In this document: one piece after another, positions 1 to 63,815 of the stretch | Numbering within the stretch: the stretch's first letter is position 1 | How the letters are laid out: each line of letters begins with the position of its first letter | DNA from: Eubacteriales bacterium | GTDB lineage: Bacteria; Bacillota; Clostridia; Lachnospirales; Lachnospiraceae | DNA: 63,815 bases | Assembly: GCA_030539395.1 (NCBI GenBank) | Contig: JAUNSC010000018.1 | Coordinates: 1 to 63,815 of the forward strand | Direction: 5' to 3' | Program-made: the position numbers and the translations under genes | The notes under the pieces: generated by a model | What the model saw: only the letters and a program-made list of their open reading frames with translations | Told to the model about the DNA's origin: nothing | Database searches by the model: none

Positions 1-32
1 TGTAACAATAATATAACATCCTCTATACAGAA

Positions 33-80
33 ACATGCGGTTTTAAGCCATTTTCGTGGCAAAAAAGCCGCATATTTTTT
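33..80 (+). terminator. Probable intrinsic terminator at left edge
   Basis: The arms ATGCGG (35-40) and CCGCAT (68-73), extended by T/A pairs, are followed by a run of T at 75-80. This looks like the end of a transcription unit lying left of the window. The loop holds a second small stem (GCCA/TGGC). Confidence 0.5.
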
Positions 81-250
81 GGAGCAATGACTTGACATCC
101 TCGGGGACGCTGTGCGTCAGGGATAGTTTGCCGATGTAATAAGATTATATTGATTAGAAGCCGGTAAAATCAAAGGATTGTAGAGCAGATAAAACAGGCG
201 GCAAAGCGTAATGTTCTGCTATTTATGTATTCTAAACATTATCAGGCATA
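81..250. other. Non-coding stretch at left edge
   Basis: Together with the flanking terminator and promoter, positions 1-317 hold no gene that I can support. Beyond those two signals I see no convincing RNA structure or repeat in this piece. Confidence 0.4.
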
Positions 251-300
251 TTGACAAACATACCAACAGTATGATAATATGAATACATACTGAAAGTATG
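251..300 (+). promoter_or_regulatory. Promoter with two TetR-type operators
   Basis: A -35 box TTGACA (251-256) and a GATAAT -10 (273-278) lie 16 bp apart. Two copies of the dyad CATAC-N5-GTATG are present, at 259-273 and 286-300, with centres 27 bp apart. The first fills the promoter spacer and the second lies just downstream of the -10. Matching dyads this close to a tetR start suggest autorepression by the adjacent regulator. That is inference; the dyads themselves are plain in the sequence. Confidence 0.75.
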
Positions 301-317
301 TTAGGGGTGAAGAACCA

Positions 318-971
318 ATGGCAAGGAATAAACATCCGGAAGAAACCGTTAATTTAATATTAGATGTTGCTTTTCGTTTATTTATGGAAAAGGGTTATGA
401 ATACACTTCCGTTCAGGACATTATTGATAATTTGGGCGGACTGAGTAAAGGCGCTATCTATCATCATTTTAAGTCAAAGGAAGATATTTTGATTGCCGTT
501 ACAGACAGGATGACGGCGGAATCGAATCAGATGCTCGCAGTTATTCGTGATCGTTCTGATCTTAGCGGCAAAGAAAAGCTGAAAACAATTTTTAAGGAAT
601 CCATCAGCAGGCCTGTGCAGAACGATATTTTTACAGTGGCTCCGAATTTTCACAATAACCCGAAACTTCTTTTCAGCCTTTTGCATGATACCATAGATAA
701 CGTAGCGCCAAATTATGTTTTACCAATTATTGAGCAGGGGATTTCGGACGGAACCATTGAAACGGATTATCCGGAGCAATTAGCAGAATTGATTTTGCTT
801 ACGGCAAATGTCTGGATGAACCCTATGATATTTGACAGTTCCGAAGAAGAATCCTACCATAAGTTTATGGTATTCGCCCAGATGCTGCAAGGTTTTGGAC
901 TGGATATTGTAGATGGCGAGATGTTGGAAAGATTGCAGGAACTGGCGTCTATTTATCAAAAGAACAAGTAA
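318..971 (+). CDS. TetR/AcrR family transcriptional regulator
   Basis: This 217-residue protein has the TetR layout. A helix-turn-helix covers about residues 10-55, with the typical GLSKGAIYHHFKSKEDIL recognition-helix region, followed by a variable ligand-binding domain. TetR proteins usually repress an adjacent efflux gene until a ligand binds. The ATG at 318 follows GGGGTGA. Two CATAC-N5-GTATG operators sit directly upstream. The downstream gene is an MFS efflux pump that is no longer intact, so this regulator may have lost its main target. The ligand is unknown. Confidence 0.9.
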   Translation: MARNKHPEETVNLILDVAFRLFMEKGYEYTSVQDIIDNLGGLSKGAIYHHFKSKEDILIAVTDRMTAESNQMLAVIRDRSDLSGKEKLKTIFKESISRPVQNDIFTVAPNFHNNPKLLFSLLHDTIDNVAPNYVLPIIEQGISDGTIETDYPEQLAELILLTANVWMNPMIFDSSEEESYHKFMVFAQMLQGFGLDIVDGEMLERLQELASIYQKNK

Positions 972-973
972 AA

Positions 974-1001
974 ATCTGCCCTGTAAAATGGGCAGATATA
1001 T
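974..1001 (+). terminator. Weak hairpin between tetR and MFS remnant
   Basis: The stem ATCTGCCC (974-981) pairs with GGGCAGAT (990-997) and is followed by an A/T-rich but imperfect T run. It may act as a weak terminator or attenuator. Confidence 0.4.
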
Positions 1002-1055
1002 TTTAAAACAAATACATACCGTTATGCGGTATTAAATGAAGCGGAGGTTTAGAAG

Positions 1056-1962
1056 ATGAATCAAAAACTGTTCTCAAAAGATTTCACATTAGTTATCATT
1101 GGACAGATTATCTCTCTGTTTGGTAATGCAACAATAAGATTTGCATTACCACTATATTTGTTAAATCTGACAGGCTCATCGGCACTTTACGGGACTGTTA
1201 CAGCGTGTGCTTTTATACCTGCTATTTTGTTGTCGCCCATAGGGGGAATCATTGCAGACAGGGTGAATAAAAGAAATGTTATGGTAATATTGGATTTCTT
1301 TACGGCGGCATATTAAAGACGGTCAGAATTGATTTTGCAGAGAGTATTCGCTTTATTCGAAAGGACAAGCCTGTTATTGGACAAGCTCTTCTTGTAATCT
1401 GCGGAATTAATTTGTTTTTGGCTACAATGATTATTGTTGCATTGCCATATTTGGTAACAGAGGTATTAAATTTAGAAGCTTCACAGGCAAACAGACTTTA
1501 TGGCTTTGCAGAGGGGGCATTGGCGGCAGGAGGATTAGCAGGGGCATAGGTGCAGGTGTTTTTGCCAACAAATTGGCAATTCAAAAATCGGGTAACCTTG
1601 TAATAGCCTGTGCGGTATGTGCGTTTCCGATCAGTGCATCACTGATACTGTTTTCATCCGGAATGATAAATTATATAGTTATAACCGTATGTTGCTTTGT
1701 AATTATGGTGTTTTCAACAATTTTTGCAGTGCAGATGATGTCTTTTATTCAAACCGAAACTCCGCAAAATTTAATTGGAAAGGTAATTGCTGTTGTTCTT
1801 ACCGTTTCCATGTGTGCACAGCCATTGGGAAATGCATTATACGGCGCCTTATTTGAAATTTGTAAAGGGTTTGAATATGTGGTTGTTCTGTTTTCCGGTA
1901 TGGTATCGCTTATGATTGCCATTAGCACCAGAAACATTTTTAAAAGATTTTCAGCAGAATAA
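1056..1962 (+). pseudogene. Decayed MFS drug-efflux transporter
   Basis: The N-terminal 86 residues (1056-1316) are a normal MFS start: two membrane helices and a PIGGIIADRVNKR loop. That frame stops at 1314. The reading then resumes in a second frame (about 1302-1549, containing IRFIRKDKPVIGQ) and in a third (about 1550-1962). The pieces sum to roughly 300 residues against about 400 for the family, and the middle helices are missing. This implies an internal deletion of about 100 residues plus a second frameshift near 1550. It has a good RBS (GGAGG) and probably encoded the efflux pump controlled by the upstream TetR. Confidence 0.85.
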
Positions 1963-2124
1963 AGTGGAAGTCAAAACATATTTGCGAAAGCAGAAGGCAA
2001 AGGATTGCCCGCAGTGAATTTGTAAATCATTAATAGGGTTGCAGCAACAAACTGACATCTAAAAGTTTTTTTAAAAAAGTATGGATAAACATGAAGAATA
2101 CGGATTTAAATGAATAAAAAATCG

Positions 2125-2153
2125 TTGACAAACAGATAGCTAAGTGATATATT
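2125..2153 (+). promoter_or_regulatory. Promoter of the feo operon
   Basis: TTGACA (2125-2130) and TATATT (2148-2153) are separated by 17 bp and lie about 50 bp before feoA. No clear 19-bp Fur box was recognised by eye. An iron or manganese regulator site may overlap this promoter but I cannot show it. Confidence 0.6.
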
Positions 2154-2203
2154 GAAACAGAGTTAGTAATGATTAACCGAAGCTTGAAAGGTGGATGAAA
2201 AGT

Positions 2204-2416
2204 ATGAATCTGGCCGATGCTCAGGAAGGAAAAGAGTATATTATTCAGCAGATCGCAACAGATGATGAGGATTTGAATGCATTCTTGTTTTCGTTGGGAT
2301 GTTATAGCGGAGAACCCATTACGGTGGTATCACGCTTAAATAAGAGCTGTGTCGTTTCCATTAAGGACGGTAGATATAACATCGACAATCAGTTAGCATC
2401 AGCGATCTTAATCTAA
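2204..2416 (+). CDS. feoA: FeoA, ferrous iron transport accessory protein
   Basis: FeoA is a small cytosolic SH3-like protein that supports FeoB-mediated Fe2+ uptake. The product has 70 residues, normal for FeoA, with an N-terminal LADAQEGKEY segment and a C-terminal VSRLNKSCVVSIKDGRYNID beta-rich part. I chose the ATG at 2204 because AAAGGTGG (2187-2194) then has a 9-base spacing. The in-frame ATG at 2195 abuts that Shine-Dalgarno sequence. feoB follows after 114 bp in the same direction. Confidence 0.85.
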   Translation: MNLADAQEGKEYIIQQIATDDEDLNAFLFSLGCYSGEPITVVSRLNKSCVVSIKDGRYNIDNQLASAILI

Positions 2417-2530
2417 ACAGATTAAGCGCTGACTGCAGCTGTTTTTTTTGAGTAGCCGATTAGCTAAAACTAACTTCTGGTGTGTACCTGATTTTCAAGA
2501 ACACTAAGAAAGATAAGAGGAGGATTAAAT

Positions 2531-4531
2531 ATGAGAATTGCATTTGCTGGTAATCCCAACAGCGGTAAAACCACCATGTACAATGCACTTACCGGCAGAA
2601 ATGAGAGAGTCGGTAACTGGGCAGGTGTTACCGTTGAAAAGAAAGAAAGCCCTATTAAGAAAACGTATTGTGATGGTAACGAGGATTTGATCGCAGTGGA
2701 TCTTCCCGGTGCCTATTCCATGTCTCCCTTCACTTCTGAGGAGAGTATTACAAGTGGTTATGTTAAGAACGAGCATCCGGATGCAATCATTAATATTGTG
2801 GATGCTACTAACCTGAGCCGTAGTCTCTTTTTTACCACACAGTTGTTGGAACTGGGTATTCCTGTAGTTGTGGCGTTGAATAAGAGCGATATCAATGAGA
2901 AAAAAGGAACTAAAATCGATGCACAGGATCTGTCTGCCAAACTGGGCTGTCCGGTTATAAAGACGATTTCTACTTCTGCCAGCGGGTTGTCTGAGGTTGT
3001 GAAGGCGGCTGCCGGGCTGAAAGGGAAAGTGCAGAAGGCGCCTTATGTTCAGGGCAATATTGATTTGACCAGCAAGAGCGAAGTTGAGGCTGCTGACCGT
3101 AAGCGTTTTGATTTTGTTAATAAGATTGTTGCCGGAGTTGAGAGTCGTCAGGTTCTGACTAAGGAAAAGAATTCTCAGGATTCAATTGATGCTGTATTGA
3201 CGAATCCTGTTGGAGGATTGCTTATCTTTGCTGCTGTTATGTTCCTGGTATTCCAGATTTCCCAGGCATGGGTTGGCCCGTGGATTGCGGATGCGCTGGT
3301 AGGCGCTATTGAAAGTTTTCAGGAAACAGCCGGTGGATGGATGGAGAATGCTAACCCGTTCCTGTCTGCACTTGTAGTTGATGGTATTATTGGCGGTGTT
3401 GGTGCCGTTGTCGGTTTCCTGCCTCTGGTTATGGTTATGTATTTCCTGATTGCTTTGTTGGAGGATTGTGGATATATGGCCCGTGCTACTGTTGTTCTGG
3501 ATCCTGTTTTCAAGAAAGTAGGTCTTTCAGGAAAATCTGTTATTCCGTTTGTTATCGGTACCGGTTGTGCTATCCCTGGTGTTATGGCCTGCCGTACAAT
3601 CCGAAATGAGCGTGAGCGCAGAGCTACTGCTATGCTGACACCTTTTATGCCGTGTGGCGCTAAGCTTCCGGTTATTGCATTGTTTGCAGGTGCTTTCTTC
3701 GCAGATGCTTCCTGGGTTGGTACACTGATGTACTTTGTAGGTATTGTATTGATTTTAGTTTGTGCTTTGTTGGTTAATAAACTGGCAGGTTATAAAGTAA
3801 GAAAGTCTTTCTTTATTATTGAGTTGCCGGAATACAAGATTCCGAGCCTGAAGTGCGCAGTGTTTTCCATGTGCTCACGTGGTTGGGCTTATATTGTAAA
3901 AGCCGGTACTATTATTCTGGTGTGCAACACAGTGGTTCAGATCATGCAGAGCTTTAACTGGAGCTTCCAGCTTGTGGAGGAGGGTATGGAAAATACCTCG
4001 ATCCTGGCTTCTATTGCAGGTCCTTTTGCTTACATTCTGGTTCCAATCGTTGGATTCCATGCATGGCAGCTTGCAGCAGCAGCGGTTACCGGGTTTATTG
4101 CAAAAGAGAACGTTGTAGGTACATTGGCTGTTTGCTATGGTGTAACGAATTTCATTGATACAGAAGAGCTGGCTCTGATGGAGGGCGCCGGTACAGAAGT
4201 TGCCACAATTTTTGCCCTGACAAAGGTTGCTGCGCTGGCATACCTGATGTTTAACCTGTTTACACCTCCCTGCTTTGCTGCAATCGGTGCCATGAATTCT
4301 GAAATGAAGAGCGGTAAGTGGCTGCTGGGCGGTATTTGCCTGCAGTTAGGCGTCGGCTACACTATTGGTTTCCTGGTTTATCAGATTGGTACACTGGTTA
4401 CTACAGGTTCTGTAGGAGGCGGTTTTGTACCGGGACTGATCGTTGTTCTTGCGATGGTTGCCATTGTTGTTTATCTGATTCAGAGAACGAACAAGGGTCT
4501 GGCGGCGGAGTATGCTTTGAGCAGTAAATAG
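2531..4531 (+). CDS. feoB: FeoB, ferrous iron transport GTPase
   Basis: FeoB moves Fe2+ across the cytoplasmic membrane. The 666-residue protein starts with a G domain: G1 GNPNSGKTT near residue 7, DLPGAYSMSP as the G3 region and NKSD as G4. About eight membrane helices with the two Gate segments follow; the conserved GTGCAIPGVMACRTI and FMPCGAKLPV stretches of the pore region are visible. AGGAGG precedes the ATG. It lies between feoA and a Cys-rich partner, forming a standard feoA-feoB-FeoB-associated operon. Length is at the short end of the family but complete. Confidence 0.95.
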   Translation: MRIAFAGNPNSGKTTMYNALTGRNERVGNWAGVTVEKKESPIKKTYCDGNEDLIAVDLPGAYSMSPFTSEESITSGYVKNEHPDAIINIVDATNLSRSLFFTTQLLELGIPVVVALNKSDINEKKGTKIDAQDLSAKLGCPVIKTISTSASGLSEVVKAAAGLKGKVQKAPYVQGNIDLTSKSEVEAADRKRFDFVNKIVAGVESRQVLTKEKNSQDSIDAVLTNPVGGLLIFAAVMFLVFQISQAWVGPWIADALVGAIESFQETAGGWMENANPFLSALVVDGIIGGVGAVVGFLPLVMVMYFLIALLEDCGYMARATVVLDPVFKKVGLSGKSVIPFVIGTGCAIPGVMACRTIRNERERRATAMLTPFMPCGAKLPVIALFAGAFFADASWVGTLMYFVGIVLILVCALLVNKLAGYKVRKSFFIIELPEYKIPSLKCAVFSMCSRGWAYIVKAGTIILVCNTVVQIMQSFNWSFQLVEEGMENTSILASIAGPFAYILVPIVGFHAWQLAAAAVTGFIAKENVVGTLAVCYGVTNFIDTEELALMEGAGTEVATIFALTKVAALAYLMFNLFTPPCFAAIGAMNSEMKSGKWLLGGICLQLGVGYTIGFLVYQIGTLVTTGSVGGGFVPGLIVVLAMVAIVVYLIQRTNKGLAAEYALSSK

Positions 4532-4554
4532 GATTACATATAAGGAGTGTTCGT

Positions 4555-4767
4555 ATGATAGATTTTGTTGTTGGTGCAATACTTATAGTAGTGGTAGGCT
4601 CGGCACTGGCGTATATTATCAAGGCCAGGAAGAATGGAATCAAATGCGTTGGCTGCCCGGATGCAAAGAACTGCGGTTCCTGCAGTCACACCGGAGAAGC
4701 AGTTTCCACATGTGGGTGTCATGGTGGGGCGTGTGCCGGATGCAGTTGTCATGCGGATGTAAAATGA
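4555..4767 (+). CDS. FeoB-associated Cys-rich membrane protein
   Basis: This 70-residue protein has one N-terminal membrane helix (DFVVGAILIVVVGSALAYII) and a C-terminal cytosolic tail with about nine cysteines and several histidines (CVGC, CGSC, CGCHGG, CAGCSCH). Such proteins follow feoB in many Firmicutes and are thought to handle iron near the FeoB pore; the role is not established. It starts 23 bp after feoB behind AAGGAG and is followed at once by a terminator. Confidence 0.85.
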   Translation: MIDFVVGAILIVVVGSALAYIIKARKNGIKCVGCPDAKNCGSCSHTGEAVSTCGCHGGACAGCSCHADVK

Positions 4768-4778
4768 TTGAAGAAGAG

Positions 4779-4812
4779 AAGGAGAACAGCAATGCGAACT
4801 GTTCTCCTTTTT
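4779..4812 (+). terminator. Terminator of the feo operon
   Basis: The arms AAGGAGAACAG (4779-4789) and CTGTTCTCCTT (4799-4809) form a perfect 11-bp stem with a 9-base loop, followed by T residues. Confidence 0.85.
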
Positions 4813-4825
4813 CAGTGTAAAAAAG

Positions 4826-4866
4826 AGGGGCCATCAGTCTCACATGACTTCGGCGCCCCTTTTTGT
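4826..4866 (-). terminator. Terminator of the convergent metal-binding gene
   Basis: AGGGGC and GCCCCT arms flanked by A and T runs lie just past the minus-strand stop codon. Read on the minus strand, the stem is followed by T residues. It may work in both directions. Confidence 0.65.
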
Positions 4867-4886
4867 CAATTTGTTTATAATTTATA

Positions 4887-5240
4887 TTATTCCTTTATTT
4901 TTGTTACTCTATATCCGGCTTTTTCAATGGCACTTTTAAGGATCTCATTACTGACTGGATGTTCTACAGAAACAATGACTATGCCCTTTTTCAGCTTTAC
5001 GAGAGCAGATGCCCCATCAATAGAGTTAATGGCTTCCATTACTCTGTTTACGCAATGCTGACAGCTCATTCCTTCTATAGTAATTGTTTTTTTCCCAATG
5101 ATTGTATTCAGCTTTTTTCTACGTGCTTTGTATGTACCTCCGCCGCAGCAGCCGCCTTCTCCATGGAAATGTTTTATGCTTGAACGTAAGGCAAAATAGA
5201 TTACAACAACCAGAATTACTATAATAAGAAAATTACTCAC
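4887..5240 (-). CDS. Membrane-anchored heavy-metal-associated (HMA) domain protein
   Basis: The product has 117 residues from a GTG start at 5240, chosen because AAGGAG (5248-5253) lies 7 bases upstream; a longer ATG form to 5297 lacks such a site. It has an N-terminal membrane helix (about residues 2-18), a short GGCCGGG cysteine patch and a C-terminal HMA fold with GMSCQHC, the CxxC that binds Cu+ or another soft metal. The family comprises metallochaperones and the N-domains of P-type ATPases. A membrane tether plus a CCGGG patch next to feo suggests iron or copper handling, but the metal is unknown. It is convergent with feo. Confidence 0.8.
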   Translation of the reverse strand: MSNFLIIVILVVVIYFALRSSIKHFHGEGGCCGGGTYKARRKKLNTIIGKKTITIEGMSCQHCVNRVMEAINSIDGASALVKLKKGIVIVSVEHPVSNEILKSAIEKAGYRVTKIKE

Positions 5241-5279
5241 ATCAGATCTCCTTTCTGAAAGTTTGTTAATACTAACTTG

Positions 5280-5307
5280 ATTATAGCATCCGGACAATGA
5301 AAGTCAA
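5280..5307 (-). promoter_or_regulatory. Promoter of the HMA-domain gene
   Basis: On the minus strand TTGACT (5307-5302) and a perfect TATAAT (5285-5280) are separated by 16 bp, about 40 bp before the GTG start. Confidence 0.7.
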
Positions 5308-5310
5308 GCG

Positions 5311-5556
5311 TTTGAAAATGGCCAAATAAGAAATATAAATAGAAGCTGGGATTTTTGCGCATAATGTATATTTTTTGCGTAAAAACGTACGTTTAGACTA
5401 GATAATATAGCTAATATGTGTTATATTTAAACGTGTATTAATTGCAGTACTAAGTTATTTGCTTATTATTTTTTCTTCAAAGTGCAGAGGTTGAAAAAAT
5501 AACGAAAACAGATAAGCATAAGGTTTGTAAATCAAATTTATAAGGAAGGTGAGCAA
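5311..5556 (+). promoter_or_regulatory. Control region of the rnfC2-metV-metF operon
   Basis: This AT-rich gene-free stretch precedes the methyl-branch operon. It contains a perfect 12-bp palindrome AAACGTACGTTT (5383-5394) and two TTTTTGCG copies about 20 bp apart just upstream. GATAAT at 5401-5406 could be a -10, but the nearest -35-like TTGCGT (5375-5380) is 20 bp away, so no promoter can be fixed. The Shine-Dalgarno AAGGAAGGTGAG precedes the TTG start at 5557. Confidence 0.45.
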
Positions 5557-7518
5557 TTGGAGAACTATACCAAGTATAAGTTGAAAAGTAACGACGAACT
5601 GGTTTCATTATTGGCCGATAAGGATAATCTGTTCATCGTTGCCTGCAACAAGTGCTTCAAGGAATTTGAAACCGTTGACGAACCAGATTGTGGTGAGTTT
5701 GAGAAAATCGTTGCAGAACAGGGAAAAACGATCACAGGCAGTGCAAAGGTTGATTTTCTGTGCAACAAAACCCAGACAGAAAAAAAATTGCAGGACATGA
5801 TACCGGAAGGTACGGAAAACGTTTTTGTAATCTCCTGTGGTCTGGGAATTCAAACAGTTGCGGATTTGGCAAAGAAACCCGTATATGCGGCCAGCAATTC
5901 ACTTAATTATACGGGACATCATGGTATGGCGCTGACCAGCAAAGCCTGTGATGCATGTGCACAGTGCTACCTGAACATAACCGGTGGAGTCTGTCCTGTC
6001 GTTGACTGTTCCAAGAGTCTGGTCAACGGACAGTGCGGAGGCGCTAAGAATGGAAAATGTGAAGTGGACAGCAATAAAGACTGTGCCTGGGAAAAAATAT
6101 ATAAAAGGCTGGAAAAACAGGGCCGTCTTGAAGAATTTTTAAACCAGCCGGTACAGCTGCGGGATTACTCAAAAGTTAATTTCAAGTTTGTGAATGATTA
6201 TGTTAAATCGATCCGTGAGAACAGGCTCGAGGGCTATTATGGCGGTGTTTATCCTTCAGAACGCAAAGAGTTCACGGAACATCTTGCGCTGGAAAGATTT
6301 CCTGATCCGGAAGTTGTGGTTATTCCGTTGTCTATGCATGCAGGCGCTCCGGCAAACCCTGTTGTGCAGGTGGGAGATACCGTTAAAGCAGGCCAGAAAA
6401 TTGGTGAAGCGGCAGCCTTTATAAGCAGTCCGATACATTCCAGTGTCAGTGGAACTGTAATTGCGATTGAGCCGCATGGACATGCAACAAGAGGCGAGTG
6501 TATGTCTGTTGTCATCCGGTCAGATGGAAAAAATACTCTGCACGAATCTGTACAGCCTCATAAGGATCTTGACAGCCTGACACCGGACGAAATCGTTGAT
6601 ATTGTCCGTGAGGCAGGAATCGTTGGTATGGGTGGTGCAGGATTCCCGACATCCGTGAAACTGAAACCGCCGAAGCCGATTGATACGATCTTGCTGAACG
6701 GCTGTGAATGTGAGCCGCTTTTGACTGCAGACCACAGGGTGCTCTTAGAGTTTGCAGATGATGTGATTTTTGGTCTCAGGGCGATCATCAAAACAGTAGG
6801 CGCTGAAAAAGGAATTATTGTAATTGAGGATAATAAGCCGGATGCCATTGAATTACTGCAGGCAAAGACGGCTGATATCAGTGATATAGATATTGTTGTG
6901 GCTAAGACGAAATACCCGCAGGGCGCTGAGAAGATGCTGATTAAGCGTGTGATGAAAAGACAGGTACCCAGCGGCGGCCTGCCGGCAGATGTAGGCTGCG
7001 TTGTGAGCAATATCAGTACCACAAAGGCTATCTCGGATGCAATTCAGAAAGGTATGCCATTAGTGGAACGTGTTGTGACTGTGACTGGTGAAAAACTCAA
7101 AAAGCCTGGCAATTATATCGTGAAGATCGGTACGAACACAAAAGATCTGATCGACTATTGCGGCGGTATAACAGGCGATGATGTTACAATTAAGGCGGGC
7201 GGACCAATGATGGGATTTGTCCTTTCTGATACGAATGTACCGATCATGAAGGGTTCCAATGGAATCATTGTTGTTGATACGGATCATACGGTAGAACAGC
7301 CGTGTATCAAGTGTGGACGCTGTATGGATGTGTGTCCGATGGAACTTTCTCCTCTGTATTTCGCAAAATATGCGGATGAAGAGAACTGGCAGGGCATGAA
7401 GGATAAGAATGTCATGGATTGTCTCGAATGCAGATGCTGTGAGTACATCTGTTCCTCTAAGATTCCGTTAGTCAGCAAGATTAAAGCCGGGAAAAATGCA
7501 GTAAGGGGGATGAAGTGA
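5557..7518 (+). CDS. rnfC2: RnfC2-like subunit of methylene-THF reductase, MetV-RnfC fusion
   Basis: This 653-residue protein has two parts. Residues 1 to about 205 resemble MetV, with the Cys-rich CYLNITGGVCP and SLVNGQCGG segments. From about residue 222 an RnfC/Nqo1-like domain follows (YYGGVYPSERKEFTEHL, IPLSMHAGAPANP, GMGGAGFPTSVKL). It ends in two 4Fe-4S motifs, CIKCGRCMDVCP and CLECRCCEYIC. In acetogens such as Acetobacterium woodii, MetF-MetV-RnfC2 form a complex in which RnfC2 takes electrons from NADH. The start is TTG at 5557 with a strong RBS. The stop lies one base before metV, so the two are translationally close. Confidence 0.9.
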   Translation: MENYTKYKLKSNDELVSLLADKDNLFIVACNKCFKEFETVDEPDCGEFEKIVAEQGKTITGSAKVDFLCNKTQTEKKLQDMIPEGTENVFVISCGLGIQTVADLAKKPVYAASNSLNYTGHHGMALTSKACDACAQCYLNITGGVCPVVDCSKSLVNGQCGGAKNGKCEVDSNKDCAWEKIYKRLEKQGRLEEFLNQPVQLRDYSKVNFKFVNDYVKSIRENRLEGYYGGVYPSERKEFTEHLALERFPDPEVVVIPLSMHAGAPANPVVQVGDTVKAGQKIGEAAAFISSPIHSSVSGTVIAIEPHGHATRGECMSVVIRSDGKNTLHESVQPHKDLDSLTPDEIVDIVREAGIVGMGGAGFPTSVKLKPPKPIDTILLNGCECEPLLTADHRVLLEFADDVIFGLRAIIKTVGAEKGIIVIEDNKPDAIELLQAKTADISDIDIVVAKTKYPQGAEKMLIKRVMKRQVPSGGLPADVGCVVSNISTTKAISDAIQKGMPLVERVVTVTGEKLKKPGNYIVKIGTNTKDLIDYCGGITGDDVTIKAGGPMMGFVLSDTNVPIMKGSNGIIVVDTDHTVEQPCIKCGRCMDVCPMELSPLYFAKYADEENWQGMKDKNVMDCLECRCCEYICSSKIPLVSKIKAGKNAVRGMK

Positions 7519-7519
7519 T

Positions 7520-8143
7520 ATGTTAATTACCGAATTAAAACCCAGGGAAACGCTTCTCTCACTGGTAGACGGAAAAAAAGTTTTTATCATTAACTGCCAG
7601 GGATGCAAGGAAGTCCATTTTCCGGAAAAAGAAGCCATAGAGCTTCAGAAGGAATTGGCTGCAGACGGGAATATGACCGGAGTTATTACAACTGATTACA
7701 TATGCAATCCGGAAAATATGAAGCTTCGTCTCGAGAAGCATATGAGAGAGATCGAAGCTGCCGATATGGTGCTTGTATTATCCTGCGGCGTCGGCGTACA
7801 GACAGTTGCTGAGTATCTTGAGGATAAAAAGGTGTGTGCAGCCTGCGATACCTGTAGATTGCCGGGATTTCAGGGAGTGACACCGTTAGAATACAAGTGT
7901 GATCAATGCGGTGAGTGTTACCTGAACCTGACCGGAGGAATCTGCCCGATTACTGCTTGTTCCAAGAGCCTGGTCAACGGACAGTGCGGCGGTTCTAAAA
8001 ACGGCAAATGCGAAGTGGACAGTGAGATGGAATGCGGCTGGGAGCGTATCTACAGACGGCTTGAACAGTTAGGACGTCTGGACGTATTAAAATGCCCGAC
8101 ACAGGTGCGCAATTACGCAACAGATGATGAAGTGACTAAATAA
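7520..8143 (+). CDS. metV: MetV, iron-sulfur subunit of methylene-THF reductase
   Basis: The 207-residue zinc/iron-sulfur protein partners MetF and relays electrons to its flavin. Cysteines are visible near the N-terminus (NCQGCKE, YICNPE) and in a dense C-terminal block (CDQCGECYLNLTGGICP, SLVNGQCGG, NGKCEVDS, ECGW). The whole protein is clearly homologous to the first 205 residues of the preceding RnfC2 gene, so this operon carries two MetV modules. ATG 7520 overlaps the GATGAAGTGATATG junction after rnfC2. metF follows after 40 bp. Confidence 0.9.
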   Translation: MLITELKPRETLLSLVDGKKVFIINCQGCKEVHFPEKEAIELQKELAADGNMTGVITTDYICNPENMKLRLEKHMREIEAADMVLVLSCGVGVQTVAEYLEDKKVCAACDTCRLPGFQGVTPLEYKCDQCGECYLNLTGGICPITACSKSLVNGQCGGSKNGKCEVDSEMECGWERIYRRLEQLGRLDVLKCPTQVRNYATDDEVTK

Positions 8144-8183
8144 GGAAACTATTAAAATTTATAATGATTAGGAGCAATGTATA

Positions 8184-9062
8184 ATGAAAATTACTGAAGC
8201 ATTTGAACGTGGTGAATTTGTAGTTACTGCGGAAGTAGGTCCGCCAAAAGGATTTCATATTGAACATATGCTGGAAGAAGCGAAGACTTATCTGAGTGGT
8301 ATCACAGCGGTTAACGTGACAGATAATCAGTCCTCCGTTATGCGTCTTGGTTCTCTGGCAACCTGTAAAGCTCTGAAGGATGAAGGGCTGACACCTATTT
8401 TCCAGATGACCTGTCGTGACAGAAACCGTATCGCTCTGGAGTCAGATCTCTTAAGTGCAGCGATGTTCGGAATCGAAAACCTGCTGCTTTTAACAGGAGA
8501 CCATACCAAACTGGGCGATCATCCGCAGGCAAAGCCTGTTTTTGATCTGGATTCTGTATCTCTGATTCATGCAGTGAAACAACTGGAATCAGGCGTGGAT
8601 CTCGGCGGAAATGAGCTGGTTGGAGAGCCGCCTGAATTTGCTAAGGGAGCAGTTGTATCACCTTGCAGCGATTCTGTTGATGTTCAGCTTGCAAAAATGG
8701 AGAGAAAGGTTGCTGCAGGTGCAGAATATTTCCAGACACAGGCAGTTTTTGAACCGGAAAAGTTTATCCAGTTCATGGAGAAAGCAAAACAGTTTGGCAA
8801 ACCGGTTCAGGTTGGAATTATTATCCCGAAATCAGCAGGAATGGCAAAATTCATGAACAACAATGTTGCCGGTGTTCATGTTCCTGACGACATGATCGAG
8901 GAGCTTAAAAAAGACAAGGAAAAAACCAAAGCAGGTATCACTGGTGTAGAGATTGCGGCACGCATTATCAAAGAATGCAGGCCGTACTGCCAGGGTGTAC
9001 ATATCATGGCATTGGGCTGGGAGGCAAAAGTACCGGAGCTTCTTAAGCAGGCTGGAATTTAA
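8184..9062 (+). CDS. metF: MetF, methylenetetrahydrofolate reductase
   Basis: MetF reduces 5,10-methylene-THF to 5-methyl-THF on a flavin in a TIM barrel. In acetogens this is the last step of the methyl branch. The 292-residue length is normal. Visible family marks are FVVTAEVGPPKG at the start, QMTCRDRNR, LLLTGDHTK, the QTQAVFEP stretch and the C-terminal GVHIMALGWEAK. The electron donor is supplied by the upstream rnfC2 and metV products. The RBS is AGGAGC and a strong terminator follows. Confidence 0.95.
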   Translation: MKITEAFERGEFVVTAEVGPPKGFHIEHMLEEAKTYLSGITAVNVTDNQSSVMRLGSLATCKALKDEGLTPIFQMTCRDRNRIALESDLLSAAMFGIENLLLLTGDHTKLGDHPQAKPVFDLDSVSLIHAVKQLESGVDLGGNELVGEPPEFAKGAVVSPCSDSVDVQLAKMERKVAAGAEYFQTQAVFEPEKFIQFMEKAKQFGKPVQVGIIIPKSAGMAKFMNNNVAGVHVPDDMIEELKKDKEKTKAGITGVEIAARIIKECRPYCQGVHIMALGWEAKVPELLKQAGI

Positions 9063-9074
9063 TGATTAATTTTC

Positions 9075-9116
9075 AAATGACCGAAAGCTGTTTTTATGTT
9101 TTCGGTCATTTTTCTT
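9075..9116 (+). terminator. Terminator after metF
   Basis: AAATGACCGAAA (9075-9086) pairs with TTTTCGGTCATTT (9099-9111), followed by TTTCTTT. It ends the rnfC2-metV-metF operon. Confidence 0.85.
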
Positions 9117-9176
9117 TATAGGAAAGCCATCTGCGACGTTCTTTTGAAAAAAGCTTTCACAAAGGAGGGCACAAAA

Positions 9177-9275
9177 ATGCAACGACACGGTTTAGAAGAT
9201 ATAGAAGTCTTCAACGCCAGCCTCGTCAGTAAACGAGTCATCTTCTGCAGCCCTGTTCTTTATAATTATTATTGA
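9177..9275 (+). CDS. Possible 32-residue small protein
   Basis: An ATG at 9177 stands behind a near-perfect AAAGGAGGGC site with 7-base spacing and opens a 32-codon frame (MQRHGLEDIEVFNASLVSKR...). It overlaps the 3' end of the convergent antiporter gene by 38 bases. No family is recognised. It could be a true small protein, the remnant of a longer gene, or a chance frame with a good RBS. Confidence 0.3.
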   Translation: MQRHGLEDIEVFNASLVSKRVIFCSPVLYNYY

Positions 9276-10581
9276 ACGTTTTTTCCGGAATAAGGAAAAT
9301 GAATACCAGTGAACTGATCAGAAGCATAAATGGATAATGCAGGTTTGGAATAATATCAAACGCCGAGATTTCACAACCAAGTTCTGTGGCTGCTGAGATG
9401 GCCACCAGCATCTGTGCACCATATGGGATAATACCCTGGAAAATACAGGAAAAAGTGTCCAGAATGGAGGCTGTTTTTCTCGGAGAAATGTGATATTCTT
9501 CTGCCATTTCCTTCGCAATGGGATTCGCCATTACAATGGCAACTGTGTTATTGGCGGTGGCAATATCCATGGCACCAACCAGAAGTCCCATACCCAGCTT
9601 TCCGCCTTTACTTCCTTTGAATACCCGTTTGATAAAACTAAGGAGGGCGGCAAATCCGCCGTATTCATGGATCAGTGCACAGATGGCGGACACCAGAATC
9701 GCCACCATAGTGGTTTCAAACATTCCGGCTGCACCGGAACCCATATTGCTGAGAAGATCGGTGGCTTTTGTAGCTCCGGTAGCGAGCATGATCAGAGAAC
9801 CGGAAAAGATACCGATTAAGAGTACTACAAATACATTGATACCGATAATACCTCCGATCAGAACGAGGACATAGGGAATAATCTGAATCAGACTGTAGCT
9901 TTTTGAAACAGTTTCGCCTGCTTCGGCGCCAAAGGTTTTTGTCAGAATGATTATCAGAGTGACAAAAGCGGCAGGAAATGCAATTCCGAAATTTTCACGG
10001 AATTTATCTTTCATCTGGCAGCCCTGTCCGTTGCATGCGGCAATGGTGGTGTCTGATATAAAGGAAAGATTGTCTCCGAACATGGCTCCGCCCATAACGG
10101 CACCGATGCAGAGCGGTGTATTAAAACCGGAACCGTTGGATACCGCTACTGCAATAGGAGCAATCAGTGTAATAGTTCCTACAGAAGTGCCCATCGCCAG
10201 CGATACAAAACAACTTACGAGAAACAATACCAGGACAGAAAAACGGGCAGGAATAATGGAAAGAAGAAAGTAAGCTACGCTTTCCGCGCTGCTGCGGCCG
10301 ACAACGCCGACAAAAATACCGGCAACCATGAAAATAAGGATCATGGTAAGAATATTTTTATCTCCCACACCTTTTGCCATAAGCTCCAGCTTGTCATCAA
10401 AACTTACGTCAGGGTTTTGCAGACAGGCCACCAGAAGAGCTGTCAAAAAGGAAACCACGATAGGTATGTTATAAAATCCCATAGGGATTTTCATGATATA
10501 TTCAAATAAAATTCCAAGACCAAGATACATTGCGAGAAAAACCCCGATCGGCAGTAATGCCTTCCAATTTTCTTTGTGCAT
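9238..10581 (-). CDS. NhaC-family Na+/H+ antiporter
   Basis: This is a 447-residue polytopic membrane protein with about 11-12 helices. Repeated GAVMGGAMFGDNLSFISDTTIAA-type segments are diagnostic of the NhaC family, whose members exchange Na+ or organic substrates (as in malate-lactate exchange) for H+. I chose the ATG at 10581 (MHKENWKALL) because AGGAGG lies 7 bases upstream. A 17-residue longer form has no RBS. The gene is monocistronic and convergent with the metF side. In a cell with a Na+-type ATP synthase an antiporter would adjust the sodium gradient; the real substrate is not shown. Confidence 0.85.
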   Translation of the reverse strand: MHKENWKALLPIGVFLAMYLGLGILFEYIMKIPMGFYNIPIVVSFLTALLVACLQNPDVSFDDKLELMAKGVGDKNILTMILIFMVAGIFVGVVGRSSAESVAYFLLSIIPARFSVLVLFLVSCFVSLAMGTSVGTITLIAPIAVAVSNGSGFNTPLCIGAVMGGAMFGDNLSFISDTTIAACNGQGCQMKDKFRENFGIAFPAAFVTLIIILTKTFGAEAGETVSKSYSLIQIIPYVLVLIGGIIGINVFVVLLIGIFSGSLIMLATGATKATDLLSNMGSGAAGMFETTMVAILVSAICALIHEYGGFAALLSFIKRVFKGSKGGKLGMGLLVGAMDIATANNTVAIVMANPIAKEMAEEYHISPRKTASILDTFSCIFQGIIPYGAQMLVAISAATELGCEISAFDIIPNLHYPFMLLISSLVFIFLIPEKTFNNNYKEQGCRR

Positions 10582-10775
10582 AAAAAGTCCTCCTAAGCTT
10601 TTGCTGAATTGCCTGTTTATGTATTTTACCACAGGAGTGGCTGTCAGGAAAAGACTGTTGATATAAAATCATTAACAAAATATTCCAAAAGTGTTCACAA
10701 AGAGAACAAATACTGCGGATATAATAACCATGATTCACTAATGGCATGGTTAAATTGAAATGGAGGATGATAATT

Positions 10776-12194
10776 ATGAAACGAAATTATCTTGCGATTA
10801 TGCTGGGGCTGACTTTAGCTGCGATGCCAATGGCGGCGTATGGAGAAGAAGCAGGTGGTATGGGGCCGGGCGTTCCCGGAGATATGGGACAGCAGGGAGT
10901 TGACAGTTACGAGGCGGTAACTACTATTGAAGAGGATACTGATATTTCCGGTGAAAGTATAGAGTCAACAGGTACAGATGAAAACGCGGTCCATGTGACA
11001 GGCGAGGCTGATGCCGTGCTGGAAGATGTGACGGTCGGCCGGTATTCTTCAGACAGTACAGGCGGTGACAAAGCCAGTTTTTATGGCGTTGGGGCGGCGG
11101 TACTGGCCACAGATGGGACAGCGGTTGTAAAAAACAGTAAAATAAATACAGATGCGTCCGGTGGGGCAGGGATCTTTGCCTGTGGAGACGGTGTTGCTTA
11201 TGTGGAAGATTGCGTGATTGAGACGCAGCAGGATACTTCGGGCGGTGTTCATGTGGCAGGCGGAGGTACGCTTTATGCCTGGGACACCACAGCAGTAACG
11301 AATGGAAATTCTGCGGCGGCTGTGCGAAGTGACCGGGGCGGCGGCACGATGGTAATTGACGGAGGTTCTTACACTTCGAATGGATCTGGCTCTCCGGCAG
11401 TTTATTGCACGGCTGATATCTCTATCAATAATGCGCAGCTCACAGCTGCAGGTTCAGAGGCAGTCTGCATAGAAGGATTGAATACTCTTCGTCTGTATGA
11501 CTGCGATTTGTCCGGAAATATGAGTGATGATGAGCAGAATGACAATACCTGGTCGGTGATCGTGTATCAGAGCATGTCAGGGGATTCTGAGGTCGGTAAT
11601 GGAACTTTTCAGATGTCAGGCGGGAAACTGACCGCCGGAAATGGCGGGATTTTTTATACTACTAACACCGAATCAACTATGACACTGAACTCAGTGGAGA
11701 TTGAGTATCCGCAGGACAGCGAATTTTTCCTTCAGTGTACCGGCAACACGAATGCACGTGGCTGGGGAGAAAACGGGGACAACGGCGCTGATTGTCTTTT
11801 TACAGGTATTGGACAGCAGATGCAGGGAGATGTTATTTGGGACAGCATCAGCAAACTGGATTTTTATATGACAGAAGGAAGTGTACTTACAGGTGCAATC
11901 CGGCAGGATGAGACATGGGCAGGCGAAGGCGGAGACGGATATTGTAACGTTGTCGTCAGTGAGGATTCAGAGTGGATCGTTACAGGGGACAGCCGTGTGA
12001 GTACATTGTCTTCAGGAGGAATGATCATAGATGATACCGGGGCTTTTGTGACGGTTCAGGGAAGTGATGGCACAATTTATGTCGAAGGGGACAGTGCGTA
12101 TACAGTAACAGTGGATAACTATAATGAAACAGCGGATGTGTCTTTGGCAGGAACAGTAGATACCTGGGAAGAACATGCAGCAGAGCCTGCATAA
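10776..12194 (+). CDS. Secreted Gly/Asp/Thr-rich repeat protein, probable beta-helix
   Basis: The 472-residue protein starts at ATG 10776, which has TGGAGGA upstream. A signal peptide (MKRNYLAIMLGLTLAAMPMAAYG) precedes EEAGG. The mature part is rich in Gly, Asp, Thr and Ser and very poor in Lys. Short units of the type 'VxxSxIxTDxSGGAGIFA' alternate small residues and hydrophobics as in right-handed parallel beta-helices (adhesin or pectin-lyase-like folds). There is no LPxTG motif, no C-terminal membrane helix and no lipobox, so it may be released or bind the wall by another route. Function is unknown. A GATATAATAACC box at about 10716-10727 may be its -10. Confidence 0.7.
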   Translation: MKRNYLAIMLGLTLAAMPMAAYGEEAGGMGPGVPGDMGQQGVDSYEAVTTIEEDTDISGESIESTGTDENAVHVTGEADAVLEDVTVGRYSSDSTGGDKASFYGVGAAVLATDGTAVVKNSKINTDASGGAGIFACGDGVAYVEDCVIETQQDTSGGVHVAGGGTLYAWDTTAVTNGNSAAAVRSDRGGGTMVIDGGSYTSNGSGSPAVYCTADISINNAQLTAAGSEAVCIEGLNTLRLYDCDLSGNMSDDEQNDNTWSVIVYQSMSGDSEVGNGTFQMSGGKLTAGNGGIFYTTNTESTMTLNSVEIEYPQDSEFFLQCTGNTNARGWGENGDNGADCLFTGIGQQMQGDVIWDSISKLDFYMTEGSVLTGAIRQDETWAGEGGDGYCNVVVSEDSEWIVTGDSRVSTLSSGGMIIDDTGAFVTVQGSDGTIYVEGDSAYTVTVDNYNETADVSLAGTVDTWEEHAAEPA

Positions 12195-12276
12195 CATCTT
12201 ACAAATATATCCAGAGTGCATTTGAACAGGTATGACATTTATGTTATAATAGGTAAAAAACGGGAGGATAATGTAA

Positions 12277-13395
12277 ATGGAAAAAGCAAATGTGTATTTT
12301 ACTACATTTAAAGCGACAGCACATGAGAACCTGCTTCAGAAACTGCACAGGATGATGAAAACTGCAGGGTTTGAAACGATTGACTTTCAGGAAAAATATG
12401 CCGCTATAAAAATTCATTTTGGCGAGTATGGAAACCTGGCTTTTCTTCGCCCCAATTATGCGAAGGTTGTTGCTGATTATGTAAAGGAGTTAGGCGGAAA
12501 GCCATTTTTGACAGATTGCAATACTCTGTATGTGGGAAGCAGAAAAAATGCCCTGGATCATATGGAAACAGCTTATGTGAATGGATTTTCACCGTATCAG
12601 ACCGGCTGCCATGTGATTATCGGCGACGGTTTGAAAGGAACGAATGAAGCTTTAGTGCCGATAAATGGAGAATATGTAAAAGAAGCAAAAATCGGTCAGG
12701 CAATTATGGATGCAGATATCTTTATTTCATTGACTCATTTTAAGGGACATGAGATGGCCGGATTTGGCGGAGCGCTGAAAAACATCGGAATGGGATGTGG
12801 TTCCAGAAGCGGAAAGATGGAGCAGCATTGTGATGGAAAACCCAGCGTTGACCAGAGCCTCTGTGTAGGGTGCGGTGCATGCAGAAAGATCTGCGCACAT
12901 GGAGCGCCGGTTATTGAGAATAGAAAAGCCACGATTGATCATGATAAATGTGTAGGGTGCGGACGGTGTCTGGCAGTCTGTCCGAAAGATGCGATTGCGG
13001 CAGATTATAATGATTCTATTGCAATGCTCAATTATAAAATGGCAGAATATGCTCTTGCGGTTTGCAGGGACCGTCCATGTTTCCACGTATCACTGATCTG
13101 TGACGTTTCACCGAACTGCGACTGCCATGCAGAAAATGATATTCCGATCATTCCCAATGTGGGTATGCTGGCTTCTTTTGATCCGGTTGCACTGGATCAG
13201 GCATGTGCGGATCTCTGCAATAAGATGGCGCCGGTTGAGGGAAGTGTTTTAAGCGACAATCTGGCAGAGCACGGAAACTGCGAAGGACATGATCATTTCC
13301 ATATGACCCATCCGGATACAGAATGGAGAACTTGTATTTCTCATGCAGTGAAAATCGGACTTGGAACAAATGAATATGAACTGATTATAATATAG
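12277..13395 (+). CDS. DUF362-family protein with two 4Fe-4S clusters
   Basis: This 372-residue protein has the DUF362 fold: N-terminal KIHFGEYGNLAFLRP, then FISLTHFKGHEMAGFGGALKNIGMG. A ferredoxin insert carries CVGCGACRKIC and CVGCGRCLAVCPKDA at about residues 190-240, and a C-terminal part has DVSPNCDCHAENDIP. The family is common in anaerobes and has no firmly assigned reaction; an electron-transfer or redox-maturation role is likely. The RBS is GGGAGG. A small Cys-rich gene follows 30 bp downstream and may be co-transcribed. Confidence 0.85.
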   Translation: MEKANVYFTTFKATAHENLLQKLHRMMKTAGFETIDFQEKYAAIKIHFGEYGNLAFLRPNYAKVVADYVKELGGKPFLTDCNTLYVGSRKNALDHMETAYVNGFSPYQTGCHVIIGDGLKGTNEALVPINGEYVKEAKIGQAIMDADIFISLTHFKGHEMAGFGGALKNIGMGCGSRSGKMEQHCDGKPSVDQSLCVGCGACRKICAHGAPVIENRKATIDHDKCVGCGRCLAVCPKDAIAADYNDSIAMLNYKMAEYALAVCRDRPCFHVSLICDVSPNCDCHAENDIPIIPNVGMLASFDPVALDQACADLCNKMAPVEGSVLSDNLAEHGNCEGHDHFHMTHPDTEWRTCISHAVKIGLGTNEYELIII

Positions 13396-13425
13396 GCCTT
13401 TTGAGTGATAGAGGGAGATGATGCA

Positions 13426-13734
13426 ATGTTCGGAATGCGCCGGAAAAAGAAGGAAAAAACGGTAAAGAAAATACAGATCTGTCCGGCCTGCGGCAGAGAA
13501 TATCCGGGCAGTCCGCGCTGTGAGGTATCCCAGATGACAGCAGACGGACTTCCGTACCAGAGGATTAAATATGGTTCAGCCAGAGAAGGATATGGTCCGG
13601 CTTTGGGAAACTGCGTATGCTGCGGTGTATTTCCGGGTGCACTGCATCATTGGGGCTGCGTGTTGGAAGTTTGTCCGGCCTGCGGGGGACAGATGTTATC
13701 CTGTGCCTGCGATACAAAGCATACAAATGCATGA
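13426..13734 (+). CDS. Small Cys-rich zinc-ribbon-like protein
   Basis: The protein has 102 residues from ATG 13426, with GAGGGAG about 8 bases upstream; a GTG at 13405 would add 7 residues without an RBS. A basic N-terminus is followed by CPACGRE, CVCCGV, CPACGG and a final CACD, so at least two CxxC pairs could bind zinc. I do not recognise a named family. The context (directly after the DUF362 iron-sulfur protein) allows a metal- or redox-related role but does not prove it. Confidence 0.6.
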   Translation: MFGMRRKKKEKTVKKIQICPACGREYPGSPRCEVSQMTADGLPYQRIKYGSAREGYGPALGNCVCCGVFPGALHHWGCVLEVCPACGGQMLSCACDTKHTNA

Positions 13735-13788
13735 ATATGCATTAAAATACTGTTTTTGATGAATTTTGTAAAAAAATGCAAAAATAGA

Positions 13789-13817
13789 TTGACGTATATG
13801 ATAAAAGGAGTTAGAAT
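13789..13817 (+). promoter_or_regulatory. Promoter of the T-box/TRAP transcription unit
   Basis: TTGACG (13789-13794) and TAGAAT (13812-13817) are separated by 17 bp. Transcription would begin near 13824, just before the leader hairpins. Confidence 0.65.
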
Positions 13818-13823
13818 CACTTT

Positions 13824-14137
13824 GTTACGTTAATTGGACAAAGAATCCAATGCATAATAGTAAATTCGATGAAGAGAAGAAGTAGGAGCAATTACCGGGT
13901 TACAGAGAGCTGTCGGCTGGTGTGAGACAGTACGAGGGTTGCTTTGAAAATCATCTCAGAGAAGGGAAGCCGAAAGAGGTTTTCTGCAGACGGCAGAAGG
14001 GCAAGTAGGTTTCCACGGGCGTTTCCCGTTACAGAAGCCACGTATGCTGGTACGTAGAGATCGTACTTGTTTCAATGAAGAAACAGGGTGGTTGCGGAAT
14101 ATTTAAAAACCGTCCCCAGTTCGGGGACGGTTTTTTT
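13824..14137 (+). ncRNA. T-box leader (tRNA-sensing riboswitch)
   Basis: The signature elements occur in order: GATGAAGAG with the AGTAGG loop-E element (13868-13886), AGAGAGC, CTGGTGTGAGACAG of the stem I head, and a specifier region TTTGAAAATCATCTCAGAG (13943-13961). Next come AGTAGG...ACGGGCG...CCCGTTACAGA of stem III, and the antiterminator T-box AGGGTGGTTGCGG (14085-14097), overlapped by a terminator. ATC (13950-13952, Ile) is the most likely specifier; AAT (Asn) is the alternative. TGGT in the T-box pairs with an A discriminator base, as in tRNA-Ile. It should let transcription through when the cognate tRNA is uncharged. Confidence 0.9.
14105..14137 (+). terminator. Regulated terminator of the T-box leader
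   Basis: CCGTCCCC (14110-14117) pairs with GGGGACGG (14123-14130) around a 5-base loop. The stem is flanked by five A and seven T residues. It competes with the antiterminator that contains AGGGTGGTTGCGG. Confidence 0.9.
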
Positions 14138-14143
14138 GTCTCA

Positions 14144-14166
14144 CAGGAAATTCCCATTGCACAAAA
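14144..14166. repeat. Dispersed motif after a terminator, copy 1 (half element)
   Basis: CAGGAAATTCC followed by CATTGCACAAAA lies 7 bases past the T-box terminator. A fuller copy of the same motif lies at 24934-24966, also just after a terminator. Here the second palindrome arm is missing. Confidence 0.5.
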
Positions 14167-14234
14167 GGCATGGAGGATTCCATTCTGCGCTGCTCAGCAT
14201 TCACTAAATCTTTATATAAAGGAGGAGCATGGTT

Positions 14235-14738
14235 ATGAAAACCTACAAAAAAATCATGAATGGTCTTGCTTTCGTGGAAAAGTGCATTCTGGCAGCAACT
14301 ACAGTTCTGATCCTTGTTCTGACGGTAGGAAATGTTTTTTCACGTAAGGTCATTCATCAATCCTGGTCCTTTACGGAGGAACTGGTTGTGGCAGTCTTTG
14401 TACTGATCACCTTAATAGCTGCGGCACTTGCCTGCAGGGAAGGAGAATTGGTAAACCTATCCCTCTTGCTGGACCGGCTTCCGGAAAAGGCTCAAAAGCC
14501 GTTCATGATAATTGACACGGTATTTTGTGTTGCCTTTACATCAGTGCTGTTCAAATATGGCATGGATAAAGTGTTAACACAGATGGAAAATGGAAAGAGA
14601 ACTTTTGTGCTGAACTGGCCGGAGTGGATTTTCTGGTCTTTCGTGCCCATCGGTGCAGCCTGTATGATCCTGCACTTTATAGAATTTTGCATGAATTACT
14701 GTAGTAATGAAGAAAAGGAGGAAAAAGTAAATGATTAG
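14235..14738 (+). CDS. TRAP transporter small permease (DctQ)
   Basis: This is a 167-residue membrane protein with four predicted helices (for example VEKCILAATTVLILVLTVGN and VVAVFVLITLIAAALACREG). The family marks SFTEELVVAVFV and REGELVNLSLLLDRLP are present. DctQ pairs with the DctM permease in substrate:Na+ symport. I chose the ATG at 14235 (MKTYKK) because AGGAGG then has 9-base spacing; the ATG at 14229 is only three bases from it. The gene overlaps the next start by 8 bases, so the pair is translationally coupled under the T-box. Confidence 0.9.
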   Translation: MKTYKKIMNGLAFVEKCILAATTVLILVLTVGNVFSRKVIHQSWSFTEELVVAVFVLITLIAAALACREGELVNLSLLLDRLPEKAQKPFMIIDTVFCVAFTSVLFKYGMDKVLTQMENGKRTFVLNWPEWIFWSFVPIGAACMILHFIEFCMNYCSNEEKEEKVND

Positions 14739-17700
14739 TGCAGTTTTATTTATTTCCTTCTTTATATTTCTGATTTTTGGAATTCCAATTGGAATCTGTC
14801 TGGGGCTGTCTTCAATTTGTGCGATTATCTATTCAGGTACTTCGCTGACAATTGTGGCAACCAATATGTATTCCGGAATCAGTAAGTTTTTGCTTTTGGC
14901 AATTCCGTTCTTTGTATTGTCCGGAAATATTATGGCAAAAGCCGGAATTTCAAAACGTCTGATTAAATTTGTAAATACCTGTGTGGGACATAAAAAAGGC
15001 GGTATTGCCATCGTGTGTGTTATTGTTGCGTGCTTCTTTGGTGCAATTTCCGGTTCCGGCCCGGCAACAGTTGCAGCTCTTGGGGCGGTGCTGATCCCGG
15101 CGATGATTGCAGAAGGCGGTTTTTCAGCTCCTTTCTCCACGGCGCTGATGGCAACTTCCAGCTCTATCGCGATTGTTATTCCTCCAAGTATCGCTTTTGT
15201 TGTATACGCATCCATTACAGGTGTGTCAATTGCGGATATGTTTACTGCGGGTATTGTGCCTGGCATTCTTATGGGTGTGGCACTTGCCGTTGTGGTTATG
15301 ATCGAGGCAAGAAAGAAGAACATTCAGCCGTCCCGTGAAAAAGCAAGTGCAAAAGAAAGATGGGATTCTTTTAAAGATGCATTCTGGGGATTCCTTATGC
15401 CGGTCATTATTCTGGGCGGTATTTATGGAGGTATCTTCACACCGACAGAGGCGGCTGCGGTATCCGTGGCATACGGACTTTTCGTGGGAATGGTCATTTA
15501 CCGTGAGATCAGACTGTCAGATCTGTGGGATGTATGCATTGATTCTGCAAAGACAACAGGCGGCATCATGTTGATCGTAGCATGTGCGTCCCTGTTTTCC
15601 TATGTTTGTACACAGTTTGGAATCGCTGAAGCGGCATCTGACCTTCTGGGAAGCATTGCCCATAATCAGTTTGTTTTCCTCCTGATCGTAAATATCATTT
15701 TCCTGATTGCAGGATGTTTTATTGATGCGAACTCCGCTATGTATATCTTTATCCCGATCATGCTGCCGGTCTGCAAGGCGCTGGGATATGATGTTGTGGC
15801 ATTTGGTATTGTAGCAACTGTCAACCTGGCGATCGGACAGGTTACACCGCCGGTAGGCGTAAACCTGTTTGTGGCTATTTCGGTAAAATTAAAAGAGGGA
15901 TTGAAGGTAACGATCCAGGATATTTCAAAAGCGGTCCTGCCGATGATCGGCGCCAGTGTTGTGGTACTGCTTCTGATTACATATGTGCCGTCAATCTCTA
16001 CCTTCCTGCCCAAAGCATTGTCAAAGGATTCTTATACAGGAACTGTTACGGCAAGTGCTGATAATACAGGAAATTTAGAGGAGGGCAATGCTGCACCGGA
16101 AGAAGATTCTTATAACGATATTGAAGATTACAGTGATCTTGGCTGGGAAGAGCAGACCTGGAACTTCACCTGCTCAACGACAGAGACAAGTACCTGGGCA
16201 GAGGGCGGACGCAAGTTTGCAGAGCTGATGGAAAAGGCAACAGGCGGTAAGGTGACTGTGAATGTGTACGCAGCAGACCAGCTGACGAACGGAAACCAGT
16301 CTGAGGGTATCCAGGCTTTGATGAATGGAGACCCGGTACAGGTATCCATGCACAGCAATCTGATCTATTCTGCATTTGATCCGCGTTTTAATGTGGTATC
16401 CCTGCCGTACATTTTTGATTCTGTGGAAGATGCGGATGCCAAACTGGACGGCGAAGGCGGAGAAAAGATGAAAGAAATCCTCGGCGAATACGGCCTGCAT
16501 TGTATGGGTATCGCAGAGAACGGATTCCGCCAGCTGACAAATAATGTAAGAGAGATCAAATCCGCAGAGGATATGAAGAACCTGAAGATCCGTGTGGCAG
16601 GAAGCAATCTTCTTATGGAATGCTATAAGAGATGGGGCGCAGATGCCACCAACATGAACTGGTCCGAGACATATACAGCACTTCAGCAGAAGACGGTAGA
16701 AGGTCAGGAGAATCCGCTGCCGGCAATCGATGCGGCCAGCGTACAGGAAGTACAGCCCTACTGTTCACTGTGGGGAGCGAATTATGACTGTCTGTTTTTC
16801 TGTATCAACCAGGAAATCTATGATTCTCTGACAGATGAGCAGAAGGCGGTGATTGATGAATGCGGTGCGACAGCAACAGAATATCAGAGGGACATCAACC
16901 GTGCAGGAAATGATGAGATCATGAGCCGCTGGGAAGAAAAGAACGGAGTAACAATTACACCGTATGAAGATCTTGATATTGATTCCTTCAAGAGCGCTGT
17001 TGAGGGTGTGGCTGACTGGTATCAGAAAGAGCTGGAAGTTCAGGGGTATGAAGATGCCGCAGATTTGATTGCGGCCTTTACAGGAACAGATACGGATACG
17101 GTGCAGGCAGCAGAAGAAAAAACTTATGATGTGGCTGATTACAGTGATCTTGGCTGGGAAGAGCAGACCTGGAATTTCACCTGCTCAACGACAGAGACAA
17201 GTACCTGGGCAGAGGGCGGACGTAAGTTTGCCGAACTGGTGGAAAAAGCTACCGGTGGGAAAATTAAAGTTGATGTATACGCGGCAGACCAGCTGACGAA
17301 CGGAAACCAGTCTGAGGGTATCCAGGCATTGATGGATGGAGACCCGGTACAGGTATCCATGCACAGCAACCTGATCTATTCTGCATTTGATCCGCGTTTT
17401 AATGTGGTATCCCTGCCGTACATTTTTGATTCTGTGGAAGATGCGGATGCCAAACTGGACGGCGAAGGCGGAGAAAAGATGAAAGAAATCCTCGGCGAAT
17501 ACGGCCTGCATTGTATGGGTATCGCAGAGAACGGATTCCGCCAGCTGACAAATAATGTAAGAGAGATCAAATCCGCAGAGGATATGAAGAACCTGAAGAT
17601 CCGTGTGGCAGGAAGCAATCTTCTTATGGAATGCTATAAGAGATGGGGCGCAGATGCCACCAACATGAACTGGTCCGAGACATATACAGCACTTCAGCAG

Positions 17701-19164
17701 AAGACGGTAGAAGGTCAGGAGAATCCGCTGCCGGCAATCGATGCGGCCAGCGTACAGGAAGTACAGCCCTACTGTTCACTGTGGGGAGCGAATTATGACT
17801 GTCTGTTTTTCTGTATCAACCAGGAAATCTATGATTCTCTGACAGATGAGCAGAAGGCGGTGATTGATGAATGCGGTGCGACAGCAACAGAATATCAGAG
17901 GGACATCAACCGTGCAGGAAATGATGAGATCATGAGCCGCTGGGAAGAAAAGAACGGAGTAACAATTACACCGTATGAAGATCTTGATATTGATTCTTTC
18001 AAAGAAGCAGTAGAAGGAATTGATGAATGGTACAGAGACGAATTGGAAGGCCAGGGATATGATGATGCAGCAGAACTGATTGCGGCATTTACACAGGAAA
18101 CTGCTTCGGCAGATGATGCGGCAGAAGCTGTTTCAGAAGAAGAAACAGAAGCAGTCTCCCAGGTACAGAACCCCGCATTGACAGAACCGGACACTTCTGT
18201 GGCTGATTACAGTGATCTTGGCTGGGAAGAGCAAACCTGGAATTTCACCTGCTCAACGACAGAGACGAGTACCTGGGCTGAAGCCGGACGTAAGTTTGGC
18301 GAGATGGTGGCTCAGGCCACGGGCGGAAAAGTAGAGGTAAATGTATATGCAGCAGACCAGCTGACGAACGGAAACCAGTCTGAGGGTATCCAGGCATTGA
18401 TGGATGGAGACCCGGTACAGGTGTCTCTGCACAGCAACCTGATCTACTCTGCATTTGATCCGCGCTTTAACGTGGTGTCACTGCCATATCTGTTCGACTC
18501 CGTAGAAGATGCAGATGCCAAACTGGACGGCGAAGGCGGAGAAAAGATGAAAGAAATTCTCGGTGAATACGGTCTGCACTGCATGGGAATTGCAGAGAAC
18601 GGATTCCGCCAGCTGACAAACAATGTCAGGGAAGTTAAATCCGTAGAGGATATGAAGAACCTGAAAATCCGTGTGGCAGGAAGCAACCTTCTTATGGAAT
18701 GCTATAAGAGGTGGGGAGCAGATGCTACGAATATGAACTGGTCCGAAACATATACTGCGCTTCAGCAGAAGACAGTAGAGGGCCAGGAGAATCCGCTTCC
18801 GGCAATCGATGCAGCCAGTGTACAGGAAGTACAGCCTTACTGCTCACTGTGGGGAGCGAATTATGACTGTCTCTTCTTCTGCATCAACCAGAAGGTCTAT
18901 GATGCGCTGACACCGGAGCAGCAGGCAGTGATTGATGAATGCGGTGAGAAAGCAACTGCATATCAGAGATATCTGAACCGTGCAGGAAATGATGAGATCA
19001 TGAGCCGCTGGGAAGAAAAGAATGGTGTGATGATCACTCCGTATGAAGAACTGGACATTGATTCCTTTAAGGAAGCAGTAGAAGGAATTGATGAATGGTA
19101 CATTAAAGAATTAGAGAACCAGAAGTATGACGATGGAGCAGAACTGGTTGCGGCTTTCCGGTAA
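14731..19164 (+). CDS. TRAP large permease (DctM) fused to three DctP solute-binding domains
   Basis: The single uninterrupted frame has 1477 residues; a lone DctM has about 430. Residues 1 to about 430 are DctM: many helices, ISGSGPATVAALG, PPSIAFVVYA, TPTEAAAVSVAYGL and PPVGVNLFVAI. Three TRAP receptor domains follow, beginning YSDLGWEEQTWNFTC at residues 467, 804 and 1160, each about 310 residues and joined by acidic, Ala/Thr-rich linkers. Each has LKIRVAGSNLLMECYKRWGA, with the conserved substrate-binding Arg, and KTVEGQENP. None has its own signal peptide, so the DctM C-terminus must face outward. Units 1 and 2 are almost identical and unit 3 is diverged. The three domains should feed one QM permease. 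Confidence 0.95.
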   Translation: MISAVLFISFFIFLIFGIPIGICLGLSSICAIIYSGTSLTIVATNMYSGISKFLLLAIPFFVLSGNIMAKAGISKRLIKFVNTCVGHKKGGIAIVCVIVACFFGAISGSGPATVAALGAVLIPAMIAEGGFSAPFSTALMATSSSIAIVIPPSIAFVVYASITGVSIADMFTAGIVPGILMGVALAVVVMIEARKKNIQPSREKASAKERWDSFKDAFWGFLMPVIILGGIYGGIFTPTEAAAVSVAYGLFVGMVIYREIRLSDLWDVCIDSAKTTGGIMLIVACASLFSYVCTQFGIAEAASDLLGSIAHNQFVFLLIVNIIFLIAGCFIDANSAMYIFIPIMLPVCKALGYDVVAFGIVATVNLAIGQVTPPVGVNLFVAISVKLKEGLKVTIQDISKAVLPMIGASVVVLLLITYVPSISTFLPKALSKDSYTGTVTASADNTGNLEEGNAAPEEDSYNDIEDYSDLGWEEQTWNFTCSTTETSTWAEGGRKFAELMEKATGGKVTVNVYAADQLTNGNQSEGIQALMNGDPVQVSMHSNLIYSAFDPRFNVVSLPYIFDSVEDADAKLDGEGGEKMKEILGEYGLHCMGIAENGFRQLTNNVREIKSAEDMKNLKIRVAGSNLLMECYKRWGADATNMNWSETYTALQQKTVEGQENPLPAIDAASVQEVQPYCSLWGANYDCLFFCINQEIYDSLTDEQKAVIDECGATATEYQRDINRAGNDEIMSRWEEKNGVTITPYEDLDIDSFKSAVEGVADWYQKELEVQGYEDAADLIAAFTGTDTDTVQAAEEKTYDVADYSDLGWEEQTWNFTCSTTETSTWAEGGRKFAELVEKATGGKIKVDVYAADQLTNGNQSEGIQALMDGDPVQVSMHSNLIYSAFDPRFNVVSLPYIFDSVEDADAKLDGEGGEKMKEILGEYGLHCMGIAENGFRQLTNNVREIKSAEDMKNLKIRVAGSNLLMECYKRWGADATNMNWSETYTALQQKTVEGQENPLPAIDAASVQEVQPYCSLWGANYDCLFFCINQEIYDSLTDEQKAVIDECGATATEYQRDINRAGNDEIMSRWEEKNGVTITPYEDLDIDSFKEAVEGIDEWYRDELEGQGYDDAAELIAAFTQETASADDAAEAVSEEETEAVSQVQNPALTEPDTSVADYSDLGWEEQTWNFTCSTTETSTWAEAGRKFGEMVAQATGGKVEVNVYAADQLTNGNQSEGIQALMDGDPVQVSLHSNLIYSAFDPRFNVVSLPYLFDSVEDADAKLDGEGGEKMKEILGEYGLHCMGIAENGFRQLTNNVREVKSVEDMKNLKIRVAGSNLLMECYKRWGADATNMNWSETYTALQQKTVEGQENPLPAIDAASVQEVQPYCSLWGANYDCLFFCINQKVYDALTPEQQAVIDECGEKATAYQRYLNRAGNDEIMSRWEEKNGVMITPYEELDIDSFKEAVEGIDEWYIKELENQKYDDGAELVAAFR
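16360..16985. repeat. Long direct repeat, copy 1 (DctP unit 1)
   Basis: Read base by base, this 626-bp tract is identical to 17371-17996, at an offset of 1011 bp (337 codons). It covers most of the first receptor domain. Confidence 0.9.
17371..17996. repeat. Long direct repeat, copy 2 (DctP unit 2)
   Basis: Identical to 16360-16985 as far as I can read. The first mismatch on the left is AAT/AAC at 16359/17370 and on the right TCC/TCT at 16986/17997. The third unit (from 18208) keeps the protein sequence but differs at many synonymous positions. Confidence 0.9.
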
Positions 19165-19193
19165 ACCGGCACTGATTGGAGAGGAAAGGATTC

Positions 19194-19787
19194 ATGCCAT
19201 TTTCTGTATTATGTGAAATGACACTGACGGCGGCCCTTACCGTATGGTCGCCGGGGCCAAACAATATTTTACTGCTTTCCACAGCCAGTAAATATGGATT
19301 TAAAAAGAATATGAAATTTATGCTGGGCATCTGGACAGGATCACTGTCGCTGATGATATTGTGCGGACTGCTTGGCAGCCTTCTGTCTTCCATTGTGCCT
19401 GAGGTCCGCCCGATAATGACCTGGGTGGGAGCGGGATATCTGTTTTATCTTGCATGGAAGACTTACAGGCGCCTGCCGCCTGGAGAGGAGGATACGCAGA
19501 AAGAACCTTCTTATGTGATGGGGATTTTTCTGCAGCTGATCAATGTGAAGATCATCATTTATGGTCTGACAATGTTTTCCTCTTTTATCCTGCCTTATGA
19601 ACAGAGACCCTTATTTTTGCTTTTCTATGCTTTTTATTTGATGGTAATGGGAGCAATCGGAAATCTGATTTGGGCGTTTGCAGGAAATGTTTTGCAGAAA
19701 TTTTATAAGGAGCGCTATAAGCTGGTAAATGTGATTATGGCACTTTTGCTGGTCTGGTGTGCGCTTAGGGTAATCGGGGTGCTTTAA
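19194..19787 (+). CDS. RhtB/LysE-family amino-acid exporter
   Basis: The 197-residue protein has about six membrane helices and the family signature SPGPNNILLLSTASKYGFKK near the N-terminus. Members export amino acids such as homoserine, threonine, leucine or lysine. The ATG at 19194 is preceded by GAGGAAAGGA; an upstream TTG at 19176 is possible but overlaps the RBS. It starts 30 bp after the TRAP fusion with no terminator between, so it is probably in the same T-box-controlled unit. An importer and an exporter would then share one amino-acid signal. Confidence 0.85.
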   Translation: MPFSVLCEMTLTAALTVWSPGPNNILLLSTASKYGFKKNMKFMLGIWTGSLSLMILCGLLGSLLSSIVPEVRPIMTWVGAGYLFYLAWKTYRRLPPGEEDTQKEPSYVMGIFLQLINVKIIIYGLTMFSSFILPYEQRPLFLLFYAFYLMVMGAIGNLIWAFAGNVLQKFYKERYKLVNVIMALLLVWCALRVIGVL

Positions 19788-19800
19788 TGCACCCCGTTTT
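19775..19800 (+). terminator. Terminator overlapping the exporter stop codon
   Basis: CGGGGTGC (19775-19782) pairs with GCACCCCG (19789-19796), followed by TTTT. The stop codon TAA lies in the loop. Confidence 0.85.
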
Positions 19801-19870
19801 CAAAGATGCTTGCTATTTTTCTCTGAAATTATTAAAATGGTATTCATAATATTGTGAAGGGAAAGATAGT

Positions 19871-20461
19871 ATGCGTAAGACCCAAACGAGAAATACAAAG
19901 GGAAAAATCATAGCGGCGGCGTGGAAGCTCTTTTATGAACAGGGATATGAAAATACGACTGTTGATGAGATTATCCGCGCTGCCCAGACTTCTAAAGGGT
20001 CATTCTACCATTATTTCAGCGGGAAGGATGCACTGCTCAGTACGCTGGCATATTTGTTTGATGAGAAATACGAAGAGCTGCTTGACGAGATGGATTTATC
20101 TATGGGGAGTTATGAAAAGCTGATATATTTAAATAACGAATTGTTTACGATGATTGAGAACAGTATCTCGATTGATCTTCTTGCAAGACTTTTGTCTACG
20201 CAGTTAATTACACGGGGAGAGAAATCTCTGCTGGACAGGAACCGCCTGTATTATAAGCTGCTCCATAAGATCATACTGGAGGGACAGGAAAAGGGGGAGC
20301 TGCGTACAGATGTGTCCGTGGGTGAGATCGTCAAGATCTATGCCCTTTGTGAGAGGTCTTTTCTTTATGACTGGTGTATTTCCGGCGGGGAATATTCTCT
20401 GCGGAGCTACTCGCAGCGCATGCTCCCGCTTTTGCTTGCTGATTTTCAAAGAAAAAGCTGA
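19871..20461 (+). CDS. TetR/AcrR family transcriptional regulator
   Basis: This 196-residue TetR protein has an N-terminal helix-turn-helix (YENTTVDEIIRAAQTSKGSFYHYFSGKDALL) and a helical effector domain. The RBS is GAAGGG. It stands alone between two terminators, after the TRAP/exporter unit and before the PutP-like symporter. Either neighbour could be its target. No matching palindrome was seen upstream of either gene, so its regulon is unknown. Confidence 0.88.
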   Translation: MRKTQTRNTKGKIIAAAWKLFYEQGYENTTVDEIIRAAQTSKGSFYHYFSGKDALLSTLAYLFDEKYEELLDEMDLSMGSYEKLIYLNNELFTMIENSISIDLLARLLSTQLITRGEKSLLDRNRLYYKLLHKIILEGQEKGELRTDVSVGEIVKIYALCERSFLYDWCISGGEYSLRSYSQRMLPLLLADFQRKS

Positions 20462-20509
20462 AAAAAAGATGTGTACTCCAAAAAATACAATTTGGTACAC
20501 ATCTTTTTT
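20462..20509 (+). terminator. Terminator after the second tetR
   Basis: AAAAAAGATGTGTAC (20462-20476) pairs with GTACACATCTTTTT (20495-20509), with a 3' T run. It is A/T-flanked and may act on both strands. Confidence 0.8.
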
Positions 20510-20602
20510 AATGTTTAGTCTGGTGAATATTTATTGTAAATAAAGCAAAAATTTGAATAATTTTAAAAAATAGTATAGAATATAGTCTAAACTTTGTTCT
20601 GC

Positions 20603-20631
20603 TTGAAGTGCAATGGATGTCGTGATATACT
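20603..20631 (+). promoter_or_regulatory. Promoter of the PutP-like symporter
   Basis: TTGAAG (20603-20608) and TATACT (20626-20631) are separated by 17 bp, about 65 bp before the start codon. Confidence 0.65.
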
Positions 20632-20695
20632 CTGAGAATATGAATTGGCTGCTGTCAGATTTTATATCGAAGGCAGTAATGAGGAGGAGAAAATT

Positions 20696-22213
20696 ATGAC
20701 ATCTGCAAAAATTTGTATTATGGTCGCGATTATTGTTTATCTTGGCGTGATGCTGTATATCGGTTATCTTTGTTCTAAGAAAAACAGCAGCACGGACGAT
20801 TTCTATCTGGGTGGACGTAAATTAGGTCCGTTTGTAACAGCCATGAGTGCGGAAGCATCTGACATGAGCAGCTGGCTTTTGATGGGGCTTCCGGGTGTTG
20901 CCTATCTCAGCGGTATCTCAGATGCAGGCTGGACGGCAATCGGTCTTGCAATCGGTACATATGTCAACTGGCTTATTGTTGCAAAACGTCTGCGCAGATA
21001 CTCACACGTGGCAAATAATTCTATTACACTGCCGCAGTTTTTTAAAAACCGTTTTCATGATAAAAGTGGTTCTCTGCTGATTATTTCGGCAATTGTAATT
21101 GTTATTTTCTTTATTCCGTACACGGCATCCGGTTTTGCTGCCTGCGGAAAGCTGTTTTCCAGCCTGTTTGGAATTGACTATATGGCAGCCATGATTGTGA
21201 GTGCAATTGTAATCGTGGGCTATACAATGCTGGGCGGTTTCCTTGCAGCATCTACAACAGACTTTGTGCAGAGTATTATTATGTCGATCGCACTTTTGAT
21301 CGTGCTGATTTTTGGCGTGAATGTAGCAGGCGGTTTTGACGTTGTTATTGAGAATGCAAAAGCGCTGCCGGGTTATCTGTCAATGACGAAGATATACGAT
21401 CCGGTTTCGGGAACTGCAGGTTCCTATGGATTTATTACTATCTGTTCTGTGCTGGCCTGGGGACTTGGTTATTTTGGCATGCCGCATATCCTTCTGCGCT
21501 TTATGGCAATTGAAGATGAAGAAAAATTATCCCTTTCACGCCGGGTGGCAAGTATCTGGGTAGTTATTTCCATGGCTGTAGCTGTTTTTATCGGTGTTAT
21601 CGGATATTCCATGAGCAAGGCCGGTGCTATTGAAGTACTGGAAGGCTCTAATTCAGAGACGATCATTGTAAAAATTGCGGATCTTCTCAGTACCCACGGT
21701 GTGATCTTTGCATTGCTGGCAGGAGTGATTCTGGCAGGAATTCTGGCATCTACCATGTCTACAGCAGATTCACAGCTGCTTGCGGCATCTTCAGCAGTAT
21801 CATCAGATATCCTGAATAAGAATGGAAAGAGCGGTATTCTTGCTGCCAGAGCTACACTTCTGGCAATAGCAGTGGTTAGTATCTTCCTTGCAAAAGACCC
21901 GAACAGTTCTGTATTTACCATTGTATCCTTTGCCTGGGCAGGATTTGGAGCATCATTCGGACCGGTTGTATTGTTTGCGCTGTTCTGGAGACGCACAAAT
22001 CGTTATGGGGCTTTGGCCGGCATGGTTGCGGGCGGTGTTATGGTATTTGTGTGGAAGTACCTTGTACGTCCGTTGGGCGGAGCATGGAATATTTATGAAC
22101 TGCTTCCCGCATTTATTACAGCATGTCTGGTAATCGTTGCAGTCAGTCTTCTTACACCGGCACCGGAACAGGCTGTACTGGATGAATTTGATAAAGTTGC
22201 TTCCGAAAAATAA
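20696..22213 (+). CDS. putP: Sodium/solute symporter, PutP (Na+/proline) type
   Basis: The 505-residue member of the sodium/solute symporter family has about 13 helices. The PutP signature region is clear: TDDFYLGGRKLGPFVTAMSAEASDMSSWLLMGLPG, then GGFLAASTTDFVQS and ASTMSTADSQLLAASSAVSSD. These cover the Na+ and substrate sites of helices 1 and 8. PutP imports L-proline with Na+. The ATG at 20696 has GAGGAGGAG upstream; an upstream in-frame ATG is unlikely. The gene is monocistronic, with its own promoter and terminator. Substrate by family is proline but other amino acids are possible. Confidence 0.88.
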   Translation: MTSAKICIMVAIIVYLGVMLYIGYLCSKKNSSTDDFYLGGRKLGPFVTAMSAEASDMSSWLLMGLPGVAYLSGISDAGWTAIGLAIGTYVNWLIVAKRLRRYSHVANNSITLPQFFKNRFHDKSGSLLIISAIVIVIFFIPYTASGFAACGKLFSSLFGIDYMAAMIVSAIVIVGYTMLGGFLAASTTDFVQSIIMSIALLIVLIFGVNVAGGFDVVIENAKALPGYLSMTKIYDPVSGTAGSYGFITICSVLAWGLGYFGMPHILLRFMAIEDEEKLSLSRRVASIWVVISMAVAVFIGVIGYSMSKAGAIEVLEGSNSETIIVKIADLLSTHGVIFALLAGVILAGILASTMSTADSQLLAASSAVSSDILNKNGKSGILAARATLLAIAVVSIFLAKDPNSSVFTIVSFAWAGFGASFGPVVLFALFWRRTNRYGALAGMVAGGVMVFVWKYLVRPLGGAWNIYELLPAFITACLVIVAVSLLTPAPEQAVLDEFDKVASEK

Positions 22214-22248
22214 AGTATTTTAAAGCATAAGAAAGTATGTTATTATGA

Positions 22249-22273
22249 GAGTGCGCTTTTTGCGCACTCTTTT
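22249..22273 (+). terminator. Terminator after putP
   Basis: GAGTGCGC (22249-22256) and GCGCACTC (22262-22269) form a perfect 8-bp stem followed by TTTT. Confidence 0.85.
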
Positions 22274-22319
22274 GCTTTATGGGAGAGTTCTCATTTAAAC
22301 AGTGACAGGGGGAAAGAAA

Positions 22320-23282
22320 ATGATTTTGAAACGGATATATAAAATAATAGTGATTTCAACGGCAGCGGCATGCCTTCTGTCAGGATGCAGGGACAAAGGT
22401 CCGTCTGAACTGGAGGTTGCAAGAGAAAAAGGCATTTCTTATATGGAGCAGGCCGATTATGTAAATGCAGTGGCTGCATTTGAAGAAGCCTATGCCCTTT
22501 GCGATGAAAAAATGCCTGAAACAAAGACAGATATCAGTCTGTACGAAGCGGCATGTTATTTTAGAACGGGAGATTTTGAATCCGTAAAAAATATATGTTC
22601 AAGGATACTGGAACTGACAGAAAATGCAGATGCTTATTATATGCGGGGGACAGCATTTCTGAATCTGAATGAGACGGAGTCTGCAAAGGCAGACTTTGAC
22701 TGCGCGGCGGAACTGGAACCCACAGACTATGAAATGTATCTGAATATTTATCAGCAATATGAAAAGAATAATCTGTCTGCTGTTGGAGATCAGTATCTCC
22801 AGCAAGGGCTGAATATAGACGGCGAAGAGATGGAAGACTATTATCAGAAAGGAAATATTTACTTTTATCTGAAGGACTATACGAAGGCCCAGGAAATGTT
22901 GGCAAAGCCTGTGGAGGCGAAACATAAAAAAGCCATGATGCTGATGGGAGAGGTATATCTCGCACTGGAAGACAGTGTCCATGCAAGGAATGTATATCAG
23001 CAGTACATGGAAGAATACGGCGATGATGCGGCGGCATATAACGGAATTGTTCTTTGTGAACTGGCGGATGGAAATTATGACGGGGCTGTTTCTGCAGCTG
23101 AGACAGGACTGGGACTTGGAGGAGAAGAGAGTGTAAACAGAGATTTGCTCTATAATGAAATTGTGGCATATGAACGTAAACATGATTTTGAGACGGCAAA
23201 GCAGATTGCTATGCGGTTTATGGAGCTGTATCCTGATGATGAAAAAGGGAAAAAGGAATATGATTTTCTGATTACAAGATAG
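22320..23282 (+). CDS. TPR-repeat lipoprotein
   Basis: The protein has 320 residues from ATG 22320 (CAGGGGGAAAG upstream). An N-terminal signal ends in the lipobox LLSGC, so it is probably lipid-anchored on the outer face of the membrane. The rest is helical with tetratricopeptide-like repeats (for example GISYMEQADYVNAVAAFEEAY and DAYYMRGTAFLNLNETESAKADFDCA). TPR lipoproteins usually scaffold other envelope proteins. hflX follows 9 bp later, so they are likely co-transcribed, but no functional link is known. Confidence 0.8.
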   Translation: MILKRIYKIIVISTAAACLLSGCRDKGPSELEVAREKGISYMEQADYVNAVAAFEEAYALCDEKMPETKTDISLYEAACYFRTGDFESVKNICSRILELTENADAYYMRGTAFLNLNETESAKADFDCAAELEPTDYEMYLNIYQQYEKNNLSAVGDQYLQQGLNIDGEEMEDYYQKGNIYFYLKDYTKAQEMLAKPVEAKHKKAMMLMGEVYLALEDSVHARNVYQQYMEEYGDDAAAYNGIVLCELADGNYDGAVSAAETGLGLGGEESVNRDLLYNEIVAYERKHDFETAKQIAMRFMELYPDDEKGKKEYDFLITR

Positions 23283-23291
23283 GAGACATTT

Positions 23292-24542
23292 ATGACCGGA
23301 TATGAGATTGATAAACCGCAGGAACGTGTGATCCTGATCGGGGTGAGCATACAGGACGGGGATGATACGCAGGAATCGCTGGATGAACTGGAGGAGCTGG
23401 CGCAAACGGCGGGAGCTGTGACAGTTGGAAAAGTGATTCAGAACCGGGAGCAGATTCATCCGGGTACGTACATTGGAAAAGGAAAAATAGAAGAAGTAAG
23501 CCGGATTGTTTATGAAACAGAGGCGGATGCCGTTATCTGTGATGATGAGCTGACACCGGCCCAGCTGCGGAATCTGTCCCAGGAGCTTGATGTGAAAGTT
23601 ATGGACCGTACGCTGATTATTCTTGATATTTTTGCAGCAAGGGCTTCTACCAGCGAAGGGAAGATCCAGGTTGAACTTGCTCAGTTAAGATATCGCCAGG
23701 CGCGTCTCGTGGGTCTGCGCGATTCCTTGTCCAGACTGGGAGGAGGAATCGGAACAAGAGGTCCGGGTGAGAAAAAGCTGGAGATGGACAGGCGTCTTAT
23801 TAAGAACCGTATTGCCCAGCTTAACAGAGAATTGGAAGAAGTAAAAAGGCACAGGGAAGTTACCAGAAGTAAGCGAAGCCGCCAGGGGACGGCTGTGGCG
23901 GCAATCGTGGGTTATACTAATGCCGGAAAATCAACACTTTTAAATACCATGACAGGAGCAGGTGTGCTGGAAGAGGATAAACTGTTTGCCACTCTGGATC
24001 CGACAACCAGGGTGTTAGAGCTGCCATCGGGGCAGGAAATCCTTTTAACAGATACGGTAGGCTTTATCAGAAAGCTCCCGCATCATTTGATCGATGCCTT
24101 TCGAAGTACGCTGGAAGAGGCAAAATATGCGGATATTATCCTGCATGTGGTTGATGCTTCCAATCCACAGGCAGAGAAACAGATGCTGGTGGTTTATGAT
24201 ACGCTTCGAAACCTGGGCGTGACAGATAAAACCGTGGTTACGCTATTTAATAAACAGGATAAAGTGCCGCCGGAGAGGGAAGTTCTGCGTGACAGAAAGG
24301 CAGATAGGACACTTGCAGTTTCTGCAAGGACCCGAAAAGGGCTGGATGAACTGAAAGGGGTTCTGGAAGAAATTCTGAATGAACGGTATATTCTGATCGA
24401 GCGGCTTTACGATTATAAAGATGCAGGAGTTATTTCACTTATCCGAAAACAGGGGCAGCTTTTAGAGGAAGAATACCGGCCTGAAGGCATTTATGTCAGG
24501 GCGTATGTTCCGGCTGAAATATACGGCGCGGTAACCCCGTAG
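23292..24542 (+). CDS. hflX: HflX, ribosome-associated GTPase
   Basis: HflX binds the large ribosomal subunit and helps split or rescue stalled ribosomes. The 416-residue product has the N-terminal HflX domain (GTYIGKGKIEEV, DDELTPAQLRNL), the glycine-rich RLGGGIGTRGPGEKKLEMDRR linker and a G domain with GYTNAGKST, DTVGFIRKLPHHL and NKQDK. This is the complete family architecture. It follows the TPR lipoprotein closely and is followed by the cold-shock gene, which has its own promoter. Confidence 0.95.
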   Translation: MTGYEIDKPQERVILIGVSIQDGDDTQESLDELEELAQTAGAVTVGKVIQNREQIHPGTYIGKGKIEEVSRIVYETEADAVICDDELTPAQLRNLSQELDVKVMDRTLIILDIFAARASTSEGKIQVELAQLRYRQARLVGLRDSLSRLGGGIGTRGPGEKKLEMDRRLIKNRIAQLNRELEEVKRHREVTRSKRSRQGTAVAAIVGYTNAGKSTLLNTMTGAGVLEEDKLFATLDPTTRVLELPSGQEILLTDTVGFIRKLPHHLIDAFRSTLEEAKYADIILHVVDASNPQAEKQMLVVYDTLRNLGVTDKTVVTLFNKQDKVPPEREVLRDRKADRTLAVSARTRKGLDELKGVLEEILNERYILIERLYDYKDAGVISLIRKQGQLLEEEYRPEGIYVRAYVPAEIYGAVTP

Positions 24543-24578
24543 ATGCGGGACTAATTTGGTTTTATAAGGAAAATTAGC

Positions 24579-24607
24579 TTGACAAGAAATTTTGCAGAGA
24601 ATATAAT
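24579..24607 (+). promoter_or_regulatory. Consensus promoter of the cold-shock gene
   Basis: Perfect TTGACA (24579-24584) and perfect TATAAT (24602-24607) stand 17 bp apart. This is the strongest promoter seen in the window and predicts a leader of about 45 bases before the start codon at 24660. Confidence 0.9.
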
Positions 24608-24659
24608 GGCAGATGTAGCAAAGCTATATAAATTTTTCTATTTTTATGGAGGTACCGAG

Positions 24660-24860
24660 ATGAATAAGGGTACAGTTAAATGGTTTAACGCAGAAAAGGG
24701 TTATGGATTTATCACAGGCGAAGACGGAGCAGATGTATTTGTACATTTCTCAGCTATCCAGGGTGAAGGATTCAAATCTCTGGAAGAAGGTCAGGCTGTT
24801 TCTTACGATTTGACAGAAGGCGCTCGCGGAATGCAGGCAGCTAACGTTGTTAAATTATAA
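24660..24860 (+). CDS. csp: Cold-shock protein, CspA family
   Basis: A 66-residue OB-fold RNA chaperone. Both RNP motifs are present: KGYGFI (RNP1) and VFVHF (RNP2). Cold-shock proteins melt RNA secondary structure and are often highly expressed, which fits the consensus promoter just upstream. ATG 24660 follows GGAGG with 7-base spacing. The frame is open upstream to 24579 but that region is the promoter and leader. Confidence 0.95.
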
Positions 24861-24892
24861 ATGACAGAGTAATCTAACTTAGCGTAAAAACG

Positions 24893-24922
24893 GAAAGGGA
24901 CTCGCATTATGCGGGTCCTTTC
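24893..24922 (+). terminator. Terminator after the cold-shock gene
   Basis: GAAAGGGACTCGCA (24893-24906) pairs with TGCGGGTCCTTTC (24910-24922) with one wobble. The 3' T run is poor. Confidence 0.7.
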
Positions 24923-24933
24923 ATCTTGTGAAA

Positions 24934-24966
24934 CAGGAAATTCCCGGAATTTCCATTGCACAAAAA
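24934..24966. repeat. Dispersed motif after a terminator, copy 2 (full palindrome)
   Basis: GGAAATTCC-C-GGAATTTCC is a palindrome followed by CATTGCACAAAA. It shares CAGGAAATTCC and CATTGCACAAAA with 14144-14166. Both copies lie about 7-12 bases beyond a terminator and upstream of a gene. Confidence 0.5.
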
Positions 24967-25014
24967 AGACACTTTTTTATTTTATGGAAAACTATCATGG
25001 AAAGGAAGAAAGCC

Positions 25015-25674
25015 ATGTTAAATATCATATATGAAGATGACGATATGATTGCCTGCTGTAAGCCGGCAGGAATTGCGGTACAGAGTGCCTCTTTTGGAAA
25101 GAAAGATCTGGAAAGCATGGTGCGTACTTATATTGCCGAAAAAAGCGGAAAACCGAATCCGTATCTTGGTGTCGTACACCGATTGGACCAGCCGGTGCAG
25201 GGAATTGTGGTGATGGCAAAGACGAAAAAGGCAGCGGCTTCTTTAAGCGCACAGGTTCAGGACGGGGGAATGGAGAAAGAATATCTGGCAGTGATCTGTG
25301 GAAAAGCCGGTAAAAAAGAGGGAGAGCTGGTTGACTTTCTGCTAAAAGACGGGAAGAGCAATTCTTCGAAAAAAGTGGCCGAGGGCACCCGGGAAGCGAA
25401 AAAGGCGGTGCTGTCATATCGCGTTGTTGCAGAAAAAGAAGCGTATTCTCTGATGCGGATCAAACTTCAGACCGGACGTCATCACCAGATACGGGTTCAA
25501 ATGGCATCTGCCGGTCTTCCTTTGTACGGGGATACAAAATATAATCCGGGGGCACAGAAGGGTCAGGGACTGGCACTGTGTGCAGACCATTTGACGTTTG
25601 TTCATCCTGGTTCAGGAGAAAAGACAGAACTTTCCTGCCGTCCTGTGGGAAATGGATTTGAAATTTTTACATGA
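25015..25674 (+). CDS. RluA-family pseudouridine synthase
   Basis: The 219-residue enzyme isomerises uridine to pseudouridine in rRNA or tRNA. The catalytic motif VVHRLDQPVQGIVVMAK contains the invariant HRLD aspartate, and LQTGRHHQIRVQMASAGLPLYGD is the conserved C-terminal motif. There is no S4 domain, so it belongs to the short RluA-like group; the modified site is not predictable. I chose ATG 25015 (MLNIIYEDDD), which has GGAAAGGAAG upstream; longer frames start inside the dispersed repeat. Its stop overlaps the next gene by 4 bases. Confidence 0.88.
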   Translation: MLNIIYEDDDMIACCKPAGIAVQSASFGKKDLESMVRTYIAEKSGKPNPYLGVVHRLDQPVQGIVVMAKTKKAAASLSAQVQDGGMEKEYLAVICGKAGKKEGELVDFLLKDGKSNSSKKVAEGTREAKKAVLSYRVVAEKEAYSLMRIKLQTGRHHQIRVQMASAGLPLYGDTKYNPGAQKGQGLALCADHLTFVHPGSGEKTELSCRPVGNGFEIFT

Positions 25675-26768
25675 AAAATGAGACAGGAGCGCATACTAAT
25701 TCAGAGCCGGAACGAAAAAGAGGGAAAGATGAGGAAAAGTGTATGCACTCCACATATAAAGATATCCTGATAATTGCAGGGATTGCCATAGCAGTATTTC
25801 TTGGGATGAAGTACGTACTGCCTGTTGCAGTTCCTTTTTTATTTGCCTGGCTTCTGGTAAGACTGGTTCTGCCGGGAACGGTGCTGCTGGAACAGAAGCT
25901 TCATATGAAAAAAATGTATGCAGGCGGTCTGCTGATGATACTTTTTGTGGCAATACTTGGAATAGTGGTCTGTTTTCTGGGAAATCAGCTTATTGCCCAG
26001 ATTGTCCGGCTGGCATCTGATTTTGACCTGTATATGGGGAAAGCACAGCAATTTGTCAATTCCTGCTGTTATATTGTTGAGGAAAACACGGGAATTCATG
26101 CCCAGGCGGTGAGGAATTTTATATATAATAATATGTCTGTGATGGAAGAGCGGGTAAGAGAATACACTGTCCCCGATGTTTTAAAAAATTCTATCGCGTA
26201 TTTTATGGCGCTGATGAAATGGCTGGGTGTTGTCCTTATTATATTTGTCTCTTTTATGCTTATTTTAAAAGACTATGATGAGATAAAGAAATTTTTAAAT
26301 GAAAAAGGGGTTTACAGTAGGATAAAAAACATAATGGACACCATGCAGTCTCTTGGAGGAGCGTGGCTGAAAGCTCAGATACTCATTATTTTGATCGTGA
26401 TGGCGGTCTGTACGGCGGGATTGTGGCTGCTGGGATATCAGTATGCCCTGTTGATGGGAATTGTCATAGGACTGCTGGATGCACTGCCTTTTATCGGTAC
26501 AGGCACCATATTGGTTCCGTGGGGGATATTTCTCATGTTTACAGGAGATTTCTGGTATGGAGTGTGTCTGATCATCATTTTTCTTGTGGCGAATACTCTG
26601 CGGGAATTTCTGGAACCGAAACTGATCGGGGAACGGATTGGGGTCTGCCCTGTTGTAATGGTGGCGGCTGTCTATATCGGGATCTATATTTATGGGATCG
26701 CAGGAGTGATATTGGGACCTGTAAGCTTAATTTTAATTGTTGAGATATGGAGGGAAGTCAGATGCTGA
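25671..26768 (+). CDS. AI-2E family permease (PerM/YtvI-like)
   Basis: A 365-residue membrane protein with about eight helices and the AI-2E family layout: helical pairs at the N-terminus, a long soluble middle (residues about 120-200), then LLGYQYALLMGIVIGLLDALPFIGTGTILVPW and LEPKLIGERIGVCPVV. Family members include putative exporters and Na+/H+ antiporters; substrates are mostly unknown. The start at 25671 overlaps the previous stop (ATGA). An internal ATG at 25743 with GAGGAAAAG upstream would remove a 24-residue hydrophilic leader and is a real alternative. Confidence 0.8.
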   Translation: MKNETGAHTNSEPERKRGKDEEKCMHSTYKDILIIAGIAIAVFLGMKYVLPVAVPFLFAWLLVRLVLPGTVLLEQKLHMKKMYAGGLLMILFVAILGIVVCFLGNQLIAQIVRLASDFDLYMGKAQQFVNSCCYIVEENTGIHAQAVRNFIYNNMSVMEERVREYTVPDVLKNSIAYFMALMKWLGVVLIIFVSFMLILKDYDEIKKFLNEKGVYSRIKNIMDTMQSLGGAWLKAQILIILIVMAVCTAGLWLLGYQYALLMGIVIGLLDALPFIGTGTILVPWGIFLMFTGDFWYGVCLIIIFLVANTLREFLEPKLIGERIGVCPVVMVAAVYIGIYIYGIAGVILGPVSLILIVEIWREVRC

Positions 26769-26865
26769 TTTATTTGTAAAGAAATAGGAAAACATGGAAA
26801 ATAACTGGACATTTTAGCCGGTATGATTTAAAATGTAGATTAAATAGCGGTAAGGAGGAGTATGC

Positions 26866-27120
26866 GTGAATTTCAAAAAAGATGTGTACCGCAATTTGGC
26901 GATGATAACTCAGATTGGCATCAGCATGCTTGCTCCGATTGTCTTGTGCGTATTTATCGGTTATGAGCTGGATGATCATCTGGGCTGGCATACGGTGATT
27001 CCGCTTTTGCTTCTCGGAATTCTTGCGGGATGCAGAAACTGCTGGCTTCTGGTAAAGGAGCTGATACCGAAGGACCAAAAATCTGGGAAGAAAGGCTTGG
27101 AAAATGAATCAGAAGAGTAA
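26866..27120 (+). CDS. atpZ: AtpZ-like small membrane protein
   Basis: The 84-residue protein has two membrane helices (AMITQIGISMLAPIVLCVFIGYELD and WHTVIPLLLLGILAGCRNCWLL). This is the pattern of the AtpZ/AtpI-type proteins that head atp operons and have been linked to assembly or to Mg2+/Ca2+ transport. It starts with GTG at 26866 behind AAGGAGGAG. Its end overlaps the next gene by 17 bases. The position at the head of a complete F-ATPase operon supports the call. Confidence 0.8.
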   Translation: MNFKKDVYRNLAMITQIGISMLAPIVLCVFIGYELDDHLGWHTVIPLLLLGILAGCRNCWLLVKELIPKDQKSGKKGLENESEE

Positions 27121-27523
27121 TCCCCTTCAAAAGATGAACCCGACTTTAAAAGAATTGGTTTTATCAATTCTGATTTGGGGTATTCTTTTGGGAGTGATGC
27201 TGATCTGGCTGGCGGATTCCCGGATTTCTTTTATTTTGGGGGAAACGGTGGGAGTATTGACCGCTGTTTTTATGGCGTGCCATATGTACCGCTTTATAGA
27301 ACATTCCCTGGATATGACAGAGGAAGATGCGCCAAAATATATGGCAAAAGGAACCGTTATACGCATTTTGGTAATCGTTATTGCAGTGCTGGCAGTATGG
27401 AAACTCGGAGGAAATGTCATTGCTGTTTTTATTGGAGTCATGGCATTAAAACTGGGAGCATATACACAGCCGCTGCTGCACAGAATGATTCGTAAAATCT
27501 ATAGAAAGGAAGAAAGAAGGTGA
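27104..27523 (+). CDS. atpI: ATP synthase subunit I (AtpI-like)
   Basis: The 139-residue protein has four predicted helices, beginning after a short basic N-terminus (LVLSILIWGILLGVMLIWLADSR). AtpI proteins help assemble the c ring, which is well established for Na+-type synthases. Identity of the family rests on helix pattern and place between atpZ and atpB. The frame overlaps atpZ by 17 bases, and atpB starts 4 bases after the stop. Confidence 0.75.
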   Translation: MNQKSNPLQKMNPTLKELVLSILIWGILLGVMLIWLADSRISFILGETVGVLTAVFMACHMYRFIEHSLDMTEEDAPKYMAKGTVIRILVIVIAVLAVWKLGGNVIAVFIGVMALKLGAYTQPLLHRMIRKIYRKEERR

Positions 27524-27527
27524 GAAT

Positions 27528-28262
27528 GTGGGAAGCATTGGTCTAAGCGGGAATTATCTGCTGGCCGCGCAGAGAGAAGTAGACTTTATGATTCATGGCC
27601 TGATTAAATATAAACTGTTTGGCCAGGAACTCTGGATCACAACGACACATGTCAGTGTTCTGATCGTCATGGTAGTGCTTCTTATTTTTGCCGTTGCCGC
27701 AAACCGCAGGATCCGCAATGCAGAGGAAATCCCCGGGGGCTTCCAGAATGTGGTGGAGCTGATTGTGGAGATGCTGGATAATATGGTTAAGGGCAGCATG
27801 GGTAAATATGCCGGCAAATTTGTCAACTATATCAGTGCATTGTTCCTGTTCATATTTGTCAGCAATATTTCCGGTCTGTTTGGACTCAGGCCGCCTACGG
27901 CAGACTACGGTGTAACACTTCCACTGGGGCTTATTACCTTTGGTATTATTCAGTATAATAATATCAAATACAATAAGTTCGGTGCTTTTACAGGTCTGTT
28001 TCAGCCGCTGCCGTTTCTGTTTCCAATCAACCTGATTGGTGAGATTGCAGTACCGTTTTCCCTGTCGCTTCGTCTGTTTGGTAACATTCTTTCGGGAACC
28101 GTTATGATGTCCCTGATCTATCAGTTGTTATCCAAATTTGCGATTGGCTGGCCGGGAATCCTGCACATTTATTTTGATATCTTCTCGGGAGCTATCCAGA
28201 CATACGTATTCTGTATGCTGACGATGGTATTTACGGTAGATAAAATGCCGGGAGAAGATTAA
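27528..28262 (+). CDS. atpB: ATP synthase F0 subunit a
   Basis: The a subunit provides the ion half-channels against the c ring. It has 244 residues and five to six helices. The stator arginine lies in PFSLSLRLFGNILSGTVMM, and the C-terminal helix carries SGAIQTYVFCMLTMVF. A GTG at 27528 is chosen because AGAAGGTGAG lies just upstream; an internal ATG (MIHGLI...) at 27588 would remove 20 residues. It is part of the contiguous atp operon and pairs with a Na+-type c subunit. Confidence 0.93.
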   Translation: MGSIGLSGNYLLAAQREVDFMIHGLIKYKLFGQELWITTTHVSVLIVMVVLLIFAVAANRRIRNAEEIPGGFQNVVELIVEMLDNMVKGSMGKYAGKFVNYISALFLFIFVSNISGLFGLRPPTADYGVTLPLGLITFGIIQYNNIKYNKFGAFTGLFQPLPFLFPINLIGEIAVPFSLSLRLFGNILSGTVMMSLIYQLLSKFAIGWPGILHIYFDIFSGAIQTYVFCMLTMVFTVDKMPGED

Positions 28263-28357
28263 AGAACAGCTGTATTTGATGCCTCTCAATTTGCAAAGCA
28301 GGGTGAGAGGAATCTCGTTTCAATAATGAAACGGAAAATGATATAAAATAAAATTAG

Positions 28358-28630
<273 letters not shown>

Positions 28631-28680
28631 AGTGTGAAGTGGGTCTGATAAAAATTAGAACAGCCGCAGTTCCGTGAGGC

Positions 28681-28704
28681 GTTTTTGCACGACAGTGCAA
28701 AAAC
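28681..28704 (+). other. Hairpin in the atpE-atpF intergenic region
   Basis: GTTTTTGCAC (28681-28690) and GTGCAAAAAC (28695-28704) form a perfect 10-bp stem with the loop GACA and no T run after it. GC-rich inverted-repeat-like sequence follows up to the atpF RBS. It may be an mRNA-processing or stability element that lets the c subunit be made in excess. Confidence 0.6.
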
Positions 28705-28786
28705 CCGGGATATACAGCGCCAAACGAAGTTTGTGTGCAGCGCGCAGCGGATCTGTGAGCAACGAGAACAGAAAGGAGGCGGGACT

Positions 28787-29302
28787 TTGGACAGACTGTT
28801 TAATCTGGATGCGCAGCTTCTGGCAGATGCCGCTCTTCTGATGATTGCCATGCTGGTAATGTTTACATTTCTGTCATATCTGCTTTTTAATCCGGCGAGG
28901 GATATGCTGAAAAAGCGCCAGGAAAAGATTAAGAATGACATTGACAGCGCACAGGCAGACAGGCAGCAGGCAAAGCAGCTGAAAGAAGATTATGAAGCCA
29001 GAATTAAAAGTATAGAAAAAGAAGCAGACGAAATCTTAAGCCGGGCAAGACAGACTGCTCTGGAGAATGCGGAGGATATCAAAGCGCAGGCCGGTGAAGA
29101 GGCAGCACGCATTATCGCAAGAGCACAGGCACAGATAGAGCTGGATAAGAAGAAAGCTGCTGATGATATGAAGAAAGAAATGATTTCCATTGCTTCGCTG
29201 ATGGCTGGAAAAGTAGTTTCAGCATCCATTGATACAACGGTGCAGGATTCCTTAGTGGAAGAAACATTAAAGGAAATAGGTGATGATACATGGCAAAGTT
29301 AG
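28787..29302 (+). CDS. atpF: ATP synthase F0 subunit b
   Basis: The b subunit is the peripheral stalk joining F0 to F1. From TTG 28787 it has 171 residues. One N-terminal helix (LADAALLMIAMLVMFTFLSYLLF) is followed by a long charged coiled coil (KKRQEKIKNDIDSAQADRQQAKQLKEDYEARIKSIEKEADEI). The TTG is preceded by AAAGGAGG with 7-base spacing. The frame is open to an ATG at 28685, but that extension reads through the intergenic hairpin region and has no RBS. It overlaps atpH by 13 bases. Confidence 0.9.
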   Translation: MDRLFNLDAQLLADAALLMIAMLVMFTFLSYLLFNPARDMLKKRQEKIKNDIDSAQADRQQAKQLKEDYEARIKSIEKEADEILSRARQTALENAEDIKAQAGEEAARIIARAQAQIELDKKKAADDMKKEMISIASLMAGKVVSASIDTTVQDSLVEETLKEIGDDTWQS

Positions 29303-29844
29303 TTTCCAAAACATACGGTGATGCCCTGTTTGACCTGGCCATTGAAGAAAAATGTGTGGATGCCATGACTCAGGAAGTGGAACTGGTGCAGAAATCATTT
29401 GCCGAAAACCCGGAACTGAGTGAGATTTTCGCTAATCCGGATATTTGCAAAGATGAAAAAATCGGTCTTATTGAAAGAATTTTCAAGGGCCGGGTCTCTG
29501 ATAATATGGCAGGCTTTCTGAGAATTGTCGTGATAAAACAGCGGTTTGGTGATCTGAATGCCATACTGAACTACTTTGTGGCAAGAGCGAAAGAATATAA
29601 AAAGATTGGCGTCGCAAAAGTAACATCTCCCACGGAGCTTTCCGGGGAATGGAAATCCAAGATAGAACAAAAGCTTCTGGATACCACAGGATATACCACC
29701 ATGGAAATGTCCTACGAGGTGAAGCCGGAGCTGATCGGCGGTCTGATCATCCGTATCGGTGATACGGTAGTAGACAGCAGTATTCAAAGCAAACTGACGG
29801 AAATCAGAAATTCTCTGATGAAAACGTCACTGGAAAATAAATAG
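29290..29844 (+). CDS. atpH: ATP synthase F1 subunit delta
   Basis: The 184-residue delta subunit (OSCP) caps F1 and binds the b stalk. The N-terminal helical domain ([20 protein letters not shown]) and the C-terminal [27 protein letters not shown] motif are typical. The start overlaps atpF (ATGATACATGG junction). Length and position are standard. Confidence 0.93.
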
Positions 29845-29860
29845 AAAGGATGCAAACCTC

Positions 29861-31369
29861 ATGAATTTAAGACCAGAGGAAATCAGTTCTGTAATCAAGG
29901 ACGAGATAAAAAAATATTCCTCCAAAATGTCTGTTTCAAATGTAGGAACAGTCATGCAGGTATCGGATGGAATCGCCCGTATACATGGTCTGGAGAGCGC
30001 AATGCAGGGAGAACTTCTGGAGTTTCCTGGAGAAGTGGAAGGTATGGTGCTCAACCTGGAAGAGGACAATGTCGGTGCGGTACTTTTAAGTGATGCGTCC
30101 GGCATCAGCGAGGGTGATACGGTCAGGACAACCGGACGTGTTGTACAGGTTCCGGTAGGTGATGGAATGCTGGGACGTGTAGTAAATGCCCTGGGCCATC
30201 CAATTGACGGCAAAGGCCCCATCGCCTCTGACAAATCCAGAGAGATCGAGCGAGTTGCACCGGGAGTTATTACCAGAAAATCGGTTGATACTCCGCTGCA
30301 GACAGGTATCAAGGCAATCGACTCCATGGTTCCTATCGGACGTGGACAGCGTGAGCTGATCATTGGTGACAGACAGACAGGAAAGACGGCCATTGCGATT
30401 GACACTATCATCAATCAGAAGGGCCAGAATGTAAAATGTATTTATGTAGCTATCGGCCAGAAATCTTCTACGGTGGCGAATATTGTAAAAACTCTGGAAG
30501 AGTACGGTGCCATGGATTATACCACCATCGTTGCTTCCACAGCCAGTGAACTGGCACCTCTTCAGTACATTGCACCATATACAGGCTGTGCAATTGGTGA
30601 AGAGTGGATGGAAAACGGAGATGATGTACTGATTATTTACGATGACCTGTCGAAACATGCGACAGCATATCGTACACTTTCTCTGCTGCTGAGACGTCCG
30701 CCAGGACGTGAAGCATATCCGGGTGATGTTTTCTATCTGCATTCCAGACTTCTGGAACGTGCGGCAAAACTCTCGGATGAATTGGGCGGCGGTTCTCTTA
30801 CTGCGCTGCCGATCATTGAAACCCAGGCAGGTGACGTATCTGCATATATCCCGACCAATGTAATTTCAATCACAGATGGACAGATTTATCTCGAAACAGA
30901 AATGTTTAATGCAGGTTTCCGCCCGGCGGTTAATGCGGGTCTGTCCGTATCCCGAGTTGGCGGTGCGGCTCAGATTAAAGCGATGAAGAAAATTGCGGCT
31001 CCGATTCGTGTGGAACTTGCACAGTATCGCGAATTGGCAGCGTTTTCGCAGTTTGGGTCCGAGCTTGATGCGGATACCAAAGAAAAACTGGCACAGGGCG
31101 AACGTATCAAGGAAATGCTGAAGCAGACACAGTACGCTCCCATGCCGGTAGCATTCCAGGTTATTATTATTTATGCTGCTACAAAGAAACATCTTCTGGA
31201 CATTCCGGTGGAAGAAGTCCTTTCGTTCCAGGAGGAGTTGTTTGAGCTTATCAGAACAAAATATCCGGATATTCCGAAGGCGATCGATGAGACCAGGGAA
31301 ATGTCTGATGAGACAGAAAAACGGCTTGTGGCTGCAATCGAGGAATGTAAAGCAAAATATAAAAAGTAA
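29861..31369 (+). CDS. atpA: ATP synthase F1 subunit alpha
   Basis: This 502-residue non-catalytic nucleotide-binding subunit has the P-loop [15 protein letters not shown] at about residue 169, the alpha-type [20 protein letters not shown] region and a helical C-terminus. It alternates with beta in the F1 hexamer. AAAGGA precedes ATG 29861. Length is normal and no residue looks unusual. Confidence 0.97.
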
Positions 31370-31382
31370 GGGGTGATACCAT

Positions 31383-32270
31383 ATGGCTTCCATGAGAGAC
31401 ATACAGAGGCGTAAAAGCAGCGTTGCCAGTATTGGACAGATTACCAAAGCCATGAAACTGGTATCTACCGTTAAGCTGCAGAAGACAAAGGCAAGGGCAG
31501 AAAGTGCGAAACCGTATTTTGAAAAAATGTATCAGACAGTGACGCATATTCTTGCCCGTTCCGGAAATATCCGGCATCCCTATCTGCAGGCAGGCGATTC
31601 TTCCGTAAAATGTATCATCACCATTACTTCAAACAGAGGTCTGGCGGGCGGTTATAATTCCGGCATTGAAAAACTCATTACCGGAAGCGGCTTTGAAAAA
31701 GAGAATATTGAGCTGATTACAGTCGGAAGAAAAGGAAAAGAGTTTTTGGAGAGACGTGGATATAAAATCCGTTCTGATTACAGTGACGTGATTAACAACC
31801 CCATGTTTTCTGATGCAAAGGAAATCTGTGAGGAAGTGCTGAAAGCATTCGGTGACGGCGAGATCGGTGAAATCTATGTGGCATACACTTCGTTTAAAAA
31901 TACAGTGGTCCACACGCCAACGTTGATGAAATTGCTCCCGGTAGAATTTTCCGATGAGGATATGGAGAAGAGACGTCAGGAGCAGAAATCACAGGAAGCT
32001 GCCGAAAGCAGAGCACCCATGAATTTTGAGCCAGGCGAAGAGGAGTCTTTAGATATCATTATTCCCAAATACGTGACAAGTATTTTATTTGGTGCGCTGA
32101 TTGAAGCGGTGGCCAGCGAAAACGGGGCACGTATGCAGGCGATGGATAATGCTACCAGCAATGCGGAAGAGATGATCGAAAAGTTGTCGCTGCAGTATAA
32201 CAGAGCGCGTCAGGGCTCAATTACACAGGAACTTACAGAGATTATAGCCGGTGCAGAAGCAATCAATTAG
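31383..32270 (+). CDS. atpG: ATP synthase F1 subunit gamma
   Basis: The 295-residue gamma subunit forms the central rotor shaft. The N-terminal coil MASMRDIQRRKSSVASIGQITKAMKLVSTVKL and the C-terminal coil SNAEEMIEKLSLQYNRARQGSITQELTEIIAGAEA are the conserved helices that sit in the alpha3beta3 core. SNRGLAGGYN marks the globular domain. It starts 13 bp after atpA. Confidence 0.96.
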   Translation: MASMRDIQRRKSSVASIGQITKAMKLVSTVKLQKTKARAESAKPYFEKMYQTVTHILARSGNIRHPYLQAGDSSVKCIITITSNRGLAGGYNSGIEKLITGSGFEKENIELITVGRKGKEFLERRGYKIRSDYSDVINNPMFSDAKEICEEVLKAFGDGEIGEIYVAYTSFKNTVVHTPTLMKLLPVEFSDEDMEKRRQEQKSQEAAESRAPMNFEPGEEESLDIIIPKYVTSILFGALIEAVASENGARMQAMDNATSNAEEMIEKLSLQYNRARQGSITQELTEIIAGAEAIN

Positions 32271-33689
<1,419 letters not shown>

Positions 33690-33697
33690 GTGAGCGT

Positions 33698-34108
33698 ATG
33701 GCAGATGACAAATTATTTACGCTTAGTATCATTGCACCGGAACGCATTTTCTATGAGGGAAAAGCCAGTATGGTGGAACTGAGCACCAGTGAAGGTGATG
33801 TGGGTATTTACAAAAATCATATTCCCATGACACTTCTGATTGTGCCGGGCATTGTGACGATTACAGAAGAGGTTGGAAAAAGACAGGCAGCTATTCACAG
33901 CGGATTTATGGAAGTGCTTCCGGATAAAGTGACCATTATGGCAGAAATAGCCGAGTGGCCGGAGGAAATAGATGTAAACCGCGCGAGAGAGGCAGAAGCC
34001 CGCGCAGAGCGCCGTCTGCAGATGAGAGATCCAATGCTGAATCTGAACCGTGCAGAGATAGCCCTTCGAAAAGCAATGGTGCGTCTGGAACTGACCGGAC
34101 AGAAATAA
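33698..34108 (+). CDS. atpC: ATP synthase F1 subunit epsilon
   Basis: The 136-residue subunit has an N-terminal beta sandwich (LSIIAPERIFYEGKASMVELSTSEGDVGIYKNHIPM) and a two-helix C-terminal domain rich in Arg/Ala/Glu (NRAREAEARAERRLQ). That domain can inhibit ATP hydrolysis. It is the last gene of the operon, followed by a strong terminator. Confidence 0.95.
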   Translation: MADDKLFTLSIIAPERIFYEGKASMVELSTSEGDVGIYKNHIPMTLLIVPGIVTITEEVGKRQAAIHSGFMEVLPDKVTIMAEIAEWPEEIDVNRAREAEARAERRLQMRDPMLNLNRAEIALRKAMVRLELTGQK

Positions 34109-34124
34109 AAAGTATAAGAAGTTT

Positions 34125-34157
34125 AAAAGAGTTCGCAGAGTTTGCGGACTCTTTTTT
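34125..34157 (+). terminator. Terminator of the atp operon
   Basis: AAAAGAGTTCGCA (34125-34137) pairs with TGCGGACTCTTTT (34143-34155), followed by further T. One G-T wobble is present. Confidence 0.88.
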
Positions 34158-34287
34158 ATATAATAAAATTTTTTTTTGACATTTTAGTATGGGATTTTGA
34201 ATAAATAATGATTCTGATAATTATATAAAGAAAAAATGAAAATTGTTATGATATTTACATCAAAAATATAGAGAAAGGGGTGGTTAA

Positions 34288-35208
34288 GTGAAATATACGG
34301 AGCTTAGAAAGTCTCTGAATGTTTCCAGAATAGCATTTGGATGCTGGAGAATGGATGCATTGTCTGACCGGGATGCAGTAAATGTTGTAAACAATGCGTT
34401 GGAAAATGGAATTAATTTTTTTGACAACGCAGATATTTATGGCGGCGGTGTTTCTGAAGAGAAGTTTGGACAGGCTGTAAAGGCATTAGGATGCAAAAGA
34501 GAAGATTTAATTATTCAGTCTAAAGCGGGTATTTTTCTGGAAGAAAATTATTATGATTTTTCCAGGGATCATATTCTGGAGGCTGTTGATGGAAGCCTTA
34601 AGAGAATGCAGACGGAGTATATGGACATTTTGCTTCTTCACAGACCGGATACATTATTTGAACCTGAAGAAGTGGCGGAGGCATTTGATATTTTGCAGCA
34701 GAGCGGAAAAGTCAGATGGTTTGGTGTCAGCAATCAGAATCCGGGTCAGATTGAACTGCTGAAGAAGTACGTGAGACAGGATTTAATTGTTAATCAGATG
34801 CAGTTCAGCGTAATGCACAGTGGCATGGTAGACAGTGGATTGGCCGTTAATAACAATTTTAATGTTTCTATTGTAAAAGACGGAGGTATTTTGGAATATT
34901 CCAGACTTCATGATATTCGGTTGCAGGCATGGTCACCATTCCAGTATGGCCTGTTTGAGGGTGTGTATATTGGTAATCCCAAATTCCCGGAATTGAATCA
35001 AATGCTTGAGAAGATTGGAGAAGAACAGGGCGTTTCCGGAAGTGCGGTAGCTGCAGCATGGATTCTGAGACACCCTGCATTTGCTCAAATAGTATCGGGG
35101 AGTATGACACCGTCTCGTCTGGATGATGTTTGCAGGGCAGTGGATGTAGAACTTACTAAAAAGCAATGGTATGACATTTATAAAGCGGCGGGTAAAATTG
35201 TTCCTTAG
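34288..35208 (+). CDS. Aldo/keto reductase (YdhF-like), AKR 1 of 4
   Basis: A 306-residue TIM-barrel NADP(H) oxidoreductase. The catalytic tetrad is visible: Asp and Tyr in FDNADIYGGG, Lys in IIQSKAG and His in ILLLHRPD. C-terminal SGSMTPSRLDDV is the cofactor-binding end. It resembles E. coli YdhF in layout. The start is GTG 34288 behind AAAGGGGTGG. It opens the left arm of the sugar locus and is followed 45 bp later by a VOC protein. The substrate is unknown; a sugar carbonyl is likely from the context. Confidence 0.88.
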   Translation: MKYTELRKSLNVSRIAFGCWRMDALSDRDAVNVVNNALENGINFFDNADIYGGGVSEEKFGQAVKALGCKREDLIIQSKAGIFLEENYYDFSRDHILEAVDGSLKRMQTEYMDILLLHRPDTLFEPEEVAEAFDILQQSGKVRWFGVSNQNPGQIELLKKYVRQDLIVNQMQFSVMHSGMVDSGLAVNNNFNVSIVKDGGILEYSRLHDIRLQAWSPFQYGLFEGVYIGNPKFPELNQMLEKIGEEQGVSGSAVAAAWILRHPAFAQIVSGSMTPSRLDDVCRAVDVELTKKQWYDIYKAAGKIVP

Positions 35209-35253
35209 CAGTGAAGAGTTGCAGTTTAAATAAGAGAAAAGGAGAGAACAGGA

Positions 35254-35724
35254 ATGAGCAATATAGAAAATCCTTTCAAAGGATTAGCGCATATGTGTAT
35301 TTATACACAGTGCAATAAAAAATCAGTAGATTTTTATACAAAGGTAATGGGGTTTGAAGTAGTTTATCGTGAAATGATGGGAAAAAATCATGAACCGGTT
35401 CGTATGTTCCCGGCAGAGTTTGTGCTTATTAATCTGAATGGCCTGTACATTGAACTGATTGAATGCTTTGGACCGTGGAATGGAACTCCGCAGGATAAGA
35501 AACATCCTAATGTATTGGGAGTGATTGATCATTTTGGTATTTCTGTGAGCAATCTTGAAGAGTGTAAGAAAAGGCTGGAAGATTACGGATATGAAGGACC
35601 TGTTGATATTCAGACAAACACGATTTCATATGAAGGACGTCCGTTCAGATATGCATGTATTAAGGGACCGGATGGTGAGAGCCTGAATTTATATGAGTTT
35701 GATAACGAAACATTTTATAAATAA
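35254..35724 (+). CDS. VOC/glyoxalase-superfamily protein
   Basis: This 156-residue protein has two beta-alpha-beta-beta-beta modules: GLAHMCIYTQCNKKSVDFYTKVMGFEVVYREMM and IDHFGISVSNLEECKKRLEDYGY. Possible metal ligands are the His of LAHM, the Glu of YIELIE and the His of DHFGISV. VOC enzymes include lactoylglutathione lyase, epimerases and dioxygenases. An isomerase or epimerase acting on an oxidised sugar would fit here, but the reaction is not determined. AGGAGAG precedes the ATG. Confidence 0.8.
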   Translation: MSNIENPFKGLAHMCIYTQCNKKSVDFYTKVMGFEVVYREMMGKNHEPVRMFPAEFVLINLNGLYIELIECFGPWNGTPQDKKHPNVLGVIDHFGISVSNLEECKKRLEDYGYEGPVDIQTNTISYEGRPFRYACIKGPDGESLNLYEFDNETFYK

Positions 35725-35747
35725 GTAAAGTGCCATAATACCTCCGC

Positions 35748-35792
35748 AAATACCAATTATATGTATATACGTATATATAATTGGTATTTTTT
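35748..35792 (+). terminator. Terminator inside the sugar locus
   Basis: AAATACCAATTATA (35748-35761) pairs with TATAATTGGTATTT (35777-35790), then T residues follow. It separates the AKR-VOC pair from the isomerase operon, so these are either two units or a unit with partial read-through. No clear promoter is visible in the 20 bases that follow. Confidence 0.75.
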
Positions 35793-35812
35793 ATAAGAAA
35801 GGAAAAAATAGA

Positions 35813-36568
35813 ATGAAATATTCATTGTGTGTAGAATCAATATTTCCGGAAACTGATATTTATGACCGTATTGAGAGAGTCATGGAATTTCAGCCAGATG
35901 CAGTAGAATTTTGGGATATTCATGAATACGACACAAAAAAACTGGGTGCAGTCATTTCAAAACACAATCTTGCGGTGGCTCTTTGCTGCCTTAATAATAA
36001 CTGGGATGTCAGAATGAATGATGCATTTTCCCGTGTCAGAAAAAATATAGAAGAGACAATAGAAACAGGAAAAGACGTAGGGTGTAACACATTTATCTGC
36101 ATGTCCGGTGACGTTGTTAACAAAACGGACAGCCAGAAAATGATTATAACAGAAAATCTGAAGCGTATGGCAGAGATTTGTGAAGCAAAGAACGTTAATC
36201 TTCTGGTAGAGCCTTTAAATTCCATCTATGACCATAAGAGTTATTACCTGGATAATTCTTATGACGGATTTGAGATTGTAAAAACGGTGGACAGTCCGCG
36301 TATTAAACTGTTGTTTGACTGCTATCATATGCAGGTTATGCAGGGAAATTTGGTAAATTCTCTGACAGATAATATAGACTATGTAGGTCACGTCCACAGT
36401 GCCGGTGTTCCGGGAAGAAAGGAACTTCATCTGGGAGAAACAAATTATCCATTAATTATTGAAACTCTGGAAAGGCTTGGATATTCGGGATATTTTGGTT
36501 TGGAGTATTTTCCGTCTTACGATTCACGGCAGTCTCTGAAGGATGTATTCCAATATATTAGAAAGTAG
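35813..36568 (+). CDS. Sugar phosphate isomerase/epimerase-like TIM-barrel protein, paralogue A
   Basis: The 251-residue protein is of the xylose-isomerase-like/hydroxypyruvate-isomerase family. The four expected metal ligands are visible: Glu in LLVEPLN, Asp and His in LLFDCYHMQ, His in HVHSAGVPGR and Glu in FGLEYFPS. Such enzymes interconvert ketoses and aldoses or epimerise at C3. A second, clearly homologous copy lies at 50346-51095 in the right arm of the locus. AAAGGAAAA precedes the ATG. The Gfo/Idh/MocA gene follows directly. Confidence 0.85.
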   Translation: MKYSLCVESIFPETDIYDRIERVMEFQPDAVEFWDIHEYDTKKLGAVISKHNLAVALCCLNNNWDVRMNDAFSRVRKNIEETIETGKDVGCNTFICMSGDVVNKTDSQKMIITENLKRMAEICEAKNVNLLVEPLNSIYDHKSYYLDNSYDGFEIVKTVDSPRIKLLFDCYHMQVMQGNLVNSLTDNIDYVGHVHSAGVPGRKELHLGETNYPLIIETLERLGYSGYFGLEYFPSYDSRQSLKDVFQYIRK

Positions 36569-36583
36569 ATGAGGAAAAGAAGA

Positions 36584-37741
36584 ATGAAAAAATTAAGAGT
36601 TGGCATTATTGGCATGGGATTTGTCGGGGTTCTCCATTTGGATGCAATCAGCCGTATTGGAAATGCAGAGGTTATAGCTGTTGCGGATACAAATCTGGAT
36701 TTAGCCAAAAACAAAGCAGAGGAATACGGAATTAAGTATTATTGTTCGAGCATTGAGGAGATGATTGAACATGCTGAACTGGATGTTATACATAACTGTA
36801 CGCCTAACTTCCTGCATAAAGACATTAATATTTATGTTTTAGAACACGGAATCCATCTTTTTTCAGAAAAGCCTCTTGCAAGAAATCTGCAGGAAGTTTC
36901 AGAAATTATGGATGTTTTGCCAAAACATCCTGAGCTCATTACAGGAATCAACCATTGTTATAGAATGAATCCCATGGTTCAGGAAATGAAATTAAAAATA
37001 AAAAATGGTGAGATTGGTGTGCCAAGACTGGTGCATGGTTCTTATCTTCAGGATCATCTTCTGTATGAAACCGATTATAACTGGAGAATTAATCCGGAGA
37101 TAAACGGACCGTCCAGGGCAATCGCGGATATTGGAGTTCACTGGATGGATATTGTACAATATATCCTTGATGATCAGATTACAGAGGTGTGTTCGGATCT
37201 GGTAACCGTTATGCCAATGAGAAAAAAACCAAAAGGAGAGGTGGCAACTTTTAGCAAAAATGTAAATACTGATTATGAGGATGTTGAAATCACAACAGAG
37301 GATTATGGTTCTGTATTGTTCAGGACAAAAAGCGGTATTCATGGCGTATACTATGTATCCCAGGTGAGTGCAGGGCATGGCTGCTATCTCAATTTTGAAA
37401 TTGACGGCAGCGAGGCATCTTTTGCCTGGAATCAGGAAAAGCCGAATGAAGTGTGGATGGGACGTAAAGACGGGCCTAATTGTATATTTGACAGAAATCC
37501 GGTGAGTCTGACTGATTTCGTGGCGGCAAATTATACACATTTGGCAAAAGGCCATCCGGAAGGCTGGAATGATGCGCTTCGTAATAATATTACTTCATTT
37601 TATAATTATATTTTGGAAGGAAAAGATCCGCAGAAAGAAAGACCGGAATTTTCTACATTTCAGGAGGCTTTTTATCTTACAAAATTAGTAGAAGCAATTC
37701 TCAAAAGTTCTGAGACGGGAAGCTGGATTAAAATTGAGTAA
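36584..37741 (+). CDS. Gfo/Idh/MocA family oxidoreductase
   Basis: A 385-residue NAD(P)-dependent sugar or cyclitol dehydrogenase. The Rossmann motif GIIGMGFVGVLHLDAI is at residues 7-22 and EKPLARN carries the conserved Lys. The C-terminal alpha/beta domain includes NWRINPEINGPSRAIADIGVHWMDI with the conserved Asp and His. I chose ATG 36584 because GAGGAAAAG lies upstream; the ATG at 36569 abuts the previous stop. Members often oxidise the C1, C2 or C3 hydroxyl of a pyranose, so this may be the first oxidative step of the locus. Confidence 0.9.
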   Translation: MKKLRVGIIGMGFVGVLHLDAISRIGNAEVIAVADTNLDLAKNKAEEYGIKYYCSSIEEMIEHAELDVIHNCTPNFLHKDINIYVLEHGIHLFSEKPLARNLQEVSEIMDVLPKHPELITGINHCYRMNPMVQEMKLKIKNGEIGVPRLVHGSYLQDHLLYETDYNWRINPEINGPSRAIADIGVHWMDIVQYILDDQITEVCSDLVTVMPMRKKPKGEVATFSKNVNTDYEDVEITTEDYGSVLFRTKSGIHGVYYVSQVSAGHGCYLNFEIDGSEASFAWNQEKPNEVWMGRKDGPNCIFDRNPVSLTDFVAANYTHLAKGHPEGWNDALRNNITSFYNYILEGKDPQKERPEFSTFQEAFYLTKLVEAILKSSETGSWIKIE

Positions 37742-37758
37742 AGGAAGGGAGAATAAAA

Positions 37759-38730
37759 ATGAACAGAGAGATGAAATATGCCAGTGTGCCATATGTTGAT
37801 AAGAAAGTATCCAGGGTAGTGTTTGGTACAGACCGCGCCAGAATGATGGCAAACGAAGATGAATTTGAATTGCTGGATCAGGCATTTGATGCGGGAATTA
37901 ATACATTTGATTCTGCGGCGTGCTACGGAGATGCAGAGGCATCGCTCGGAAGATGGATCAAATCAAGAGGTCTGAGAAATAAGGTTGTTATTCTTACAAA
38001 AGGGGCTAACGCAAATGATTTTAGAAGGAGAACAACGCCTTTTGATATTATGAGTGATATTGAAGATTCTTTTGCAAAGCTTCAGACCGATTACATTGAT
38101 ATTTATGCACTGCACAGGGATGATCCGACCAGTCCGGTGGGACCTGTTGTAGAGTTGCTTAATGATCTTCATAATCAGGGGAAGATTGGTGCATTCGGTG
38201 GATCTAATTGGACTATGGAGCGTACAATGGAAGCAAACGCGTATGCAAAAGAACATGGTCTGATTCCGTTTACTATCTGCAGTCCCAGTTTTAGTCTGGC
38301 AGAATGCCTTGGAGATCCATGGGGAGGAAGCGTTACTTTAAGCGGGCCCCGGAATGCGCAGTGGAGAGCATGGATTGCAGAAAATAAGATGCCGGTCTTT
38401 GCATATTCAAGCCTGGCAAGAGGGTTTTTGTCCGGCCGTTTGAAGAGTACAGACGAAAAAATCGCGCATGATATTATCAGCTTTGGCGCAGACGAATATG
38501 GTTTTCCAATTAACTATGAAAGACTGCGCAGAACAGAGATTCTGGCGAAAGAGAAGGGATTTACCGTATCACAAATCGCTTATGCGTGGGTAATGCAGCA
38601 GGGGCTGGATGTATTTGGCCTTACAAAACCGGGTTCCAGGAAGCATATCGACGAGACAATCGAGTCTTTGTATATTCAACTCACAGATACAGAAAAAAAA
38701 TGGTTGAATTGCGAGATTGAAGAGAGATAA
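37759..38730 (+). CDS. Aldo/keto reductase, AKR 2 of 4
   Basis: The 323-residue aldo/keto reductase has an intact tetrad: Asp and Tyr in FDSAACYGDA, Lys in ILTKGAN and His in IYALHRDD. GSNWT and PVFAYSSLARGFLSG are normal barrel-end motifs. It belongs to the large group related to potassium-channel beta subunits and YajO-like enzymes. AAGGGAG precedes the ATG. It closes the left arm of the locus and is followed by a terminator shared with the convergent response regulator gene. Confidence 0.88.
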   Translation: MNREMKYASVPYVDKKVSRVVFGTDRARMMANEDEFELLDQAFDAGINTFDSAACYGDAEASLGRWIKSRGLRNKVVILTKGANANDFRRRTTPFDIMSDIEDSFAKLQTDYIDIYALHRDDPTSPVGPVVELLNDLHNQGKIGAFGGSNWTMERTMEANAYAKEHGLIPFTICSPSFSLAECLGDPWGGSVTLSGPRNAQWRAWIAENKMPVFAYSSLARGFLSGRLKSTDEKIAHDIISFGADEYGFPINYERLRRTEILAKEKGFTVSQIAYAWVMQQGLDVFGLTKPGSRKHIDETIESLYIQLTDTEKKWLNCEIEER

Positions 38731-38757
38731 AAGGAAAAAGAACAGATGGAGCACCAT

Positions 38758-38794
38758 GCTGCAGAGTATGGAACTTATACTCTGCAGCTCTTTT
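38758..38794 (+). terminator. Terminator between AKR 2 and the response regulator
   Basis: GCTGCAGAGTAT (38758-38769) pairs perfectly with ATACTCTGCAGC (38777-38788), followed by TCTTTT. It could serve both converging units. Confidence 0.85.
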
Positions 38795-38799
38795 GCAGT

Positions 38800-40290
38800 T
38801 TATTGGTCCTTTCGATACCCGCCGGGTGTCTGACCATAATATTTTCGGAACGTCTGGACAAAATAGGATTCAGAATTAAAACCTACCAGCTGTGATATGA
38901 TAGATACCGAAAGAGTGCTGTCCTGTATCAGAAGTTCTCTGGCTTTTTCCATGCGGATGGACAAAAGATATTTTGAAAAACTTTTTCCGGTATTATTTTT
39001 TAATACTTTACTGAGATAGTTTGGATGGACATAAAATATGTTCTGGGCAATGTCGCTTAAGCTGATATCTTCACTGTAATGCTCATTAAGATACTCGGTA
39101 AGTTTTTTAATAATTTTCTCCTGAGAAAGATTTCCGGAGGATTCTTCTATTACTTGAAGAAAATCACACAAATATTGCTGGCAGGCAGAAGCATTTCCGA
39201 GCTGTACCAGCTCTTCCATATTAATCTGATAATTCAGATTTGTTCGTACATTTTCATCCAGTGCAGAAAAGAGAATAAATTGAATTACTTCCAGTACATA
39301 CTGATAACAATTTACAGGAGTTAAAATATTCTGGGCAAATTGCTTTTCCATATTCTGGAACAGTATGTCCTTTAAAGACTCTATTTTCATACATTTAATA
39401 TAGTAAGAAATCAGTTTTTGTGTCACGATATCCAGATAAACAGATGAAGTATGTGATACCGTTTTTTTGTAGTCTGAGTAATATTCAGAAATCTCATAGC
39501 GAGTCATTTGGCTTTTAGCTTCTTCGTATGCGTAGGAAAATACGGAAAGATTCATATAAAAAGCACTGATTCCAACTGACAGGGAGACATTGGCAGTTTC
39601 CGAAATAATTTTGTGATACCGGTACAAAAACGGCAGCAGTTCATTATACTGATGGACTTTATCTGTCTGCACCGGAAAAACGGGAAGAAGCATAATTGTG
39701 CGGTCGTCTGCCCGGTATATTACCCGGATATTCAGACCGTCTTCGGATAGTTGATGCTGTATTTCAGTAAAAAGGGTTTCATCAAAAATTATTTCATTAG
39801 ATCGGAATAAAATAACAATATAGCATTCATTATTTTTCAGGTCAATATTACAGAAAGAAGCAATATCAGGCGGAATTGGGAGCGAAGTGGAAGAATCCGG
39901 ATTTTCTCTTAGCTGAAGAGTTAACAATGATTCGATTAAATTAAAGAGTTCTTCTTCGTCTACCGGCTTCAACAGATAACTGGCAACTTTTGCAGTAATG
40001 GCTTTTTGTGCATATTCAAAATCAGCATGACCGGAAATAATTACTGTTTTTACATCAGGATACTGTTCAGAAATCTGAAAACAAAAATCAATACCGTTCA
40101 GTTTGCCCATTTGAATATCGGTAAATATAATATCGACGGGCTGGTTTTTCAGTACATCCAAAGCGTCTTCTGCGCAGCTGCATTCGACCAGAGAAGCATT
40201 GTAAACACCACAGCGTTCCAATGCTTTGCCTATACATTTTGATAGAGCTTTTCTTACGTAATATTCGTCATCGCAAATTAGTATATTCAT
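38800..40290 (-). CDS. YesN-type response regulator with AraC DNA-binding domain
   Basis: This 496-residue protein has an N-terminal receiver with the acidic pair Asp7-Asp8, phospho-acceptor Asp58 in IIFTDIQMG and a Lys in SYLLKPVDEEE. A variable middle region follows, then a C-terminal AraC-type double helix-turn-helix (ISLSDIAQNIFYVHPNYLSKVLKNNTG and VGFNSESYFVQTFRKYYGQTPGGYR). It pairs with the sensor kinase 3 bp upstream on the same strand. YesMN systems next to CUT1 sugar transporters usually induce the transporter when an extracellular oligosaccharide is sensed. Confidence 0.92.
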   Translation of the reverse strand: MNILICDDEYYVRKALSKCIGKALERCGVYNASLVECSCAEDALDVLKNQPVDIIFTDIQMGKLNGIDFCFQISEQYPDVKTVIISGHADFEYAQKAITAKVASYLLKPVDEEELFNLIESLLTLQLRENPDSSTSLPIPPDIASFCNIDLKNNECYIVILFRSNEIIFDETLFTEIQHQLSEDGLNIRVIYRADDRTIMLLPVFPVQTDKVHQYNELLPFLYRYHKIISETANVSLSVGISAFYMNLSVFSYAYEEAKSQMTRYEISEYYSDYKKTVSHTSSVYLDIVTQKLISYYIKCMKIESLKDILFQNMEKQFAQNILTPVNCYQYVLEVIQFILFSALDENVRTNLNYQINMEELVQLGNASACQQYLCDFLQVIEESSGNLSQEKIIKKLTEYLNEHYSEDISLSDIAQNIFYVHPNYLSKVLKNNTGKSFSKYLLSIRMEKARELLIQDSTLSVSIISQLVGFNSESYFVQTFRKYYGQTPGGYRKDQ

Positions 40291-40293
40291 TTT

Positions 40294-42030
40294 TTACCTG
40301 CTCTCTTTTTGCTGAAGTGGAAAACAAATAGTTACTTGTGTAAAAATCCGGGGCTGACTATTGACAATAATTCCATACTGGCTGCCATATTGTATTTCAA
40401 TTCTTTTCTGTATATTCCAAAGTCCAATGTGGCCTTCCGTATATTGATTGGCCTTCTGCTTTAGATTTGCACGGAGCTTTTCCAGCTCAGACGGTGTAAT
40501 TCCTTCCCCATCATCCAAAATATTATAAATAAGAAGATTGTCCTCAGCCCTGATACTGATTGTAATTTCGTAGATTTTCCGATTTGACGAGGTCAGATCA
40601 AAACCGTGGGAAAAAATATTTTCTACAACAGGCTGCAGTATAAACTTGGGACATTTTTGATTGAATAGTGAATGATCAATATCATATATAATGGAAAATC
40701 TTTTTGGATAACGTATCATTTGCAGTTCAATATAGCTCTGCAGATTATTCAGTTCATCCTGTATTGTCACAATATCTGAGGCGCCAATACTATAATGGAA
40801 CATATCTCCAAGAGCTTTGGATATGTGAGTGATTTCCGGAACATCATGCAAAATAGCAATGGAGCTGATTAAATTCAGATTGTTATACAGAAAATGCGGA
40901 TTTATCTGATAATTTAACATTTCAATACGTGCACGCTGTTCCCGTATAGTTGCGGCATATTCTTTTTCGATAGCTATATGGAGACGTTCTACCATGTGAT
41001 TATAGCTACGGATCAAGATCCCTACTTCGTCATTTTTGATTAATCTACGGTCAATTACTTTCAGATTTTCTGCCGAGGCAGTATTCTGAAAAGCAGAACG
41101 AAGAAGTTTGATGTTATAGGACAAATGACCCGAAAAAATAACTGCAATTATAATAATGACAAAATACAAAAGCAGACTTACTGAAATAAAAATCCGCAGT
41201 CCCGGAAATATGATGGAAAAGGGGGAAGTTCTGGTGACATATATTTTGTAAATATCCCAGTTTCCATAGGCGTTTGTAATACTGTCAATATAGTACTTCG
41301 AGCTTCCGAAAGATTGGAGAGTACCCTTTTGTTTTGATAAGGAGGAAATGTCCTGATTTAGTATCGCATTATTTATATTAGATCTATATATAACAATATT
41401 ATCAGAAGTAGTGACCAGAGTATAAAATCCATCTGAAATTGCACTGTCGATGGAAGCAAACAGTTTCTGAGAGTCAATTTTTACAAGAACATATCCTATA
41501 GGCCGTCCCGAAGCTGTACTGATTAGTTCTTTACTGATGATCAGCACATTTTTTTTGCTGTTATTTACAAGCTGCGGCTCTGAGGAACCAATATACGGTA
41601 TTCCGTGACGCTTTTGACATAATTGAATATACCAGTCAGATTCAACAGGATTTTCATTAAAATAATCGGTAGGATAGGATTCACCCGTAAGACGGAACAG
41701 ACACATGGATAATACATAATCATGCTGTCCGATAATTCCATTTTCAATGGAACTGATATTGTCCGAAGTAAAATCTTTGCGTTGTTCCAGAAAATTTTCA
41801 ATATCTGTGTTATATCGGTGAGGGTAAAGTACAGGTTTTAAGTCCTTAAAAACAGTATTAATGGAAACATTATTATTCTGCAGCATTAGCTGAAGGCGTT
41901 CCTGAAGAGCAAGATTATGTGAAGAAAACAGCTGTATGCCCCAGAACACGATTGAGAAAATAATCATTATCAGCATAAAAATACTATAAGAAATAATTAA
42001 TTTGGACTGAAACGTGATTTTCTTTCTCAA
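40294..42030 (-). CDS. YesM-type sensor histidine kinase
   Basis: The kinase has 578 residues. A membrane helix at about 10-33, an extracellular dCache-like sensor (34-275), a second helix (about 278-300) and a HAMP domain are followed by a His_kinase domain. His379 in LNYQINPHFLYNNLNLIS is the phosphorylated residue, and an ATPase domain with FILQPVVENIF and ILDDGEGI completes it. It sits divergently from the ABC transporter and is co-transcribed with its response regulator. The likely signal is the sugar or a binding-protein complex outside the cell. Confidence 0.92.
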   Translation of the reverse strand: MRKKITFQSKLIISYSIFMLIMIIFSIVFWGIQLFSSHNLALQERLQLMLQNNNVSINTVFKDLKPVLYPHRYNTDIENFLEQRKDFTSDNISSIENGIIGQHDYVLSMCLFRLTGESYPTDYFNENPVESDWYIQLCQKRHGIPYIGSSEPQLVNNSKKNVLIISKELISTASGRPIGYVLVKIDSQKLFASIDSAISDGFYTLVTTSDNIVIYRSNINNAILNQDISSLSKQKGTLQSFGSSKYYIDSITNAYGNWDIYKIYVTRTSPFSIIFPGLRIFISVSLLLYFVIIIIAVIFSGHLSYNIKLLRSAFQNTASAENLKVIDRRLIKNDEVGILIRSYNHMVERLHIAIEKEYAATIREQRARIEMLNYQINPHFLYNNLNLISSIAILHDVPEITHISKALGDMFHYSIGASDIVTIQDELNNLQSYIELQMIRYPKRFSIIYDIDHSLFNQKCPKFILQPVVENIFSHGFDLTSSNRKIYEITISIRAEDNLLIYNILDDGEGITPSELEKLRANLKQKANQYTEGHIGLWNIQKRIEIQYGSQYGIIVNSQPRIFTQVTICFPLQQKESR

Positions 42031-42212
42031 TATATTAGAACCTCCTCCAATATGCTGTTATATATTTTGTGCAATTACGGCTATTATATCATTTCTCATA
42101 TGAAAAAAATATCAATTTTCCAACCAGACTATGTTGAAAATGACAGAAAATTATATCTAAAAAGATAAAAAATAGAACAAAATGCCGAATTGATATACAG
42201 AAAAAAAATTTT

Positions 42213-42242
42213 TTGACGGAAAGACGTTATAAAACGTATAAC
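42213..42242 (+). promoter_or_regulatory. Promoter and dyad of the sugar ABC operon
   Basis: TTGACG (42213-42218) and TATAAC (42237-42242) stand 18 bp apart. The spacer contains the dyad ACGTT-ATAA-AACGT (42224-42237). A dyad between the two boxes is a candidate regulator site, possibly for the YesN protein encoded next door, though AraC regulators usually use direct repeats. Confidence 0.5.
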
Positions 42243-42310
42243 GGGAAAAAGGGGAAAAAGATATACTGATAACATAACAACAAAATGTATTGCAACAGAG
42301 GGAGGATAGA

Positions 42311-43195
42311 ATGAGGAACAAAAAGAAAACTGTTCAGTATATGTTTAATGAGATTATTTTTCTTGGACCAATGTTTGCAGCTTTTCTTATGGTTAAGTTT
42401 ATTCCATTAATTATGTCGGCGGTATATTCCTTCAGTGACTGGAACGGGATTTCTTCCGGAATGTCGTTTAATGGTCTTGTAAATTACAGGAAGCTGCTGG
42501 CGGACAGTCAATATTGGTATTCTATGGGATTTACAATGAAATTTGCGATAGTATCAGTAATACTTGCAAATCTTCTGGGATTTGTGCTGGCAAATATTCT
42601 GACCATGCAGGTACCTGGGAGGAATATTCTCAGAGCGGTTTTTTATATACCGAATACACTTGGAGGCCTGGTACTTGGATTTATATGGCGGTTCATATTT
42701 TTATATGCTTTTGGTTATCTGGCAGAGGCGGTTGGCCTGTCGTTTATGAAGATTGCCTGGTTTAATACATCAATTTCATCCTTTTGGGCTATGGTAATCG
42801 TTCAGGTATGGGTGCTGTCAGGTTATCTAATGCTTTTATACATAGCAGGGATTGTTCAGATTCCGGGAGACATGGTTGAAGCAGCCAGGATTGATGGAGC
42901 GGGACTGGCAGCCGTAATGACAAAAGTGAAAATTCCATTTCTGATGACAACTTTTACCAGATGTATTTTTCTCAGCTTTCTGACATGTATGAGAGTTTAC
43001 GATATTAATTTGGCATTGACTGCCGGAAATCCGTTCAGAAGTTCAGAATCGGTAACGATGAATATATATGGTACAGCTTTTACAGGCAGTGAGATGGCTT
43101 ATGGATGTTCGAAAGCTTTAATCTTTATTGTGATTGTTGTGGTGTTATCCAGTTTACAGGTCTACCTGACCTCAAAAAGTGAGGTGGAAGCATAA
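42311..43195 (+). CDS. Sugar ABC transporter permease (UgpA/MsmF type)
   Basis: A 294-residue CUT1 permease with six helices. The cytoplasmic EAA loop is visible as MVEAARIDGAGLAAVMTKVKIPFL. It forms the channel with the next gene product. ATG 42311 is chosen for GAGGGAGGATAGA upstream; a TTG at 42290 would overlap that RBS. Its stop overlaps the next start (TAATG). No ATPase gene is present in the operon, so the common MsmK-type ATPase encoded elsewhere is probably shared, as is usual in this phylum. Confidence 0.93.
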   Translation: MRNKKKTVQYMFNEIIFLGPMFAAFLMVKFIPLIMSAVYSFSDWNGISSGMSFNGLVNYRKLLADSQYWYSMGFTMKFAIVSVILANLLGFVLANILTMQVPGRNILRAVFYIPNTLGGLVLGFIWRFIFLYAFGYLAEAVGLSFMKIAWFNTSISSFWAMVIVQVWVLSGYLMLLYIAGIVQIPGDMVEAARIDGAGLAAVMTKVKIPFLMTTFTRCIFLSFLTCMRVYDINLALTAGNPFRSSESVTMNIYGTAFTGSEMAYGCSKALIFIVIVVVLSSLQVYLTSKSEVEA

Positions 43196-44028
43196 TGAGC
43201 AGAAAAGAAAAAAGAACGACAGTTATCTGTACGGTTATTATTGTGGTAATGGCAGTAATTATGATATTTCCTTTTTTTTTGGTTATTTTGAATTCTTTTA
43301 AATCTATGAATGAAATTGGAATAAATGTTATGGCAATTCCGAAGGAGTGGAGGATTGGAAATTACTTAAATGCATTGAAAAGAATGAATTTTTTTAAATC
43401 ATTGCAGAATACGGTGATTGTTACTCTGATAGGAAATGCGGGATTGATTTTATGTGCGTCAATGACGGGATATTGGCTGTGCAGGAACAGGAAGGGGATA
43501 AATGGAGTCATATACTTTATGTTTCTCAGTGCAATGGCAATTCCATTTCAGGCAACGATGATACCGTTCGTAAAGGTTATGAATATCTTTGGACTGAATG
43601 GAAGTCTTTCGGGAACGGCAATCGCGTATTGGGGAATGTGTTGTCCTACTGTTATTTTTCTTACAGAGGGAACGGTAAAATCAATACCGATTGAAATGGA
43701 AGAAGCGGCTTCTATTGACGGATGCAGCAAAACAGGAGTATATTTCCGGGTTGTTTTTCCAAATCTTAAGAATATTGTGGTGACTTTTACAATTATGAAT
43801 GTGTTCTATATTTGGAATGATTATCTTCTGCCGTTTTTGATGCTTGGTGTAAATAAGAAATCTTATACGATCCAGATAGCACTTAAGGTATTCAGCGGAG
43901 AGTATGGGGTAAGATGGGATTATATGCTTCCGGGCGTTGTATTGGCGATGATTATACCTGTTATTATATTTATTTTCTGTCAGAGGATGATCATTGAAGG
44001 CATGGTATCGGGTTCGGTAAAGGGATAA
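43195..44028 (+). CDS. Sugar ABC transporter permease (UgpE/MsmG type)
   Basis: The 277-residue second CUT1 permease has the EAA loop IEMEEAASIDGCSKTGVYFRVVFPNLK and the N-terminal IFPFFLVILNSFKSMNEI motif. It overlaps the first permease by one base, so translation is coupled. It is followed by a 64-residue unknown and then the binding protein. Confidence 0.93.
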   Translation: MSRKEKRTTVICTVIIVVMAVIMIFPFFLVILNSFKSMNEIGINVMAIPKEWRIGNYLNALKRMNFFKSLQNTVIVTLIGNAGLILCASMTGYWLCRNRKGINGVIYFMFLSAMAIPFQATMIPFVKVMNIFGLNGSLSGTAIAYWGMCCPTVIFLTEGTVKSIPIEMEEAASIDGCSKTGVYFRVVFPNLKNIVVTFTIMNVFYIWNDYLLPFLMLGVNKKSYTIQIALKVFSGEYGVRWDYMLPGVVLAMIIPVIIFIFCQRMIIEGMVSGSVKG

Positions 44029-44065
44029 TCAACAAAAGAATAAATTAGGAAAGGAGGAGAGAATT

Positions 44066-44260
44066 TTGAAAGTTGTAGTGGTGCGGGACGGCGAATGTTA
44101 CGAAGCTAAAAATTTGCCGCTCGGAATGGCGGCGCCGATGGGAATGATCTGTGATATGAATCCGAACACAGCAAAAAACTGGATGATTCCTGAAGGAATT
44201 GTATTGCCGGCTACAGAAGAGAACATAAATAAAGTAAGAGAAATGATGAAAGAAAAGTAA
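44066..44260 (+). CDS. Small protein in the ABC operon, unknown
   Basis: The protein has 64 residues from a TTG at 44066, preceded by a strong AAAGGAGGAG, so it is very likely translated. The sequence is soluble and unlike a transporter part: an N-terminal strand MKVVVVRDGECYEA, a Met/Pro-rich middle (LGMAAPMGMICDMNPN) and a C-terminal helix. I recognise no family. Being placed between permease and binding protein in the same direction, it probably belongs to the sugar system, for example as a small subunit or regulator. Confidence 0.6.
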   Translation: MKVVVVRDGECYEAKNLPLGMAAPMGMICDMNPNTAKNWMIPEGIVLPATEENINKVREMMKEK

Positions 44261-44278
44261 AATAAGAAGGAGGCTATC

Positions 44279-45526
44279 ATGAAAAAGTTAAAGAAAGTTG
44301 TAAATGTAATCGCGGCAGCGGCAATGGTGATGTCTATGGGAAGTGCGGTACATGCGGAGGAGGACATTGAGCTCGTATTTGCCACATTTAAGGGTGCATG
44401 GGCAGAGACCCTGGAAGATTTGTTTGATAAATATACGGAAGAACATCCAAATGTGCATGTTACTGTGTATACAGGAGAGTCAGGGGATTTCTTTGGCGAT
44501 ATTCAGGCTTTGATTGCAACAGATGCGATTCCGAATATTTTTAATCTGCGTGGTGATAATTTCGGACAGGATTATATTGAATATCTCCAGGATGTTTCAG
44601 ATTCTCCGGCAATCGCAAACGTAAAAGACGGATTTGCAGATGGATTTACATGGGACGGAGTGACTTACGGGGCATATTACAATTATGAAATTCATGGACA
44701 TACATGGGATATGGAAGCGCTGGCTTCTGTTGGAATTGATTCTGTGCCGAAGAATCATACTGAGATGATGACTGTTCTTCAGACGCTGAAAGATAATGGA
44801 ATGGGTGGTATCGCACCCTTTGGAACAGCTCAGGTTTTGTATAATCATCTTGGAAATGCTCCTCTGGTAATGCCGGAAGAGGGACCGGCTGCAAGATATG
44901 AAGGGCTGGTAAATGGTTCGATTGATCCTGTAGATGATGAATACTTTAATGAATTCTTTGATTACCTTGCAGAATGCCTGCCATATCTTCAGGAAAATCC
45001 TATCGTCACAGACCAGGCAACAGAATATGCAGAGACTTACATGACAGATAATTATGCATGGGACATGATTCAGGGAACTTCCGGTATGTACTATGGATAT
45101 GAGACAGATTATACCGATACATGGGAGATAGGACCTTTGTGCATCAATGATGAGGATCCGTATTATGTACTGAACTGTCAGGGCTTTGTAGTGGCTAAGA
45201 CCGGTAATGAAGAAGTAGATGCCGCTGCACTGGATTTGTATAACTGGTTCTTTACAAGTGACGAGGTGGCCGATGCTCTCACAAAGAATTACAGTATTCT
45301 TGTTACCAGCAAGTCTTATGAGCTGGCTGAAGATACGCTGGATCCTTATACATATAAGGCATATAAAGAAATTGAAGAATTTGACAGCAAAGCGATTACG
45401 TATTATATGAACGGCAGTCTGTGTAATGAATACGGAGCAATTCTGCAGCGCTATATCTCCGGTGAACAGACGAAAGAAGAGGCGTTGAGTGCAGTGGGTG
45501 AAGCGTTCCGCAGTACGGCAGGATAA
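44279..45526 (+). CDS. Extracellular solute-binding protein, CUT1 type
   Basis: The 415-residue periplasmic-binding-protein fold has an N-terminal signal MKKLKKVVNVIAAAAMVMSMGSAVHAEE. No Cys stands at the cleavage region, so it lacks a standard lipobox, which is unusual for a Gram-positive binding protein. Family marks include FATFKGAWAETLEDLFDKYTEEHPNV, the aromatic sugar-stacking residues and DLYNWFFTSDEVADAL. AAGGAGG precedes the ATG. It should deliver the sugar to the two permeases. How it stays at the cell surface is not clear from the sequence. Confidence 0.9.
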   Translation: MKKLKKVVNVIAAAAMVMSMGSAVHAEEDIELVFATFKGAWAETLEDLFDKYTEEHPNVHVTVYTGESGDFFGDIQALIATDAIPNIFNLRGDNFGQDYIEYLQDVSDSPAIANVKDGFADGFTWDGVTYGAYYNYEIHGHTWDMEALASVGIDSVPKNHTEMMTVLQTLKDNGMGGIAPFGTAQVLYNHLGNAPLVMPEEGPAARYEGLVNGSIDPVDDEYFNEFFDYLAECLPYLQENPIVTDQATEYAETYMTDNYAWDMIQGTSGMYYGYETDYTDTWEIGPLCINDEDPYYVLNCQGFVVAKTGNEEVDAAALDLYNWFFTSDEVADALTKNYSILVTSKSYELAEDTLDPYTYKAYKEIEEFDSKAITYYMNGSLCNEYGAILQRYISGEQTKEEALSAVGEAFRSTAG

Positions 45527-45609
45527 GGGGAAAATTATCTGAGGATGGGGCTGTTATGCATATATCATGTGTGGCAGTCCCATTTATAAAAATAAAAGGA
45601 GCTGAAAAA

Positions 45610-46455
45610 ATGGAGAATTTAACAAAGAATACGGTTGTTGAATTATATAACAGAGTAAAAATTCCGATTATTGGTTTTGGTGGCGGAGATATCGATGAGA
45701 ATCATCAGAAGCAGACCACTGTTATCAGAAATGCCATTGAAGCAGGATATCGTCATTTTGATACGGCATTAATCTATCATTCTGAAAGATCTATTGGAGA
45801 AGCGATAAAAGAAAGTGGTATTGACCGGGAGAAATTCTTTATTACCAGTAAGGCCTGGGATGCAGATATGCGCCGTGGACCGGTGGATATTCTTCGTGGT
45901 TTTGAAGAGTCATTAAGACGGTTGGGTACAGATTACATAGATCTATATTTGCTTCACTGGCCTGTAACCGGAAAAACAGTGGATACCTGGAGAATATTAG
46001 AATTACTTTACTATACAGGAAAGGTGAGGGCGCTGGGCCTGAGCAATGTAAAAAGACATCATTTTGTAGAGATTATGAGAAACTGTGATGTTATGCCCCA
46101 TGTGCAGCAGGATGAATTTTCTCCATATTGCATGAATAATGATGGACGGAAATTTGATGATTTTCATGGCATTAAATATGAAGCAATGATGCCTCTGAAG
46201 AGATTAAAGTATGAAAAACCCGATGGAATTATTGGACAGATTGCCGAGGTGCACGGCAAGAGTATTCAGCAGATTGTACTGCGATGGATTATTCAGCATG
46301 GGGTAGTAGCCCTGCCAAAGTCTCAGAATCCAAAACGAATGCGGGAGAATCTGGAAGTTTTTGATTTTGTTTTGTCTGAGGAAGAAATGGCAAGAATTGA
46401 TTCATTGAATTTTGAAGGTCCGATTAACTGGGATCCGGATTTGTTTGATTTTTAA
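45610..46455 (+). CDS. Aldo/keto reductase, AKR 3 of 4
   Basis: A 281-residue reductase of the 2,5-diketo-D-gluconate reductase-like group. The complete tetrad is present: Asp and Tyr in HFDTALIYHSE, Lys in FITSKAWD and His in LYLLHWPV. The ending INWDPDLFDF is common in the group. I chose ATG 45610 (MENLTKN) because AAAGGAG lies 9 bases upstream; the longer frame has no RBS. A homologous reductase follows 23 bp later. Likely a sugar, ketogluconate or similar carbonyl is reduced. Confidence 0.88.
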   Translation: MENLTKNTVVELYNRVKIPIIGFGGGDIDENHQKQTTVIRNAIEAGYRHFDTALIYHSERSIGEAIKESGIDREKFFITSKAWDADMRRGPVDILRGFEESLRRLGTDYIDLYLLHWPVTGKTVDTWRILELLYYTGKVRALGLSNVKRHHFVEIMRNCDVMPHVQQDEFSPYCMNNDGRKFDDFHGIKYEAMMPLKRLKYEKPDGIIGQIAEVHGKSIQQIVLRWIIQHGVVALPKSQNPKRMRENLEVFDFVLSEEEMARIDSLNFEGPINWDPDLFDF

Positions 46456-46478
46456 AGAAAGAGAAGAGGTGAAAGGTC

Positions 46479-47444
46479 ATGGAAAAATTATCATTAAATT
46501 CAACCGTAACATTGTGGAATGGCGTGGAAATGCCTCTTTTGGGATATAGTACGGAAGAGACCGCATATGATTTGAAAACACAGACAGAAATTATTCTGGA
46601 TGCAATTGAAGTCGGATTCCGTTATTTCGATACGGCCGAAAGCTGGCATACACAGAGAGCACTTGGAAGGGCTGTTAAAATGAGCGGTATTCCCAGAGAA
46701 GAGTTTTTTATAGCGTCCAAGATTTCAATTGATGATATTCGTGACAGAAAAGCATATTGGGCATATGAAGAAAGTTTGAAACAGCTGGATATGGACTATT
46801 TGGATTTGTATTCTCAGCACTGGGCATTTACCGAGCGCCAGATGTCTTCCTGGTGGAAACTGGAGAAGCTTTATGATGAGGGGCGTGTAAGAGCAATTGG
46901 CGTATGCAATCATGAGATTCATCATCTGGAAAGAATCCGGGTGATGATTGAAAACGGAGAGTATACAAAGTATATGCCGATGGTGAATCAAAGTCATTTT
47001 CATCCGCAGTATACCTGTGCAGCGCTTAGAGAGTATTGTGCGGCAAATAAGATTGCTTTTGGAGGGCTGTTCGAAAAAAGTGAGCTGTATAAAGAAACAA
47101 AACCAAGATATAATGTGGAAACTACCAGGGGCGGCGAATGGTTTGAAGAGGGTGAAAACCCAAATATTATGGAGAACAATCCCAGATTGAAACGCGATTA
47201 CTACGATAAATTTGATCTGATTTCTGAAATCGCACAAAAATATGGAAAAACGAATTCACAGATCTGTATCAGATGGAGCCTGCAGCATGGCGTAATCACA
47301 ACACCGAAGACAACCTCCCTGCAAAAGATGAAGGAATATATTGATGTATTCGATTTTGAACTGACCGGGGAAGAAATGGAAAAAATTGACAGACTGAATA
47401 TCAATAATCGTATCGGTTATGACCCGGACTATATTGATTTCTGA
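46479..47444 (+). CDS. Aldo/keto reductase-like protein lacking the catalytic Tyr, AKR 4 of 4
   Basis: The 321-residue protein is clearly homologous to the preceding reductase and has a similar ending (GYDPDYIDF). In the motif FDTAESWHTQ the position of the catalytic Tyr (Asp+5) is Trp56, encoded by TGG at 46644-46646. Asp51, the Lys of FIASKIS and the His of YSQHWAF remain. An insertion near residues 205-235 (TTRGGEWFEEGENPN) is absent from the neighbour. It may be inactive as a reductase, act as a sugar-binding partner, or use different chemistry. AAGAGGTG precedes the ATG. Confidence 0.85.
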   Translation: MEKLSLNSTVTLWNGVEMPLLGYSTEETAYDLKTQTEIILDAIEVGFRYFDTAESWHTQRALGRAVKMSGIPREEFFIASKISIDDIRDRKAYWAYEESLKQLDMDYLDLYSQHWAFTERQMSSWWKLEKLYDEGRVRAIGVCNHEIHHLERIRVMIENGEYTKYMPMVNQSHFHPQYTCAALREYCAANKIAFGGLFEKSELYKETKPRYNVETTRGGEWFEEGENPNIMENNPRLKRDYYDKFDLISEIAQKYGKTNSQICIRWSLQHGVITTPKTTSLQKMKEYIDVFDFELTGEEMEKIDRLNINNRIGYDPDYIDF

Positions 47445-47480
47445 TTTTATTTACATAGAAACAGGCGGCGAAGGAATAAT

Positions 47481-48899
47481 ATGAAAATTTTAGTACTTGA
47501 AGCGAGCACAACGTCAGCAAAAGCAATGCTGTATGATACTGTGAAAAATGAGTCTGAAATATTTACCAGAGAATATGGCAATATAGATTACCGGTCTATT
47601 CATGCGGGAGATCAGATTTTTAAAAAGATGCTGTCTGCAGGAAGACAGTTGACGGAAGGAAAGGACATTGACATTATTTCCATTGGGACAACCTGGCACA
47701 GTCTGATGCTCTGCGATAAGCATATGGATCCTGTAACGCCGCTTTATCTGTGGAATAATATGGCTGCAGCTGATGTATGTACGGACATAAGAAAAGAGAA
47801 AGCATATACAGATTCTTTTTATAAATCTACCGGGTGTATGGTACATGCCATGTATCCTGTTTTTAAGCTGGAATATCTCAAGCGGCAGGGGATTCCGGCG
47901 GAACAGTATTTTCTGGTTAATCTGGGCACCTATCTGACTTGGAAGATGAGTGGAATACGGATATCTACGCGGTGTATGGCATCCGGGAGTGGATTTTTAA
48001 ATTTATATACCGGACAGTATGACCATGATATTATGTATCAATATGGAGTGAAGGACTGGCAGATGAGTCCTCTTGCCGCTGCGGAGATGACAGTGCCATT
48101 GCAGCAGAGCGCAGCTTCTTGTCTGGGGCTTACAGAGGGAATACCGGTGGTTCCTGCAGAGCCGGATGGGGGATTGAATCAGATTGGTGTCGGAGCTGTA
48201 AAAACCGGTATTGCAACGTTGTCCATAGGAACCAGCGGGGCAATTCGTGTATCTGCGGAAAAGCCGGCAGTATCAGATAGAAAGGCAACATGGTGTTACC
48301 GGTCACCTGCAGGGTATCTTGCCGGAGCAGCAACAAATGGATGCAACTGTATTGACTGGATGAAGCGTAATATATTTCCTGGCGAGGTATCATATGCACA
48401 ATTGGAAACCGGGATTACAGAAAAAGACAGAACACCGGTCTTTCTGCCATTCCTGTTCGGAGAAAGATGCCCTGGCTGGAAGGATGATCGAAAAGCAGGA
48501 TTTGTAAACCTTTTGCCGGAACATACGGTATATGATCTGTACGGCAGTATACAGGAAGGAATTTTATTTAATCTTTTTCAGTGTTATGGGGAACTGAAAA
48601 AATCCGGGATTACGGTTAAAAAAATTATGCTGTCGGGAGGGATTCTCCATTCCCAAAGGTGGACAAAGATGTGTGCGGATATTTTTCAGAGAGAAATGTG
48701 CATTAATCAGGTAGAACAGGGGAGCCTGTTGGGAGGAGCAGCACTGGGCATGAAAATACTTGGTGTGTTGGATTCTCTTGAGTCTTTTGAGCCCCAAATC
48801 ACAGAGGTTGTTGTTCCGGAGGAAGAAAGAGGAGAATTATACAAAAAGAAGTACCAGAGATATTTGGACAGTTATAACTGTTTCGGGGAAAAGGAGTAG
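47481..48899 (+). CDS. FGGY-family carbohydrate kinase, gluconokinase-like
   Basis: A 472-residue kinase with the FGGY two-domain fold: N-terminal LVLEASTTSAKAMLYD phosphate loop, SIGTTWHSLMLCD, VPAEPDGGLNQIGVGA with the likely catalytic Asp, IGTSGAIRV and C-terminal IMLSGGILHSQRWTKMCADIF. The WHSL motif and general layout are those of gluconate kinases. Because 6-phosphogluconate dehydrogenase starts 7 bp later, gluconate or a close aldonate is the most likely substrate. This is inference from the pair, not from a binding-site signature. Confidence 0.85.
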   Translation: MKILVLEASTTSAKAMLYDTVKNESEIFTREYGNIDYRSIHAGDQIFKKMLSAGRQLTEGKDIDIISIGTTWHSLMLCDKHMDPVTPLYLWNNMAAADVCTDIRKEKAYTDSFYKSTGCMVHAMYPVFKLEYLKRQGIPAEQYFLVNLGTYLTWKMSGIRISTRCMASGSGFLNLYTGQYDHDIMYQYGVKDWQMSPLAAAEMTVPLQQSAASCLGLTEGIPVVPAEPDGGLNQIGVGAVKTGIATLSIGTSGAIRVSAEKPAVSDRKATWCYRSPAGYLAGAATNGCNCIDWMKRNIFPGEVSYAQLETGITEKDRTPVFLPFLFGERCPGWKDDRKAGFVNLLPEHTVYDLYGSIQEGILFNLFQCYGELKKSGITVKKIMLSGGILHSQRWTKMCADIFQREMCINQVEQGSLLGGAALGMKILGVLDSLESFEPQITEVVVPEEERGELYKKKYQRYLDSYNCFGEKE

Positions 48900-48905
48900 C
48901 AGGAC

Positions 48906-50333
48906 ATGACAGGAGCGGATATTGGTTTGATTGGATTGGCAGTAATGGGTGAAAATCTTGTGCTTAATATGGAGTCAAAAGGTTTTACAGTTGCTGTATA
49001 TAACAGAACAATTTCTAAAGTGGATGAATTTACAGAAGGACGGGGAAAAGGAAAGAATATTATTGCAGCACACAGTCTGGAAGAACTTGTTGGAAAATTA
49101 AAGCGGCCTCGAAAAGTAATGATGATGATAAAAGCAGGAAGTGCGGTAGATGATTTGATTGAGCAACTGCTAGATTTTCTGGATGAAAGGGATATTATTA
49201 TTGATGGAGGAAACAGTAATTTTGAAGATACGGTCAGAAGGACTGCATATGTTCAGGAAAAAGGGCTTTATTATATAGGTACGGGTGTTTCGGGCGGAGA
49301 GGAAGGCGCGCTTCGGGGGCCTTCTATGATGCCGGGAGGATCAGTTGAAGCGTGGAAGGATGTAAAAGATATTTTTCAGTCAATTTGTGCGAAAGTGGAG
49401 GATGGTACACCATGCTGTGACTGGGTCGGAGAAAATGGCGCTGGTCATTTTGTAAAAATGGTACATAATGGAATAGAGTACGGCGATATGGAACTGATTT
49501 GCGAAGCATATCATTTGATGAGAGATGTGATTGGACTGTCTGCGAATGAGATGCAGGATATCTTTCGTAACTGGAATCAAACGGAACTGGATTCCTATTT
49601 AATAGAGATTACCGGAGATATTCTTGGAGTAAAGGATTCAGACGGAACTGCGTTGGTAGATCATATTCTGGATGTCGCCGGACAGAAAGGAACAGGAAAA
49701 TGGACGGCAATTTCCTCGCTGCAGGAGGGGGTGCCTCTGACCTTAATTACTGAGGCTGTATTTCAAAGATATCTTTCAGCGCAGAAAGAGGAGCGTACTG
49801 TTGCTGCAAAATCTTACGTGAAAGTAAAAACTGATTTTAAAGGTGACCGGAAGGAGGCTGTTGACAATCTGAGAAAGGCATTACTGGCATCTAAGATTAT
49901 TTCTTATACACAGGGATATCTGTTGATGAGAAATGCAGCGGATAAATACGGGTGGAAATTGAATTATGGTGCAATAGCATTAATGTGGAGGGGTGGCTGC
50001 ATTATCAGAAGCACTTTTTTAGGAAAAATCAAAGAAGCATATGATACAAATCCACAGTTGTCCAATTTGTTGCTTTCTCCGTATTTTCATCAGGTCATTG
50101 AGGAGTGTCTGGATGCATGGAGAAAAACAGTAGGACTTGCTGTTGCACATGCGGTTCCGGTACCGGCGATGGCAGCAGCTCTGTCATACTTTGACGGATA
50201 TACTTCGGATATTCTTCCGGCAAATCTTCTCCAGGCGCAGCGAGATTACTTCGGTGCACATACTTATGAAAGAACAGATTGTAAGCGGGGGAAATTTTTT
50301 CATACAAACTGGTTGGAAGCAAAGGAAAAATAA
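48906..50333 (+). CDS. gnd: 6-phosphogluconate dehydrogenase, decarboxylating
   Basis: The 475-residue enzyme oxidises and decarboxylates 6-phosphogluconate to ribulose 5-phosphate and CO2. The family marks are present: GLIGLAVMGENLVLNMESKG, IIIDGGNSNFEDTVRR, GVSGGEEGALRGPSMMPGG and HFVKMVHNGIEYGDM with the catalytic Lys. The ending AKRGK-like CKRGKFFHTNW is also typical. Length is full. It is tightly coupled to the upstream kinase, which gives the locus a clear exit into the pentose phosphate pathway. Confidence 0.96.
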   Translation: MTGADIGLIGLAVMGENLVLNMESKGFTVAVYNRTISKVDEFTEGRGKGKNIIAAHSLEELVGKLKRPRKVMMMIKAGSAVDDLIEQLLDFLDERDIIIDGGNSNFEDTVRRTAYVQEKGLYYIGTGVSGGEEGALRGPSMMPGGSVEAWKDVKDIFQSICAKVEDGTPCCDWVGENGAGHFVKMVHNGIEYGDMELICEAYHLMRDVIGLSANEMQDIFRNWNQTELDSYLIEITGDILGVKDSDGTALVDHILDVAGQKGTGKWTAISSLQEGVPLTLITEAVFQRYLSAQKEERTVAAKSYVKVKTDFKGDRKEAVDNLRKALLASKIISYTQGYLLMRNAADKYGWKLNYGAIALMWRGGCIIRSTFLGKIKEAYDTNPQLSNLLLSPYFHQVIEECLDAWRKTVGLAVAHAVPVPAMAAALSYFDGYTSDILPANLLQAQRDYFGAHTYERTDCKRGKFFHTNWLEAKEK

Positions 50334-50345
50334 CAGGAGGGTCAG

Positions 50346-51095
50346 ATGGAATATTCGATTTGTGTAGATTCTGTTTTTGACAGAAAAGTAGATGATCAGA
50401 TGTTGAAAGAACTGGCAGAGATCAATAAAGGAATTGAATTCTGGACCTGGTGGGACAGGAATATAGATGTGTTTGTACATGCCTCAGAAAGATACGGCAT
50501 AAAGGTTAAGGCATTGTGTACGCCGTTTATTTCGCTTACCGATAAATTGAAAAGAGAAGAATTTATAGAAGGGTTAAGCAGGACGATAGAGGTGTGCAAG
50601 CGGCTGCATTGTAAAACGATTATTTCACAGGTTGGAAATGAACTGGAGATTTCTCGAAAAGAGCAGCATGATTCGATTGTGATGGGACTGAGGGCGTGCA
50701 GAGAAATTCTGGAAAAAAATGATATTATTCTGACAATAGAACCGTTGAATACCGTAGTTGACCATAAGGAATATTATCTGTATAATTCAGTAGAAGGCTT
50801 CGAAATTATTAAAGAAGCCGCAAGCCCGAATATTAAGCTTTTGTATGACATTTATCATATGCAGATTATGGAAGGAAATATTCTGGACCATATGAAAGAG
50901 AATCTTTCTTTGATTGGTCATATACATATTGCAGGTGTGCCGGGACGTCATGAAATTCTGGAAAACGAACTTGATTATCAGTTTATTTTAAAAGAGCTGG
51001 AAAAGAGTGGATACCAGGGAACAGTCGGGCTGGAGTATTTTCCCCTTAAAGATCCAATGGAGGGGATAAAAGAGTTTTTCAATAAAATTCAGTAA
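50346..51095 (+). CDS. Sugar phosphate isomerase/epimerase-like TIM-barrel protein, paralogue B
   Basis: The 249-residue homologue of the protein at 35813-36568. Shared blocks include IEPLN, DHKEYYL, IKLLYDIYHMQIMEGN, GHIHIAGVPGRHE and VGLEYFPL, which contain the four metal ligands. The N-terminal barrel strands differ more, so the two probably act on different intermediates. ACAGGAGGG precedes the ATG. It lies between gnd and the FMN-dependent protein. Confidence 0.85.
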   Translation: MEYSICVDSVFDRKVDDQMLKELAEINKGIEFWTWWDRNIDVFVHASERYGIKVKALCTPFISLTDKLKREEFIEGLSRTIEVCKRLHCKTIISQVGNELEISRKEQHDSIVMGLRACREILEKNDIILTIEPLNTVVDHKEYYLYNSVEGFEIIKEAASPNIKLLYDIYHMQIMEGNILDHMKENLSLIGHIHIAGVPGRHEILENELDYQFILKELEKSGYQGTVGLEYFPLKDPMEGIKEFFNKIQ

Positions 51096-51110
51096 AGAGA
51101 GGAAACAGAC

Positions 51111-52001
51111 ATGGAAAGATTGAAAAGAGGAGATTCAAACAGAATCAACAGGGAATATCTGGAGACTCTGATGATTGAGCAGAGACTCATCGGTTCGGAA
51201 CTGCCAGACATGCAGACAGAGATTTTTGGGAAGACATTTGCAACACCTGTTATGAATGCGGCTTTTTCACATATTAATAATTCCATACCGGATGGTGCGG
51301 CACTTATGGCAAAAGGATTTTATGAAGCCGGTGCACTGAACTGGTGGGGATTTTGTCCGGATGAAGAGTTTGAAGGAATTTTAAATACCTCAGCAGATAC
51401 AATCCGGGTTATAAAACCTTTCGCAGATGAAGAGAGAATCTTTCATGAGATTGAGTTTGCGGTCAGCCACGGTGCATTTGCTGTTGGAATGGATATTGAC
51501 CATGTTTTTAACCGCAAGGGCGATTATGATGTAGTACTCGGCGATCAGATGGGCGCAAAGAGCTTTGAACAGATCTGCTCTTATGTAAAGGCAGCAGGAG
51601 ATGTCCCGTTTGTTATGAAAGGTGTGTTGAGTACAGCAGATGCCAGACTCTGTATAGAAGCCGGAGTAAGAGGAATTGTGGTTTCACATCATCATGGAAT
51701 TTATGACTATGCAGTTCCGCCGCTTAAAATTCTGCCGTCTATTAAGGAGGTTGTTAAAGACCGGATGATGATTTTTGTGGACTGCGGAATGGAAAGCGCA
51801 TCGGATATTTTTAAAGCGCTTGCACTGGGGGCTGATGCAGTTTGTGTGAGCAGCAGCATGGTTGAGGTGCTGCATGAGGGTGGAAGCGAAGCAGTCACAG
51901 AAAAGGTGAAGATGATCACAAAAGAACTGGCTTCTATTATGGGAAGGACCGGTTTTCGAAAGGTATCGGATATTGATAAATCCGTTATCTGGAGTTTATA
52001 A
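51111..52001 (+). CDS. FMN-dependent alpha-hydroxy-acid-oxidase-like protein
   Basis: A 296-residue TIM barrel of the FMN-dependent 2-hydroxy-acid dehydrogenase/IPP-isomerase 2 group. VPFVMKGVLSTADARLCIEAGVRGIVVSHHHG corresponds to the barrel strand with the FMN Lys and active-site His. VDCGMESASDIFKALALGADAV binds the phosphate. It is shorter than the usual 350-380 residues. The canonical HGGRQ after the His is replaced by HGIYD, so the substrate-carboxylate Arg is missing there. It may oxidise a sugar acid or act as an isomerase. It is the last gene of the sugar locus. Confidence 0.75.
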   Translation: MERLKRGDSNRINREYLETLMIEQRLIGSELPDMQTEIFGKTFATPVMNAAFSHINNSIPDGAALMAKGFYEAGALNWWGFCPDEEFEGILNTSADTIRVIKPFADEERIFHEIEFAVSHGAFAVGMDIDHVFNRKGDYDVVLGDQMGAKSFEQICSYVKAAGDVPFVMKGVLSTADARLCIEAGVRGIVVSHHHGIYDYAVPPLKILPSIKEVVKDRMMIFVDCGMESASDIFKALALGADAVCVSSSMVEVLHEGGSEAVTEKVKMITKELASIMGRTGFRKVSDIDKSVIWSL

Positions 52002-52038
52002 TTTGGGCAGACTGTATTTTGCCGGATGATTATGGGAA

Positions 52039-52073
52039 AATCCCACAGGTGTTTTGCCTGTGGGATTGTTTTG
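52039..52073 (+). terminator. Terminator of the sugar locus
   Basis: AATCCCACAGG (52039-52049) pairs with CCTGTGGGATT (52057-52067), followed by GTTTTG. It also lies just past the minus-strand SH3 gene. Confidence 0.85.
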
Positions 52074-52100
52074 TGTACTCTATATTATAAGATATGTAAA

Positions 52101-52907
52101 CTATTCTATAGCTGCCATGTATTCATCAGACACATATCCGATGGTGCCGTTGTCCATGCTGAAACGAAGCCAGCCATCTTCATCTGCGGTGACTCTGACC
52201 TTATCGCCCTTATTTAAAGTGCCGATAATCTGGCCATTGATGCTGGCATAGGATCTGATATTCAGCATGGAGATCGTACATCCCATAGTCTGCGGCAGCT
52301 CCGGCGCCAGATAATCATCACAGATATAAGCTGTCTGATTATTGTATATACACTGATACCATTCGGTATTCAATACATTTCCTGTCACGTGCACCTCTTG
52401 ACCTTCGCTCACAACACCGATGATTGAACCGCTGGTAGAAGGAGCGGTGCGTACATTCACGGAAGGTGCGTCTTTTACGATCATTTCCATATCCAGAGAG
52501 CGGATATTATACTGGATATCGGAATTGCTGTTGGTGCTTTCATTGTACTCATAACCCGGTACCATATAGCTTGCGTACACATATCCGGAAACAGGACCGG
52601 AGATTTTGTACCAGAAGCAATCGGAGCATTCGCCGACCACATAGTAGGACTGGCCCGGAGTTACACTGCCGATAATTGTTCCAAAGGGAGCCTGACGGAT
52701 CATGGCATCGGCGGTTGCTATATAATAACCGCCAATCTGGATCAGATCAGAGTCATCATACCAGGCATAATTGTTCTGCGCCGCATACGCGTTGTAATCG
52801 CTGGATGTAACCGCTTCTTCAATATCTGCCGGCATTGCGGAAGCAATCATGCCAAACGCCAAAGATAATGCTGTCACAGTAAGGGTCACAAATTTCATCT
52901 TTTTCAT
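52101..52907 (-). CDS. Secreted protein with three bacterial SH3 domains
   Basis: The 268-residue protein has a signal peptide (KKMKFVTLTVTALSLAFGMIASAMP). Three SH3b repeats follow, each with the 'VRTAPSTSGSIIGVVSEGQEVHV' pattern: about residues 65-110, 147-192 and 208-262. SH3b domains bind peptidoglycan or cell-wall peptides. No catalytic domain is attached, so it may be a wall-binding or adaptor protein. AAAGGAC lies upstream on the minus strand. It is transcribed alone, divergent from carB. Confidence 0.85.
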   Translation of the reverse strand: MKKMKFVTLTVTALSLAFGMIASAMPADIEEAVTSSDYNAYAAQNNYAWYDDSDLIQIGGYYIATADAMIRQAPFGTIIGSVTPGQSYYVVGECSDCFWYKISGPVSGYVYASYMVPGYEYNESTNSNSDIQYNIRSLDMEMIVKDAPSVNVRTAPSTSGSIIGVVSEGQEVHVTGNVLNTEWYQCIYNNQTAYICDDYLAPELPQTMGCTISMLNIRSYASINGQIIGTLNKGDKVRVTADEDGWLRFSMDNGTIGYVSDEYMAAIE

Positions 52908-53215
52908 AATATCGTCCTTTCTAAATTAAAAATTCCCGTATAGTTGTTCTTGATGTTACTTTATATATTCTACCAGATAGAAGGACGAATGAAAAAGCCT
53001 ATATTGTGCATAAAGCGACACATTTTGCACATATTTTCTGACAACCGGAAATGCTGCGGGACACACAAACGAGACAGAGGAATACGACTTTGGATAACCA
53101 GTATAAAAACAGGTGTATTTTTTACCGGCAAAAGAATTTTTCAGTAGATTTTTCGCCTTACCTCATGTACAATAGCATAAGGAAACTATCAAAAGATCTA
53201 TGAGGAAGGGAAAAT
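52908..53215. promoter_or_regulatory. Divergent intergenic region, SH3 gene and carB
   Basis: 308 bp without a gene. TACAAT near 53168 could be a -10 box for carB, but I see no matching -35. No PyrR-type RNA site, T-box or riboswitch was recognised. GAGGAAGGG gives carB its RBS. Confidence 0.4.
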
Positions 53216-56200
53216 ATGAGCAAAAGAACAGATATTCATAATGTACTGATTATCGGCTCCGGCCCGATTATCATTGGACAGGCCTGTGAATTTGACTATT
53301 CCGGTACGCAGGCATGTAAGGCATTGCGTCAGCTCGGCTATCGAATCGTTTTGGTAAATTCAAATCCGGCAACAATTATGACTGACCCGGGAATTGCGGA
53401 TGCGACTTATGTGGAACCACTGAATGTGGAGAGACTGGAATACATTATTGCAAAAGAAAGGCCGGATGCGATTCTGCCAAACCTTGGCGGACAGTCGGGT
53501 CTGAATCTGTGTTCTGAACTGGCGGCAGCAGGTATCCTGGATAAATATGGTGTGAAAGTAATCGGTGTGCAGGTGGATGCGATCGAACGCGGCGAGGACC
53601 GAATCGAGTTTAAGAAAACCATGAACCGTCTTGGCATTGAAATGGCCCGCAGTGAAGTGGCTTACAGTGTGGATGAAGCACTGAAAATTGCGGATGAACT
53701 GGGATATCCGGTGGTACTTCGTCCGGCATATACCATGGGCGGCGCCGGTGGCGGACTTGTTTATAATGTGGAAGAACTGAAAACAGTCTGCGCAAGAGGT
53801 CTGGCAGCCAGCCTGGTAGGACAGGTTCTTGTAGAAGAGTCAGTGCTTGGATGGGAAGAACTGGAGCTTGAGGTTGTCAGAGATGCGAAGAACAATCTGA
53901 TCACGGTTTGCTTTATTGAAAATATTGACCCGCTGGGGATCCATACGGGAGACTCTTTCTGTTCTGCTCCAATGCTTACGATTGATGAAGAGACACAGAA
54001 AGAACTTCAGCGTCAGGCATATAAAATCGTAGAAGAAGTGCAGGTTATCGGCGGTACAAACGTGCAGTTTGCACATGACCCGAAGACCGGAAGGATCATT
54101 GTAATCGAGATTAATCCGAGAACATCCAGATCATCTGCACTTGCGAGTAAGGCTACAGGATTCCCGATCGCTCTTGTTTCTGCAATGCTGGCATCAGGAC
54201 TTACGCTGGATGAAATCCCATGCGGAAAGTATGGTACGCTGGACAAATACGTACCGGATGGAGAATATGTGGTTCTGAAATTTGCCCGCTGGGCGTTCGA
54301 GAAATTCAAAGGTGTAGAAGATAAGCTTGGAACACAGATGCGTGCTGTGGGCGAAGTTATGAGTATCGGTAAGACTTATAAAGAAGCATTCCAGAAAGCG
54401 ATCCGTTCTCTGGAAATCGGACGTTATGGTCTTGGTTTTGCAAAGAATTTTAATGAAAAATCCAAAGAAGAGCTTCTGAAAATGCTGGTAACTCCCACCA
54501 GTGAGCGGCAGTTTATTATGTATGAAGCGCTGCGCAAAGGCGCCACAGTGGATGAACTGTTTGAGCTGACAAAGATCAAACATTACTTTATTAATCAGAT
54601 GAAAGAACTGGTTGAGGAAGAGGAAGAGCTTCTGAAGGGCAAAGGCCAGGTTCCGGCACCGGAAGCGCTGAAACGGGCAAAACTGGATGGATTTTCTGAT
54701 AAATATCTGAGTCAGCTGCTGGAGGTACCGGAGGAAGACATCCGCAGTGCAAGAATTGCACAGGGTGTTGAGGAAGCGTGGGAAGGTGTGCATGTAAGCG
54801 GAACAAAAGACAGCGCTTATTATTACTCAACCTACCATATCGAAGATAAGAGTCCGGTAAGTGATAATAAAAATAAGATCATGATCCTGGGCGGCGGTCC
54901 TAACCGTATCGGACAGGGGATTGAGTTCGACTATTGCTGTGTTCATGCAGCTATGGCGCTGAAAAAAGCAGGATTTGAGACGATTATTGTAAATTGTAAT
55001 CCGGAAACAGTATCTACTGATTATGATACTTCTGATAAACTGTATTTTGAGCCGCTGACACTGGAAGATGTGCTGAGCATTTACAAGAAAGAAAAACCGC
55101 TTGGCGTAATCGCGCAGTTTGGCGGACAGACCCCGCTGAATCTTGCGGCAGATCTGAAGAAATTTGGTGTGAAGATTCTTGGAACATCTCCGGAAGTGAT
55201 TGATATGGCAGAAGACAGAGATATCTTCCGTGCCATGATGGATAAACTGGGTATCCCGATGCCTGAAGCAGGAATGGCGGTTAATGTGGAAGAAGCCCTT
55301 GCCATCGCGGAAAAGATTGGTTATCCGGTAATGGTACGTCCGTCTTATGTATTGGGTGGTCGTGGTATGGAAGTTGTCTACGATCCGGAAAACCTGAAGA
55401 TATATATGGAAGCAGCAGAAGGAGTAACTCCGGACAGACCGATTCTGATCGACCGGTTCCTTCGTCATGCTATGGAATGCGAAGCAGATGCGATCAGTGA
55501 CGGGGAACATGCTTATGTGCCGGCTGTTATGGAACATATTGAGCTGGCAGGCGTGCACTCGGGAGATTCTGCGTGTATTATTCCTTCCAAAAATATCTCT
55601 GAGGATAATTTGAAAACAATCAAGGAATACACAAAGAAGATTGCGGAAGAAATGCATGTCCGCGGACTTATGAATATGCAGTATGCTATTGAAGACGGTA
55701 AAGTATATGTACTGGAAGCAAATCCGAGAGCATCCAGAACTGTGCCTCTGGTATCAAAAGTCTGCAATATCGCTATGGTGCCGCTGGCAACAGAAATTAT
55801 GACATCCGAGTTTACCGGAAAAGAATCTCCTCTGAAGGGATTAAAAGAACGCAGTATTCCGCATTATGGAGTGAAGGAAGCGGTATTCCCGTTCAACATG
55901 TTCCCGGAGGTGGATCCGCTGCTTGGACCGGAGATGCGTTCTACAGGTGAGGTGCTGGGACTTGCTGAAACTGTGGGAGAAGCATATTATAAGGCTCAGG
56001 AAGGAACAAAGAGCAAACTGCCGCTGGCTGGTACAGTATTGATCAGTGTAAGTAACCGCGATAAAGTAGACCTGGTAGATGTGGCAAAAGCTTTCCACAA
56101 AGCAGGATTTAAGATACTGGCTACCGGACATACCAAGCAGATGATAGAAGATGCGGGTATTCCGGCAGAGAGAGTATTTAAGATGTCAGAGGGACGTCCG

Positions 56201-56434
56201 GACATCTATGATATGATCACAAACGGAAAAGTGGATCTGGTGGTTAATACGCCGAAGGGTGATGAAGCCGGACCGGATGACAGTTATGTGAGAAAAGCGT
56301 GTATCAAGAGCCGTGTTCCATACATTACAACAATGGCGGCAGCTCTTGCGAGTGCGGAGGGAATTCTTACTGTTCAGCAGAAGGGCAGCAGTGCAGTGGT
56401 TTCTCTTCAGGAACTGCACAGCAGGATTTCATGA
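53216..56434 (+). CDS. carB: Carbamoyl-phosphate synthase large subunit
   Basis: The 1072-residue CarB makes carbamoyl phosphate from bicarbonate, ammonia and two ATP for arginine and pyrimidine synthesis. Both ATP-grasp halves are seen (LRPAYTMGGAGGGLVYN near residue 168 and VRPSYVLGGRGMEVVYD near 710), plus EINPRTSRSSALASKATG and EANPRASRTVPLVSKV. The C-terminal regulatory MGS-like domain covers about 940-1072 (GFKILATGHTKQMIEDAG). carA is not adjacent: upstream is a divergent SH3 gene and downstream an unrelated small protein. The glutaminase subunit must be encoded elsewhere. Confidence 0.97.
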   Translation: MSKRTDIHNVLIIGSGPIIIGQACEFDYSGTQACKALRQLGYRIVLVNSNPATIMTDPGIADATYVEPLNVERLEYIIAKERPDAILPNLGGQSGLNLCSELAAAGILDKYGVKVIGVQVDAIERGEDRIEFKKTMNRLGIEMARSEVAYSVDEALKIADELGYPVVLRPAYTMGGAGGGLVYNVEELKTVCARGLAASLVGQVLVEESVLGWEELELEVVRDAKNNLITVCFIENIDPLGIHTGDSFCSAPMLTIDEETQKELQRQAYKIVEEVQVIGGTNVQFAHDPKTGRIIVIEINPRTSRSSALASKATGFPIALVSAMLASGLTLDEIPCGKYGTLDKYVPDGEYVVLKFARWAFEKFKGVEDKLGTQMRAVGEVMSIGKTYKEAFQKAIRSLEIGRYGLGFAKNFNEKSKEELLKMLVTPTSERQFIMYEALRKGATVDELFELTKIKHYFINQMKELVEEEEELLKGKGQVPAPEALKRAKLDGFSDKYLSQLLEVPEEDIRSARIAQGVEEAWEGVHVSGTKDSAYYYSTYHIEDKSPVSDNKNKIMILGGGPNRIGQGIEFDYCCVHAAMALKKAGFETIIVNCNPETVSTDYDTSDKLYFEPLTLEDVLSIYKKEKPLGVIAQFGGQTPLNLAADLKKFGVKILGTSPEVIDMAEDRDIFRAMMDKLGIPMPEAGMAVNVEEALAIAEKIGYPVMVRPSYVLGGRGMEVVYDPENLKIYMEAAEGVTPDRPILIDRFLRHAMECEADAISDGEHAYVPAVMEHIELAGVHSGDSACIIPSKNISEDNLKTIKEYTKKIAEEMHVRGLMNMQYAIEDGKVYVLEANPRASRTVPLVSKVCNIAMVPLATEIMTSEFTGKESPLKGLKERSIPHYGVKEAVFPFNMFPEVDPLLGPEMRSTGEVLGLAETVGEAYYKAQEGTKSKLPLAGTVLISVSNRDKVDLVDVAKAFHKAGFKILATGHTKQMIEDAGIPAERVFKMSEGRPDIYDMITNGKVDLVVNTPKGDEAGPDDSYVRKACIKSRVPYITTMAAALASAEGILTVQQKGSSAVVSLQELHSRIS

Positions 56435-56518
56435 TTGCGGGAGCGCGAAGCACGGAATAATCCGTATGGCATCCTGACCCTGGGATCACTTTATAAAATT
56501 ACGTAAGTATACAAAACA

Positions 56519-56565
56519 GGCTTCTTTTGCATATGATATTACAAATGTGCAAAAGGAGCCTTTTT
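56519..56565 (+). terminator. Terminator-like hairpin that sequesters the next gene's RBS
   Basis: The arm at 56519-56534 pairs along 16 bp (two G-T wobbles) with 56545-56560, around a 10-base loop, and is followed by TTTTT at 56561-56565. The Shine-Dalgarno AGGAG (56554-56558) of the following gene lies inside the 3' arm, and its ATG begins at 56566. It can both end carB transcription and hide the RBS. Confidence 0.85.
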
Positions 56566-57036
56566 ATGAGGGATGAAGATAGAAAATGTAACTGTGTGAG
56601 GCAATGCCCATGCTATCCCAACTGCGACCAGATGATGGAAGGGCAGATGCCTCCCACATGGGCAAGACAGACACCTGAAAGGGAAGATGAGCAGGACTGG
56701 CAGCGGATGAAGGAAATGTTTCCGGATATGGCTAAGATCATACTTACAGAAGTGGAGAAAGTATGTGACAGTATGGAGTATGAGGGAAGTATGATGTTTG
56801 ATACCATACCGGACCGCAGTCGTGTGCTGAAAATGACAGAAGATATATATGATAAGGTGAAAGACCGCTATCCTGTGGAAGAAACGGCAGATCAGGATGA
56901 TATGTTTGTAATGAATCATGAGACAAGAAGACGCCGTCCGCCAAAGGATAATTGGCTGGGTGACTTTATCCAGGTATTGCTTTATCAGGAAATGTTCCAG
57001 AGGCGCTGCCGACATAGAAACTGCCGCCGGTGGTAA
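56566..57036 (+). CDS. Small acidic/Cys-containing protein of unknown function
   Basis: The protein has 156 residues from ATG 56566, chosen because AAAGGAGCC lies 6-8 bases upstream, within the hairpin. The N-terminus has CNCVRQCPCYPNC, a Cys cluster. The middle is charged and helical (DMAKIILTEVEKVCDSMEYEGSMMFD). The C-terminus is basic (RRCRHRNCRRW). There is no signal peptide. The 'yps-like' small proteins of Clostridia with similar ends are of unknown role, and a spore-related function is possible but unproven. Confidence 0.65.
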   Translation: MRDEDRKCNCVRQCPCYPNCDQMMEGQMPPTWARQTPEREDEQDWQRMKEMFPDMAKIILTEVEKVCDSMEYEGSMMFDTIPDRSRVLKMTEDIYDKVKDRYPVEETADQDDMFVMNHETRRRRPPKDNWLGDFIQVLLYQEMFQRRCRHRNCRRW

Positions 57037-57128
57037 AAGTTACGGATGCTGACAGCTGTAAAAATTTTAGTTGAGGTTTTGGCAGAAAAAGATTAATATA
57101 GACATACGGATATAATATGGAGGAAGAA

Positions 57129-58283
57129 ATGGAACAGCTTCAGAGAACCCTAGAAGAACAATTAGATGAAAATATGCTGCGTGCCACTGTCAGTGGCACG
57201 CGGCATGGTGATATTGCAGATAAAATAAAAATACATCCTGTCCGTCTGAAGGGGGAACTTTATTTCCAGACGGTAATTTCAGATGGCAAGAAGGAGTTCC
57301 ATAAAAACTATCTTCCTGAAAATATGAAAAAACAGATTGTGGACTGGCTATTGACGGACTACAAACAGATGCAGATGGATACAACTACAAGTTCCGTCAG
57401 TGTTCTGGTGAGCAAAAAGGGAAAGGCCACAGTGAAAATCAGAAAACTGATGAAGCAGCGTCAGGCGGCTGTCCTTACTCATAACCGGAAAAAACGTTAT
57501 ATTCTTGAGGAAGGAACAGCAGTTCCTTTTCTGGTGGATCTCGGGGTCATGACAAAAGAAGGAAAAATTATACAGGCCCGCTATGATAAATTCCGCCAGA
57601 TCAACCGGTTCCTGGAATTTGTGGAAGATATCCTGCCGCAGTTGGATACAGACAGAGAACTGACGATCATCGATTTTGGATGCGGGAAATCATATCTGAC
57701 ATTTGCCATGTATTATTATCTTCACGTCCTGAAGGGAAGGAATATCCGGATAACAGGTTTGGATCTGAAAGAGGATGTAATTGAAAACTGCAGCAATCTC
57801 GCTGAAAAATATGGTTATGAGAAACTGGAATTTTTGATGGGTGATATTGCATCTTATGATGGAGCAGAGCGGGTGGATATGGTGGTCACCTTGCATGCCT
57901 GTGATACTGCAACGGACTATGCCCTTCAAAAGGCTGTACAGTGGGGTGCAAAGGTTATTCTTTCTGTACCATGCTGCCAGCATGAATTGAACAGGCAGAT
58001 TAAAAGTGAATTGATGGAACCGGTTTTGAAATATGGCCTGATCAGAGAGCGTATGGCGTCGCTCCTTACAGATGCGTTCCGGGCAAATCTGCTGGAGGAA
58101 CAGGGATATCAGGTACAGGTTCTGGAGTTTATTGATATGGAACACACGCCGAAAAATATTTTGATACGGGGAGTACGAAAAGAAGGGGCTTCTGTGTGTG
58201 AAAATGAGAAACTGAGGGAGTGCATGAATGCATGGAATGCCCGGCCGATTTTGGATGAATTGTTTAAGGGGAGGACAAGATGA
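57129..58283 (+). CDS. SAM-dependent methyltransferase (Methyltransf_32-like)
   Basis: The product has 384 residues from ATG 57129 (MEQLQRT), with GGAGGAAGAA directly upstream; ATG 57117 overlaps that site. The C-terminal half is a class I methyltransferase: motif I LTIIDFGCGKSYLTFAMYYYL at about residue 178, GLDLKED for the ribose-binding acid, then VVTLHACDTATDYAL and SVPCCQHEL. The HACDTATD/CCQH pair resembles the group that includes GSTCD and TRM13-like RNA methyltransferases. The N-terminal half is lineage-specific. The stop overlaps the next start by 4 bases. Confidence 0.8.
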   Translation: MEQLQRTLEEQLDENMLRATVSGTRHGDIADKIKIHPVRLKGELYFQTVISDGKKEFHKNYLPENMKKQIVDWLLTDYKQMQMDTTTSSVSVLVSKKGKATVKIRKLMKQRQAAVLTHNRKKRYILEEGTAVPFLVDLGVMTKEGKIIQARYDKFRQINRFLEFVEDILPQLDTDRELTIIDFGCGKSYLTFAMYYYLHVLKGRNIRITGLDLKEDVIENCSNLAEKYGYEKLEFLMGDIASYDGAERVDMVVTLHACDTATDYALQKAVQWGAKVILSVPCCQHELNRQIKSELMEPVLKYGLIRERMASLLTDAFRANLLEEQGYQVQVLEFIDMEHTPKNILIRGVRKEGASVCENEKLRECMNAWNARPILDELFKGRTR

Positions 58284-60736
58284 AGAAGATTCTGATTAGA
58301 ACAGGGATACTGCTGCTCATATTTATCAGTTCAGTTACCATATTTGCAGTACTGATAAATAATGAGTCAAGAATGCGGACAGAAGATATGTCTCCGGCCA
58401 CGCTGCCTCTTGTGTATATGGTTTATAAGGATGTGGAAATGAATCCGCTGCACGGATATACACAGCCCATGCAGGTGACTGCAGTGAGGGACACGCTGAC
58501 TCCCATATCTACAGAAAGGAATATGAGTATCAAAGTGCAGACCTTCGGCCAGGATGTGAGCGATATTTACTTTGAGGTGGTCACTGCCGATGGTAAAACA
58601 TCTCTTGAAAATACAAAGGTCACGAATATTAAAACGGATGAGGAATATGTCACGGCATCCTTCACATTGCAGAATCTGATGCGCATGAAACAGGAATATG
58701 TTCTGAAGCTTCAGCTAAAAACAGGAGGACGCGATGTCTATTATTACACAAGAGTTGTACAGCAGGACAGTCTCCATACAAAGGAGTATCTGGATTTTGT
58801 GATTTCTTTTTCGGAAAAATGTCTGAATAAGAGTGATGAGGAAAGACTGGCATTATACATCGAGCCGGAAAATACCAATGCGGAAAACGATAACTTTTCT
58901 TTCATGGATATCCATTGTACAACGGATCAGCTGATGTGGGGGAATTTGAATCCGCAGATATATTACAAATCTATTCCTATGATCAAAGAGCTGAATGAGA
59001 CAACAGCTACAATTGTGCAGGAATACCTGATCAGTGCCTCTGATGAGGATGGGAATGTGGAACTGTATACGGTAAATGAATATTACCGTCTCCGCTATGC
59101 GGATGAAACGGTTATGCTGTTGGACTTTGAGCGTTCCACAAATGAGATATTTAATCCTGATAACGGAGTGCTTACTGATAAAGGAATTAATTTTGGAATC
59201 TGCAGCAGTGATGTAACCTATACTACAGATGATAAGAAACAGTTTTTTGCGTTTGTTTTGGGGGGAGAACTGTGGAGTTATGATTCTTCCAGCGGGAAAA
59301 TGGCGCAGATTTTTACCTTCCGGCAGAAAAATAACAGTGATTACAGGGATATTTACGGTCAGCATGAAATAAAAGTGCTGAGTGTAAGTACCGGAGGAAA
59401 TATACATTTTGTTGTAGCCGGTTATATGAACAGAGGAAGACATGAGGGAGAATCCGGTGTTGCGGTATACTATTATGATGCGGCTTCCGGCGGAATAGAG
59501 GAGGAATTGTTTGTAGATACCGTCCGCTCTTATGATTCGCTGAAAGCGGATGTGAAAGAAATTTCTTATGTGACGGATGACAGGGAAGAATTTTATCTGC
59601 TTGTTGATGGGGATGTATACGAGATCAATATGCTTACTCTTGAGATGAACAAGCTGGTGGAAAATATGAAACCCCATTGTTATGCGGGATCCAAATCAGG
59701 AAAGCATTTTTGCTATCTTGAGGAAAACAAGGCGTACGACTCAAGAACAATCAATGTGTATGATCTGGATACGAAACAGGTTCAGAAAATAACCTGTGGA
59801 GAAAATGAGCGTATCCGTATGCTGGGATATATGGGAGAATCTCTTGTTTACGGTATAGCGGATGCAGCGGATATTGATGATGCCCATGAAGGGGATGAGA
59901 TCTTCCCCATGAAGACCATTTATATCCTTAATGAGGAGGGTGAATGTGTAAAAGAATACGGTGAAACAGGCGTTTATGTGACGGATGCGGAGATGACAGA
60001 CCGTCTTCTCACCATGAACCGTGTTCGCAAAAATGGAAACGGCTGGGAGGAGATTGCACAGGATCATATCATAGATAATTCAGGAGAAGACATTTCGGTG
60101 GGTATTACTACACAGGTAACTGACCGCAAACAGACAGAAATGGTACTTCTTGTGGGAAATAATTTTGAGAAAAAAACACCGCAGGTAGTGCGAAGCAGAA
60201 TGATAGTTCCTACCGATGAGAAATATGTGGCGATTCCCGAGAAAGAGCATAATGAAGAGCTGTTCTATGTGTATGGGAAAGGCAAACTGGATAATATTTA
60301 TGAAAATGCCAATACAGCGATTGTACGTGCGGATGAAGTGTTTGGTGTAGTTGTCGACCAGAATCAGCAGTATATCTGGGAGCGCGGAAATAAACAGACG
60401 ATCGCAGAGGTCAGTATGGAACAGATACCGCAGTGTGTTCTGAGCGGAAATATGGACGTTGATTATCTCCAGGAGCAGCTGCCGGATAAATGGGTGCTGG
60501 ATCTGACAGGATGCAGCATTGATTCGATCCTTTACTTCATCAGCGCCGGAAATGCGGTCATGGCTGAAACGCCGGATGGTGTGCGGATTCTTATGGGCTA
60601 CGACCAGTGGAATAATATTCGTTTCTACGAACCGGGAGCGGAAGAATCGTATCTGGTCAGTGATGAAGATTATCCGGAAATGTTTGAGGGCGCCGGAAAT
60701 GTATTTATAGGATTCATTGATAAACCAAAGCAGTAA
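58280..60736 (+). CDS. Large membrane-anchored extracellular protein, probable beta-propeller
   Basis: An 818-residue protein with one N-terminal membrane helix (KKILIRTGILLLIFISSVTIFAVLI), the rest outside. The middle and C-terminal parts are beta-rich with repeated 'YxLxxGELWSYDSSSGKMAQIF', 'VYDLDTKQVQKITCGENERIRMLGYMGESLVYG' units, like a six- or seven-bladed propeller. No enzyme motif or named family is recognised. Its ATG overlaps the methyltransferase stop, so both are made from one mRNA, though a shared role is not evident. Confidence 0.7.
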   Translation: MKKILIRTGILLLIFISSVTIFAVLINNESRMRTEDMSPATLPLVYMVYKDVEMNPLHGYTQPMQVTAVRDTLTPISTERNMSIKVQTFGQDVSDIYFEVVTADGKTSLENTKVTNIKTDEEYVTASFTLQNLMRMKQEYVLKLQLKTGGRDVYYYTRVVQQDSLHTKEYLDFVISFSEKCLNKSDEERLALYIEPENTNAENDNFSFMDIHCTTDQLMWGNLNPQIYYKSIPMIKELNETTATIVQEYLISASDEDGNVELYTVNEYYRLRYADETVMLLDFERSTNEIFNPDNGVLTDKGINFGICSSDVTYTTDDKKQFFAFVLGGELWSYDSSSGKMAQIFTFRQKNNSDYRDIYGQHEIKVLSVSTGGNIHFVVAGYMNRGRHEGESGVAVYYYDAASGGIEEELFVDTVRSYDSLKADVKEISYVTDDREEFYLLVDGDVYEINMLTLEMNKLVENMKPHCYAGSKSGKHFCYLEENKAYDSRTINVYDLDTKQVQKITCGENERIRMLGYMGESLVYGIADAADIDDAHEGDEIFPMKTIYILNEEGECVKEYGETGVYVTDAEMTDRLLTMNRVRKNGNGWEEIAQDHIIDNSGEDISVGITTQVTDRKQTEMVLLVGNNFEKKTPQVVRSRMIVPTDEKYVAIPEKEHNEELFYVYGKGKLDNIYENANTAIVRADEVFGVVVDQNQQYIWERGNKQTIAEVSMEQIPQCVLSGNMDVDYLQEQLPDKWVLDLTGCSIDSILYFISAGNAVMAETPDGVRILMGYDQWNNIRFYEPGAEESYLVSDEDYPEMFEGAGNVFIGFIDKPKQ

Positions 60737-60750
60737 ATATGAATTGATAA

Positions 60751-60820
60751 AAAAACATCCCTGTTCCGTTATATTTTCTTTTGAAAGTCTGGAAAATATG
60801 ACGGTACAGGGATATTTTAC
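60751..60820. terminator. Bidirectional terminator between the propeller gene and queT
   Basis: The arms 60757-60778 and 60792-60813 pair over about 20 bp (with a small bulge) and are flanked by A and T runs on the two sides. It can end both converging transcripts. Confidence 0.8.
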
Positions 60821-60838
60821 GTTAGTTGCATTATCTCA

Positions 60839-61357
60839 TCAGCTGTTTTGCGGTGTAAAAATAACATTTCTATATTTTTCCAATACGGCGATGAGCAGAA
60901 GACCAAGTACGCCGCAGGAAAGAACCTCACCGATACATACCGTGAACGCATTGAAGAGCATGGATGTCGGTATGCCGTAACCGTATTTCAGTACGAAGGG
61001 AACAATAATAGTATTTGCCGCAACAGGCGGGATGGCCAGCAATGTCCGGCGGACAAATTTGCCCTGTGCCGCCTGACGAAGCGCGTATGTTCCAAATGCT
61101 CCGATCAGAGTAGCAATACTGCCGAATATTACGTCAAGCATAATTCCTCCGGCCATCAGGTTACTGATGATACAGCCGATAAACAGACCGGGAATGGCGG
61201 CAGGTGTAAAAAATGGTAAGATGGTGAGTGCTTCAGAAAAGCGAAGCTGGATGGCCTGATTTGCAAGGCCGAGGGCGTTGGCGATCAACGTCAGCACCAC
61301 GTAGAGAGCAGCAATCATAGCTGCCTGTGTGAGATACAGCACTTTTTTGTTTTGCAT
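60839..61357 (-). CDS. queT: QueT, ECF-type queuosine precursor transporter
   Basis: A 172-residue S component with five to six helices: VLYLTQAAMIAALYVVLTLIANALG, QLRFSEALTILPFFTPAAIPGLFIGCIISN and LDVIFGSIATLIGAF. QueT works with the shared ECF ATPase/T module to import preQ1/queuine-type precursors. ATG 61357 is chosen because AGGAG (61366-61370) is upstream; the frame is open further but that region is the preQ1 riboswitch. Regulation is therefore by preQ1 at the RBS. Confidence 0.93.
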   Translation of the reverse strand: MQNKKVLYLTQAAMIAALYVVLTLIANALGLANQAIQLRFSEALTILPFFTPAAIPGLFIGCIISNLMAGGIMLDVIFGSIATLIGAFGTYALRQAAQGKFVRRTLLAIPPVAANTIIVPFVLKYGYGIPTSMLFNAFTVCIGEVLSCGVLGLLLIAVLEKYRNVIFTPQNS

Positions 61358-61365
61358 ATTCAATT

Positions 61366-61408
61366 CTCCTTTAGTTTTGTTTTGCGTGAGGAAGGTCTCG
61401 AACTCACG
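61366..61408 (-). ncRNA. PreQ1-I riboswitch upstream of queT
   Basis: Read on the minus strand, CGTGAG (61408-61403) and CTCACG (61390-61385) form P1 around a pyrimidine-containing loop TTCGAGACCTTC. An A-rich tail CAAAACAAAACTAAAGGAG follows. The ACTAAAGGAG tail forms the H-type pseudoknot with the loop and contains the RBS, so ligand binding should block translation. A second upstream hairpin (CCCGT...ACGGG, 61427-61440) belongs to the leader. Confidence 0.85.
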
Positions 61409-61548
61409 TTGGATTTGTCGGGAAATCCCGTGTTTACGGGAAAAATCGACCTTGTAAGTATAGCACAGGATTTTTGAAAAATCAAGCTTGTGACAGATGG
61501 GATTCCCGATCTGGCTTGCGTACCACAAATTGATACAATGCACCCAAA

Positions 61549-61767
61549 TTGCGTGAACGGAATATTACAGTAGAGGAAATGCGGGCAATTATATCTGCTC
61601 GCATTGAAAAAGGATGGAATGATCCTAACCCGAAGAAACGGGTGCAGTGGAGGAAGATACCTTGTGAGGGCGAAATTCCTACGCCAGATGAATGGCTACG
61701 GTATGCGGTTGAGAAACTGCAGAAAGAAGGACGAGAGGATTTGTTGCAACATTATCCAAACCTTTAG
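61549..61767 (+). CDS. Short ORF, unknown, possible gene fragment
   Basis: A 72-residue hydrophilic frame (VEEMRAIISARIEKGWNDPNPKKR, IPTPDEWLRYAVEKLQKEGREDLLQHYPNL) with a TTG start and no convincing RBS. A shorter start at ATG 61579 has GAGGAA nearby. The sequence has protein-like composition and a natural end, which suggests the 3' portion of a decayed gene. No family recognised. Confidence 0.35.
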   Translation: MRERNITVEEMRAIISARIEKGWNDPNPKKRVQWRKIPCEGEIPTPDEWLRYAVEKLQKEGREDLLQHYPNL

Positions 61768-61807
61768 AGAATGTCTGTTGAAGTACAAAGATGTAACATA
61801 CCAATAA

Positions 61808-61856
61808 AAAAGCCACGAATTTGCACATTTTGTTATGTGCATTCGTGGCTTTATAT
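61808..61856. terminator. Terminator between the short ORF and merR
   Basis: AAAGCCACGAAT...GCACAT and ATGTGC...ATTCGTGGCTTT form a long stem across 61809-61852 with A and T runs on both sides. It can end the plus-strand ORF and the minus-strand merR. Confidence 0.75.
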
Positions 61857-61922
61857 ATGCTGTCATTGTGCCAAAGTTTGTCTTTGACTATGAGAAAAAT
61901 TAGTAAAATCTGTGCTGCGTTA

Positions 61923-62420
61923 CTAAATATTTTGAGATTTAGAGGCGTCTTTATAGAACTGTTCCATATCATCGGTAAGCTTTCGAATGCGCTCTTTAAT
62001 TCTTTGAATATTAGGTGGCATATCTTCCAGTGGCATGTTGTCATGTACGGCGGTAGTTCCTGCTTCCAAAGCTACTTCATAAAGCCAGGTCTTATATTTC
62101 AATACATCTAAAGCATCCTGCAATTCAGTGATTTGTTCCTCTACTGCTTCCCTCTGATTCATGATAATTTTTAGGCGCTGTGCAATGGTAGAATCACCTT
62201 TATCACAAAGAACTGTAAATTCCCGAATTTGTTTGATTGACATTCCCGCCCGTTTTAGAGAGGCAATAATAAATAGTCGTTCAAAATCAGATTCCTTAAA
62301 AATCCGATTGCCATTCTGATCGCGGTCAACAAAATCCAGCAAACCTTCTTTGCTGTAAAAACGAATGGTATGTGGTGATAGATTTAGCCGCTTAGCAACT
62401 TCGCAGACAGTATAGTACAT
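61923..62420 (-). CDS. MerR-family transcriptional regulator
   Basis: The 165-residue protein has a winged helix-turn-helix N-terminus (YTVCEVAKRLNLSPHTIRFYSKEGLLDFVDRDQNGNRIF), a helical linker and a coiled coil (DSTIAQRLKIIMNQREAVEEQITELQDALDVLKYKTWLYE). The family twists promoters with a 19-bp spacer. There is no Cys pair of the metal-sensing type at the end of the coil, so an organic signal or stress is more likely. It is divergent from a lipoprotein gene whose promoter has exactly the MerR geometry. Confidence 0.9.
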   Translation of the reverse strand: MYYTVCEVAKRLNLSPHTIRFYSKEGLLDFVDRDQNGNRIFKESDFERLFIIASLKRAGMSIKQIREFTVLCDKGDSTIAQRLKIIMNQREAVEEQITELQDALDVLKYKTWLYEVALEAGTTAVHDNMPLEDMPPNIQRIKERIRKLTDDMEQFYKDASKSQNI

Positions 62421-62472
62421 AGGTGTTTGCTCCTGTTCATATAGAATTCACAAAAAACTGGGAGACACTCTC

Positions 62473-62503
62473 TTGACTGAGAGTATACTCTAAGGTCTAT
62501 GAT
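62473..62503 (+). promoter_or_regulatory. MerR-type promoter of the lipoprotein gene
   Basis: TTGACT (62473-62478) and TATGAT (62498-62503) are separated by 19 bp. The spacer holds the perfect 12-bp palindrome AGAGTATACTCT (62480-62491). A long spacer with a dyad between the boxes is the hallmark of MerR-activated promoters. Confidence 0.85.
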
Positions 62504-62532
62504 AATGTCAATATATGAGGAGGAGAAAAAAG

Positions 62533-63366
62533 ATGAAAAAAACAGCAATTTCAATTTTAATAGCGTTCTTAGCGCTCTCTATGGCTGCTTGCAGCAATAC
62601 CAATTCAAAGCCTGCTTCGTCTGACGAATCAATAGTAAAGCCTGATGAAGCTCGTGTGGAATCCGATAATTCTACGGTAAAGGAACTGGAAGAAAGTGAG
62701 AATAACGCTGTAATCTCACAATTCGAGATTGGCGACATTATTCTTGCGGACGGCTCTGTAATGAGGGAAGCTGATTTAACCACTATTGATAGTAGTAATG
62801 TTCCCATAGCGGTGATTGCAGGATTTCAGGAGGATGGGACGGCTTTTGGTGTTGGTGTTCATAGGAGCGATACACCTTTACAGTGGGCAGCGGATGATTC
62901 TGCCGGATATACAACCAATTTTACAGAAAATATTTGTATACAGGAATCTGATTTCGACTTTTCTGGTGATACAGATGGCAGCGATAACTGGACTGTGATT
63001 TGCACGCAAGACAGCGAAGATACTATGGATGCCGCAACGTATTATCCGGCGTTCTATTTTGTAAACACATACGCGGAAACCTATAAGTTGACCGGCAATA
63101 TAGCTTTGGGCTGGTATATGCCAAGTATTGCTGAATTGTGTGACATATATCAAAACCGGGAAGCTGTAAATGCTTCATTGCGGTATATATACAGTCTTGA
63201 TGGGTCTGCGGCCATGAATGGACTGGAAACAAACTGGTACTGGTCATCTTCTCAGGCCGGCTCCGAGGATGATTATGCGTGGTTTGTACACTATTTCAAC
63301 GGTTATGCCGGAGAGTGTCCGAAAAACTTTACGAATGTTCACGCATTGGCTGTCCGGGCATTTTAA
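62533..63366 (+). CDS. Lipoprotein with C-terminal DUF1566/Lcl-like domain
   Basis: The protein has 277 residues from ATG 62533, preceded by AGGAGGAG. A signal with the lipobox LSMAAC places it on the outer face of the membrane. An acidic linker (SSDESIVKPDEARVESDNS) leads to a domain with FEIGDIILADGSVMREADL. The C-terminus GWYMPSIAELCDIYQN...NWYWSSSQ...HALAVRAF is the DUF1566 (Lcl-type C-terminal) pattern, a compact fold related to C-lectin-like ligand-binding modules. The MerR-type promoter upstream suggests induction by a signal sensed by the divergent regulator. Function unknown. Confidence 0.8.
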   Translation: MKKTAISILIAFLALSMAACSNTNSKPASSDESIVKPDEARVESDNSTVKELEESENNAVISQFEIGDIILADGSVMREADLTTIDSSNVPIAVIAGFQEDGTAFGVGVHRSDTPLQWAADDSAGYTTNFTENICIQESDFDFSGDTDGSDNWTVICTQDSEDTMDAATYYPAFYFVNTYAETYKLTGNIALGWYMPSIAELCDIYQNREAVNASLRYIYSLDGSAAMNGLETNWYWSSSQAGSEDDYAWFVHYFNGYAGECPKNFTNVHALAVRAF

Positions 63367-63378
63367 GGGGGATAGCCT

Positions 63379-63766
63379 ATGGCTTTCAGTAGCTTACTTT
63401 TCCTGTTTCGATTTTTGCCAGCAATATTGCTGGTTTACTATATTGTACCGGAGCTTACAGACTATGAAATTCAGACGGTAACAGATTGTTTTGAAGGGAC
63501 AATACAGTCCAAGCTGGGAATTGGGACAGCAGGCGATACCATTGAGCTATTCTTCCCCCTAACGGAACCTGCCTATACCGTGTATAGAGAGAGTACGGAA
63601 ATAACAGAAAATAGCCTTTACAACTTGCCGCACTGGATACGAAAGATAAATATGCTGTATTTTTTGGAGGAAATGAACCATTCCTGAGGATTATACCGAT
63701 ATATTGATTCTCTATAATGCCTCTGGATTTGCAGAGGACATGAGTATTTCAAAACTTACAAATTAG
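63379..63766 (+). pseudogene. Broken gene with an MBOAT-like (AlgI/DltB) N-terminus
   Basis: The first 26 residues (MAFSSLLFLFRFLPAILLVY...) match the usual start of MBOAT O-acyltransferases. From about residue 27 the sequence becomes soluble and unrelated (TDYEIQTVTDCFEGTIQSK...) and stops at 63687 after 102 residues. A second frame continues in register from 63677 to a stop at 63764 (IPEDYTDILILYNASGFAED...). This looks like an MBOAT start joined by deletion to another gene's tail, with a frameshift between 63677 and 63685. It starts 13 bp after the lipoprotein gene. Confidence 0.6.
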
Positions 63767-63775
63767 GAGGTTTCC

Positions 63776-63815
63776 ATGAAAAAGTTATTGTGTTTCATTC
63801 TCACGCTATTACTTA
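63776..63815 (+). CDS. Start of a secreted or membrane protein, truncated by the window
   Basis: ATG 63776 with a strong TAGGAGG upstream begins MKKLLCFILTLLL, the N-terminus of a signal peptide or membrane helix. The window ends after 13 codons, so no family can be named. Confidence 0.6.
   Translation, partial: MKKLLCFILTLLL

Follow-up and report, generated by a model that had tools for sequence, protein, structure and literature searches.

A single open reading frame in the DNA of a Lachnospiraceae bacterium encodes the complete large membrane subunit of a TRAP transporter, DctM, followed by three complete DctP solute receptors, and an isoleucine T-box leader stands directly before the adjoining dctQ gene. 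The reading that best explains the locus as a whole, and which we hold to be fairly probable judging from its sequence, is a TRAP importer that would take up isoleucine or a closely related compound, be induced by isoleucine shortage, and carry redundant receptors on tethers. A broader proposal, to which we give somewhat less than an even chance, is that Lachnospiraceae have evolved an isoleucine-importing TRAP system controlled by tRNA-Ile. Each permease would bear between one and four near-identical tethered receptors, a number open to evolution that has been repeatedly gained and lost. If this were true, a single gene would set the receptor dosage, held constant by stoichiometry. The first-pass annotation of this DNA described the locus without its T-box, which is the best clue to the substrate, and without an exporter-like neighboring gene.

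Architecture of the locus

Features are numbered within the window, that is, the whole 63,815-nt stretch of DNA that was analyzed.

13789..13817, + strand, promoter-like TTGACG-17-TAGAAT before the leader (consensus match; 19 such sites vs. 12.1 expected from region shuffles)
13860..14120, + strand, T-box leader RF00230 (105.5 bits vs. gathering score 93, full model 1-219)
13950..13952, + strand, specifier codon ATC (isoleucine), at the position that 10 further T-boxes in this genome use
14085-14097, + strand, T-box/antiterminator AGGGTGGTTGCGG, beginning AGGGTGG (read from sequence)
14110-14137, + strand, terminator hairpin with seven-T run (read from sequence; absent from the pattern scan's list)
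14229..14738, + strand, dctQ, small TRAP membrane subunit, 169 aa (ORF list, Pfam)
14731..19164, + strand, dctM-(dctP)3 fusion, 1477 aa (ORF, Pfam)
14731..16020, + strand, DctM domain, residues 1-430
16021..16125, + strand, linker M-P1, residues 431-465, without Cys, model confidence low at 441-458
16126..17082, + strand, DctP copy 1, residues 466-784 (Pfam, repeat comparison)
17137..18093, + strand, DctP copy 2, residues 803-1121 (Pfam, repeat comparison)
18205..19161, + strand, DctP copy 3, residues 1159-1477 (Pfam, repeat comparison)
19176..19787, + strand, LysE/RhtB-type amino-acid-exporter-like gene, 203 aa (best model NF007653)

The claim that one frame holds DctM and three complete receptors beside a separate DctQ was borne out by Pfam searches. 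The frame is open throughout, with DctM (PF06808) at residues 7-422 (E 2e-113) and DctP (PF03480) in three stretches (E 8.8e-210 for the protein); the preceding ORF matches DctQ (PF04290, E 4.6e-32, 111.1 bits vs. a cut-off of 28.3), and its end overlaps the start of dctM by 8 bp. The three repeats each begin one residue earlier than had been claimed, at 466, 803, and 1159 instead of 467, 804, and 1160. Since every copy is a full domain, chance is no concern. DctM, DctQ, and DctP, the features of a DctP-type TRAP transporter (TC 2.A.56), are thus all present, and the usual separate secreted receptor is replaced by receptors belonging to the DctM chain. A separate receptor is customary for TRAP systems and not strictly defining, because a fusion of the M and P subunits has been published (PMC9352664, excerpts).

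The DctM part stops where the M chains of solved structures stop. Homologs, charge pattern, and a structure model (pTM 0.57, with the stretch 644-675 of the P part below pLDDT 50) place the C-terminus of DctM probably outside the cell and not in the cytoplasm, a point on which the tethering idea of the first-pass annotation had been made to depend. That idea, repeated receptors tethered in a cell that lacks an outer membrane, gains from the predicted outside C-terminus, from a fusion point that lies at the natural C-terminus of DctM, and from many relatives with one to four copies. A relative with split genes carries a lipobox on its receptor, and we counted this as support for tethering.

Copies 1 and 2 of the window are 95.6% identical in protein, copies 1 and 3 88.7%, and copies 2 and 3 90.3%; the longest exact nucleotide runs shared by these pairs are 626, 47, and 71 nt, respectively. 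The 626-nt identity points to duplication or conversion in the recent past. Of 304 residues compared, copy 3 departs from copy 1 at 29 and from copy 2 at 26, and the motifs KIRV, NMNWSETYTAL, and GQENPL are identical in all three. Column R163 of our alignment of 51 receptors (A2) is an invariant arginine, and a conserved arginine of DctP receptors holds the carboxylate of the ligand (PMC4646407, excerpts); by our reading of the motif, the R163/KIRV arginine would be the carboxylate arginine of SiaP. Among the solved receptors that come nearest in sequence and in fold, at roughly 25-30% identity, is a sugar-acid binder (7bbr/7bco). These receptors are too distant for a ligand to be transferred from them, and this route to the substrate was abandoned.

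Distribution among related genomes

Querying named prokaryote genomes once with the window protein yielded 45 related loci. Where a family is given by title or tree label, it is mostly Lachnospiraceae, and many of the loci come from Blautia. The search that had been suggested for DctM with two or more DctP domains in one chain was positive at 26 of the 45, where at least two intact receptors share a frame (two in 21 loci, three in L038-L041, and four in L037, a DctM-(DctP)4 protein). A single DctP was found at 11 loci and separate genes at two (L070, L080). L056 has two receptors, the second frameshifted, and is the sole visibly broken copy in the set; contig ends cut the remaining five (L075, L077, L078, L079, L081).

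Close matches occurred in 18 of the 397 genomes of a family sample, whose species partly overlap the named set: the window itself, eight with two receptors, seven with one, and two split. In a class sample of 391 genomes, seven matched at E<=1e-105, and the eight matches in the six genomes besides the window's own all have separate M and P frames. Among the genomes searched, multiple receptors were therefore seen only in this subfamily; the window's genus also has a split version (L008 in G004). Fused or tandem DctP was absent among the best matches listed for Pfam DctP in 199 genomes of the phylum. The only frame above 500 aa among these listed matches, as judged by eye, was one of 1210 aa in G886, which contains a long X run and is not a fusion.

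An isoleucine T-box leader

The leader before dctQ has the Rfam score, the specifier, and the terminator and antiterminator of a T-box. Ten other T-boxes of the genome served as controls, four reaching the gathering score and six below it (E 6e-21 to 3e-16). The specifier was read at offset 87-96 of the element as three bases, six bases, and GAG (GAA for valS), and it agreed with the gene behind in all ten controls: TTC for pheS, CTG for leuA, ACC for thrS, ATC for ileS, GTA for valS, ATG for metG, TGG for a TrpX-like receptor and for two trpE genes, and AAC for an aspartate--tRNA(Asn) ligase. Control genes were named by their best NCBIfam model, some of which score below cut-off, in several cases since the locus cuts the gene. 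The codon register was set while relatives and the first controls were in view, which means that neither of these sets was read blind. For L090, AAC was read ahead of any identification of its gene, which proved to be the aspartate--tRNA(Asn) ligase. An asparagine specifier (AAT) was rejected because the base preceding ATC varies in relatives while ATC is constant, and because the same register is correct in 10/10 controls.

A T-box lies upstream in 27 of the 45 related loci (25 by sequence profile, L038 and L062 by Rfam), and the specifier is ATC in every one, with a variable preceding base; that of L049 was read directly, outside the leader pattern. At threshold, none was found in 16 of the 43 loci that have upstream sequence, and the 18 loci with none at threshold include two without upstream sequence and one with 377 bp only. 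L064 has an apparent truncated remnant, and whole subclades (L058/L073/L074/L078 and three Roseburia loci) have no T-box at threshold. Among 15 further loci, several of them the same species again, a T-box was detected in six, all ATC, and not in the other nine; this leader search left out L096. Since no T-box reaches threshold in many relatives, isoleucine control is not universal.

Neighboring gene and amino acid metabolism

The exporter-like gene starts 12 bases downstream of the fusion and is possibly on the same transcript. Its best model, a cysteine/O-acetylserine transporter (NF007653), gives 151.7 bits against a cut-off of 193, and no named subfamily model reaches its cut-off with this gene. 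Homologs are present somewhere in 23 of the 45 related loci. In 16 of the 39 loci where at least 1 kb is available past the receptor gene, one lies downstream within 300 bp, 13 in the opposite orientation and three on the same strand; in L045 and L051 the exporter overlaps the last few bases of the TRAP gene and was counted as adjacent. The association is hardly due to abundance, because the window's genome has just one other homolog (31% identity). Genes for the import and export of one amino acid would be sensible neighbors. With IlvC and leuA encoded in its genome, the bacterium can probably make branched-chain amino acids; the BrnQ family of branched-chain carriers has no match in this 94% complete assembly.

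Evolution of receptor number

A DctM tree of 53 domains (50 different, with three identical-row pairs; L075 and L077-L081 left out) required 17 changes of the copy-number label, compared with a minimum of 5 and a shuffled mean of 24.2, and the state "three" alone requires five. Sister loci differ in receptor number: three vs. one in L038/L062 and L040/L064, and three vs. two in L039/L046 and L041/L055. In draft genomes, a low count may sometimes reflect collapsed repeats, as the assemblies of B. wexlerae (L075, L077) and SUG1437 (L079, L081) break inside them. In a receptor tree of 74 rows, copies group by their own or close species and not by chain position across the family. Close relatives pair by position (L044/L071, L049/L076, L053/L057), and a given copy number can therefore outlast speciation. 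Within proteins, dN/dS was 0.04-0.19 in all 42 copy pairs examined, with dS up to 1.28; the copies are under purifying selection, and the extra ones have thus stayed functional over long periods. L056, L075, L077, L081, and domains shorter than 310 aa did not enter the receptor tree or the dN/dS analysis. The GQEN pattern is absent from 11 of the 74 rows, and the four of these inspected read GEEN; copies within one protein differ at this site in L039, L047, and L048, which suggests that receptor copies are not equivalent everywhere. The sister loci with one copy show that several receptors are not required for function.

Proposed mechanism

Isoleucine is most likely the substrate, as predicted from the isoleucine T-box that precedes the operon, though it may be another branched-chain amino acid or an acid precursor of isoleucine. 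Counting against the proposal as a whole are the relatives with no T-box at threshold, the sugar-acid binder among the nearest solved receptors, the probable capacity of the genome to make branched-chain amino acids, the one-copy sister loci, the receptor copies that lack GQEN, and the low-confidence stretch in the P part of the structure model. Under isoleucine shortage, uncharged tRNA-Ile would let transcription pass the leader, and DctQ and the receptor-bearing DctM would be made. The transport core would be ordinary, and the novelty would lie in delivery. In place of a secreted or lipid-anchored receptor, the permease would have gained one held by a flexible tether, some 35 residues long, at the outside C-terminus of DctM, and intragenic tandem duplication would have produced one to four similar receptors per permease, copies 1 and 2 of the window by recent duplication or conversion. 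A receptor would close on its substrate, dock on the DctQ/DctM face, and pass the substrate to the elevator domain, with transport presumably driven by sodium. All receptors would lie outside on their tethers, each able to bind substrate and to dock at the same face, so that one copy could deliver while others reload.

In the free system of H. influenzae, receptor and permease have a weak, micromolar affinity (PMC10942642, excerpts). Such an affinity would be affordable in a receptor-filled periplasm but not in a Gram-positive cell. By our estimate, one tethered receptor within about 10 nm would amount to a near-millimolar concentration; copies two and three would therefore probably add capture and reloading and not docking probability.

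Alternative explanations

The triple receptor could in principle be an assembly artefact, a concern already raised in the first-pass annotation, and the window is indeed one contig of a 77-contig draft genome and contains the 626-nt exact repeat. Assembly error is an unlikely source of the architecture, however, because the complete chromosome of Blautia parvula (L040) carries three diverged copies, 81-84% identical in protein; many separate assemblies have two to four copies, and in two relatives (L075/L077, L079/L081) the repeats broke contigs instead. We regard an artefact as scarcely credible. The exact copy number in this strain, that of copies 1 and 2 above all, is still provisional on a draft contig. 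It is also conceivable that extra copies are a tolerated by-product of repeat instability and bring no functional gain, as the frequent flips in copy number, the sisters with three and one, and the 626 identical nucleotides of copies 1 and 2 might suggest. The low dN/dS in every within-protein pair at considerable dS, and a visibly broken copy in only one of 45 loci, argue against this, and we consider it improbable. A division of labor among three receptors with different ligands, similar to GlnPQ, would fit the divergence of copy 3 and the GQEN/GEEN differences within three proteins, but the 88.7-95.6% identity of the window copies, the three motifs they have in common, and the low dN/dS between copies make this reading highly improbable.

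The same tethered machine could instead carry a precursor of isoleucine or a related acid (3-methyl-2-oxopentanoate, a dihydroxy acid) and not the amino acid. The invariant arginine, by our reading the one that would hold the carboxylate, agrees with this, a TRAP receptor that binds alpha-keto acids exists (PMC1839085, excerpts), and an isoleucine T-box would be equally sensible for a precursor. Against it, the recurrent LysE/RhtB neighbor suggests an amino acid, and no keto-acid enzyme occurs among the three neighbors scanned besides DctQ; we consider a precursor acid rather unlikely, though worth keeping in mind. Finally, the chain might be a polyprotein that is cut after export into free or wall-bound receptors. 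The inter-receptor linkers (3-37 residues, flexible in composition) would be within reach of proteases, but linker sequences are variable, no lipobox and no evident common cleavage motif was seen by eye in 41 M-P1 linkers, and freed receptors would presumably escape a Gram-positive cell. Cleavage is thus very unlikely in our view.

Relation to known systems

The fusion of M and P subunits noted above is that of the Acidaminococcus intestini TRAP transporter (UniProt G4Q5D7), where it is natural and called rare (PMC9352664, excerpts). Going by its description, it resembles the window protein in having the receptor on the M subunit, modeled at the periplasmic face, and differs in that the excerpts of that paper mention neither tandem copies nor a T-box. 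The SiaPQM-type transporters HiSiaQM and PpSiaQM, as well as IseQM, work with a free periplasmic receptor, unlike the window fusion, and their substrates are sialic acid or isethionate. GlnPQ, to which the locus had been compared, likewise bears two receptors in tandem on its membrane part in Gram-positives (PMC8025302, excerpts). It is ATP-driven, however, with a membrane part unrelated to DctM/DctQ, and ABC-type transmembrane and ATPase parts are absent from the window system. The parallel holds for tandem tethered receptors and is loose otherwise, since the two GlnPQ domains differ in ligand and affinity (PMC8025302, excerpts), whereas the three receptors of the window agree in those few ligand motifs that were compared. 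TAXI-GltS fusions, also found in Lachnospiraceae, likewise join a receptor to a secondary transporter of the elevator type, and the rationale already published for them is that tethering makes up for the missing periplasm; they differ in having one TAXI receptor, at the GltS N-terminus, glutamate as substrate, and no DctQM (PMC12344293, excerpts).

Specifier codons of T-boxes have been used before to predict what the amino-acid transporters under their control carry (Wels et al., 2008; PMC2494555, excerpts). The T-box transporters in the excerpts of that study belong to the ABC, APC, DAACS, LIVCS, MFS, NHAC, and NSS families and, unlike the window, include no TRAP transporter; the three uses of the word TRAP there refer to the tryptophan attenuation protein. 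Across the open-licence literature, including the excerpts of PMC2494555 and PMC3766115, we found no account of a T-box before a TRAP system, and none of a DctM that carries more than one DctP domain. The first-pass annotation had no example of a DctM-(DctP)3 architecture, and within open-licence papers this stands for the tandem; the single DctM-DctP fusion was already published, as was the rationale for tethering in Lachnospiraceae, for TAXI-GltS (PMC9352664, PMC12344293, excerpts).

Receptor number and tethering are usually hard to test because receptor and permease are normally separate. Here, related permeases bear anywhere from one to four tethered receptors, so that the number needed and the benefit of tethering can be addressed directly. 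The isoleucine T-box offers a concrete substrate prediction for a TRAP system of common gut bacteria, and it points to a possible way for branched-chain amino acids to enter a cell whose genome gave no BrnQ match; we know of no TRAP system for a branched-chain amino acid. Tandem-receptor systems are common in Blautia, a widespread gut genus.

Fusions at Related and More Distant Loci

Beyond the closest relatives of the window's TRAP gene, six loci (L102-L107) form a sister subclade of one-receptor fusions at 60-62% identity. No T-box was found at threshold in a leader search of these loci, and the substrate of the subclade may differ. A more distant TRAP system, with 43% identity in DctM, lies on a contig of another genome (G017:C119), where a single 779-aa frame at 8722-11031 (- strand) matches both DctM and DctP and is apparently another M-P fusion.

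A one-receptor fused gene was also found on a 3.4-kb contig of a Treponemataceae MAG (L069). Since this gene groups among Lachnospiraceae sequences in both the receptor and DctM trees, its placement suggests mis-binning of the contig. Alternatively, the gene may be present in Treponemataceae by transfer.

In Blautia massiliensis GD8 (L056:8371-9329), receptor copy 2 is broken across two overlapping frames. Frame parsing showed intact receptor copies in the close relatives L044 and L071, and the split copy reflects either sequencing error or recent decay.

Leader Regions and Neighboring RNA Elements

Sequence reading of the window revealed a further frame between a ferredoxin-like gene (12277-13395) and the T-box:

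13395-13735, short frame with several CxxC pairs

The ORF list, at the size used, does not include this frame.

By eye, the one-receptor relative L064 has an apparent truncated T-box 5′ of dctQ at 5492, in which the 3′ antiterminator/terminator part is kept and stem I, with the specifier, is mostly gone. A second T-box-like element lies on the opposite strand at the related locus L053 (4699-4881, - strand); it appears to carry GTA (Val) as its specifier. At a further locus, L098, a Clostridiales-1 RNA (RF01699; 836-948) immediately follows the isoleucine T-box, and in a pair of relatives a purine riboswitch occurs shortly 3′ of the TRAP gene (L038:10475-10570 and L062:8505-8600).
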